In this document: one piece after another, positions 1-44,637 of the stretch
Layout of the letters: the number at the start of each line of letters is the position of its first letter
How positions within the stretch are numbered: the first letter of the stretch is position 1
Origin: Caulobacteraceae bacterium
Lineage (GTDB): Bacteria > Pseudomonadota > Alphaproteobacteria > Caulobacterales > Caulobacteraceae
Length of the DNA stretch: 44,637 bases
NCBI GenBank assembly: GCA_031291685.1
Contig: JARLIP010000151.1
Coordinates: forward strand, 1-44,637
Reading direction: 5' to 3'
The notes under the pieces: model-generated
Database searches by the model: none
The model's input: only the letters and a program-made list of their open reading frames with translations
What the model was told of the DNA's origin: nothing
Translations under genes and position numbers: made by a program

Positions 1-296
1 AGCAGCATCTTCAGCTGGCCATAGGTACAGTTCTGGGCCTCGTCGATGACCACGAAGGCATTGTTGAGGGTGCGCCCGCGCATATAGCCCACGGGGGCGA
101 TCTCGATGGCGCCCTCGGCCAGCAGGGCCTTGGCGCAAAAGAAGTCGAGTATGTAGGGTCCGAACGGGTGTTGCCGGCGGAAGGCGGGCTGGCCTGAGCC
201 CCTGACCCGCAATCTGGTCCACAGGGCCAGCTCCGGTGGCGTAAGCGCGCGGCGCAAGGCCTTGGCCTGATCGTGGGTGCGGGAGGCTGAACGCAT
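1..296 (-). CDS. Partial chimeric reading frame: N-terminal DUF559-like (VSR/REase-like) segment joined in frame to a PhoH-family C-terminal segment; continues past the window edge
   Basis: Manual translation from the ATG at 296-294: [57 protein letters not shown] (DUF559-like) then [41 protein letters not shown] (PhoH Walker B region). No stop codon to position 1. Not in the ORF track because it runs off the edge. Confidence 0.75.
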
Positions 297-359
297 GGGG
301 CAAGGCTAGGGGAGGCGACCGCTGACGTCATCCTTTTCCGGTCTGGGCGGCGGATCCTT

Positions 360-506
360 TCCTCCCCTGCATAGCGCAGCGACGCGGGGGAGGTGTCGCG
401 GGGCGAAGCTCCGTGTCGGAGGGGGCGAACCGACCGTCCGAGCGCCCCCTCAGTCGGGGTTTCACCCCGACAGCTCCCCCGTGTGGCTTCGCCAAACAGG
501 GGAGCA
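360..506 (+). repeat. Dispersed multi-hairpin intergenic repeat, copy A
   Basis: cctcccctgcatagcgcagcgacgcgggggaggtgtcgcggggcg...cgacagctcccccgtgtggcttcgccaaacaggggagc; shared with copies at 7821, 30231, 30351 and 44382. Confidence 0.85.
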
Positions 507-541
507 CTATCGGATGGGCTTCCACCTCGAACGCCCCACGC

Positions 542-1873
542 TCACCGCTGGAAATCGTAGATCGGGCCGACGTCCAGCAGGGTGGTGAGGGTGTCCAGGG
601 CCTCCAGGGCGGTGCGGTGCAGGATCGGGTCGGCCAGGCCCTCCAGGGCCAGGGTTTCCGGGTAATAGGCCTCGACCCAGGCCTCCAGGGCGGTGAGCCT
701 GGCCTCGTCCATCAGGAAGCGCGGATCGATGGCGGCGGCCTCATCCTGGGTCACGGCCACCCGCAGGCGCAGGCAGGCCGGCCCGCCGCCATTGCGCATG
801 CTCTCGCGCACCTCCACCACATGGGTCTCGGCGATGGGCCCGCCGCTGGCCAGGAGGCGGTCCAGATAGGCCCTGGTCGAGGCCGTCTCCTGGGTTTCCG
901 CCGGCAGGATCAGGGCCATCTCCCCAGCCCGGCCGGGCAGGGAGACCAGCTGGCTGTTGAACAGATAGGAGCCCACCGCGTCGGCCAGGGAAACCTCGCT
1001 CGCCGGCGCCTCAACGACCATCAAGCCCGGAAAGGCCGCGCGCAGGGCGGCATAGGCGCCGTCGCGATCCTCGAACGCCTGCTCGTGGGCGAACAGCACA
1101 TGTTCGTTGGTCACCGAGACCACGTCGTTGTGAAAGGCGCCGGCCTCGATGGCGGCGTTGGACTGTTGCAGGAACACCGTGCGCTCCGGGCTCAGCCGGT
1201 GCAGGCGGGCCACGGCCTCGCTGGCCCGGCGCCGCTGGCGGGCGGGGAAGCTGCCGCTGGGGTTCTCCCCATAGACGAACAGCTCAATCCCCGGCGCCCC
1301 GTGCTGGGCGCCCAGCCGGCCATGGTTGGCCGCGCCCTCGTCGCCCATGTGCACGCCGCCAGGCAGGGGCTCGTGCACCGCGAAATGGGCCGGATCGGAG
1401 AAGATGGTCGCAAGCTGGCGGGCGGTGAAATCCCCTTCCAGGGACCGGTGCAGGTTGCTGGCCAGGTTGGCGGCGGTGAAATGGACCCGGCCGTCGGCGG
1501 TGTCGGCGCTGGGAGAGACGGTGGCGGCGTTGGCCGCCCACATGGACGAGGCGGCGCTGACATTGGTCAAAAGCGCAGGATCGGCGGCGTAGGCCTCAGC
1601 GATCATGGCCTCGGGCGATCCACGAAAGCCCCAGGCGTGCAGGGTGGCCAGGTGCGGCCGCTCGTGCGGCAGGAAGATCCCCTGGGGCACGCCGAGGGAC
1701 AGCAACAGCCGCATCTTCCTCAGGCCTTGCAGGGCCGCGGCCTTGGGCCGGGCGGGGGCGCCGGCGTTGCGGGCCGAGGCCAGGTTGCCCAGGCTCAGGC
1801 CCGCATAGTTGTGGGTGGGACCGATCAGGCCGTCGAAATTGATCTCCATCGCGGTATTGGCGGCGGCGCTCAT
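542..1873 (-). CDS. astB: N-succinylarginine dihydrolase AstB
   Basis: MEINFDGLIGPTHNYAGLSLGNLASARN...FHNDVVSVTNEHVLF...MRNGGGPACLRLRV is a typical AstB sequence; start trimmed from the 837-aa ORF; next to astD and astA. Confidence 0.93.
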   Translation of the reverse strand: MSAAANTAMEINFDGLIGPTHNYAGLSLGNLASARNAGAPARPKAAALQGLRKMRLLLSLGVPQGIFLPHERPHLATLHAWGFRGSPEAMIAEAYAADPALLTNVSAASSMWAANAATVSPSADTADGRVHFTAANLASNLHRSLEGDFTARQLATIFSDPAHFAVHEPLPGGVHMGDEGAANHGRLGAQHGAPGIELFVYGENPSGSFPARQRRRASEAVARLHRLSPERTVFLQQSNAAIEAGAFHNDVVSVTNEHVLFAHEQAFEDRDGAYAALRAAFPGLMVVEAPASEVSLADAVGSYLFNSQLVSLPGRAGEMALILPAETQETASTRAYLDRLLASGGPIAETHVVEVRESMRNGGGPACLRLRVAVTQDEAAAIDPRFLMDEARLTALEAWVEAYYPETLALEGLADPILHRTALEALDTLTTLLDVGPIYDFQR

Positions 1874-3294
1874 GGCTTCAGTCCCTGGGTGATGGCGCCG
1901 GAGGTCATGCCGGCCTGCTCCAGGCCCGCCACGGGATAGGCGCAGTAGTCCGCCGCATAATAGGCGCTGGGGCGGTAATTGCCGCTTAAGCCTATCCCGC
2001 CGAAGGGCGCGCGGCTGGAGGCGCCTGTCAGGGGGCGGTTCCAATTGACGATCCCCGCCCGCGCCCCGGCCCAGAACCGGCGGTAGAGGGCCTCGTCGTC
2101 GCTGATCAGACCCGCCGCCAGGCCAAAGGCGGTGCGGTTGGCCTCGGCCATGGCGGCCTCGAACCCATCGACCCGGATCAGCTGGAGCAGGGGGCCGAAC
2201 AGCTCTTCGTCGGACCGCTCGGCCACGGCTGTGACATCGAACAGGGCCGGGGACAGGAATGGCCGGTCGGCCTGGGCGCGGGTCAGGGGCCGCAGGGGCT
2301 GGGCGCCGCCGGCGACCAGGGCCTTCGCCGCCTCGGTCAGGTGGTCGGCGGCCCGGTTGGAGATCACCGGGCCCATGAAGGGCTGGGGCTCGTCGAAGGC
2401 CGCCCCCACGATCAGCCGGTCGATCAGGGCCGTGGTGGCCTCGATGATCGCGGCCCCTTGCGCGCCCGCGGGCAGGATCAGCCGCCGCGCGCAGGTGCAG
2501 CGCTGGCCGGCGGACAGATAGGCCGACTGCACGATCAGCTCGGCGGCGGCGCCCGCGTCGGCGGCGTCCCACACGATCAGGGGATTGTTGCCGCCCATCT
2601 CCAGGGCCAGCATCTTGTCCGGCCGCCCGGCGAACTGCCGGTGCAGGGCCAGGCCCGTCACCGCGCTGCCGGTGAACAGCACCCCATCCAGGTCCTCGTG
2701 GGCCGTGAGGGCCCGCCCAGTTTCGGCCGCGCCCACCACCACCTGCAAGACGCCGTGCGGCAGGCCGGCCCTGGTCCAAAGGTCGGCCATGAACAGACCA
2801 ACGGCGGAGGTCAGTTCGCTGGGCTTGAACACCACGGCGTTGCCCGCCAGCAGGGCCGGAACGATGTGGCCATTGGGCAGATGGGCGGGGAAGTTGTAGG
2901 GGCCTAGCACTCCCAGCACCCCGTGGGGCCGGTGGCGCAGGGCCTGGACCATGCCGCCGCTGGGCTGGGCTGCGGCGCCCGCCCGTTCGGCCTGGGCGGC
3001 GATGGAGATCTCCACCTTGCCAGCCACGGAGGCGACCTCGGTGCGGGCCTCCCACAGGGGCTTGCCGGTCTCCTGCGCGATCAGCCGGGCCAGGGGCTCG
3101 GCCGCCTCGCGCACCTGGCCGGCGAAGGCCTCGGCGATGGCGATCCGCTCGGAAAGCTCGGTCAGGGCCCAGGCGCCGGCGGCCCGGCGGGCGGCGGCCA
3201 TGGCCGTGTTCACCGCGTCGGCGTCGGTGGCGGGGCCGTGCCAGACGGTTTCCCCTGTGGCGGGGTTGATGGAGATGATCTCAGAACGGGACAT
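1870..3294 (-). CDS. astD: Succinylglutamate-semialdehyde dehydrogenase AstD
   Basis: 474 aa aldehyde dehydrogenase (LGPYNFPAHLPNGHIVPALLAGN, EMGGNNPLIV, SAGQRCTCARRL); 4-bp overlap with astB. Confidence 0.93.
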   Translation of the reverse strand: MSRSEIISINPATGETVWHGPATDADAVNTAMAAARRAAGAWALTELSERIAIAEAFAGQVREAAEPLARLIAQETGKPLWEARTEVASVAGKVEISIAAQAERAGAAAQPSGGMVQALRHRPHGVLGVLGPYNFPAHLPNGHIVPALLAGNAVVFKPSELTSAVGLFMADLWTRAGLPHGVLQVVVGAAETGRALTAHEDLDGVLFTGSAVTGLALHRQFAGRPDKMLALEMGGNNPLIVWDAADAGAAAELIVQSAYLSAGQRCTCARRLILPAGAQGAAIIEATTALIDRLIVGAAFDEPQPFMGPVISNRAADHLTEAAKALVAGGAQPLRPLTRAQADRPFLSPALFDVTAVAERSDEELFGPLLQLIRVDGFEAAMAEANRTAFGLAAGLISDDEALYRRFWAGARAGIVNWNRPLTGASSRAPFGGIGLSGNYRPSAYYAADYCAYPVAGLEQAGMTSGAITQGLKP

Positions 3295-4315
3295 GACGGA
3301 TCAGGTCTCCTTGCTTCAGGTCCAGCGCCTCGGCCAGGGCCTTGGAGGGATGGGCGCCGCCCACCGGGTCCAGGCTCAGGCGGCCGATGGCGGCGCGGAA
3401 CCCGGCGCAGCGACCGGTGGCGATCAGGCTGGTCTGGCCCTCCGCCGGCTCGGCCTCGACAAAGCCGGCCACGGTGGCGATGCGGCTGTCCTTGACGGCC
3501 CTCAGGCTGTCGATCTCGGCGTGAACCGTGGGGCCGGCGTCGAAGATGTCCACATAGCCGTCGTCGCGAAAGCCTTCCTCCAGCAGGAGCCGATAGGCCG
3601 GCTCCCCCGCCGGATGGGTGCGCCCGACCACGACCTGGGCCTGCGGGGGCAAGAGCTGCATGTAGATCGGATATTTAGGCATCAGGTCGGCGATGAACTG
3701 GTTGCCGGTCAGACTGTTGAGCCGGTCGGCCTCGTCAAAGGGCATCTCGAAGAAATGATGGCCCACCGCGTCCCAGAAGGGCGAGCAGCCCTGCTCATCC
3801 TGATAGCCCCTCAGATCCGCCACCACTCGCTCGGCGAAGCGCTCGCGCATCTGGGCGATGAACAGGTAGCGGCTGCGGGCCAGAAGCCTTCCCGAGCCCC
3901 CCCGCCGCCAGGCCGGGTCCAGGAACAACCCGCCCACCTCGGAACAGCCGTCGAAATCATTGACCAGGGTCAGGACCTCGCTCTTGCGGGTCCGACCCAG
4001 GCCGACGCTGGTCTGGTTCAGGCGGATGCGGCGGTAGGAATAGAAGGGCCATTCCAGGCCGATCTCGGCGAACAGGGTGGCCGTGCCCACCACCCGGCCC
4101 TGATCCAGGGCCTCCAGGGCCAGGATGTAGCTGGCGCCGGCGCAGGCGTCTGGCTTGTCGGTGAAGCATTCGGCCGACCGCTCCAGCCGCTGGGCCAGGG
4201 CCGGGCGGTCCGGGGGCAGGTTGGTGAAGCCACCCCCGGTTTGCAGGGCCAGGGCGTGGAGGGCGTCCAGATCGTCCGGCCGGGCTGGGCGCACGATGAA
4301 GGCTGTGGGGCTCAT
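3281..4315 (-). CDS. astA: Arginine N-succinyltransferase AstA
   Basis: FIVRPARPDDLDALHALALQTGGGFTNLPPDR...GLFLDPAWRRGGSGRLLARSRYLFIAQ; start at the cat at 4313-4315. Confidence 0.92.
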   Translation of the reverse strand: MSPTAFIVRPARPDDLDALHALALQTGGGFTNLPPDRPALAQRLERSAECFTDKPDACAGASYILALEALDQGRVVGTATLFAEIGLEWPFYSYRRIRLNQTSVGLGRTRKSEVLTLVNDFDGCSEVGGLFLDPAWRRGGSGRLLARSRYLFIAQMRERFAERVVADLRGYQDEQGCSPFWDAVGHHFFEMPFDEADRLNSLTGNQFIADLMPKYPIYMQLLPPQAQVVVGRTHPAGEPAYRLLLEEGFRDDGYVDIFDAGPTVHAEIDSLRAVKDSRIATVAGFVEAEPAEGQTSLIATGRCAGFRAAIGRLSLDPVGGAHPSKALAEALDLKQGDLIRHVPF

Positions 4316-5568
4316 GGGACGCTCCTTGCGCGGGGCGGGACGGGAATGGCGCCGGAGGCCAGGCGCATCAGCAGCAGGGCCGAAAGCTGGGCCCGCTCCA
4401 CCAGGCTGTCGGCGATCAGGAACTCCTCCCGGGAATGGATGGCGCCCCCGCGCACCCCCAGGGTGTCCACCACCGGTAGGCCGGTCTCGGCCAGGTTGTT
4501 GCCGTCGCAGCAGCCTCCCGTGGCCTTCCAGCCGATGGCTTGGCCCAGGTCCGCGCCGCAGGCCGCCACCGCCTCGAACAGGGCGCGGGTTGAGGCGTCG
4601 AAGGGCTTGGGCGGCCGGGTGAAGCGGCCGTGCAGGTCCAGGGTCAGGTCGTGCAGGGCGCCGGTCTGCTGGGCGATGCGTTGCAGTTCGCCCTCGACCC
4701 AATGGCGGTCGGCGTGGGTCGCAACCCTGGCCTCGAAGCGGCACAGCGCCAGGTCCGGCACCACATTGGTCGCGCCGCCCCCATCGATGCGGCCGATATT
4801 GATGGTCAGGCCCTCCCGCATCCCGCTCAAGGACGCGGCGCGCACGGCGAAGTCGGCGGCGGCGACGATGGCGTTGCGGCCGCTGGCGTGGTCCCGCCCG
4901 GCGTGGGCGCAAACGCCCCGGGCGACGAGCGTGTAGGCGGCGAGGCCCTTGCGGGCGCCGGCCAGGGTTCCGTCCGGGCCGGTCGCCGGCTCGAACACCA
5001 GCCCGACCTGGGCCTTGGCCGCGCTGTCCAGCAGCAGGGGCGCCGAGCCCAGCGATGAGACCTCCTCGTCGGAATTGATCACCACCTGATAGCCGAGCCG
5101 CTCGGCCCAGGGGCTACGCTCCAGGGCGCCCAGGGCGCCCAGCATGACCACAAGCCCACCCTTCATGTCCGCCACCCCGGGGCCGTTCAGCACCCCCAGC
5201 CTCGTCCAGCGCGGTTCTTGAAAGGCGTCGGTCTGGGGAAAGACCGTGTCCATATGCCCGGTCAGCAACACCTGCACCGGCGCCTTGGGGCGCACCGTCA
5301 GGCGAAGGTTACGGCCCCGGCGCAGGGGGCTGGGCCGGCCCTCGGCGTCGATGGTCTCCACGGGCGCCGGCTCCAGCCGCTCCAGCACGCCGCCCAGGGC
5401 GGTCAGGGCCGGGGTCAGGGCGTCCGCCATGGCCTCAAGACCCGCGAGGTTGGCCGAGCCGGAATTGATCCGCGACCAGGCGATCACGGCTTCGACCATC
5501 GCCTCGCCCTCAGCCGACAGCTTCGCCAGCGGCCCGGCCTCGGCCTGGATCACCCGGTCCTTGATCAT
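4312..5568 (-). CDS. M20-family metallohydrolase (ArgE/DapE/carboxypeptidase G2-like) in the AST operon
   Basis: LTGHMDTVFP, GPGVADMKGGLVVMLGAL, NSDEEVSS motifs; likely start MIKDRVIQ; 4-bp overlap with astA. Confidence 0.85.
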   Translation of the reverse strand: MIKDRVIQAEAGPLAKLSAEGEAMVEAVIAWSRINSGSANLAGLEAMADALTPALTALGGVLERLEPAPVETIDAEGRPSPLRRGRNLRLTVRPKAPVQVLLTGHMDTVFPQTDAFQEPRWTRLGVLNGPGVADMKGGLVVMLGALGALERSPWAERLGYQVVINSDEEVSSLGSAPLLLDSAAKAQVGLVFEPATGPDGTLAGARKGLAAYTLVARGVCAHAGRDHASGRNAIVAAADFAVRAASLSGMREGLTINIGRIDGGGATNVVPDLALCRFEARVATHADRHWVEGELQRIAQQTGALHDLTLDLHGRFTRPPKPFDASTRALFEAVAACGADLGQAIGWKATGGCCDGNNLAETGLPVVDTLGVRGGAIHSREEFLIADSLVERAQLSALLLMRLASGAIPVPPRARSVP

Positions 5569-5694
5569 GCCGCAGATTCCATCGTCAGGATGGCGCGGGC
5601 GCGCGAGACTGGTGTCATCTGTTGGGCTCCCGCCGTTCGGTGCTACAACCTCCGCAGCCCCTTCATCGCCCAAGCATCCCCGAAAAACCCGAGC

Positions 5695-6222
5695 ATGTCC
5701 GATCGAAGATCCAAGCCCCTACGCAAGCTGGCGGCCCAAAAACGTCCCGCCGCCGCAGAATCTTTTGTCGATGACCGGGACGTGCGGATTCTGGAAATTC
5801 TCCAGGTGGAGGGCCGCATCTCCAACCAGAGCCTGGCGGACGCCGTGAACCTGAGCCCCAGCGCGGCCCTGCAGCGGGTGCGCCGGCTGGAAGGCCTGGG
5901 CCTGATCCGGGGTTATGGCGCCGACATCGACGTGGAGCGCCTGCGCCCGACCTTGTTCGTCTTCGCCGAGGTCACCCTGACCAGCCACTTCCCGGAGGAT
6001 TTCGCCCGGTTCGAGGCCAGGATCGAGGAGATCCCCGAAATCATCGCCGCTCACCAGATCAGCGGCCCCTACGACTATCTGATCCAGGTCACCGTCCAGG
6101 ACATCAACAGCTGGCGCCAGCTCGCCGACCATCTCCTGGGCGCCCAACTGGGCGTCGCCAAGATCACCACCAGCGTGAAGATGAAAACCGCCAAGGCGTT
6201 TCGAGGGTACCCGCTGAGATGA
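5695..6222 (+). CDS. Lrp/AsnC family transcriptional regulator, divergent from the AST operon
   Basis: DDRDVRILEILQVEGRISNQSLADAVNLSPSAALQRVRRLEGLGLIRGYGADID plus RAM domain; start trimmed from the ORF. Confidence 0.9.
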   Translation: MSDRRSKPLRKLAAQKRPAAAESFVDDRDVRILEILQVEGRISNQSLADAVNLSPSAALQRVRRLEGLGLIRGYGADIDVERLRPTLFVFAEVTLTSHFPEDFARFEARIEEIPEIIAAHQISGPYDYLIQVTVQDINSWRQLADHLLGAQLGVAKITTSVKMKTAKAFRGYPLR

Positions 6223-6284
6223 GAATATAACATTAAAAACAGATACTTATGATAAAATTCTAATTTGATAGATTAATAACTCCA

Positions 6285-7736
6285 TCATCGGTCGGCGATG
6301 ACGACGGCGGTCGCGTCTGTCAGCGTCGCCCTGAACCTCGGGGCTCGGGCGAGGCTGGCCGGAAACAGCCCGTCGATCCCCAGGAACCGATCCACGATCG
6401 TCCCCGCATCGCCCGGCAGGTCGCGAACGGCCTCGGCCAGTCGCTCAGCCACGGGATCGGCCAGGGGCTCGCCCCGGCGGACCTGACGCAGGACGAAAGC
6501 CATCCAGGCGGCGATCGGAACGCATAGCCGCGCGATCGGCCGCCCCGCCGCCAGGGCGTCCTCGATTGTCCCCAACAGCCGCACCGGCAGTTTTTGCGAG
6601 CCGTCGGCGGCGATCTGGATCAGGCGATGGCGGATGGCGGGATTGCGAAACCGGGTCAAGATCGCGTCGATATAGGCGAACAGATCAAGCTGTGGCGGAG
6701 GCGTCAGGCTGGGGGCGATGTCCTGGCGCATCAGATCCTCGACAAAGGCCGCCAGGTCCGGTGCGGCCATGGCCTCGGCCACCGTCTCCAGCCCGCGCAA
6801 CAGGCCCAGATAGGCCAGGGTCGAGTGGGCGGCGTTGAGCAGGCGCAGCTTGGCCTGTTCGAAGGGGCGCACATCGGCGGTCAGGATCGCGCCGGCCGAG
6901 GCCAGGTCCGGGGCGCCGGGCTTCAGCCCATCTTCGATCACCCACTGGCTGTAGGGCTCCCGCTGCACCGGCCAGGCGTCCTCCAAGCCCAGGCGAGCCC
7001 GCACCAGGATCCGCAGGGCCTCGTCCGTGGCCGGGGTGATGGCATCGACCATGGTGTTGGGAAAGGCCGCCATCTGGGCGATCCAGGCGGCCAGATCCGC
7101 GTCCCCCTGCGCCGTGGCCAGGGTGATCACCGCCGCCCCGAGCCTGCGGCCATTGTCGCTGATGTTGTCACAGCTCAGCACGCTCAGATCGCCCCCACCG
7201 CTCGCCCTGCGCCGCCGCAGACCCTCCGTCAGCCAGCCCACGGCGCTGGCGGGGACCTTCGGGCGGGTCAGGTCGTGGCGGATATCGGGATGGGTCAGGT
7301 TCAGGCGGCCGTCGGCGCCCAGGGCGTAGCCCTTTTCCGTCACCGTCAGGGTCACCAGCCGGGTCTGGGGTGAAGCCAGGCGCTCCAGAACCTGGGCGGG
7401 ACTGTCCGCCGCCGTCAGCACCTCGCGGATCGCGCCGATCACCCGCGGCCGGGGCTCGGCGTCCATCTCGACCAAGATGTAGAGGCCGTCCTGGGGCAAG
7501 AGCGCGTCGCGAACGGCGGGGCTCTTCAGCGACACCGCGCAGATCCCCCATCTGGGGTCTCGGGCCAGCAGGCGGTCGATATAGGCGCATTGGTGGGCGC
7601 GGTGAAAAGCGCCGGGGCCCAGGTGGACAACGCCGATGGTTACCGTATCCAGGTCATAGGCCGGGCGAGGAATATCGCCTGGAACCCGGCTCAGATTGGC
7701 CCGGCAAAGACGGGGCAGGGCGCTGGAAATGGCCAA
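6285..7736 (-). CDS. Mannitol dehydrogenase family protein (mannitol 2-dehydrogenase/fructuronate reductase-like)
   Basis: VHLGPGAFHRAHQCAYIDRLL, SCDNISDNG, KLRLLNAAHSTLAYLG motifs. Confidence 0.9.
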   Translation of the reverse strand: MAISSALPRLCRANLSRVPGDIPRPAYDLDTVTIGVVHLGPGAFHRAHQCAYIDRLLARDPRWGICAVSLKSPAVRDALLPQDGLYILVEMDAEPRPRVIGAIREVLTAADSPAQVLERLASPQTRLVTLTVTEKGYALGADGRLNLTHPDIRHDLTRPKVPASAVGWLTEGLRRRRASGGGDLSVLSCDNISDNGRRLGAAVITLATAQGDADLAAWIAQMAAFPNTMVDAITPATDEALRILVRARLGLEDAWPVQREPYSQWVIEDGLKPGAPDLASAGAILTADVRPFEQAKLRLLNAAHSTLAYLGLLRGLETVAEAMAAPDLAAFVEDLMRQDIAPSLTPPPQLDLFAYIDAILTRFRNPAIRHRLIQIAADGSQKLPVRLLGTIEDALAAGRPIARLCVPIAAWMAFVLRQVRRGEPLADPVAERLAEAVRDLPGDAGTIVDRFLGIDGLFPASLARAPRFRATLTDATAVVIADR

Positions 7737-7820
7737 GGTCGCGCCTCGCAGATTGGAGGTCCAAGGCGTCTTTCGTGCGCGCCCGCGATGCGGAAGTCAA
7801 AACCCGCCGCAGTGCAAATC

Positions 7821-7969
7821 TGCTCCCCTGTTAGGCGCAGCCTCACGGGGGAGCTGGCGGGGCGCAGCCCCGTCTGAGGGGGCGCTCGGACCGTCGAAAC
7901 GCCCCCTCCGTCACGAGGCTTCGCCCCGCGACACCTCCCCCGCATCGCTTCGCGAAGCATGGGAGGAGG
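7821..7969 (-). repeat. Dispersed multi-hairpin intergenic repeat, copy B (inverted relative to A)
   Basis: gctcccctgttaggcgcagcctcacgggggagctggcggggcgcagccccgt...cgacacctcccccgcatcgcttcgcgaagcatgggaggag; reverse-complement arrangement of copy A. Confidence 0.85.
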
Positions 7970-7979
7970 GCATAGGGCC

Positions 7980-8987
7980 TCAGTTCGGCGACACCACCAG
8001 CACGACGAAGCTGCCCGGCGCCGCGACGGGCTTACCGCCGGCGACCAGGCTGTATTTAGCGGCGGGCAGGTAGAGGACGCCGGTCTTGGGATCCAGCGCG
8101 CCGGTGCGGGCGCCGGTCTGGGTCGCGACCTTGGCCACGATGGCGGGTTTGCCTTCCACCGAGATCACCTCCAGCACCCCGTCGCGGCCGCAGGGGATGA
8201 AGGCCAGCTTGCGGGCGGCGTCATAGATCACCGCGTCGGGACCCTTGCCGATGGCCAGGTCCCCCAGGTCGGCGCCGTCGGCGGCCCGGATCACCTTGGC
8301 CACGCCGTTGTCGCAGGCCGAGATCAGGACGCCAGTCTCCGGGATATAGGCCAGGCCTGTGGGGCCGTCGCAGCCCTTGAGCGGATAGCGGGCCAGGACC
8401 TTGCGGCTGGCCAGGTCCACGGCGGCGATCTGGTTCTGGTCCTCGATATTGACGAAGACCTTGCCCGCCCCATCGGTCTGGGCGAACTCCAGGCCGCCGC
8501 CTATGGCGATGGACCCCAGGACGGCATGGGTCTTGGGGTCGATCAGGGTCACGTCGCCGCTGGCGCCGTTCATCACCAGCACCTGGCCGGAGGCGGCGTC
8601 GAGGATGGCGGCGTCGGGCTTCTTGCCGGTGGGGATCTCGGCGATGGACTTGCCGCTGGCCGCGTCCACCAGATGGGCGCTGTTGGAGGTGCTGTCGGTG
8701 ACCAGCAGGGCCGCGCCGCCGTCCAGCGGCAGGCTCTCATGGGTGCGGCCGGCCTCGAAGAGGCGCCCGGTCACGGTCTTGGAGTCGACATCGATGGCGG
8801 TGACCCCGCCGGCTCGGCTGACATAGAGCCGCCGATGGACGGGATCAAAGCTGGCATAGTCATAGCCGCCGTCCGGAATGGCGATGCGATCCGTCACCTT
8901 GTAGGCCGGCGCCGCGTGGGCCACGGCGGCCAGGCCGGCGGCGGCGAGCAGGCCCAGAGAGAGGGCGCGCAGGGAAGGTTTGGTCAT
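7980..8987 (-). CDS. YncE/YVTN-family periplasmic beta-propeller protein
   Basis: Signal peptide MTKPSLRALSLGLLAAAGLAAVAHA; repeated propeller blades (RRLYVSRAGGVTAIDVDSKTVTG, LVMNGASGDVTLIDPKTHAVLGSI). Confidence 0.85.
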   Translation of the reverse strand: MTKPSLRALSLGLLAAAGLAAVAHAAPAYKVTDRIAIPDGGYDYASFDPVHRRLYVSRAGGVTAIDVDSKTVTGRLFEAGRTHESLPLDGGAALLVTDSTSNSAHLVDAASGKSIAEIPTGKKPDAAILDAASGQVLVMNGASGDVTLIDPKTHAVLGSIAIGGGLEFAQTDGAGKVFVNIEDQNQIAAVDLASRKVLARYPLKGCDGPTGLAYIPETGVLISACDNGVAKVIRAADGADLGDLAIGKGPDAVIYDAARKLAFIPCGRDGVLEVISVEGKPAIVAKVATQTGARTGALDPKTGVLYLPAAKYSLVAGGKPVAAPGSFVVLVVSPN

Positions 8988-9118
8988 GATCTGTCTTTCG
9001 CGAGGCGGCTTTGAAACCAGGGGCTATGCTCAATTCGTGACGGGCCCTTCACAGGGGCGTCCGGTTCGTGCGAGCCATGGGGCACCTGCAACGCCGAACC
9101 TGACGCCGCCCTGACGCC

Positions 9119-9805
9119 ATGCGCATTCTTCTGGTCGAGGACCACGAGGCCCTGAGGAGCATGACCGCCGCCTATCTGGCGGAGCGCGGCTTCGTGGTCG
9201 ATGATGTGGGCTCGGTGGAGGCGGCCAGGGCCGCCCTGGACATCGGGGTCTATGACGCCATGATTCTGGATCTGGGCCTGCCGGACGGGGATGGCCGCAG
9301 CCTCCTGACGGCGCGGGTCCGGGGTGGCGCACCCCCGCCGCCGGCCCTGATCCTGACCGCCCGGGACGCCCTCAGCGACCGCATCGAGGGGCTCAACGCC
9401 GGCGCCGACGACTATCTGGTCAAGCCTTTCGACCTGGACGAGCTTCAGGCGCGCCTGCGGGCCGTGCTGCGCCGGCCAGGGACGCGCGGCGAGGTGGCCC
9501 TGGGCCTGGGGCGCCTGACCTTCGACACCATTTCCCGGGAGGCCAAGGTGGAGGGCCGCGCCGTCAACCTGCGCCGCCGCGAGACCCTGGTGCTGGAGAC
9601 CCTGCTGGCGGCCCGGGGCCGCATCGTGGTGCGCGACGTCCTGGAAGAGCGCCTTTACGGCTATGACCAGATGGTCACCCCCAACGCCCTGGAGGCGGCG
9701 GTCTCGCGCCTGCGCAAGGCCCTGGATGAGGCGGGGGCCGGCGTGCGCATCGAGGTGCGGCGGGGCATCGGCTATGTGCTGCGGGCCGAGGATGAGCCCT
9801 CATGA
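9119..9805 (+). CDS. OmpR/PhoB-family response regulator
   Basis: MRILLVEDHEALRSM...MILDLGLPDGDG...LVKPFDLDEL plus winged-helix GIGYVLRAE. Confidence 0.93.
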   Translation: MRILLVEDHEALRSMTAAYLAERGFVVDDVGSVEAARAALDIGVYDAMILDLGLPDGDGRSLLTARVRGGAPPPPALILTARDALSDRIEGLNAGADDYLVKPFDLDELQARLRAVLRRPGTRGEVALGLGRLTFDTISREAKVEGRAVNLRRRETLVLETLLAARGRIVVRDVLEERLYGYDQMVTPNALEAAVSRLRKALDEAGAGVRIEVRRGIGYVLRAEDEPS

Positions 9806-11148
9806 GGTGGCCGGCGAGCAGCCTGCGGCTTCGGCTCCTGGCGGCCCTGCTGTTCGTCTGGGTGATGGGCGCCGCGGTCATGACCGTGCAGTTCCTGCGC
9901 CACGAGCGCGAGCCGGACGAGGTGCTGGAGGACGCCAGCCTGTCCACCCAGGCCCGGGCCCTCATCGGCGCCCTGCGTTTCGACAGCCGGGGCGCCTTTG
10001 TGAGCGTCAGGGTGCGCAATCCCTGGCGCAGGGCCTATCGCAAGCCCAACGCCGCCTACTACACCATCTATGATCCCCAGGGCCGCCCCGTGGCCCGCTC
10101 GCCCAACCTGACCCAGCCCCTGGCGCCGATCCCCCTCGCGGCGGGGGAGGCGATCACCGCCCAGCGCTTGGTCGGACCGGATCAGGATCTGGCGGCGGCG
10201 GCGCGGGCGCCCGGCGGCTATGTGGCGGTGGTGGCCAGGGCCAATCCCGGTCGGGCCGACCAGACCCCCCGGCAGAAACTGGTGGACCTGATCCCCGGCA
10301 TGATCTTCGGGCTATCCGCGCTCCTGGGGTTGGTGGTGGTGTGGCTGGTGGCGGCCTGGAGCCTGCGTCCCCTGGCCCGGGCGGCGCGGGAGGCGGCCTT
10401 GATCGGCCCCGAGCATCCCGACGCCCGCCTGAGCACCGACGAATTGCCCGGCGAGGTGCGTCCCCTGGCCGAGGCGGTGAACCGCGCCCTGGACCGGGTC
10501 TCCGAGGCCTACGCCAACGAAAAGCGCTTCACCGCCGAGGCCGCCCACGCCCTGCGCACCCCGCTCACGGTTCTGGATCTGCGCCTGCAACGGGCCGAGC
10601 AGGGCGGCCAGACCGATTGGCCCTCGGTGCGGGCCGACGTGGCCGAGCTGACCCGGGTGGTTTCAAGCCTGCTGACCCTGTCCAAGGCCGAGCGTGAGCG
10701 GGTGTTCCGCGCCCCCGCCCAGGTGAACCTGACGCGCCTCGCCCGGGAGGCGGCGGCGGCCTTCGCCCCGCGCCTGGAGGCCGATGGCCGGACCATCGAG
10801 ATCACCGCCCCCGATGAGCCCATTCTCCTGCATGGCGAGGCCGGCGAACTGCGGGAGATGGTGTTCGCCCTGATCGACAACGCCCTGACCCACGGCCGGG
10901 GCCGGGTGCTGCTGACCCTGAGCCAGGGGTCGGATGTGGCGGTGCTGGAGGTTTCGGACGATGGCCCGGGCGTGGCCGAGGCCGAGCGCGAGCAGGTGTT
11001 CGAGCGCTTCCACAAGCTGGACGGCGCCTCCCCCGGCGCGGGCCTCGGCCTGGCCATCGTGCGCCAGACCGCGCGCAATCACGGCGGCGACGCCCGTTTC
11101 ATCGCCGCCTCAAGCCTGGAGATCCGGCTGGCCAGGACGGCGCCCTAG
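9802..11148 (+). CDS. Sensor histidine kinase
   Basis: HAMP/HisKA (EKRFTAEAAHALRTPLTVL) and HATPase (DNALTHG, DDGPGV, GLGLAIV); 4-bp overlap with the response regulator. Confidence 0.93.
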   Translation: MRWPASSLRLRLLAALLFVWVMGAAVMTVQFLRHEREPDEVLEDASLSTQARALIGALRFDSRGAFVSVRVRNPWRRAYRKPNAAYYTIYDPQGRPVARSPNLTQPLAPIPLAAGEAITAQRLVGPDQDLAAAARAPGGYVAVVARANPGRADQTPRQKLVDLIPGMIFGLSALLGLVVVWLVAAWSLRPLARAAREAALIGPEHPDARLSTDELPGEVRPLAEAVNRALDRVSEAYANEKRFTAEAAHALRTPLTVLDLRLQRAEQGGQTDWPSVRADVAELTRVVSSLLTLSKAERERVFRAPAQVNLTRLAREAAAAFAPRLEADGRTIEITAPDEPILLHGEAGELREMVFALIDNALTHGRGRVLLTLSQGSDVAVLEVSDDGPGVAEAEREQVFERFHKLDGASPGAGLGLAIVRQTARNHGGDARFIAASSLEIRLARTAP

Positions 11149-11181
11149 CCGGACGGGTGGGGCTGCCGCCGGGCGCATGAA

Positions 11182-12600
11182 TTGCGCGTTCTGTCAGGCA
11201 AGGGTCAGCCAAGGCGCTCATTGAGACGCGATGATCGGTCCCTGGAGAATGGTGGTTTGAGCTTGTCGAGGCCCTTGGCCGGCGTGGGCTTCGCGGCGGC
11301 CCTCGCCCTGAGCGGCTGCGCGGTCTATCGCCCGGCGCCCCTGGACGAAGCCAGCGAAGCGGCCCTGCGCGGCCCGGACCTGGCCGCAGCGGCCGCCGAT
11401 GTGGCGCGGTTGAACCACCCCCGGCTGAAGCCCGTCGCCATCGACCTGGACCAGCCCCTCACGCCCCAGGCCCTGGGCCTGATCGCCGTGGTCACCAATC
11501 CGGATCTGAAGGCCGCCCGGGCCAAGGCCAGGGTGGCGGACGCCCAGGTGTTCGACGCCGGCCTGCTGCCCGACCCCAGCCTGACCTTCGGCATGGACCA
11601 TATCCTGTCAGGCCCCGACACCACCGAGGCCTTCACCACCCAGGTGGCCCTGGATCTCAACGCCTTTCGCACCCGCCGCGTTACCCGCCAGATCGAGCGC
11701 GGCGCCCGCGATCAGGCGCGTCTGGATCTGGCCTGGCAGGAATGGCAGACGGCGGGCCAGGCGCGCTTGTTGGCCGCCCGCATCGTCGCCCTGACCCAGG
11801 CCCTGGATCTCGACGGGCGAAGCGCATCGACGGCCGAGGCCGCTCTGGCCCGCACACTGGACGCCGCCGCCCGGGGCGATGTGCGCGCCGACGAGGTCGA
11901 GAGCCGGCGCCTGGCCGCCGCCGACGCCTCGGACAAGGCCCGCCAGGCCGAGCGGGACCTGGACGCCGCCCGCCACGACCTCAACCGGCTGCTGGGCGTG
12001 GCGCCGCAAACCCGGATCCGCATCGCCCCCCAGGCGCCCCAGACTATCGATCTTGAGCCCGAGGCCCTGTTCACCCGGGCGCGGGCCCTGCGCCTGGACC
12101 TGCGGGCCCTGGAGGCGGGCTATGGCAGCCAGGAGGCCGCCCTGCGCAAGGCGGTGATGGATCAGTTCCCCAATCTGCAACTCACCGTCACCCGGGCCCA
12201 GGACACCACCGGCAACCAGACCATCGGCCCCTCGGTGAACTTCACCCTGCCGGCGTGGAACCGCAACGCCGGCGGCATCGCCATCGCCAAGGCCACCCGC
12301 GAGCAGCTTCGCGCGGAATACGCCGCCCGCCTGGTGGCGACCCGGGCGGATATCGCCGACCTCGTCGCCGGCCTGACCATGGCCCGGCGCCAGCGGGACG
12401 AGCTAGCGGCCCAGGCGGAGCCCCTGGCGCGGTTGGCCGACCAGTCCGACGCCGCCTCTGCCCGGGGCGATGTCTCCCGCGCCACCGCCGAGGCCGCCCG
12501 CCAGAGCGTCACCGACAAGCAACTGGCCCTGGCGGCCCTGAACCAGTCCATCGCCGAACAGACCGTGGCCCTCGAACTCGCCGTCGGCGGGCCCTTCTAA
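11182..12600 (+). CDS. TolC-family outer-membrane efflux lipoprotein (actual start possibly TTG at 11257)
   Basis: Lipobox-like ALALSGC; TolC repeats (VTNPDLKAARAKARVADAQVFDAGLLPDPSL). Confidence 0.87.
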   Translation: MRVLSGKGQPRRSLRRDDRSLENGGLSLSRPLAGVGFAAALALSGCAVYRPAPLDEASEAALRGPDLAAAAADVARLNHPRLKPVAIDLDQPLTPQALGLIAVVTNPDLKAARAKARVADAQVFDAGLLPDPSLTFGMDHILSGPDTTEAFTTQVALDLNAFRTRRVTRQIERGARDQARLDLAWQEWQTAGQARLLAARIVALTQALDLDGRSASTAEAALARTLDAAARGDVRADEVESRRLAAADASDKARQAERDLDAARHDLNRLLGVAPQTRIRIAPQAPQTIDLEPEALFTRARALRLDLRALEAGYGSQEAALRKAVMDQFPNLQLTVTRAQDTTGNQTIGPSVNFTLPAWNRNAGGIAIAKATREQLRAEYAARLVATRADIADLVAGLTMARRQRDELAAQAEPLARLADQSDAASARGDVSRATAEAARQSVTDKQLALAALNQSIAEQTVALELAVGGPF

Positions 12601-12615
12601 GCGAGCAGAACCCTG

Positions 12616-13668
12616 ATGAAGCGCGCCTCTCTCCTGCTGATCCTGCTCATGGCCGCCTGCGCCAAGGCCAAGGACGACGACGCCAAGGCTGGCGCTCCTG
12701 TCGCCCTGGTGACCACCGCCGCCGTGGCTCAAGGGACCGTGGCGCAGACCGCCGCCGCCTATGGCGCCGCCGAATTCGCCCCGGACGCTGAGCGCACCCT
12801 TTCGGCGCCGGTGGAGGCGGGCGTGGCCCAGATCCTGGCGCCGGCCGGAACGACCGTCAGCGCGGGCCAACCCATCGTGATCCTGAAACCGAGCCCCGCC
12901 AGCCAGATTGACTTGAACAAGGCCCAGGCCGACGCCGCCGCCGCCAGCGCCGCCTATGACCGGGCCAAACGCCTGCGGGCCACGGGCCTCGACAGCGACG
13001 CCGATGTCGAGACCGCCAAGGCCGCCGCCGTGGCCGCGACGGATCTGGCGCGCTCCCTGACCGCCCGGTTCGGCGCCGCCCTGACCCTGCGCGCGCCCTC
13101 AGCCGGGGTGGTGGAAAGCCTGACCCTGGCCCCCGGCGATCTGGTCGCCCAGGGCGCAGCGGTGGCCAAGATCGGCGCCCTGACCGGCCTGCGCCTGCGC
13201 TTTGGCCTGGAGCCCGGTCTCGCCGGCGCCCTGCATGTGGGCGGCGCCGTGCGTATCGCGCCCCTCGCCGGGGGCGAGGAACTGGCCGGTCAGGTGGTGT
13301 CGGTTGACCCGCGCCTCGACGCCCAGACCAGGCTCGCATCCGTGTTCGTTCGCGCGCCTTCTGGTCATTTCGCCCCCGGCGAGCCCCTCAAGGCCACCTT
13401 GATCCTGAACGCCCAGGCCGGCGCCGACACCGTTCCCCGGGCGGCGATCCTCTATGACCAGGAGCAGCCCTATGTGTTCGTGGCGCAGAAGGGCGTGGCC
13501 CACCGTCGGGACGTGAAGCTTGGCGCCGAGCAGGGCGACGACATCGCCGTCACATCAGGCCTCGCCCCCGGCGAGCGGGTGGCGGTCGAGGGCGCCTCGG
13601 CGCTCGATGACGGCATGGCCGTGCGCGAAGGCAAGGCCGCCGCGCCCGAGCAGGGCGAGGCCAAATGA
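12616..13668 (+). CDS. RND efflux periplasmic adaptor subunit (lipoprotein)
   Basis: LLILLMAACAK lipobox; HlyD/MFP pattern (APVEAGVAQILAPAGTTVSAGQPIVIL). Confidence 0.9.
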   Translation: MKRASLLLILLMAACAKAKDDDAKAGAPVALVTTAAVAQGTVAQTAAAYGAAEFAPDAERTLSAPVEAGVAQILAPAGTTVSAGQPIVILKPSPASQIDLNKAQADAAAASAAYDRAKRLRATGLDSDADVETAKAAAVAATDLARSLTARFGAALTLRAPSAGVVESLTLAPGDLVAQGAAVAKIGALTGLRLRFGLEPGLAGALHVGGAVRIAPLAGGEELAGQVVSVDPRLDAQTRLASVFVRAPSGHFAPGEPLKATLILNAQAGADTVPRAAILYDQEQPYVFVAQKGVAHRRDVKLGAEQGDDIAVTSGLAPGERVAVEGASALDDGMAVREGKAAAPEQGEAK

Positions 13669-16600
13669 CCCGCTGGCTTTCTGGACACGTCCGATCGGTC
13701 GTCCTGGCCTTTGTGCTCCTGACCTTCGCCGGCCTGGGGGCGGCCTTCAAGCTGCCGGTCAGCCTGTTCCCGCGCATCGACTTCCCGCGCGTGGTGGTCT
13801 CGGTGGACGCCGGGGACCGGGCGGCGGACCAGACCGTCGTCCAGGTGACCCGCCCGCTGGAGGAGGCCCTGCGCGGCGTGCCCGGGATCGCCCATATCCG
13901 CTCCACCACCAGCCGGGGCGGCGCCGAGGTGGCCCTGACCTTCGACTGGGGCCAAGACATGGTCTCGGCCGCCTTGCAGACCGAGGCGGCCCTTAACGCC
14001 GCCCTGCCGGACCTGCCGCCGGGGGTGCGCTTCACCGTGCGGCGCATGGACCCCACCGTGTTCCCCGTGATGGGCCTGGCCCTCAGCTCGTCCAGCCGCG
14101 ATGCGATCCACCTGCGCAGCCTGGCGGATCTGCAATTGCGGCCTCTGCTGGCTTCCATTCCCGGGGTGGCCGGAGTGGAGGTGATGGGGGGCGGACGGGC
14201 GGAGTATCAGGTCGCCGTCGATCCCGCCCGCCTGCAAGCCCTGGGCCTGTCCGTGGACGATGTGGCCCACGCCCTGACGGCGGCCAATACGGTCAATGCT
14301 GTGGGCAAGCTGGAGGACCGTCACCGGCTCTATCTGGCCCTGGTGGATTCGCGCTTGAGCAGCGCGGCCGACATCGGCGCGATCCCGATCAAGACCGGGG
14401 CGGCGGCGGGGGCGGGGGTGGTTCCCTTGAGCGCCGTGGCCCAGATCAAGTTGGCGGCGGCGCCGGTCTGGACCCGGATCACGGCCCAGGGCCGGGACTC
14501 GGTGCTGATCAATATCCGGCAGGCGCCGGACGCCGACAGCGTGGCCCTGACCAAGGCCGTGCGCGCCCGCCTGGCCCAGGCCCGGATTCCCGCCGATGTG
14601 AAGGTCGACACCTACTACGATCAGTCCGAGCTGGTGACCGGCGCCGCCGGCAGTGTCCGCGACGCCATCCTCCTGGGCGCCCTCCTGGCCGGGTTGGTGC
14701 TGTTTCTGTTCCTGCGCTCCTCGCGGCTGATGCTGATCACCGCCCTGATGTTGCCGGCGGTGCTGGCGGCGGCGTGCCTGCTGCTGCTGGTCTTGCATAT
14801 GAGCTTCAACATGATGACCCTCGGCGGCTTGGCGGCGGCGGTGGGTCTGGTGGTGGACGACGTGGTGGTCATGCTCGAGCATGTCATGCGCCGCCTACAG
14901 GAGCAGGCCGATGGGGAAGGGACCGGCGAACCCCGCGCCGGCATGTTGGCGGCGGCCGGAGAAATGGCCCGCCCCCTGATCGGCTCGACCCTCAGCACGG
15001 TGGTGGTGTTCGCCCCCCTCGGCTTCCTGACCGGGGTGACCGGCGGTTTCTTCAAGGCCCTGGCCGTGACCATGACCGCGGCCCTGGTCATCTCCCTGCT
15101 GTTCACCCTGTTCGTGGCGCCGGTCCTGGCCCGGGCCTGGCTGCGGCCCAAGGACGTGGAGGCGGCGGAAGGCGCCCATGGCCTGATGGCGCGTCTGGGT
15201 GGCGGCTATCGGCGCCTGATCGATCGGTCCCTGGCCCGGCCAGCCCTGTCGGTGCTGCTGGTGGGGGCGGTGATGCTCGCCCTGGGCGGGGCGGCCTACA
15301 CCCAGCTGGGCTCCGGCTTCATGCCCCGGATGGACGAGGGCGGTTTTGTGCTCGACTACAAGGCCAGGTCCGGCGCCGCCCTGACCGACACCGACCGGCT
15401 GTTGCGCCAGGTCGAAGCCATCATCCGCGCGACCCCGGACGTGGATTCCTATTCCCGCCGCACCGGCGCCCAGCTGGGCGGGGGCCTGAGCGAAGCGGAC
15501 GAGGGGGACTTTTTCATCCACCTCAGGCATGGCCGCCGCCGGGATGTCGAAACCGTGATGGCCGAGATCCGGCAGAAGGTTCAGACCCAGGTTCCCGGCT
15601 TGGACATCGAGACGGCGCAGCTGATGGAGGACCTGATCGGTGACCTCACCGCCGTGCCCCAGCCGATCGAGATCAAGCTGTTCAGCCCCGATCCGGCGGC
15701 CCTGCGCCAGGCCGCGGGCGTCATCGCCCCGGCGATCGGCAAGATCGATGGCGTGGTGGAGGTTGTCGATGGCCTGCGGGTCGCCGGGGACGCGGTCATG
15801 GTCAAGGTCAACCGCCCCGCCGCCGCCTTGGAGGGCCTGGACCCCGACGCCGTGGGCCGCCAGCTCGAAACCCTGATCGGCGGTCAGGTGGTCACCCAGG
15901 TGCAGCGGGGTGAGACCCTGGTGGGGGTGCGGCTATGGGCGCCCGGCGACCTGCGTGGGCGGGTGGAGTCCATCGGCGCCCTGATGCTGCGCGCGCCGGA
16001 CGGCCACGCCCTGCCGGTGTCGCGCATCGCCAGCATCAGCATCGAACCGGGCCAGCAGCAGATCAATCGCGAAGACCTGCAACCCTTTGTCGGGGTTACG
16101 GCCCGCCTGGAGCATCGGGACCTGGGCTCGGCCATGGTTCAGGTGCGCAAGACCGTGGCCGGCCTGTCCCTGCCGGCGGGGGTGCGGGTGGAATATGGCG
16201 GGCTCTACGCCCAGCAACAAAGCGCCTTCGCGGATCTTGCTGTGGTGTTCGCCGCGGCCCTGATGCTGGTGACCTTGCTGCTCCTCTATCTGTTCGAGCG
16301 CTGGAGCGTGGTGGGCGGCGTGTTGGTGGTGGTGGTGCTGGCGGCCTCGGCGGTGTTTGTCGGCCTGTGGGCCACGGGCACGGAGCTGAACATCTCCGCC
16401 CTAATGGGACTGACCATGGTGGTGGGCATCGTCACCGAACTGGCCATCTTCTACTTCGCCGAGGTCTCGTTCGAGACGGCGGGCGTCCATGAAGACCTCA
16501 CCGTCGCCGGCTTGGCGCGGCTTCGCCCGATCCTGATGTCGGCGGTGATCGCGATCCTGGCCCTGTCGCCCCTCGCGCTTGGCCTGGGTGAGGGCTCGGC

Positions 16601-16724
16601 CCTGCAACGGCCCCTGGCCATCGCCATCATCTCCGGCCTGATCGCTGGCGCGCCCCTGGTCCTGCTGGTTCTGCCGGCCGCCTATGCGTTGTTCGCGCGG
16701 ACCCGGAAGAGCGCCGAGATTTAG
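13665..16724 (+). CDS. RND efflux transporter permease
   Basis: 1019 aa; RIDFPRVVVSVDAGDRAADQT, TM4 GLVVDDVVVMLEHV; 4-bp overlap with the adaptor. Confidence 0.93.
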   Translation: MTRWLSGHVRSVVLAFVLLTFAGLGAAFKLPVSLFPRIDFPRVVVSVDAGDRAADQTVVQVTRPLEEALRGVPGIAHIRSTTSRGGAEVALTFDWGQDMVSAALQTEAALNAALPDLPPGVRFTVRRMDPTVFPVMGLALSSSSRDAIHLRSLADLQLRPLLASIPGVAGVEVMGGGRAEYQVAVDPARLQALGLSVDDVAHALTAANTVNAVGKLEDRHRLYLALVDSRLSSAADIGAIPIKTGAAAGAGVVPLSAVAQIKLAAAPVWTRITAQGRDSVLINIRQAPDADSVALTKAVRARLAQARIPADVKVDTYYDQSELVTGAAGSVRDAILLGALLAGLVLFLFLRSSRLMLITALMLPAVLAAACLLLLVLHMSFNMMTLGGLAAAVGLVVDDVVVMLEHVMRRLQEQADGEGTGEPRAGMLAAAGEMARPLIGSTLSTVVVFAPLGFLTGVTGGFFKALAVTMTAALVISLLFTLFVAPVLARAWLRPKDVEAAEGAHGLMARLGGGYRRLIDRSLARPALSVLLVGAVMLALGGAAYTQLGSGFMPRMDEGGFVLDYKARSGAALTDTDRLLRQVEAIIRATPDVDSYSRRTGAQLGGGLSEADEGDFFIHLRHGRRRDVETVMAEIRQKVQTQVPGLDIETAQLMEDLIGDLTAVPQPIEIKLFSPDPAALRQAAGVIAPAIGKIDGVVEVVDGLRVAGDAVMVKVNRPAAALEGLDPDAVGRQLETLIGGQVVTQVQRGETLVGVRLWAPGDLRGRVESIGALMLRAPDGHALPVSRIASISIEPGQQQINREDLQPFVGVTARLEHRDLGSAMVQVRKTVAGLSLPAGVRVEYGGLYAQQQSAFADLAVVFAAALMLVTLLLLYLFERWSVVGGVLVVVVLAASAVFVGLWATGTELNISALMGLTMVVGIVTELAIFYFAEVSFETAGVHEDLTVAGLARLRPILMSAVIAILALSPLALGLGEGSALQRPLAIAIISGLIAGAPLVLLVLPAAYALFARTRKSAEI

Positions 16725-17155
16725 TGCAGGGGCAGCCGGGGCCGCGGGTGGCCCCTGTCGTCGATGAGGGCGCGGACCCGGTCGATGAGCTGGTCCGACA
16801 GGAGCGGCTTTTCGACGATCTCCACACCGGCGGTCTGCGCCAGACGACGCACGCTGGGGGTCGAGGTGGTGATCAGCAGGGCGGGGGGCGTTGATTGCCG
16901 CGCGCGCAGGGTCTCCAGCAGCTCCAGCCCGCTCATCCCCGGCATCTTCTGGTCCAGCACCAGACACGACCGCTCGGGAAGATCTCCCAGATCGAGCACG
17001 GCTTGGGCGTCCTCGCACGCCACGACCCGGAAGCCCTCCAACTCGAACGAGAAGGTGAGGGCGTTGAGCAGGGCGGGGTCGTCATCGACCAATATGACAA
17101 GCGATGAATTTGGCACGGTGGTGATTCCGATGACCGAAGGAGCGAAAATAAGCAA
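16721..17155 (-). CDS. Single-domain response regulator (start uncertain; GTG at 17116 possible)
   Basis: LVILVDDDPALLNAL...CLVLDQKMPGMSGLELL...LLITTSTP...VEIVEKPLLSDQL; no output domain. Confidence 0.85.
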   Translation of the reverse strand: MLIFAPSVIGITTVPNSSLVILVDDDPALLNALTFSFELEGFRVVACEDAQAVLDLGDLPERSCLVLDQKMPGMSGLELLETLRARQSTPPALLITTSTPSVRRLAQTAGVEIVEKPLLSDQLIDRVRALIDDRGHPRPRLPLH

Positions 17156-17223
17156 TTACGATAAGCAATTAGGGCGCCACAAAGTCTGGGCTTTGAGGCA
17201 GGTCAATAAGGTGGTGCGGCGTT

Positions 17224-17847
17224 TTAGGCCTCCGCGGTCAGCACCATGCGGACGAGTTCCGACAGGCTGGCGGCCTGCATCTTGGTCATCAGGTTCGCGC
17301 GATAGACCTCTACCGTGCGCGGACTGATCCCCAGTTCATGGGCGACGACCTTGTTGGGCTGGCCGGCGACCACGCCGTTAAGCACCTGCCGCTCCCGGGC
17401 TGACAACATGCCGAGCCTTGCAGCCACAGCGGCGCGCTCCTCGTCCCGGTGATTTCGGTGTTCGCCGACCTCGAAGGCGGTCTTGAGGGCTTTGAGAATG
17501 ACGTCGTCATCGAAGGGCTTTTCGATGAAGTCGATGACGCCGCCCTTCATGGCCTCGACCGCCAGGGGCACATCCCCGTGTCCGGTGATCACGATCACCG
17601 GCATCCCGACCCCCATCTCGTTCAGCCGCCGCACCAGATCCAGGCCGCTGAGGCCCGGCATCCGCACGTCGGTGATGATACAGCCCGGATCGAGGGTCGG
17701 CAGCTTGGCGAGGAAGGCGTCGGCGGATTCGTAAGTGCGGACCAGGAAGTCGGCGGTGTCGAGCAGAAACGCCAGGGAATCCCGAACCGCGTCGTCATCG
17801 TCGATCACATGTACCAGCAACTCAGCACGCATCATCAATCTCGTCAC
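17224..17847 (-). CDS. fixJ: FixJ-family response regulator (LuxR-type HTH)
   Basis: [35 protein letters not shown]...[14 protein letters not shown]...[29 protein letters not shown]...[40 protein letters not shown]. Confidence 0.93.
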
Positions 17848-19357
17848 GATTCACCGTGCGTAACGTAAATCGGAACGTGGCGCCGCCGTCACCATTCTTC
17901 TCAACCCAAATGCGTCCGCCGTGCGCCTCGACGATCGTGCGGCAGATCGAAAGGCCCACGCCCATCCCTTGGGCCTTGCTGGTGACGAAGGGTTGGAACA
18001 GGCGCTCGGCGACGTCCTCGCTAATGCCCGGCCCCGTATCCGAAACGCTGACCTGGGCCATGCCGGGCTCGGTCGATTCGGTGCTGATCACCAGTTCACG
18101 CCGATCGGAATCCGCCATGGCGTCAATGGCGTTGCGGATCAGGTTCAGCGCCACCTGCTGGATCTGCACCCGGTCGGCCAGGACCATGTCCGCGCCCTGA
18201 CTGAAGGCGAAGCGCACCCGCACGCCATATTCCTTGGCGCCCACCAGGGCCAGGGCGCTGGCCTCTTCCAGAAGCTTGGTCAGGTTCTCCACCGACCGCT
18301 CTGTCTCGCCCCGGGCGACGAAGTCCCGCAGGTGGCGGATCACCTGTCCGGCCCTCAAGGCCTGATCGCTGGCCTTGTCCAGGGCGTCGCCGATGCGTTC
18401 GCGATCCGGATCGGGGTTGGCCAGCAGGCGGCGCACGCCCTTCAGATAGTTGGCGACCGCCGAGAGGGGCTGGTTGAGTTCGTGGGCGAGGGTCGAGGCC
18501 ATCTCGCCCATGGCGCTGAGCCGCGAGATGTGGACCAACTCTGACTGCAACTCCTGTAGGCGGGCCTCGGATTCCTGCCGCTCGGACAGATCGCGCATGA
18601 AACCGGTGAAAAAGCGCCGTTCCTTGGTGCGAACCTCCGCCACCGACAACTCCACCGGGAAGGTCGAACCATCCCGGCGCTCACCCACCACGATGCGGCC
18701 GACGCCGATAATGCGCCGCTCGCCGGTCTGGCGATAGCGCTGGAGGTAGCCGTCGTGGGCGCGGCGATAGGAATCCGGCATCAGCAGCTTGACGTTCTGG
18801 CCCACGGCTTCCTGAGCTGTCCAGCCGAACAGCCGCTGGGCGGCGGCGCTGAAGGACAGCATAACGCCTTGTTCGTCGATCACCACCATGGCGTCGGGGA
18901 CCGTGTCCAGGATTGATTGCAAGTGGGCCTCACGCTCGGTCAGATGGGCCGTGATGGTCCCCGCCTGGGAGCGGGAGCGCAGTAGCCATTCCCCGGCCAA
19001 CGAGACTCCGACACCGACAAATCCGAACATGATCGGCCCGATCTGGTCGGAGCCGAAGCCCCGCGCGGCGATCAGTCCGCCTATCAGGGACACCCCGGCG
19101 CAGGTCAGGCCAGGTCCCACTCCGCCCAACATGGCGCTGATAATGACCGTGGAGATGGACAGCAGACCGACCGTCTCCGCTCCGAGCAGAGACAGAAGCC
19201 AAACATGACCCAGGGCCATGATGGCCCCGGTCAGGATCGCGAACAAATAAACAACCAAAAGAAGTTGCGCCCGCGCGGGCCTAGCCGTCGGGTTGATCTG
19301 ATCGCGCCAAAGTTGCTTCATGGGCCAAGGCTTAGGCCCGGCTTTGTCGCCCATCAA
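17822..19357 (-). CDS. fixL: FixL oxygen-sensing histidine kinase (membrane anchor, heme-PAS, HisKA, HATPase)
   Basis: PAS segment [51 protein letters not shown] keeps the FixL heme-pocket His and Arg; kinase [27 protein letters not shown]. Confidence 0.92.
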
Positions 19358-19405
19358 GCGCTCCGGTGAATTACGTCCTTATGCCAAGTCCCGCCTAGCG
19401 CCGGT

Positions 19406-19428
19406 ATCCGTAGTTCTACTTAGGGAGA
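19406..19428 (+). promoter_or_regulatory. Putative FixJ-type binding region upstream of fixK
   Basis: atccgtagttctacttagggaga: GTAGTTCTACTTAG-like sequence in the fixL-fixK divergent intergenic region. Confidence 0.3.
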
Positions 19429-19495
19429 CGACCTGAATTTCGGCGCCGCGGAAGGTCCGTTACCCATAATCCAACAACGGAACGGGAATTCAGAC

Positions 19496-20173
19496 ATGCA
19501 TACCCAGCAGGCTCATATCGGTCCCGGCGCCATCTCCGTCAGCGCCAGCGCCCCAAGCGGAATCGAAGTCACGCCCGGCCTGAATTTCCCGGGTTTCACC
19601 ATGCGCTTCGGCCGCAACGAGGAGATCTTCGGTCAGGCCGAGGAAGCGGACTTTATCTACAAGGTCGTCTCCGGCGCCGTGCGCACCTTCCGGGTGCTCA
19701 GCGACGGGCGCCGTCAGGTGGTGGGTTTCCACCTCGTCGGCGAGGTGTTCGGCGTCGAGCGCGGCGAGAGCCATCGTTGCTCGGCCGAGGCCGTGGCCGA
19801 CTGCGAGGTGGCCCTGGTGCGCCGCTCCGTCGTCAACAAGGCGTCCGACCAGGATCATACCGCCGCCCGCTGGATGTGGGGCCTGCTCAGCGCCGATCTG
19901 GAGCGCCTGCAAGACCACATGATGCTGCTGGGCCGTAAGACCGCCGTCGAGCGGGTCGCGGCCTTCCTGCTGGAGATGTCCCATCGCGCGCCCTGCGCCG
20001 GCGGCCTGGATCTGCCCATGTCCCGTAGCGATATCGCCGACTATCTGGGCCTGACCATCGAGACCGTGTCTCGGACCCTGACCCAGCTCGAGCGCGATCG
20101 CACCATCGCCATTCCCAGCTCCCGCCGGATCGTGCTGCAAAACCGCGCCGTCCTGAACGATCTGGATTCCTGA
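19496..20173 (+). CDS. fixK: Crp/Fnr-family regulator, FixK-like
   Basis: cNMP-like domain plus HTH LPMSRSDIADYLGLTIETVSRTLTQLERDRTI; divergent from fixLJ. Confidence 0.9.
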   Translation: MHTQQAHIGPGAISVSASAPSGIEVTPGLNFPGFTMRFGRNEEIFGQAEEADFIYKVVSGAVRTFRVLSDGRRQVVGFHLVGEVFGVERGESHRCSAEAVADCEVALVRRSVVNKASDQDHTAARWMWGLLSADLERLQDHMMLLGRKTAVERVAAFLLEMSHRAPCAGGLDLPMSRSDIADYLGLTIETVSRTLTQLERDRTIAIPSSRRIVLQNRAVLNDLDS

Positions 20174-20223
20174 TAGGGGCTCGTTGATAAATTAATACGT
20201 CGGCTTCTTCGAACCTCTCCAAC

Positions 20224-20255
20224 CCGCTCATCCACGCCTTCGCGGGGATGAGCGG
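20224..20255 (+). terminator. Stem-loop downstream of fixK
   Basis: CCGCTCATCC-a-CGC-cttc-GCG-g-GGATGAGCGG; no clear U-tract. Confidence 0.45.
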
Positions 20256-20430
20256 ATATAAATTGGAGCGATTTGTTTATTTCCTTGCGGGCCCTAAGCT
20301 CCCGTAAAGGCCTGTGGCCCCATACGGGGCATGGCTCATCCCGCGCCCAGAGCGTGACGGGCGAAGGCGGATCCAAGTTCCGCCGTCCGTCGTGCTCAAA
20401 ACTTTCGATTTAGAGCCTTTTTATCCGTTC

Positions 20431-20446
20431 CAAATGAGTCCATTTG
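20431..20446. promoter_or_regulatory. Perfect palindrome upstream of the HdeD-like gene
   Basis: CAAATG-AGTC-CATTTG, 36 bp upstream of the ATG at 20483. Confidence 0.4.
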
Positions 20447-20482
20447 AATCGGAAAGGGTCTGGCGGGAAGGAGCGGTAAGCC

Positions 20483-21052
20483 ATGCAGGATCAACCCCCC
20501 ACACATGCCGCCCAGGTCGCGGACCGGTTCTATGGCGTGGTGCTGTTGGCGCTGGCGGTGGTCAGCGCCCTGGCCCCTATGTTCGCCGGCGCCGTCCTGG
20601 CCTGGGTCTTGGCCATCGCGGGGGTGAGCGGTCTGGCCTGGCTCCTGCTCGACCGCACGCCGCGGGGCTTCGTCGCCGCCGCTGGCTGGGCCATCGTGGC
20701 CCTCAGCCTGGGCCTGCATCTCGTCCTGCACGCCCTCGTGGAAATGGGCGAACTGGCTCTGATCCTGACCGTGGGATTCGTCCTGCTCGGCGGGGCGGAG
20801 ATCCTGTTCGGGGTCGAGCGCTATCGGCGCAGCCGTCTGGCCCGGGCCCTGGTCGTGGTCGCCGGCGCCGCTTCGATCGCCTTTGGCCTGACCATCACCC
20901 TGGTATGGCCCGCGCTGCCGCCCTGGATGGCGAGCGCGGTCTTGTCCTTCATGTTCGGGGCCCTGGGCGCCGGCCTGTTGATCGGGTCGCGTCATCTCGC
21001 GCGGCTGGGACCCACCTCCGCGCTAAAGGCCAGCGACAATAGTTTGGTTTGA
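20483..21052 (+). CDS. HdeD-family (DUF308) membrane protein
   Basis: Six hydrophobic segments; ALAVVSALAPMFAGAVLAWVLAIAGVSGLAWLLLDR. Confidence 0.75.
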   Translation: MQDQPPTHAAQVADRFYGVVLLALAVVSALAPMFAGAVLAWVLAIAGVSGLAWLLLDRTPRGFVAAAGWAIVALSLGLHLVLHALVEMGELALILTVGFVLLGGAEILFGVERYRRSRLARALVVVAGAASIAFGLTITLVWPALPPWMASAVLSFMFGALGAGLLIGSRHLARLGPTSALKASDNSLV

Positions 21053-21062
21053 TCTGCATCAC
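21049..21062. promoter_or_regulatory. FNR/FixK-like box upstream of the USP gene
   Basis: TTGAT-CTGC-ATCAC, one mismatch to TTGAT-N4-ATCAA. Confidence 0.6.
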
Positions 21063-21119
21063 GGCGATCCTTCCAAGGTTCGGTGATCTTCGCCGCAAGA
21101 AAACGCGGAGATAGAGCCC

Positions 21120-21944
21120 ATGACCTACAAGACACTCTTGGTGCACGTGGAAGCCGGCGGAGGTTCCGACGGACGTGTGAAGCTTGCGACCCAGGTGGCC
21201 GGGCTTTTTGACGCCGCCATCATCGGTCTGGGCGCCGAGGGGTTCTATCCGATCCTGAGTTCGGGCTACGCCGCGGTCGATGGGGCGTTGATCGAGGCCG
21301 TGCGCGAGCGGATCGCCGCTGACCTGCCCGTGGCCGAGAAGCGCTTTCGCGAGTTGACCGCCGGGGTCGCCGCCGGGGTCGAATGGATCACCGGCTATGA
21401 CTATCCCCACACGGAATTGGCCCTGCACGCCCGGGGCGCGGATCTGATCGTCGCCACCCGTCCTCCTCGGCAGACCGGCGCCGCCTACGCGGCCAGCCCC
21501 GCCGACCTTCTGATGCGCCCGGGCATTCCGGTGCTGCTGGCGCCCGATTCCAATACCCCCTTGAGCGCCGAGACCGTGGTGGTGGCCTGGAAGGACACCC
21601 GCGAAGCCCGCCGGGCGGTGAGCGACGCCATGCCGTTCCTGGTCCGCGCCAAGAAGGTTGTCGTCCTGGCCATTAGCGGCGACAGCGACCCGGGCAGTGA
21701 AAGCGCGGGGGTCAAGGCGGTCGCCCAGAGGATCAAGCGTCAAGGCGCCAATGTGGAGGCCAAGGTGGTTCCGCGGGGTAAGGGCACCGTGGCCGAGGAC
21801 ATCGAGCAGGAGGCCACCCGTGTCGGCGCCGACCTGATCGTCATGGGCGCCTACGGCCATTCAAGGCTGCGAGAGTGGGCCCTGGGCGGTGCGACCGAAG
21901 ACCTCTTGGCGGCCTCATCGAAGTTCATCCTGTTTAGCCATTAA
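21120..21944 (+). CDS. Universal stress protein (tandem/extended UspA)
   Basis: C-terminal ADLIVMGAYGHSRLREWALGGATEDLLAASS is a UspA signature. Confidence 0.92.
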   Translation: MTYKTLLVHVEAGGGSDGRVKLATQVAGLFDAAIIGLGAEGFYPILSSGYAAVDGALIEAVRERIAADLPVAEKRFRELTAGVAAGVEWITGYDYPHTELALHARGADLIVATRPPRQTGAAYAASPADLLMRPGIPVLLAPDSNTPLSAETVVVAWKDTREARRAVSDAMPFLVRAKKVVVLAISGDSDPGSESAGVKAVAQRIKRQGANVEAKVVPRGKGTVAEDIEQEATRVGADLIVMGAYGHSRLREWALGGATEDLLAASSKFILFSH

Positions 21945-21972
21945 TCGACCTTATAGACTGTAATAAAAGATA

Positions 21973-23376
21973 ATGTCCAAGATATCCGGCGTGGCCATCC
22001 CTGCCGAGAGCCTGCGCGGAGACCCCGGCGCCGCGGATCTGATCGCCCGCTATGACGCCCGCGCGCCGCGCTACACCAGCTATCCCACGGCGGTGCAGTT
22101 CAGCCCCGCCGTGAATGCGCGGGTCTATGGCGAATGGCTCTCGGCCATCACGCCGACGCGGCCGGTGTCGCTCTATGTGCACGTGCCGTTCTGCGCGCGC
22201 CTGTGCTGGTACTGCGGCTGCAACACCCGCGCGGTGGCCAAGGCCAGTCTGGTCAGTGACTACGTCCAGGGCCTGCGCCGCGAGATCGCCATGGTCCGCG
22301 CCCTCATGCCGGAGGGCGTCTGGGCCAACGCCCTGCACCTGGGCGGCGGCACCCCCAACATGCTGTCCCGGGACGACATGGTCGATCTGTTCGGCGACCT
22401 GAAGCGCGCCTTCCGTCTGGCCCCAGGCGCGGACATCGCCGCCGAGATGGACCCTGCGGTCCTGACCCGGGACTGGGTGCGGGCGGCGGCCTTCCACGGC
22501 CTCAACCGCGCCAGCCTTGGGGTCCAGGACCTGTCCCCCCGGGTGCAGGAGGCGGTCAATCGCCGGGAGACCTTCGAGGTCCTGGCTAACGCCGTCGGCT
22601 GGCTGCGGGAGGTCGGGGTCCGCTCCATCAATTTCGACCTGATGTATGGCCTGCCCCGGCAGACCACGGTGGATGTGCTGTCGACCCTGGACCGGGTCCT
22701 GTCCCTGCGCCCCGAGCGGCTGGCCCTGTTCGGCTATGCCCACGTGCCCTGGATGAAGCCGCACCAGAAGCTGATCGCCGAGGCGGACCTGCCGGGGGCT
22801 GTGGCGCGGCTGGACCAGAGCCTGGCGGCGGCCGAGCGGCTGCGCGGCGAGGGCTATGTCCAGATTGGCCTGGATCATTTCGCCCTGCCCACCGACGAGT
22901 TGGCCATCGCCCTGGCCCAGGGGCGGTTGCATCGCAATTTCCAGGGCTACACCACCGACGCGGCCCCATCTCTGGTCGGCTTCGGCGCCTCGGCCATCAG
23001 TTCGCTGCCCCAGGGTTTCGCCCAGAACGAGACCGCCGAGCTGGCTTGGCGCGAGCGGGTTCAGGCGGACGCCTTGCCCACGGCCCGGGGCGTGGCCCTG
23101 ACCGACGAGGATCGCTTCCGGGGTGAGCTCATCGAGCGGCTGATGTGCGATGGGGCCGTGGACCTGAACGCCGTCTGCGCCCGTCATGGCCGGTCCCTGG
23201 ACGAGTTGGCGCCGGCCCTGGCCCAGATCGACGGGTTCGAGGCCGATGGTCTTGCCAGCCTCAGGGACGGGGCGATCACCGTCACCCCCCGGGGTGGGAT
23301 CTTCGTGCGCGCCCTTTGCGCCCTGTTCGACACCCACCTGAACCGCGAGGCCGCCCGCCACGCGCGGGTGGTTTAG
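21973..23376 (+). CDS. hemN: Oxygen-independent coproporphyrinogen III oxidase
   Basis: Radical-SAM YVHVPFCARLCWYCGCNT; LGGGTPNML; INFDLMYGLPRQT; FGYAHVPWMKPHQ. Confidence 0.94.
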   Translation: MSKISGVAIPAESLRGDPGAADLIARYDARAPRYTSYPTAVQFSPAVNARVYGEWLSAITPTRPVSLYVHVPFCARLCWYCGCNTRAVAKASLVSDYVQGLRREIAMVRALMPEGVWANALHLGGGTPNMLSRDDMVDLFGDLKRAFRLAPGADIAAEMDPAVLTRDWVRAAAFHGLNRASLGVQDLSPRVQEAVNRRETFEVLANAVGWLREVGVRSINFDLMYGLPRQTTVDVLSTLDRVLSLRPERLALFGYAHVPWMKPHQKLIAEADLPGAVARLDQSLAAAERLRGEGYVQIGLDHFALPTDELAIALAQGRLHRNFQGYTTDAAPSLVGFGASAISSLPQGFAQNETAELAWRERVQADALPTARGVALTDEDRFRGELIERLMCDGAVDLNAVCARHGRSLDELAPALAQIDGFEADGLASLRDGAITVTPRGGIFVRALCALFDTHLNREAARHARVV

Positions 23377-24269
23377 GTCGCCGGCGCCGCGGAGAACACC
23401 TTGCTCAGCCAGTCGATGAATACGCGCACCCGCGGCGAAAGCTGTCGGCTGCGCGGATAGAGCAGGGAAACCGGCGTGGGGGAGGGCGGATAGTCGCTCA
23501 GCACCTCCACCAATGCGCCCGAGGCGAGATCCGCTTGGAGGTGATAGCGCGGGGCCTGGATCAGGCCCAGGCCCTGGCGCGCCGCCGCCACGAGGCTCTC
23601 CGCCGCCGTCACCGAGACGGTGGCCGGCAGGGTAATGTCGCGCAGGGCGCCGCCGATGCTGAATTCCAGCGGGATCAAGGCTCCTGTCACCGATGACAGG
23701 AACCCCACCATGTGGCGCCCTTCCAGATCCTCCAGGGTCCGGGGCGTTCCAAATTGCGCCAGATAGCCTGGGCTGGCGCAGGTCGCCTCCTCCAGCAGGG
23801 TCATGCGCCGCCCGACCATCTCGCCGTCCCGAAGCTCGCCCACCCGCAGCACGCAGTCGACACCTTCGCGCACCAGATCCACCAGCCGGTCGCTCTCGCT
23901 GATGTGAACCCGCAGGTCAGGATAGTCGGCCAGGAAGGCCGGCAGGTTCGGCAGGACGAAGTGGCGGGCCAGGGTTCCGTGGACATCCACCCGCAGCAGG
24001 CCCCGGGGCTTGCCGCCCCTAAAGGCGGATTCGGCGTCCTCGACCTGCGCCAGGATCGTCAGGCATCGACGATGGAAAGCCTCCCCATCCAGGGTCGGGC
24101 TCACATGCCGGGTGGTCCGCTGCAGCAGCTTCACCCCCAGCCGCGCCTCGAGTTGCTGAACGGCCTCGGTGACTGTCGAGCGGGGCAGGCCCAGGTCCTG
24201 GGCGGTCAGGGTGAAGCTGCGCCGCTCCACGACGCGGCTGAAGACGCGCATGGCTTCGAAGCGGTCCAA
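23373..24269 (-). CDS. LysR-family transcriptional regulator
   Basis: MDRFEAMRVFSRVVERRSFTLTAQDLGLPRSTVTEAVQQLEARLGVKLLQRTTRHVSPT. Confidence 0.92.
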   Translation of the reverse strand: MDRFEAMRVFSRVVERRSFTLTAQDLGLPRSTVTEAVQQLEARLGVKLLQRTTRHVSPTLDGEAFHRRCLTILAQVEDAESAFRGGKPRGLLRVDVHGTLARHFVLPNLPAFLADYPDLRVHISESDRLVDLVREGVDCVLRVGELRDGEMVGRRMTLLEEATCASPGYLAQFGTPRTLEDLEGRHMVGFLSSVTGALIPLEFSIGGALRDITLPATVSVTAAESLVAAARQGLGLIQAPRYHLQADLASGALVEVLSDYPPSPTPVSLLYPRSRQLSPRVRVFIDWLSKVFSAAPAT

Positions 24270-24284
24270 GAGTGATGTCCTATT

Positions 24285-24301
24285 ATTCGGAATATGCGAA
24301 T
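24285..24301. promoter_or_regulatory. LysR-type operator candidate
   Basis: ATTCG-gaatatg-CGAAT (contains T-N11-A) between the divergent lysR and SDR genes. Confidence 0.4.
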
Positions 24302-24401
24302 TGTGTTGCTGTAAATACGTTGATTATCCGCATGGAGAGAAGAGTCAATCTCCTCTCGTCGCTGGCGCAACGCTGGCGACCCAGCGATGAACGAGGACGA
24401 C

Positions 24402-25154
24402 ATGACCCAACAATCGAACAAGACGAACGGCAAGGTGGCCATTGTCACCGGCGCCTCCCGGGGCATCGGCGCGGCGGTGGCCGAGCGGATGGCCGCCGAC
24501 GGCTTCACGGTGGTGGTCAACTATTCCGGCGACGCGGCTTCCGCCGAGGCCTTGGCCCAGAAAATCCAGAAGGCCGGCGGTCAGGCCCTGACGGCCCAGG
24601 CCGATGTCAGCGACGCAGCGGCGGTGCGGCGCATGTTTGACGCGGCCGAGACCGCCTTTGGCGGAGTGGATGTGCTGATCAACAACGCCGGCGTCATGAA
24701 CCTCGCCACCCTCGGCGATGCGGACGACGTCCATTTCGACCGCCAGATCGCGGTCAATCTGAAGGGCGTGTTCAACACCCTGCGTGAAGCGGCGCGACGG
24801 CTGCGGGACGGCGGGCGGATCGTCAACCTCTCCTCCAGCGTGGTGGGGCTGTTGCAGCCCACCTATGGCGTCTATGCCGCCACCAAGGCCGGGGTCGAGG
24901 CCATGACAAGCGTCCTGGCCAAGGAACTGCGGGGCCGCGATATCACGGTCAACGCCATCGCCCCCGGCCCCACCGCCACGGACCTGTTCCTAAACGGCAA
25001 ACCGCCCGAATTGGTTGAGCGCCTGTCCAAGCTGGCGCCCCTGGAGCGCCTGGGTCAGCCCGCCGACATCGCCGCGGCCGTCGCCTTCCTTGTCGGTCCC
25101 GACGGCGGCTGGATCAACGGTCAGGTCCTGCGCGCCAATGGCGGGATCATCTGA
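24402..25154 (+). CDS. SDR-family oxidoreductase
   Basis: KVAIVTGASRGIGAAVAERMA, NNAGV, YAATKAGVEAMT; ORF extends to ATG 24387, 24402 chosen because GAGGA lies upstream. Confidence 0.93.
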   Translation: MTQQSNKTNGKVAIVTGASRGIGAAVAERMAADGFTVVVNYSGDAASAEALAQKIQKAGGQALTAQADVSDAAAVRRMFDAAETAFGGVDVLINNAGVMNLATLGDADDVHFDRQIAVNLKGVFNTLREAARRLRDGGRIVNLSSSVVGLLQPTYGVYAATKAGVEAMTSVLAKELRGRDITVNAIAPGPTATDLFLNGKPPELVERLSKLAPLERLGQPADIAAAVAFLVGPDGGWINGQVLRANGGII

Positions 25155-25160
25155 TCCCGC
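25141..25160 (+). terminator. Stem-loop spanning the SDR stop codon
   Basis: GCGGGATCA-tc-TGATCCCGC perfect 9-bp arms; second hairpin GCCCTGGCcGCCAGGGC at 25201-25217. Confidence 0.4.
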
Positions 25161-25243
25161 CGATTTCGAGCCCCGGCCTTCGGCTTTGGCGCCCTGGCCG
25201 CCAGGGCCCGGGGCGCTCTATCAGGGAGCGCGTCATGTCGGCG

Positions 25244-25672
25244 TCAGAGGGCGGCCCGTTCGATCGGCGTGCGCACCCAGGCGGTGGCGGGCTGACCGAG
25301 TTTGCGGGCCTCGGCCACCCCGACATCAAGGTAGTCGGACCAGGAGTGGATCAGCGGCCCCCGAAATTCGAGCACCCCGGCATAGGGGGCGGTGATCAGG
25401 GCGCCATCCTCGGTGGCGTATTCATCGACACCCTCCACGAACAGTCGGTCGCCGCTTTCGATATGGTCGCGCACCTGCCATTGGACCTCGTCGAAATTAT
25501 CCTGAAACCGCTCAAGAAATTGCCGGGCCTTGGATTTGCCGTGCAGCGGCGGGGCTAGGGAGGCGGCGTGTCGCCAGACGATGTCGTCGGTCATGTGGGA
25601 TAGGGCCGCTTCGATGTCCCCCGCCCGCCAGGCGGCGATGACGGCTTTCAGCACCTCGATCCGGTCCTTCAT
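25244..25672 (-). CDS. SnoaL-like/NTF2-like nuclear transport factor 2 family protein
   Basis: MKDRIEVLKAVIAAWRAGDIEAALSHMTDDIVWRHAA...; start trimmed from the 179-aa ORF. Confidence 0.85.
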   Translation of the reverse strand: MKDRIEVLKAVIAAWRAGDIEAALSHMTDDIVWRHAASLAPPLHGKSKARQFLERFQDNFDEVQWQVRDHIESGDRLFVEGVDEYATEDGALITAPYAGVLEFRGPLIHSWSDYLDVGVAEARKLGQPATAWVRTPIERAAL

Positions 25673-25898
25673 CGGGCGGAGATCCCGAGAAGGGGCGACC
25701 CCACGGTCCCGCGTGAGGTCGGCTGACTGGGCAAAGCAATGCTCCACCCAGGGCGTGGCGCACCCGGCATAGGAACCTCCCATTTGGCTTTTGCGCCATG
25801 ATTAATGGGCGGATCGCGTTATGCAAGGGAATGTAGTGTGCGGGGCATCCACAATCTCACGGCGTGCGCGTGGCGCCTCCGCCGTCTGGGCTCGCGCT

Positions 25899-26186
25899 CT
25901 ATGCGGCGATCCTGTGCGGCGCGCGGGCCGGAGCGTCGAGATCCAGGGAACGCAGGGTCTCCAGCAGGAGAACACGGACCGCGCCGGAGCCGATGCTGTC
26001 GTCGCGCCCAGCCGCCTCGGCCTCGTCCAGCAGCGCCTCCGCGACGGCTTCGCGCGCATTGCGCGAAATCGCCGCCAGCGCGGTCAATACGGCGCGATTA
26101 TAGGCTGCGGCGCAGCGCACATCGATATCCAAGGCGTTCAGCCGAAATTCCAGATCGTCGGCTGTGTTCGGCCCGTTCATATCCAT
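25899..26186 (-). CDS. Hypothetical small protein (95 aa)
   Basis: Charged helical protein LEFRLNALDIDVRCAAAYNRAVLTALAAISRNAREAVAEALLDEAEAAG...; no family recognised. Confidence 0.55.
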   Translation of the reverse strand: MDMNGPNTADDLEFRLNALDIDVRCAAAYNRAVLTALAAISRNAREAVAEALLDEAEAAGRDDSIGSGAVRVLLLETLRSLDLDAPARAPHRIAA

Positions 26187-26288
26187 TCCTCGAAAGTCAG
26201 ATGGGCGCGCCCCATGCGTCTCATTCGCGGGTCGGCAATAGCGCCGTTATATGTGGGCTCGCTTATCGGGCGTCAATAAAAAAGTGTA

Positions 26289-26325
26289 TGTTGCACATTA
26301 TGTAGTGCGACATTATCCATAATGT
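26289..26325. promoter_or_regulatory. Overlapping palindromes in an AT-rich intergenic region
   Basis: TGTTGCAC-N8-GTGCGACA (7/8) overlapping ACATTAT-CC-ATAATGT (perfect). Confidence 0.5.
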
Positions 26326-26462
26326 TATCTCAATGGACGATGTCGTTGGGGGAATGGCCGCGCCCCGATTTCGCCGCGAAGTCCGCGGCTGAAATTTTCG
26401 GGCGAACTTTGTTCCAAGATTGCGGCTATGCTCAAGCTTCAGCGAACGAATCCGGATGATTC

Positions 26463-26888
26463 ATGGCCGAGGTCGAGCAGGAATCTGATGGCCCCCAAGC
26501 CGGCTTGGGGGATCAGGCCGGTTTTGGGGATCAAGGCAGTCTTGAGGATCAAAACGGCGAGGTCGGATGGGTCAACCGCAGAGCCCATCCCCGGCGGACC
26601 ACCGCCTGGCCTGGATTGGTGCAGATCGGCGAGGACGACGATCATTTTTCCTGCACCATCCGCAATATCAGTCTGGGCGGCGCGCGGATCGCCTTCGACA
26701 GCGATGTCGATTTACCGAAGTCTTTGATGCTCTTGGCGTTTCCGGCCGGTGTGGTCTATGAGGCCATTGTCGCTTGGCGCATCGGTCTGGATGCTGGACT
26801 GACCTTTTACAGCGAGCACCGCCTGGACGGATTTCTTGAGCCGCGGGTGCGGCGCCTGCATCGGATCTGGTTGGACAGCCGGGGCTGA
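26463..26888 (+). CDS. PilZ-domain protein
   Basis: RRAHPRRTTAWPGLV...CTIRNISLGGARIAF matches RxxxR...(D/N)xSxxG. Confidence 0.85.
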   Translation: MAEVEQESDGPQAGLGDQAGFGDQGSLEDQNGEVGWVNRRAHPRRTTAWPGLVQIGEDDDHFSCTIRNISLGGARIAFDSDVDLPKSLMLLAFPAGVVYEAIVAWRIGLDAGLTFYSEHRLDGFLEPRVRRLHRIWLDSRG

Positions 26889-27033
26889 GGGCATCCCCGC
26901 CCATGCGCCTGACGCGAACGCCCACCGACCGAGGGTCGGTTGACCCGTTCGGAGCGATTGGTCACAACGTCCTTTGCGCCATATGACCCCTGGCGCGGCG
27001 CACTGGCGTCGATCGTTCAGCGAACTGGTGGAA

Positions 27034-27945
27034 ATGCGCGTTCTCGTCACTGGCGCTTCTGGATTTGTCGGGCGACACGCCGTCAACGCCCTGCTGGCCG
27101 CGGGGGTTGAGGTCCACGCGGTGGCGCGGGAGACCCTGCCGATCGACTGTCCCTGGTACTGTGTCGACCTCTTGGATCAGGCCCAGGCGCGAGACATCGT
27201 GCGCTCCATCCGCCCCGACTCCATCCTGCATCTGGCCTGGTGCGTGGATCACGGCAAGTTCTGGACTGATCCGGCCAATGTGGAATGGGTGGCCTCGACC
27301 CTGACCATGGCGCGCACCGCCATCGACGTGGGGGTGCGCCACTTCACGGGGGTGGGCACCTGCTACGAATATGACTGGCCGGCGGACGAGGACTGCGAGG
27401 AGAGCCGCACGCCTCTCAGCGGCCACAGCCTCTATGACATCTCAAAGAGCGGCTGCCGCTCGGTGCTGGACGGCCTGTTCGCCATCCAGGGGCTGGGCTT
27501 CGCCTGGGCGCGGCTGTTTTTCCTCTATGGCGTTTCGGAAGACCCCCGCCGCCTGGTGGCCAGCGTCGCCCGTTCCCTGGTGCGCGGAGAGCCCGCCCGC
27601 TGCTCCCAGGGGCTGGCGGTGCGCGACTTCATGGCGGTGCAGGACGCCGGCGCGGCCCTGGCGGCGGTGACCCTGGCCCAGACCCAAGGGTCGATCAATG
27701 TCGCCTCCGGTGTTGGCGTGAAGGTCTCGGAAATCGCCAACACCCTGGGCCGACTGTCAGGCCGACCGGAACTGATCAAGCTGGGCGCCCTGCCGGACCG
27801 GGCGGATGAGCCCATGCGGATCGTCGCCGATATCACCCGCCTGCGAGACGAGGTTGGCTTTCGGCCCCGGTTGACCCCCGAGGAGGGGCTTCAGGTCGCC
27901 TACGACTATTGGGTCGAGCACGAAAAGCGCAGCCTGGCCAGCTGA
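27034..27945 (+). CDS. NAD-dependent epimerase/dehydratase (extended SDR)
   Basis: MRVLVTGASGFVGRHAVNALL; YDISKSG; SINVASGVGVKVSEI. Confidence 0.92.
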   Translation: MRVLVTGASGFVGRHAVNALLAAGVEVHAVARETLPIDCPWYCVDLLDQAQARDIVRSIRPDSILHLAWCVDHGKFWTDPANVEWVASTLTMARTAIDVGVRHFTGVGTCYEYDWPADEDCEESRTPLSGHSLYDISKSGCRSVLDGLFAIQGLGFAWARLFFLYGVSEDPRRLVASVARSLVRGEPARCSQGLAVRDFMAVQDAGAALAAVTLAQTQGSINVASGVGVKVSEIANTLGRLSGRPELIKLGALPDRADEPMRIVADITRLRDEVGFRPRLTPEEGLQVAYDYWVEHEKRSLAS

Positions 27946-28602
27946 TCAGGCCGCCGCGCCCAGGGCGGACAGGCCGGATTCGCCCAGCCGTCCAGGGGCC
28001 GCCGCGTCGATCACCCTCAGCACGGCGTCTTCCCCCAGGGGCCGCGCCAGATAAAGGTCGGCGCCGCAGTCCTGCGCCAGGTGATCCAGACCATCGACTG
28101 TCGCGGGGACCATCAGGGCGATGCTGGCGTGGGCGGAGCCGCCGGCCTCCAGATCGCGGATGGCGCGGATGGCGTCGGGGCCGTTCATCACCGGCATGTG
28201 GAGATCCATCAGGATCGCATCGAAATTCCAGGTCCTGGCGGCCTCGAGGCCTTCCGCTCCATTGACCGCCTCGTGCAGTTCGACCCGTCCGCCCAGCATG
28301 ATCCGCAGGGCCTGCCGGTTCACCGGATGATCATCCACCACCAGCACGCGGGGCCGACGGCCGGCGCTCGGGTCAACGAAGGATAGGGTAGGGGGGAGAG
28401 GCTGTTCCATGGCGATGGCCCGACTCAATGAGCCATCATTGCGCGCCCAATTCACCAACAACTCGTAACCAGCCGGAGCGTCGCAAAACGCGACAGGATG
28501 GGCGCTGATGGACGCGGAGTCGTGAAATCCCCAAGGAACAAGCTGCGCCAGCGCTTGGCGAAGGTCCGCACACGGTCCATTTAGAAATTTCCCCTGCGTC
28601 AA
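27946..28602 (-). CDS. Atypical response-regulator receiver protein with unrecognised N-terminal extension
   Basis: RPRVLVVDDHPVNRQALRIML...DAILMDLHMPVMNG...IALMVPATVDG...ADLYLARPLGEDAVLRVI. Confidence 0.8.
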   Translation of the reverse strand: MTQGKFLNGPCADLRQALAQLVPWGFHDSASISAHPVAFCDAPAGYELLVNWARNDGSLSRAIAMEQPLPPTLSFVDPSAGRRPRVLVVDDHPVNRQALRIMLGGRVELHEAVNGAEGLEAARTWNFDAILMDLHMPVMNGPDAIRAIRDLEAGGSAHASIALMVPATVDGLDHLAQDCGADLYLARPLGEDAVLRVIDAAAPGRLGESGLSALGAAA

Positions 28603-28694
28603 TTTGGCCCTGGCGCAGTTGGCGGTGTTTCGAATGTGAATGCACCTTTATGAAGGGCGCCAGACGGCCTGGGCCGCGAGTACCTACGCATTGA

Positions 28695-30224
<1,530 letters not shown>

Positions 30225-30230
30225 CGCCTT

Positions 30231-30341
30231 CTCCTCCCCGCAATAGCGTAGCGACGCGACGGAGGGGGCGGACCGACCCTCCGTGCGCCCCCTCAGCCGG
30301 GGCTGCGCCCCGACAGCTCCCCCGTTGGCACGGGGGAGCAG
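30231..30341 (+). repeat. Dispersed multi-hairpin repeat, copy C (internally shortened)
   Basis: ctcctccccgcaatagcgtagcgacgcga|cggagggggcggaccgaccctccgtgcgccccctcagccggggctgcgccccgacagctccccc; lacks the GGGGGAGGTGTCGCGGGGC segment. Confidence 0.75.
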
Positions 30342-30350
30342 GACATGGTT

Positions 30351-30491
30351 TCCTCCCCTGCAAAGCGCAGCGACGCGGGGGAGGTGTCGCGGGGCGCAGC
30401 CCCGTGACGGAGGGGGCGAACCAGCCGTCCGAACACCCCTTCAGTCAGGACTGCGTCCTGACAGTTCCCCCGTTCTGCGAACAGGGGAGCA
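30351..30491 (+). repeat. Dispersed multi-hairpin repeat, copy D (direct tandem with C)
   Basis: tcctcccctgcaaagcgcagcgacgcgggggaggtgtcgcggggcgcagccccgtgacggagggggcgaacc...acagttcccccgttctgcgaacaggggagc. Confidence 0.85.
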
Positions 30492-30536
30492 GATGCCTCA
30501 TCGCGAACAAAAGTGCTTAGGCGTCAGGTGTTCGGC

Positions 30537-30908
30537 TCAGGTACCGTCGCGGGATCTGAGCCGCCCCCAGAGGATCAGGCCCAGATCGGCGGCCAGGGCG
30601 CCGGCCACGCCGCCCATGGCCTTGGCGATGGCGTCGTGTAGGCCCGCGTCCCGTCCGGGCGCCAGCCTTTGACCGAGTTCAAGCAGGATGGCGATGGCCA
30701 CGGCGCTGGGCGCCACCAGGGCCGCGCGGCGGGGATAGGCGATCACAAAGGCCGCCGCGGTGACAAAATAGGCCGCGAACCGCTCGGTCTGGGCGTCGCC
30801 CAGATGCGGGCGCAGGCCCTGCGGGCCGAGGGTCGCGAAAACGACGAAGGCGGCCAGGACCCAGGCCGCCAGGGAAAGCACTGTATGAAAGAGCCCGGAC
30901 TTCGACAT
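30537..30908 (-). CDS. VanZ-like family membrane protein
   Basis: Several hydrophobic helices; LSLAAWVLAAFVVFATLGPQGLRPHLGDAQTERFAAYFVTAAAF. Confidence 0.65.
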   Translation of the reverse strand: MSKSGLFHTVLSLAAWVLAAFVVFATLGPQGLRPHLGDAQTERFAAYFVTAAAFVIAYPRRAALVAPSAVAIAILLELGQRLAPGRDAGLHDAIAKAMGGVAGALAADLGLILWGRLRSRDGT

Positions 30909-30987
30909 CCGGGCATCAGCGTCCGATTCGCCCCCTGACGCACCTTGCGGCAGGTCAGCGGGCGTCCGGTTCTGTCAGGTGAAGCCG

Positions 30988-31401
30988 TTAGTCCATCGGA
31001 TGGTCGGCGGTGAACAGGGCGCTGCTCAGCCCCGCCACGCAGCTGGCGATATCGCCGCTCTGGGCGTCCAGGCCGAGTTGGGCGCAGGCGGACTGTTCCT
31101 CGCGCAGGATGACCGAGGAGGAGGCGCGGAAATAGGAGGGCGCCGGCGCCGCGCTGGTCACCGAGATGTTCAGCGCCTTCGCCGAACCGGCGGCGTCCAG
31201 AGCCGCGGCGAGGCTGGCGACGCAGGCCTGATGGTGGGCTTCATTGGGAGAAACGCCCAGGGTCGACTGGCAGATCTGGCCAAGGGTCGGGGTCAGGCCC
31301 GTCGGCGAAGCGGCCTGGGCGGAGGAGGTGGTCAGGCCCACGGCGGAGAGGGCCAGGGCGAGGCTGGCGCAGGCCAGGGCGGAACGGACCGAATAACGCA
31401 T
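30988..31401 (-). CDS. Secreted hypothetical protein
   Basis: Signal peptide MRYSVRSALACASLALALSAVGLTTSSAQA; no family recognised. Confidence 0.65.
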   Translation of the reverse strand: MRYSVRSALACASLALALSAVGLTTSSAQAASPTGLTPTLGQICQSTLGVSPNEAHHQACVASLAAALDAAGSAKALNISVTSAAPAPSYFRASSSVILREEQSACAQLGLDAQSGDIASCVAGLSSALFTADHPMD

Positions 31402-31578
31402 GATGGTCTCTCAAGGCCGACGCTGGTCGCTGCCCGCAAGGGTTTCAGCAACCACTGACGTGGCTGGATTTGATGTCTGCGGTGTCGGGAGGAGCCGCCA
31501 GCCCCCGAGCCTGTCGCTCGGTCCGTCGGTGCGACCCGGCTGGTCGCATCGGCTGATCTCTCAGTCGATGTTTGTTGC

Positions 31579-31604
31579 ATACCATGGGATTTTCTCCATG
31601 GTAT
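31579..31604. promoter_or_regulatory. Perfect inverted repeat upstream of lysR
   Basis: ATACCATGG-gattttct-CCATGGTAT. Confidence 0.55.
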
Positions 31605-31612
31605 CCCTGGGT

Positions 31613-31633
31613 TTCGGGAAGGTCTTTCCCGAA
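31613..31633. promoter_or_regulatory. Second perfect inverted repeat upstream of lysR
   Basis: TTCGGGAA-ggtct-TTCCCGAA. Confidence 0.5.
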
Positions 31634-31652
31634 TTTGGCAAAGGATGCTCCT

Positions 31653-32552
31653 ATGGACCGTTTGGAGGCTATGGCCGCCTTCGTCGCGGTGGCCGACAGC
31701 GCCAGCTTCACCCGGGGGGCGGCGAGGGTAGGCAAGCCCGTTTCCACGGTCAGCCGGCTGGTGGCGGCCCTGGAGGCGCACCTGGGCGCCCTGCTGCTGG
31801 CCCGGGATACGCGAAAGGCGATGCTGACCGACCAGGGGCGGGAGTATCTGGCCCACTGCAAGCGCATCCTGGCGGATGTGGACGAGGCGGAATCCGCCCT
31901 CGGTCGGGACGCCCAGTCGATCACCGGCGCCCTGCGCCTGACCGCGCCGGCTGTGCTGGGCCGGATGTTCGCCGCCCAGACGGTCAGCGCCTTTGTTCGC
32001 GACCACGCCGAGGTGCGGGTGGAGATCTCCCTGACCGACCGTCTGGTCGATCTGATCGGCGAGGGCTTCGACCTTGCCATCCGCACCGGGGATCTTGAGG
32101 ACTCCGAACTGATCGTGCGGCGGGTCGGCGTGTTCCAGCGCATTCTGTGCTGTTCACCGGGCTATCTGGAACAGGTCGGTCCCATCACCGCCCTGGACGA
32201 CCTGCAACGGCTGAACTGCCTGGTCTTCACCCGCCTGCGGCCCCTGGCTGAATGGCCCCTGGCGGACGAGACGGGCGAGGTCCACAGAACCCCGGTTTCC
32301 GGCAGGATCGTCGCCGATGACATTGACGCCCTCTATGAGGCGGCCCTGGACGGCGCCGGGGTGTTGCTGACTCCAAGCTGGCAGGCGCGCCAAGACCTGC
32401 GTTCCGGCCGCCTCGTGCCCGTGCTGCCCCAATACCGCACCCCCTCGGTGCCGGTCTGCATCCTGTTTCCCAGGGCCAAGCTGCTGTCCGCCCGGGTCCG
32501 CGCCTTTGTCGACGCCGCGGCGGCGGCCCTGCCGGCCTTTCTGGCGGAATAG
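31653..32552 (+). CDS. LysR-family transcriptional regulator
   Basis: MDRLEAMAAFVAVADSASFTRGAARVGKPVSTVSRLVAALEAHLGALLL; start trimmed from the ORF at 31572. Confidence 0.92.
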   Translation: MDRLEAMAAFVAVADSASFTRGAARVGKPVSTVSRLVAALEAHLGALLLARDTRKAMLTDQGREYLAHCKRILADVDEAESALGRDAQSITGALRLTAPAVLGRMFAAQTVSAFVRDHAEVRVEISLTDRLVDLIGEGFDLAIRTGDLEDSELIVRRVGVFQRILCCSPGYLEQVGPITALDDLQRLNCLVFTRLRPLAEWPLADETGEVHRTPVSGRIVADDIDALYEAALDGAGVLLTPSWQARQDLRSGRLVPVLPQYRTPSVPVCILFPRAKLLSARVRAFVDAAAAALPAFLAE

Positions 32553-32561
32553 GGGCTCAGA

Positions 32562-34166
32562 CTAAGCGATCAGGGCCGGATCGACCCCCTCGGCCAGCAG
32601 ACGCTCGGCCAGGGGAGCAAGCCCCCCAGCGTGGGCGCGCCACTGCTGGGCGGCGTGGGCATAGATGGGCTGGCGCACCTGAACGGCGCTCTGGGTGCTG
32701 CTGGGGGCCGGGTTGCGGTGGGGGGCGAGGCAGGCGGGGTCCCAGGCCAGGCCCGCACGGTCAACCAGCCGGCGGGTTTCGCCCTCCTGGTCGGCCACCA
32801 GGGTCTCATAGGACACGGTGATCAGCCGGTCCCCCAACAGGCCCCGCCAATGGTCCGACAGGCGTAGGTAGGCGGCGATGTAACGCCCCAGGTCGTCCAG
32901 GTCGTAGGAGAAGGGATAGCCCTGATTGAACAGGGTCTTGTACATCGCATAGCCGCTGGCCATGGGGTGGCGGGTCAGTTGCACCAGCCGGGCGCCGGGC
33001 AGGGCGGCGGCGATCAGACCGGCATAGAGATAGTTCATCGGCAGCTTGTCGATGAAGCGCGGCAGGTCCTGCGCCGCCGTCGCCAGGCGGCCCAGATAGG
33101 CTCCGCCGATCCGCTCCGGCGCCGTGGCGGCGGTCAGTTCCACCAGGGCCTGTTTCGAGACCGCCTGACCCCCGGCGGCGGCGCGGCCCAGGCTGGTGAT
33201 CACCTGGGGCATGTCGTTGAGCTCGCCCAGGGAGGTCACGTCCGGGTGACTGCTCAGGATGCGCTCCACCAGGGTGGTGCCCGACCTGGGCAGGCCGAAG
33301 ACGAAGATCGGCTGGGTCGAGGCGCATCCCGGCCCGGCGCGGGCCAGCCAGTCGGCGTCGAACACCGCCATGATCCGCGCGATCGTATCGACGTCGTCGG
33401 CCACGTCGTAGCGCAGGTTGCGGCGGCGCAGGCTCGCCCCCGCGCTCACCTGGGCGAAGGCGTCCTCGGCCCGTCCCAGATCCTCATATTCCTTGGCCAG
33501 GGCGTAGCGCAGCTGCACCTCGCCGGCCCAGGCCCGGGGCGGCGGGTCCAGCCGGGCGTTCAGCTCCAGCACGTGGTTGCGTTCCGGGGTCTGGGTGCGC
33601 AGTTGGGAGCGGGCGCCATAGGCCTCCCAGTCCCGCGGCGCGGCGGCGATGGTCCGGTCCAGCAGGGTCTCGGCCTCGGCGAACTGCCCCAGGAAACGCA
33701 GCACCGCGGCCATGTTGAAATTCAGGGCCGGATCGTCCGGCAGGCGCTCGGCGGCCCGGCGCATCAGCACTAGGGCGAGGGCGTGCGCGCCCATCAGGCT
33801 CAGGGCGTTGCCCAGTTCGTGCAGCAGCCGCGCGTCGCCGGCCACGGCGGTTTCGGTCAGCTTGGCCGCGTCCAGGGCCTCGGCGGCGCGGCCGGCGGCG
33901 TGCAGGGCGCGGACCCGCTGCACCAGCAGAGCCGCTTCCCTGGGCGCCAGGGCTAGCCCCCGGTCGGCGGCGGCCAGGGCCTGGGACGCCTGACCCAGAT
34001 CCAGGGCGAAAATGCTGGCGGTGAGCCAGCCAGGGGCGAAGGCGGGGAACCGGCGGGTCAAGAGGTCGATGGCCTGCCGGGCGGCGGCGGCGTCCCGCCG
34101 GGCCATGGCCGCCCGCGCCTGGCGGTCCAGCGCGCGGGCCTGATCCAGCTCCACCGAAGGCGTCAT
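32562..34166 (-). CDS. TPR-repeat sulfotransferase family protein
   Basis: TPR-like N-terminus; PAPS loop IFVFGLPRSGTTLVERILSSHPDVTSLGELND; IDKLPMNYLYAGLI. Confidence 0.9.
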   Translation of the reverse strand: MTPSVELDQARALDRQARAAMARRDAAAARQAIDLLTRRFPAFAPGWLTASIFALDLGQASQALAAADRGLALAPREAALLVQRVRALHAAGRAAEALDAAKLTETAVAGDARLLHELGNALSLMGAHALALVLMRRAAERLPDDPALNFNMAAVLRFLGQFAEAETLLDRTIAAAPRDWEAYGARSQLRTQTPERNHVLELNARLDPPPRAWAGEVQLRYALAKEYEDLGRAEDAFAQVSAGASLRRRNLRYDVADDVDTIARIMAVFDADWLARAGPGCASTQPIFVFGLPRSGTTLVERILSSHPDVTSLGELNDMPQVITSLGRAAAGGQAVSKQALVELTAATAPERIGGAYLGRLATAAQDLPRFIDKLPMNYLYAGLIAAALPGARLVQLTRHPMASGYAMYKTLFNQGYPFSYDLDDLGRYIAAYLRLSDHWRGLLGDRLITVSYETLVADQEGETRRLVDRAGLAWDPACLAPHRNPAPSSTQSAVQVRQPIYAHAAQQWRAHAGGLAPLAERLLAEGVDPALIA

Positions 34167-34188
34167 GGGCGGCGGGCCGGGGCGGGGG

Positions 34189-34827
34189 TCACGTCTGGGC
34201 GGCGGGAGGCCGGCCCAGGGCCGCATCGAGCCAGAACCAGCACATCTGGTGCGTGCGCGCCTCGGCTATGCTGCCGGGATTGAGGGAGATTTCCAGCCAC
34301 ACCCCGTCCAGCATCAGCATCAGGCCGTCGGTCAGCTGGGCCACATCGACCTTGGCTCCGGCCTCCGCCACCAGGGCGGCGAGGGCCTGGGACAGGAGTT
34401 GCCGGCGGCCCGCCAGATAGCGGCCAAATGCGGCCTTTAACTCGGGCATCCCCCGGGACAGTTGCCAAAAGGCGATGCTGGCGCCGATGGAGCTGTCGCC
34501 GGCCCAGTCGGTGGACAGATAGGCGTCGATCACCGCCTCCATCCGCCCCCGGGCCGAGGGGTAGGGCGCGTCCACCACCGGGGCCAGCTTGGCCATGAAC
34601 CGCTCGACCAGCAGGTCGTAGGCGGCCACCAGCAGGTCGTGCCAGTTGACGTAGAAGTGGCCGATCAGGCTGGGCGCCACCCCGATCTCTCGGCAGACGC
34701 TGCGCAGGCTGGCCCCCTCGGCGCCGTCCCGGGCCAGGCAGGTCAGGGTGGTCTCGATGATCTGCAGGCGACGCTCTTCGGGCTTCAGCCGCTTTCGCCG
34801 TCCCGCCGTCGCTTCCGCCGCACTCAC
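34189..34827 (-). CDS. TetR-family regulator, BetI-like
   Basis: ERRLQIIETTLTCLARDGAEGASLRSVCREIGVAPSLIGHFYVNWHDLLVAAYD. Confidence 0.9.
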   Translation of the reverse strand: MSAAEATAGRRKRLKPEERRLQIIETTLTCLARDGAEGASLRSVCREIGVAPSLIGHFYVNWHDLLVAAYDLLVERFMAKLAPVVDAPYPSARGRMEAVIDAYLSTDWAGDSSIGASIAFWQLSRGMPELKAAFGRYLAGRRQLLSQALAALVAEAGAKVDVAQLTDGLMLMLDGVWLEISLNPGSIAEARTHQMCWFWLDAALGRPPAAQT

Positions 34828-35969
34828 GTCCCGCCGTTCTCCCCAGCCTCCGACATCCTTGCATCCAAGTAGCGGCGCATATCAAGATTGGCGTCCTCCA
34901 TGGGGGCATAGAAGCCCTGGACGTGGACGCGGCTGCCCATCCCCTGCTGCACCCGCTCGCAAATCGCCCAATCCTGCTGGTTGATCGTGTCCCAGAAGCT
35001 GCTGGCGTCGGTGTGGTCGAAGCCGTCCCGGGCCATCTCCGATTGGGCGAACAGGAACAGGCATTCCACCCGGGTGGAGGCGGGTCCCTGGGGCCAGAGT
35101 ATGACGGCGGCCACGTGGTCCGCCGCCAGGCTGAGGAACAGGTTGGGATAGATCAGCTCGCCCTTGTGTCGGGTCTGCTCGTCCTCGTTCAAGCCGGGGA
35201 AGGGCGCGCGGTCGGTGGTTCCGGTCCAGGTGAAGGTGGTGGCGCCCTCCCGGTGCGGCACCCCGCGCTCCCATTCCAGGCCCGATCCGCCAGCGGCGCG
35301 GAAGGCCGGCACGATGGCGCACAGCTCCGGGTGCACCGGGCCGCAGTGGTAGCACTCGTTGTAGTTCTCGCAGATGATCTTCCAGTTGGCCTCGACCTCG
35401 TAGGTGATGCGGTGGCCGATCCGCAGGTCGGACAGGGGATAGTTGGCGATCCTTTGGCCCGCCGCCCCGATCTGCTCGGCCAGGGGGATGGCCTTGGCCG
35501 GGGTCAGGTGCAGGAACACGAACCCACCCCACTCCTCGCAGCCCACGGGATAGAGCCCATAATCCTCCCGGCGAAAATCCGGATCGTCGCTGAGGAAGGG
35601 CGCGCCGATCAGGGCGCCATCGGGGCTGTAGGTCCAGGCGTGGTAGGGACAGCGGATCAGGCCGGTGGCGCTGACGGCGGGGGGCAGGGCCGGCCGGCCG
35701 GGCTTCTCCGAACCGGGCGCCAGGCACAGCCGCGCCCCGCGATGGCGGCAGACATTATAGACGGCGTTCAGCCTCCCATCCTTGCCCCGCACCAAAAGGA
35801 TGCTTTCCCCGGCCAGTTCCACCACCCGCCAGGCCCCGACCCCGGCGATCTCCTCGGCGCGGCAGACCACCATCCATTCCTGGCTGAAGATCCGCGCCGT
35901 CTCGGCGGCGAACTGGGCCGGGTCGATGTAGCTTTTGGAGGGCAGGGAGGGTTCGAGCGTGGTGGTCAT
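34824..35969 (-). CDS. Rieske non-heme iron oxygenase alpha subunit (quaternary-ammonium oxygenase type)
   Basis: Rieske CRH...CPYHAWTY; catalytic NWKIICENYNECYHCGPVHPELC with Glu three residues before the first His; 4-bp overlap with the TetR gene. Confidence 0.9.
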   Translation of the reverse strand: MTTTLEPSLPSKSYIDPAQFAAETARIFSQEWMVVCRAEEIAGVGAWRVVELAGESILLVRGKDGRLNAVYNVCRHRGARLCLAPGSEKPGRPALPPAVSATGLIRCPYHAWTYSPDGALIGAPFLSDDPDFRREDYGLYPVGCEEWGGFVFLHLTPAKAIPLAEQIGAAGQRIANYPLSDLRIGHRITYEVEANWKIICENYNECYHCGPVHPELCAIVPAFRAAGGSGLEWERGVPHREGATTFTWTGTTDRAPFPGLNEDEQTRHKGELIYPNLFLSLAADHVAAVILWPQGPASTRVECLFLFAQSEMARDGFDHTDASSFWDTINQQDWAICERVQQGMGSRVHVQGFYAPMEDANLDMRRYLDARMSEAGENGGT

Positions 35970-36049
35970 GAGTGGGCCTCACCAGACTTCCCGGTTTTCC
36001 CGGCGAATGCCGGGAGGATCGGAGTAAGAGCCCAGCCCGCTTCCCAGCC

Positions 36050-38122
36050 TCATGCCGTCACCGCGCCATTATCCAGGCGGTAGGGCAGGGCTTGGTCGGG
36101 CGTGTCCAGGGACCGGGCGTAGAGGTGGCCCGAATGGATCGCATGAACCAGGGCGCCCGGGGCGGCGACGTCGCCGATCCGGTCCACGCCGCGCACTCCG
36201 GCGGCCTCCCATTCCCCCTTACGGGTGGCCAGGGCGTCATAGAGGGCCGAGCGAGGCCGGCGCAGGCCCACCACCACCAGGGAGCCGCAGGGGCGTTCGA
36301 TCCGGCTGCGGGTGAAGATGTCCTCCAGCACCAAGCGGCCCGGAATGAAGTCGGCCACGCTGCGGCGGGTGATCACCTCGACCTTCAGTCGCTCCAGGCT
36401 GGCGTGCACATTGGGCTGCTCGTTGGTCATGATGGTCCAGGCCGAGGCGAAGCCCGCCGGGGTGACATAGGTCACCGCCGCCCCCTGCATGGCCAGCCGC
36501 TCGGCGATGCAGCCGCCCATATAGTAGTTGTCGTAGTCGAACACGGTCACCGGCCCGGGGATCACGCGGCCGGCGAACACGTCCTCGGGGGTGTAGATCC
36601 CGGGGCCCTCGAACAGCTCGCCGGGGATCTCCATGCGCGCGTCATAGCGGGCCGGGACCCACTCGGCGCCGGTGGCGATCACCACCCGCTCGAAGCCGAA
36701 GCCCAGCACGTCGTCTGCGCTGATGTCGCTGTCCAGATAGATCTGGGCGTTGGCCGCCTTGGACAGGGCGCCCAGGCGATAGTCCAGCACCCGGCGCCAG
36801 GCGTTCAGCCCGGGCAGTTCGGCCTCGGCCAGGATGCGCCCGCCGGCCCGCTTGCCGCGCTCGGCCAGGGCCACCTCATAGCCCCGCCGCGACAGGGTCA
36901 GGGCGCAGTCCAGCCCCGCCGGCCCCGCCCCCACCACCAGGATGCGGTCCTTCGATCCAGCCTTGGCGAAGCGCTCGGGATGCCAGTCCCGGCGCCATTC
37001 CTCGCCGATGGTGGGGTTCTGGGTGCAGCGGATCGGCACCCCGTCATGCCAGCTGGAGATGCAGATATTGCAGCCGATGCATTCGCGGATCTCGTCCTCG
37101 CGCCCCTCGTCCAGTTTGCGTGGCAGGAAGGGATCGGCGATCGAGGGCCGCGCCCCGCCGATCAGGTCCAGCACCCCGCGCTTGATCTGCGAGACCATGG
37201 TGTCGGGCGAGGTGAACCGGCCCACCCCCACCACCGGTTTGGTGGTCAGGCGTTTGACGAAATCGATGGTGGGCTCGTGGCTGCCCTCGGGCGCCCAGCG
37301 CGAGGCGGAGCAGTCGGTCGGGCTGGAATCCATCTTCACGTCCCACAGGTCGGGGATCTCGGCCAGTTCGGCCACCACCTCGTGGGCCTCGGACTCCAGC
37401 CGGGTTCCCGGCCTTTGGCGCAGTTCCTCCAGGCTGATGCGCAGGGCCACCCCACAGGTGTCGCCCACGGCGTCCTTAACCGTCTCCAGGGCCTCGCGGA
37501 TCAGGCGGCAGCGACCGGCGATGTCGCCGCCATAGGCGTCCGTGCGCTTGTTCAGGCTGGGCAGCAGGAACTCGTGCAGCAAATAGCCCATGCCGGCATA
37601 GACATAGATGATGTCGAACCCCGCCTCCCGGGCGCGCAGGGCGGCCTGGCGATACCAGCCCAGCAGGGCCCGGATGTCGTCCAGATCCATCACCTTGGCC
37701 CGCTGGTTGGACATGAACCCCACATGGGTGGGCATCCAGCCGATCCCGGACGGCGACAGAGGCGGGATGCGGCTGGTGCGGTTCATGGTCATGGCCCCGC
37801 CGTGCCAAAGCTCGATCCCCGCCAGGGCGCCGTGGCGGTGCACGGCCTTGGTCATCATGGCGTGGGCGCGCACGTCGTGGTCGTCCCACAGGCGGGCGGC
37901 GGGCAGGGGGCTGTCGTCGGAGCTGGGATGGATCGAGACCGCCCCGGTGCAGACCACCCCCCAGCCGCCCTCGGCCTTGATCTCGCGAAAGGTGGCGCGG
38001 ACCTGGGGCAAGAGGTTGGTCATGCCGCTGGCGTGGGGCACCTGATAGAACCGGTTGGGCGCGGTCACCGGGCCGATCTGGACCGGCTCGAACAGAATGT
38101 CCCAACGGGGGTTGCGCGCCAT
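36050..38122 (-). CDS. TMADH/dimethylamine dehydrogenase-like FMN/4Fe-4S/FAD oxidoreductase
   Basis: OYE barrel NRFYQVPHASGM; CIGCNICISSWHDGVPIRCTQNPTIGEEWRRDWHPE; VVGAGPAGLDCALTLSRRGYEVALAE. Confidence 0.9.
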   Translation of the reverse strand: MARNPRWDILFEPVQIGPVTAPNRFYQVPHASGMTNLLPQVRATFREIKAEGGWGVVCTGAVSIHPSSDDSPLPAARLWDDHDVRAHAMMTKAVHRHGALAGIELWHGGAMTMNRTSRIPPLSPSGIGWMPTHVGFMSNQRAKVMDLDDIRALLGWYRQAALRAREAGFDIIYVYAGMGYLLHEFLLPSLNKRTDAYGGDIAGRCRLIREALETVKDAVGDTCGVALRISLEELRQRPGTRLESEAHEVVAELAEIPDLWDVKMDSSPTDCSASRWAPEGSHEPTIDFVKRLTTKPVVGVGRFTSPDTMVSQIKRGVLDLIGGARPSIADPFLPRKLDEGREDEIRECIGCNICISSWHDGVPIRCTQNPTIGEEWRRDWHPERFAKAGSKDRILVVGAGPAGLDCALTLSRRGYEVALAERGKRAGGRILAEAELPGLNAWRRVLDYRLGALSKAANAQIYLDSDISADDVLGFGFERVVIATGAEWVPARYDARMEIPGELFEGPGIYTPEDVFAGRVIPGPVTVFDYDNYYMGGCIAERLAMQGAAVTYVTPAGFASAWTIMTNEQPNVHASLERLKVEVITRRSVADFIPGRLVLEDIFTRSRIERPCGSLVVVGLRRPRSALYDALATRKGEWEAAGVRGVDRIGDVAAPGALVHAIHSGHLYARSLDTPDQALPYRLDNGAVTA

Positions 38123-38157
38123 GATCGACCTTCTGACTGGAGGCCGCTGACCGGCCT

Positions 38158-38183
38158 TAACTGAACATGTGTACAATAACTGA
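38158..38183. promoter_or_regulatory. Direct repeat in the CocE-TMADH gap
   Basis: TAACTGA-acatgtgtacaa-TAACTGA (minus strand TCAGTTA-N12-TCAGTTA). Confidence 0.4.
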
Positions 38184-38205
38184 TTTGGCCGCGCTTGTGG
38201 AGGCC

Positions 38206-40392
38206 TCAGACCAGCTCTCGCTTGACTTCGGTGACCCAGCGCCGGGCGCGCACCCGCCGGCCGTTTTCGGAGAGGGTGCAGGTCAGATCCATGCGGAAGC
38301 TGTCCGCCGTGCTGCGTAAGGACCCCTCGGTATGGGTCTCGATCAGGCGGCGGCCGCCCAAGGGATGGAACTGCTCGCGGGTGCTGATGGTCAGGGCGGC
38401 GTGGGCCGGATCGCTCTCGCTGACCTCGCAGCCGATCCGGTCCTCGCCCATCTGATAGGTGGCGCTGGCCACGCCGGTGACCATGTCCCGGGTCAGGCGA
38501 TAGGCGCTCATGGCGTCGGGAGGCGCGTCACCCAGGGCGCCGATATGGTCGGCCAGGACCGGCAGCTGGCCGGGCAGGGACGCCTGCGCCTCCAGCACCG
38601 GCAGGGCGATGAAGGAGGCGTGATCCCCGCCGGTGAACAGGGTCGTGACCATCGGATAGGGCGAAGGCCAGACCACCGGGAAATAGGCGTTGGTCACGAC
38701 GATCCGGATGCGATGCCCCGGCGAGAAGCGATAGCCCGTGCAGAACAGCTGGAAATCCAGCTCGACCACCTGGTCCGGCGGCAGGGCTTCCAGATTGACG
38801 TGGGAATGGCGGTGCGAGCCGTTCAGGAAGCCGTAGGTGACGATGTAGGAGGTCCCGTCCGGGGCCAGGTCATTGACCCGCACGATCCAGTTGGCCTGGG
38901 GCGCGCTGGCGGCGGCGAACAGGTGGGCGCGGACAAAGCCCAGGATTTCCACCGGCTCCTTCAGGGGCGGGCTGTCGAAGCTGAGGCCCCAGGCGTCGTC
39001 CTCCCGCGAGTCCAGGCCGTAATAACCCTCGTAGCTGCTGGGGCCGATGGAGTTGCTAAACCCCCCGGTGGCCGGATGGTAACGCAGCTTAAGGGCCGAG
39101 GCGCCCGGCGCCAGCTCGGCCAGTTCGCCCCCCTGGCCCGGGGCCGGATCGGCCTTCAGGGCGGTCGCCTCCCCAAGATCGTGGGCGGGGCGCAGGAACA
39201 GCTTCTTGCCCGGCTCGAACACCGTGTCGGGCCAGGTGTCGGCGAAACGCCACTCCCCCGGGATCGCTCCGGCGTCGCGGAAGTTCTGACGCCGCCACTG
39301 CGGCATGTAATAGGCGACCTTCGGCTCGGTCAGGACGCCATTGTCCCTGCCGTGCAGGAAGTGGTCGAACCAGCGCGACTGCATCCGCCGCCAGTCCAGC
39401 ACCGGTCCCGGCCAAGTCATGCCGTGGTGCCAGGGGCCAAGCACTCCGTGGGTGATCGCCGGGGCGTGCTTCATGATCCGGGGGACGAAGTTCTGGTACA
39501 TGTCCAGATAACCCCCCGCCAGATAGGTGGGGGTGGTCAGAAGGCCGTACTGGTCCGGCGCCAGGGAGCCCCGCCGATAATGCGGCCCGTCCCGCTGGTT
39601 GCGCAGGAAGATGTCCAGCCACGGCGGCGTGTTCCACCGGTCCAGGGCCGCCTTGCTGTGCAGGTCATAGTCCGGGGCGCCGGGGGAGGCGTTGTCGGTG
39701 ATCATCCCGAGCGCCCAGGAGGCGTCCACCATCATCTGGATGCCGCCGGGACTGTGGATGTCGTCGGTGTAGCGGTCGTCGGTCCCGCCCCGCACGAAAA
39801 TCGCCTTCAGGGGCTTTGGCTTGTATTGCGCCGCCATCCAGATCGAGTTGAACGCCGAATAGGAGGTGCCGTACATACCCACGGCGCCGTTGGACCAGGG
39901 CTGGCGGGCGATCCATTCCACCACCCGCACCAGGTCGTCATATTCATCCAGGGCGTATTCGTCCGAGGGCGTCCCCTCGCTGCCGCCGGAGCCGCGCACA
40001 TCCAGATAGAGGCTGGCGAAACCGTCCTGGGCCTGGCCGATCATCTCCCTGGCCAGATCGCCATTGGGCTCGTTGCGATAGGGATCGGCGGCCATCTGGG
40101 TTCCCACCCGCGCGCCGCTTCTGACGCTGGTGGGCAGGAACAACAGGGCGTTCAGATGAATCCCGTCGGGCATGCGCAGGCGCAGGTTCTCGAAATGGAC
40201 CCCCGGCGCCATGTGGTCGGATCCGGGCCACAGTCCCCGCGAGACCTTCACCTCGGCGGCGTCCGTGGACCAGATGTCCGCCGGGGAATGCCGCGCGGCG
40301 GCCATGGCCATGCCGGGCAGGCTTGAGGTCAGGGACAGGCCGCCAAGCAGGGCCGCATGGCGCAGCAGGGCGCGTCTGGCCGGATGGATCAT
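38206..40392 (-). CDS. CocE/NonD (S15/X-Pro dipeptidyl-peptidase-like) hydrolase with twin-arginine-like signal
   Basis: MIHPARRALLRHAALLGGLSLTSSLPGMAMA; YLDVRGSGGSEGTP, GMYGTSYSAFNSIW, LGPWHHGMTW; start overlaps the MFS stop (ATGA). Confidence 0.9.
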   Translation of the reverse strand: MIHPARRALLRHAALLGGLSLTSSLPGMAMAAARHSPADIWSTDAAEVKVSRGLWPGSDHMAPGVHFENLRLRMPDGIHLNALLFLPTSVRSGARVGTQMAADPYRNEPNGDLAREMIGQAQDGFASLYLDVRGSGGSEGTPSDEYALDEYDDLVRVVEWIARQPWSNGAVGMYGTSYSAFNSIWMAAQYKPKPLKAIFVRGGTDDRYTDDIHSPGGIQMMVDASWALGMITDNASPGAPDYDLHSKAALDRWNTPPWLDIFLRNQRDGPHYRRGSLAPDQYGLLTTPTYLAGGYLDMYQNFVPRIMKHAPAITHGVLGPWHHGMTWPGPVLDWRRMQSRWFDHFLHGRDNGVLTEPKVAYYMPQWRRQNFRDAGAIPGEWRFADTWPDTVFEPGKKLFLRPAHDLGEATALKADPAPGQGGELAELAPGASALKLRYHPATGGFSNSIGPSSYEGYYGLDSREDDAWGLSFDSPPLKEPVEILGFVRAHLFAAASAPQANWIVRVNDLAPDGTSYIVTYGFLNGSHRHSHVNLEALPPDQVVELDFQLFCTGYRFSPGHRIRIVVTNAYFPVVWPSPYPMVTTLFTGGDHASFIALPVLEAQASLPGQLPVLADHIGALGDAPPDAMSAYRLTRDMVTGVASATYQMGEDRIGCEVSESDPAHAALTISTREQFHPLGGRRLIETHTEGSLRSTADSFRMDLTCTLSENGRRVRARRWVTEVKRELV

Positions 40393-41705
40393 CGCCGCGC
40401 CCCCGCCGTTCCGGCGCCGCCGGGATTGATCAGCAGCCAAAGCCCGCCGCTGAGCGCGGCGCAGATCGCGCCGGCGACAAAGGGGGTGTTCCAGTTGCCG
40501 TGGCTGGACAGGGCGGCGATGAAGGGGGTGGCGATGATGCCCCCCAGATTGCCCCCGGTGTTGAGCAGGCCGCCGGCGGCCACCGCGTCGGTCCGGCCAA
40601 TCTCCATGGAGGCGGCCCAGAAACTGGCCTCGGTCATCTCCAGCACGCAGAAGGCCAGGGACAGGCCGCCAAGGGCGACCATGGCGCTGGCGGTGTGAAC
40701 CGAGACCACCAGCATAAGGCCCGCCAGGGGCAGGGTGATCAGGGGGGTGATCCTCAGGCCGATCTTGGCCCCGAACCGCGCCGTCAGGCCGCTGCCGGTA
40801 AATCCGCCCAGGGCCGCGCCGACAGCTCCCGCGAGCGCCGGGGCGGCGGCGGCCCAGCCGCCTTGCAGCACGGTGAAGTGCCGGGCCTGAACCAGGTAGA
40901 GAAAGCTCCACATGGTGATCAGGTAGAAGACCACGTTCATCGCCAGATAGGACAGGGTCAGGCCGGCCAAGCTGGGGTTCAGCAACAGGCGCAGCATCCG
41001 GCCAAGGCTCAGGCGCGTGGTGGCCGGCTCCTGTGACGACAGATCCAGTTCGGCCAGTTCCTCGCGGCTGACCTGGGCGTGCTGGTGGGGGGTGTCGCGC
41101 CCGTCCCGCCACCACAGGGCCACCAGGACTAGGACCGGCAGGGCCGTCACCAACAGGGCCGCCCGCCAGCCTATGACCACCATCAGGGTGGCGATCACCG
41201 CCGGGGCGGCGGCCGAGCCCAGGCCGATCCCTCCGGCGCTGAGTCCCTGGGTCAGGGCCCACTGGCGGGAGGGAAACCAGCGCTCCAAGGCGCCAGACAG
41301 GACCGCGAAGAACGGCGCCTGGGCCATGCCCAGGGTGAACTGGGCGCAGAGCAATGCGGCGAACAGAGCCGTTCCCCTGAAGGCGGAGGGAAGGATGGGC
41401 ATGGCCAGGGCGGAGGCCACGCCCAGCACCCCACAGGCGGTGATCATGATCCGCGCGCCCACCGCTTGGCCCAGGGCTCCGCCGGGAAATTGCAGGGCGG
41501 TGTAGCTGACCAGGAAGGCCGTCTCCAGCCAGCCGATCTGCACCTGGGTCAGATGCAGGTCCGGCATCATCGGCGCCGCCGCCACCGAGACCGCCGTGCG
41601 CTGGACATAGGCGGCGAAGGTCAGGGCGAACAGGAACAGGAAGATCCGCCAGCGGACCCTCGCCGGCCGCCGCGCCATCAACGGAAGGCTAGTGGCGAAG
41701 GACAA
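40389..41705 (-). CDS. MFS transporter, ACS-like (start may be 41678)
   Basis: 12 TM-like segments; FLFALTFAAYVQRTAVSVAAAPMMPDLHLTQVQIGWLETAFLVSYTALQFPGGALGQ. Confidence 0.92.
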   Translation of the reverse strand: MSFATSLPLMARRPARVRWRIFLFLFALTFAAYVQRTAVSVAAAPMMPDLHLTQVQIGWLETAFLVSYTALQFPGGALGQAVGARIMITACGVLGVASALAMPILPSAFRGTALFAALLCAQFTLGMAQAPFFAVLSGALERWFPSRQWALTQGLSAGGIGLGSAAAPAVIATLMVVIGWRAALLVTALPVLVLVALWWRDGRDTPHQHAQVSREELAELDLSSQEPATTRLSLGRMLRLLLNPSLAGLTLSYLAMNVVFYLITMWSFLYLVQARHFTVLQGGWAAAAPALAGAVGAALGGFTGSGLTARFGAKIGLRITPLITLPLAGLMLVVSVHTASAMVALGGLSLAFCVLEMTEASFWAASMEIGRTDAVAAGGLLNTGGNLGGIIATPFIAALSSHGNWNTPFVAGAICAALSGGLWLLINPGGAGTAGARR

Positions 41706-44130
41706 GGCGCAACCCCACGGTCAGCGGCCGGCTGACGAACTCCGAGGCGTCGAAGCTGTGGTAGAGCGGGTAGGAGGCGGTCCCGCCCTCCACCGAGGAA
41801 GCCGCCGAAATCCCCTTGGCGTTGAAGATGTTATGGACGAACAGCTGAGCCTGGAGCTTGGGCGTGACCTGGGTCTGGACGTAGGCGTTGAACAGCGAAT
41901 AGCCGGAGATGTTGCTGAAATTGTCCAGGGTGGAGTCGATCTCGTTGTGGAAGTTCGACCGATAGGAGCCGTCAAGATGGAAATCGACCTCGTGGGCGGC
42001 GAAGAGCGTCGGCGTATAGTCGATGGCGAAATTGACCTGGTGGCGTGAAACCCCCGGCAGCCAGGCGCCCTTGGCCGCCTGATATTTCCCCCCATCGACC
42101 GAATAGCTCTGGGTGAGGGCGGCGTTGGTATAGGAATATCCTCCGGAAAGGCTCAGCTCCGAGGTTAGCCTGTACTGCCCCTCAAGCTCCAGCCCGTAGG
42201 ACCGCGCGGAGTCGCCGTTAATGATGACCGGCGTGCCCGACATGGCGGAAACCTCCACCTGAATCTTGCTCCACTCGATATCATAGAGCGCCGCCGTATA
42301 GCGCAGTCCGCCCAGCAGGCCCTTGAGCCCCACCTCGTAGTTATCGGCGCTGTCCGAGGTGAAATTGGTCAGGGCGGCGCTGTCGCAAAAGCCACAGGTT
42401 CCGATCGGATAGGCGTTGGCCCCGCCGGGCCTGAAGCCCTGGGAGAAGGTGAAATAGGCCAGGGTGTGCGGCCCCAGGTCATAGGAGGTGTTTGCCTTGA
42501 AGATCTGGCTGGTGGAGGTCTTTTTCGCCGATCCCGTGGATGTGCCCAGGCTGTCCGCGCCGAAAGTGGTTCCGGCGCCATAGATGTGCTGGACGGTGGT
42601 CTGTCGGAAGATTTCCTGGAACACCCGGAACCCGCCGGTGATCCGCCAGGATGGCGTCACATGCCAGGTGCCCTCGCCGAACACCGCCGCGTCGGTGAAC
42701 TGAACGTCCCGCTTGAAGTCGTAGGTCAGGTCCGCGGGCGACAGGGAGCCAGGTCGGGTGCCGCCAAAGTAGTTGACCAGGTAGTCTCCCCAGGTTCCGG
42801 TCCCGCCCGGCCCGCTGCCGTCCAGATTGGCCCAGGCGGCCAGGCCCGGCACGGTCTCGAGGCTGTAGGCCCGGGTGCGGCGGTTCTGGTAGTAGGCGCC
42901 GGCCACATAGTCGAAATGCTCGCCGGCGGGGGAGACAATCCGCACCTCCTGAGTAAAGGCCTTGTCGGTGTTGAAGTCGTAGTTGGTGGTCGTGATCCTG
43001 GGATAGCTGCCGTAATAGTAGGGGGACTTCACGTCCAGGGCGCTGTTGTCATAGAGATCGTCGGTCCCGACATTGTAGTAGGACGTCGACGAGGTGATCG
43101 TGCCGAAGCCGAAATCCGCGGTCAGGGTCAGGGCGCCCATGTCGGTGTCGGTCACCGCCGGATTCAGCGGCAGGCGCCGGTGGGTGACATAGTCCGAACC
43201 CGGCGCCTCGAACGAGAAGCCGTTGGAGCGGTCGTTCTGGTGCTGATAGCTCAGCTCGGCCGAGACATGCTCGGTGGCCTTGAGCAGGGCGTCGGCCCGC
43301 ACATACCAGGTCTTGCTGCTGTTGATCCCGTGCAGGGTCTGGGTGACGAAGCCGCTGTTCAGGGGATCGCCGGGGTTGGCCAGGATCGGCTGGGCGCCCA
43401 GGGGCAGGAAGGCGCCCTTCTTGTCATAGACCACGGCGTTGTCGGCGGTGATGAAACCCGCGTTCTGATCGTAGCCGGCGTTGAGGCGCAGGGCCGCGCG
43501 ATCGGTGATCGGCAGGTTCAGCATCACATCGAGGCTGCTGTTGGGCTTGTCCGCGTGGTCCGTGCCCGAGCCGCTGGCGTCGATGAGATAGTCGAAGTGC
43601 GACGGGTCCGGCCTGTTGTGGATGGTGCGGATGGTGCCCCCCACTGAGTCGGCGCCGAACAGGGTGCCTTGGGGCCCGCGCAGCACCTCGATGCGTTCAA
43701 TGTCGGTCAGCTTCAGATTGGCGAACATCGGGGTGTCGTCGACATAGTTGGACACGGTGGACCCGGCCAGGTCCGGGAACTCGCTCTGAGCCACCCCGAT
43801 GTCGTTGGTGTTCACCCCCCGGATGATGAAGTTGTTATTGATGCTGCCGGCCCGGTCGCCATAGTCCGGCGCGGTCAGGCCCGGCACGGAATTGCGCAGG
43901 CTGGCCAGGTCCGAGATCCCGCCTCGGTTCAGGGCGTCCCCCGATAGGGCGGTGATGTTGTAGGGGATCTTCAGCACGTTTTCCTTGCGCCGGGTGGCGG
44001 TGACGATCACCTCGCTCACCTGTTCCACCGGCTTGGCCGGCGGGTTGGCCGCCTCGGCGCGAACCAGGGTGGGCATGAGCCCCGCAAGCGTGGCCAGCGC
44101 CGTGCCAAAGGCCAGGGTCTTGGTGTTCAT
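41689..44130 (-). CDS. TonB-dependent receptor
   Basis: TonB box/plug EVIVTATRRKENVLKIPYNITALSGDAL...RIEVLRGPQGTLFGADSVGGTIR; beta-barrel C-terminus ending GLRLVLRH. Confidence 0.94.
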   Translation of the reverse strand: MNTKTLAFGTALATLAGLMPTLVRAEAANPPAKPVEQVSEVIVTATRRKENVLKIPYNITALSGDALNRGGISDLASLRNSVPGLTAPDYGDRAGSINNNFIIRGVNTNDIGVAQSEFPDLAGSTVSNYVDDTPMFANLKLTDIERIEVLRGPQGTLFGADSVGGTIRTIHNRPDPSHFDYLIDASGSGTDHADKPNSSLDVMLNLPITDRAALRLNAGYDQNAGFITADNAVVYDKKGAFLPLGAQPILANPGDPLNSGFVTQTLHGINSSKTWYVRADALLKATEHVSAELSYQHQNDRSNGFSFEAPGSDYVTHRRLPLNPAVTDTDMGALTLTADFGFGTITSSTSYYNVGTDDLYDNSALDVKSPYYYGSYPRITTTNYDFNTDKAFTQEVRIVSPAGEHFDYVAGAYYQNRRTRAYSLETVPGLAAWANLDGSGPGGTGTWGDYLVNYFGGTRPGSLSPADLTYDFKRDVQFTDAAVFGEGTWHVTPSWRITGGFRVFQEIFRQTTVQHIYGAGTTFGADSLGTSTGSAKKTSTSQIFKANTSYDLGPHTLAYFTFSQGFRPGGANAYPIGTCGFCDSAALTNFTSDSADNYEVGLKGLLGGLRYTAALYDIEWSKIQVEVSAMSGTPVIINGDSARSYGLELEGQYRLTSELSLSGGYSYTNAALTQSYSVDGGKYQAAKGAWLPGVSRHQVNFAIDYTPTLFAAHEVDFHLDGSYRSNFHNEIDSTLDNFSNISGYSLFNAYVQTQVTPKLQAQLFVHNIFNAKGISAASSVEGGTASYPLYHSFDASEFVSRPLTVGLRLVLRH

Positions 44131-44381
44131 GTACCGATCCGCCCCCTCACATGGCCGCGCCCCGCGCAGCCGTTCGCCCCAGCCGCCGCCCCCATTCGCG
44201 GGGTGCGTTCACGGCCCGTGATGCTCAGCAACGCCCCTTATTGAACGGTTGTCAAGTATATCGCGAACGGCGTGATGTGGCGCGCGCGGACGCCCGATCT
44301 TGCGGCAGACGGGTGGGCGCGGCGCCCGAAGCGAGCGCTCTGGCGAACGCAGCCTATGGGGGGCTGAACGTCGAAGGGCCT

Positions 44382-44494
44382 TGCTCCCCTGTTTGGCGCA
44401 GCCACACGGGGGAGCTGTCAGGACGCAGTCCTGACCGAGGGGGCGTTCTGACGGTCGGTTCGCCCCCGTCACGGGGCTTTGCCCCGCGCCACCT
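44382..44494 (-). repeat. Dispersed multi-hairpin repeat, copy E (truncated, inverted relative to A)
   Basis: gctcccctgtttggcgcagccacacgggggagctgtcaggacgcagtcctgaccgagggggcgttctgacggtcggttcgcccccgtcacggggctttgccccgcg. Confidence 0.8.
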
Positions 44495-44533
44495 TGTTTG
44501 TCGATACTCTGCTAGATTGCCTGTGTTCCGGGA

Positions 44534-44562
44534 TCCGCCTGGCGTTGCACGCGCCAGGCGGA
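44534..44562. terminator. Strong stem-loop near the right edge
   Basis: TCCGCCTGGCG-ttgcacg-CGCCAGGCGGA, 11-bp perfect arms. Confidence 0.4.
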
Positions 44563-44637
44563 CTGTCGGTGACAGGGCCGTCGCCACCTGAGCCTTTTGA
44601 GGCTGTGGGGGAGCTGGGCCGCCGACGACGTTTCAAG

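Follow-up and report, generated by a model that had tools for sequence, protein, structure and literature searches.

The DUF559/PhoH frame and its surroundings

The stretch of DNA analysed here (hereafter the window; 44,637 nucleotides from a Caulobacteraceae bacterium) is contig C31 of draft bin G000, which consists of 361 contigs and is 80.9% complete, and base 1 of the window is the physical end of that contig. According to the ORF list, a minus-strand frame (296-3) begins here with an ATG at 296, runs for 98 codons and is still open at its 3' end where the window stops. Two Pfam families meet within it, PF04480 (DUF559) on residues 7-59 (44.3 bits, profile positions 3-55 of 109) and PF02562 (PhoH) on residues 55-98 (57.6 bits, profile positions 96-139 of 205), both above their curated cut-offs; two such strong family matches in one frame are not due to chance. 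The first-pass annotation, which had described a single open frame with a DUF559 opening followed by a PhoH core, is thus borne out by the ORF list and by both Pfam matches.

The N-terminal part of the DUF559 gene takes up codons 1-57 (126..296, minus strand) and retains the characteristic RRQHPxGPYxxDF segment. The switch to PhoH comes before the VEVDG catalytic segment, which, as the first-pass annotation had remarked of the acidic motif, occurs nowhere in the frame; the corresponding E57, D59 and G60 of the E-x-D-G segment are invariant in an alignment of 19 DUF559 homologues (alignment A1). The remainder of the frame is an internal phoH fragment (3..131, minus strand) that is equivalent to residues 148-191 of the 255-residue congener protein and runs off the contig end. 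It shares with the 255-aa alphaproteobacterial PhoH a 44-residue core segment (91% identity to the congener protein) that includes the conserved region around MRGRT..DEAQN, and differs from it in lacking both the C-terminus and the P-loop (Walker A) upstream of DEAQN. The latter absence had also been noted at first pass, and intact phoH relatives carry GPAGTGKT at this place.

The point of transition, originally placed near 115-135, could be narrowed down to the six bases AAGGCC at 126..131 (minus strand) by aligning phoH and DUF559 codons from relatives. The DUF559 relatives read GCC-AAG-GCC and several of the phoH relatives read GTC-AAG-GCC-CTG, so that AAGGCC is compatible with either gene.

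Upstream of the frame, 60 bp from the DUF559 start, lies a dispersed palindromic repeat of ~150 bp (356..506, unstranded) made up of two inverted units (~362-427 and ~443-504) whose halves align as inverted repeats, and which is found at ~40 or more places in its own genome with 82-95% identity. It is followed by an intact astB gene encoding N-succinylarginine dihydrolase (542..1870, minus strand; from the ORF list), with 77% DNA identity to G004:C1:538417-539721 in a congener. Among the matches listed, the closest complete homologues of the window DUF559 are two genes in congener G002, 67% identical, each lying between inverted copies, ~73 bp long, of the unit type seen in the window repeat. 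A trace of the same gene also exists elsewhere in the bin: at 4290-4600 of contig C296 (L055) its first ~48 nt, nearly identical, stand between two repeat units, flanked by a regulator gene and an autotransporter-like gene. Judged by sequence, this relic is a second, gutted copy of the window DUF559 element. We take the DUF559 half of the frame to be the opening part of a nuclease gene bracketed by repeats.

Origin of the junction

Three readings of the frame had been offered at first pass, namely a recombinant protein with a novel N-terminus, a pseudogene and an assembly join. Our data favour the last of these, widened to include a join made in the library. When the frame was compared with 100 relatives, ordinary DUF559 genes were hit by query residues 1-60 and intact phoH genes by residues 54/55-98, with no listed match extending over both halves. 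Nor did the same junction, whose occurrence in other genomes the first-pass annotation had considered, turn up in a wider search, a degenerate junction pattern being without match in 84,980 GTDB r220 genomes. As base 1 of the window is the contig end, the PhoH part is merely the last ~130 nt before that end, and we consider the frame most probably to be a false join, of assembly or library origin, at the end of a contig. Combined with the view that the DUF559 half opens a nuclease gene bracketed by repeats, this forms our main reading, to which we assign a probability of about 0.72. A piece of ~130 nt from the phoH gene of this species would have been attached at the short shared AAGGCC, by an assembly step or through a chimeric library fragment; contig C31 should properly run on over the C-terminal part of DUF559 as far as the following repeat unit, and no fusion protein would be produced from the frame.

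One reason to favour the false join is that a real and unique join would not make the contig stop within ~130 nt. Contig-end overlaps were examined on a sample of 80 bin contigs, and two pairs of contig tips were found to have exactly 141 bp in common, the signature of MEGAHIT at k=141; the PhoH tail is shorter than this k and also shorter than a 150-nt read (read length assumed). A plain k-mer collision is an unlikely origin of the join. The usual smallest k of an assembler is 21, and codon comparison of DUF559 and phoH relatives makes a stretch of more than ~16 identical bases at the junction implausible, so that one has to invoke a chimeric read or a step of local assembly. At the other end of the contig (window 44565-44637) there is also a dispersed repeat, common to several other contig tips, and such repeats therefore appear to set many of the contig ends in this bin.

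A real rearrangement, in which illegitimate recombination at AAGGCC fused the DUF559 gene to phoH and left a truncated, dead gene with both halves deprived of their catalytic parts, is improbable in our estimate. The join is in frame and has microhomology, and broken DUF559 genes do exist: one in a complete Caulobacter genome lies in two frames (G072:C1:2948411-2948724), and another (G077:C29:73454-73603) is cut at the same profile position as the window copy. The bin is also without an intact copy of this phoH. A search of it recovered neither the rest of the window phoH (only two other PhoH-type paralogues, on C83 and C245) nor the true continuation of either gene. We count the missing remainder of phoH in favour of the false join, but with little weight, as the bin is only 81% complete. 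What tells against a rearrangement and for a false join, beyond the abrupt contig stop, is the arrangement in relatives. An intact phoH of this type is present in nearly all of the 100 relatives; in congener G001 the genes that come after it are DUF3126 and cysE. The bin has these downstream genes on a different contig, C292, which starts in a dispersed repeat just beyond the expected phoH end. In the two-contig congener G004, astB (at 538 kb) and phoH (at 1,928 kb) share a contig and lie 1.39 Mb apart, and astB adjoins a gamma-glutamyltransferase-like gene with no DUF559 there. Separate, complete phoH and DUF559 genes in related genomes, which the first-pass annotation had named as evidence against a chimeric gene, are thus found in general; none of the relatives was seen to have a DUF559 gene at exactly this astB-adjacent place.

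A functional fusion protein, with a novel DUF559-like N-terminal part in front of a PhoH domain, is extremely improbable, since the frame, open as it is across the junction, has no P-loop and no DUF559 catalytic motif, and its architecture is without homologue among the matches listed in the 100 relatives or in GTDB r220. A conserved fusion was rejected on the latter two counts. Also rejected was the idea that an intact DUF559 element had inserted itself in phoH: the PhoH side of the junction has no repeat unit, and phoH lies elsewhere in relatives. The chimera itself is of importance only as a caution against taking a frame for a fusion gene when it runs through the final 130 nt of a draft contig.

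As a separate observation, positions 1-130 of C292 (L052), just before the DUF3126 gene, belong to a different repeat family (ccccgccaaggcggggacc...), which stands in place of the expected phoH end.

Nuclease fold and inverted repeats around DUF559 genes

An AlphaFold2 model of a complete DUF559 homologue (pLDDT 88.9) matches NGO0050 (3hrl; E 1.3e-6), the catalytic domain of the homing endonuclease I-Bth0305I (3r3p; E 3.5e-4, TM 0.72) and, more weakly, Vsr (1vsr; E 0.04), and a sequence profile also finds 3hrl and I-Bth0305I (E 4e-5 for the latter). On the strength of this model, complete DUF559 homologues share the Vsr/EDxHD nuclease fold and are homing-endonuclease-like. For one DUF559 protein of Caulobacter crescentus, VsrA, a role as mismatch-repair nuclease has been proposed (PMC12907096). 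The window copy has in common with these DUF559/Vsr-like endonucleases the N-terminal signature half, and its complete homologues fold like 3hrl, but it is without the VEVDG half; repeat bracketing is not mentioned for VsrA in the passages of that paper found by term. The resemblance to the EDxHD enzyme I-Bth0305I is one of fold, whereas the latter belongs to a mobile intron and the DUF559 genes lie between palindromic repeats.

Bracketing is not confined to G002. In the complete Caulobacter genome G072 a multi-copy repeat flanks 8 of the 9 DUF559 genes versus 32 of 222 other genes, and repeats stand on both sides of 5/9 DUF559 genes versus 1/222 others; when read, the DUF559 flanks are near-perfect inverted pairs. 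We extended the comparison across Alphaproteobacteria, to 80 GTDB loci fetched by alignment of a closer DUF559 subset, a procedure biased to one subclade, and took inverted flanks with SW>=50 as the criterion for bracketing. Of the 73 loci with enough flank, 48 passed this cut-off (one subclade being favoured in this sample); so did none of 480 random windows, 1 of 327 other genes, and none of 88 genes that have intergenic gaps on both sides. Because of the bias the test was repeated on DUF559 genes picked by HMM only from nine genomes, where 31 of 46 have inverted flanks and 34 of 46 inverted or direct ones, 12 are without any flanking repeat pair, and the bracket is missing in about a third.

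The units that bracket DUF559 genes are double hairpins of 50-75 bp, which are also dispersed through the genome without any gene. Most of the bracketing arms start with TCCTCCCC, and CGTC is found near the outer end in only 4 of 52. Clusters occur as well: L333 (G077:C29:71500-75600) has three DUF559 genes within ~1.1 kb, the middle one of which is truncated at profile position 59, like the window copy.

Pairing of repeat types with nuclease subclades

Several unit types can coexist in one genome, where each goes with a DUF559 subclade of its own, and the same unit-subclade pairings recur in other genera. For example, the unit CCCTTCTCCC... is found at L177 of G072 and at L203 of Brevundimonas lenta, and the unit CCCTCCCCCTCGA... 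at L184 of G072 and at C199 of the window's own genome. Over 817 cross-genus pairs, protein similarity and flank-repeat similarity correlate at 0.424. In a permutation null in which flanks were shuffled among the DUF559 genes within each genome (3000 permutations), the correlation was 0.07 (sd 0.074) with a maximum of 0.333, and 0/3000 permutations reached the observed value.

Comparison of orthologous sites shows that one such element does not stay in place. The DUF559 element at L182 of G072 (9300-9860; ~557 bp with both inverted ends) is absent from the orthologous site in G113 and G025, where both flanks are conserved and the slot is occupied by gene-less repeat dimers that differ between the two genomes. 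A similar whole element lies at another place in G113, with no resemblance outside the repeat ends. The DUF559 element thus changes position between species, whatever the mechanism. In three genomes of the Caulobacter group, one and the same intergenic slot (L182 versus L308, L310 and L309) is occupied by a different repeat element in each, and one of the three carries DUF559.

Taken together these features suggest a REPtron-like element, and a new kind of repeat-spreading element. A REPtron consists of a RAYT transposase gene with GTAG REP sequences on its flanks (PMC3733652). What the DUF559 loci have in common with REPtrons is a gene placed between inverted dispersed palindromes, the presence of gene-less dimers elsewhere, and several cognate sets of repeat and enzyme per genome, with the enzyme subclade paired to the repeat type. 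They differ in that the DUF559 enzyme has a Vsr fold (PF04480) rather than being an HUH tyrosine transposase, and in that the units are 50-75 bp double hairpins lacking the GTAG tag. As the defining HUH transposase is absent, we regard the REPtron as the closest analogue of the DUF559 element, which is not itself a member of that class.

Although speculative, we find it an even bet that alphaproteobacterial DUF559 nucleases are dedicated mobilisers of dispersed double-hairpin repeats, each subclade cutting and spreading its own unit type by homing- or transposition-like copying, in what would be a REPtron-like system with a Vsr-fold nuclease in place of the HUH transposase. The nuclease would recognise and then nick or cut its own unit type, and repair of the break would then place a fresh copy of the unit, or of the entire element, at a new site. 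RAYT transposases are believed to act in a similar way on REP sequences, the DUF559 enzyme being unrelated to them. We did not find a published link between DUF559 and dispersed repeats in the open-access literature, as covered by titles and abstract openings for DUF559 papers and by term for the VsrA paper.

A competing explanation, which we hold to be unlikely but by no means negligible, is that DUF559 is a mere passenger, the double-hairpin repeats being spread by another enzyme or acting as terminators and the nuclease gene having been captured between them. Most repeat copies are indeed gene-less, the dozen DUF559 genes without a flanking repeat pair would fit this explanation, and the mismatch-repair role proposed for the related Caulobacter VsrA points in the same direction. 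On the other hand, a passive passenger is not expected to have a unit type that follows the DUF559 subclade both within and across genera, nor would one expect several unit types in a single genome, each with its own subclade; the modelled fold, moreover, is that of a homing endonuclease.

Should the nucleases prove to be mobilisers, this would provide a role for a protein family whose name is still that of a domain of unknown function. Alphaproteobacterial genomes contain many palindromic intergenic repeats, and a DUF559 nuclease with subclade-matched repeats is a direct candidate, open to testing, for the agent that spreads a part of them at least. A survey of REP sequences in 2013 found CGTC REPs to be predominant in Alphaproteobacteria, apparently without a dedicated transposase (PMC3733652). 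These resemble the DUF559-linked units in being head-to-head palindromic dimers between genes in Alphaproteobacteria, but are defined by a CGTC tag, an 8-9 bp stem and a CCA tail, a definition that the DUF559-linked units, with their TCCTCCCC... start in most cases, do not fit. As these units are mostly not CGTC-tagged, we do not claim to have found the transposase of the CGTC REPs. A CGTC-like dimer occupies, in G113, the same intergenic slot in which G072 has its L182 element.

Finally, the pairing of DUF559 with repeats may extend beyond Alphaproteobacteria, as indicated by a locus labelled as Planctomycetes whose flanks score SW 56, above the cut-off; it is one of three loci so labelled (L286, L276 and L282), and the other two score 38 and 41.
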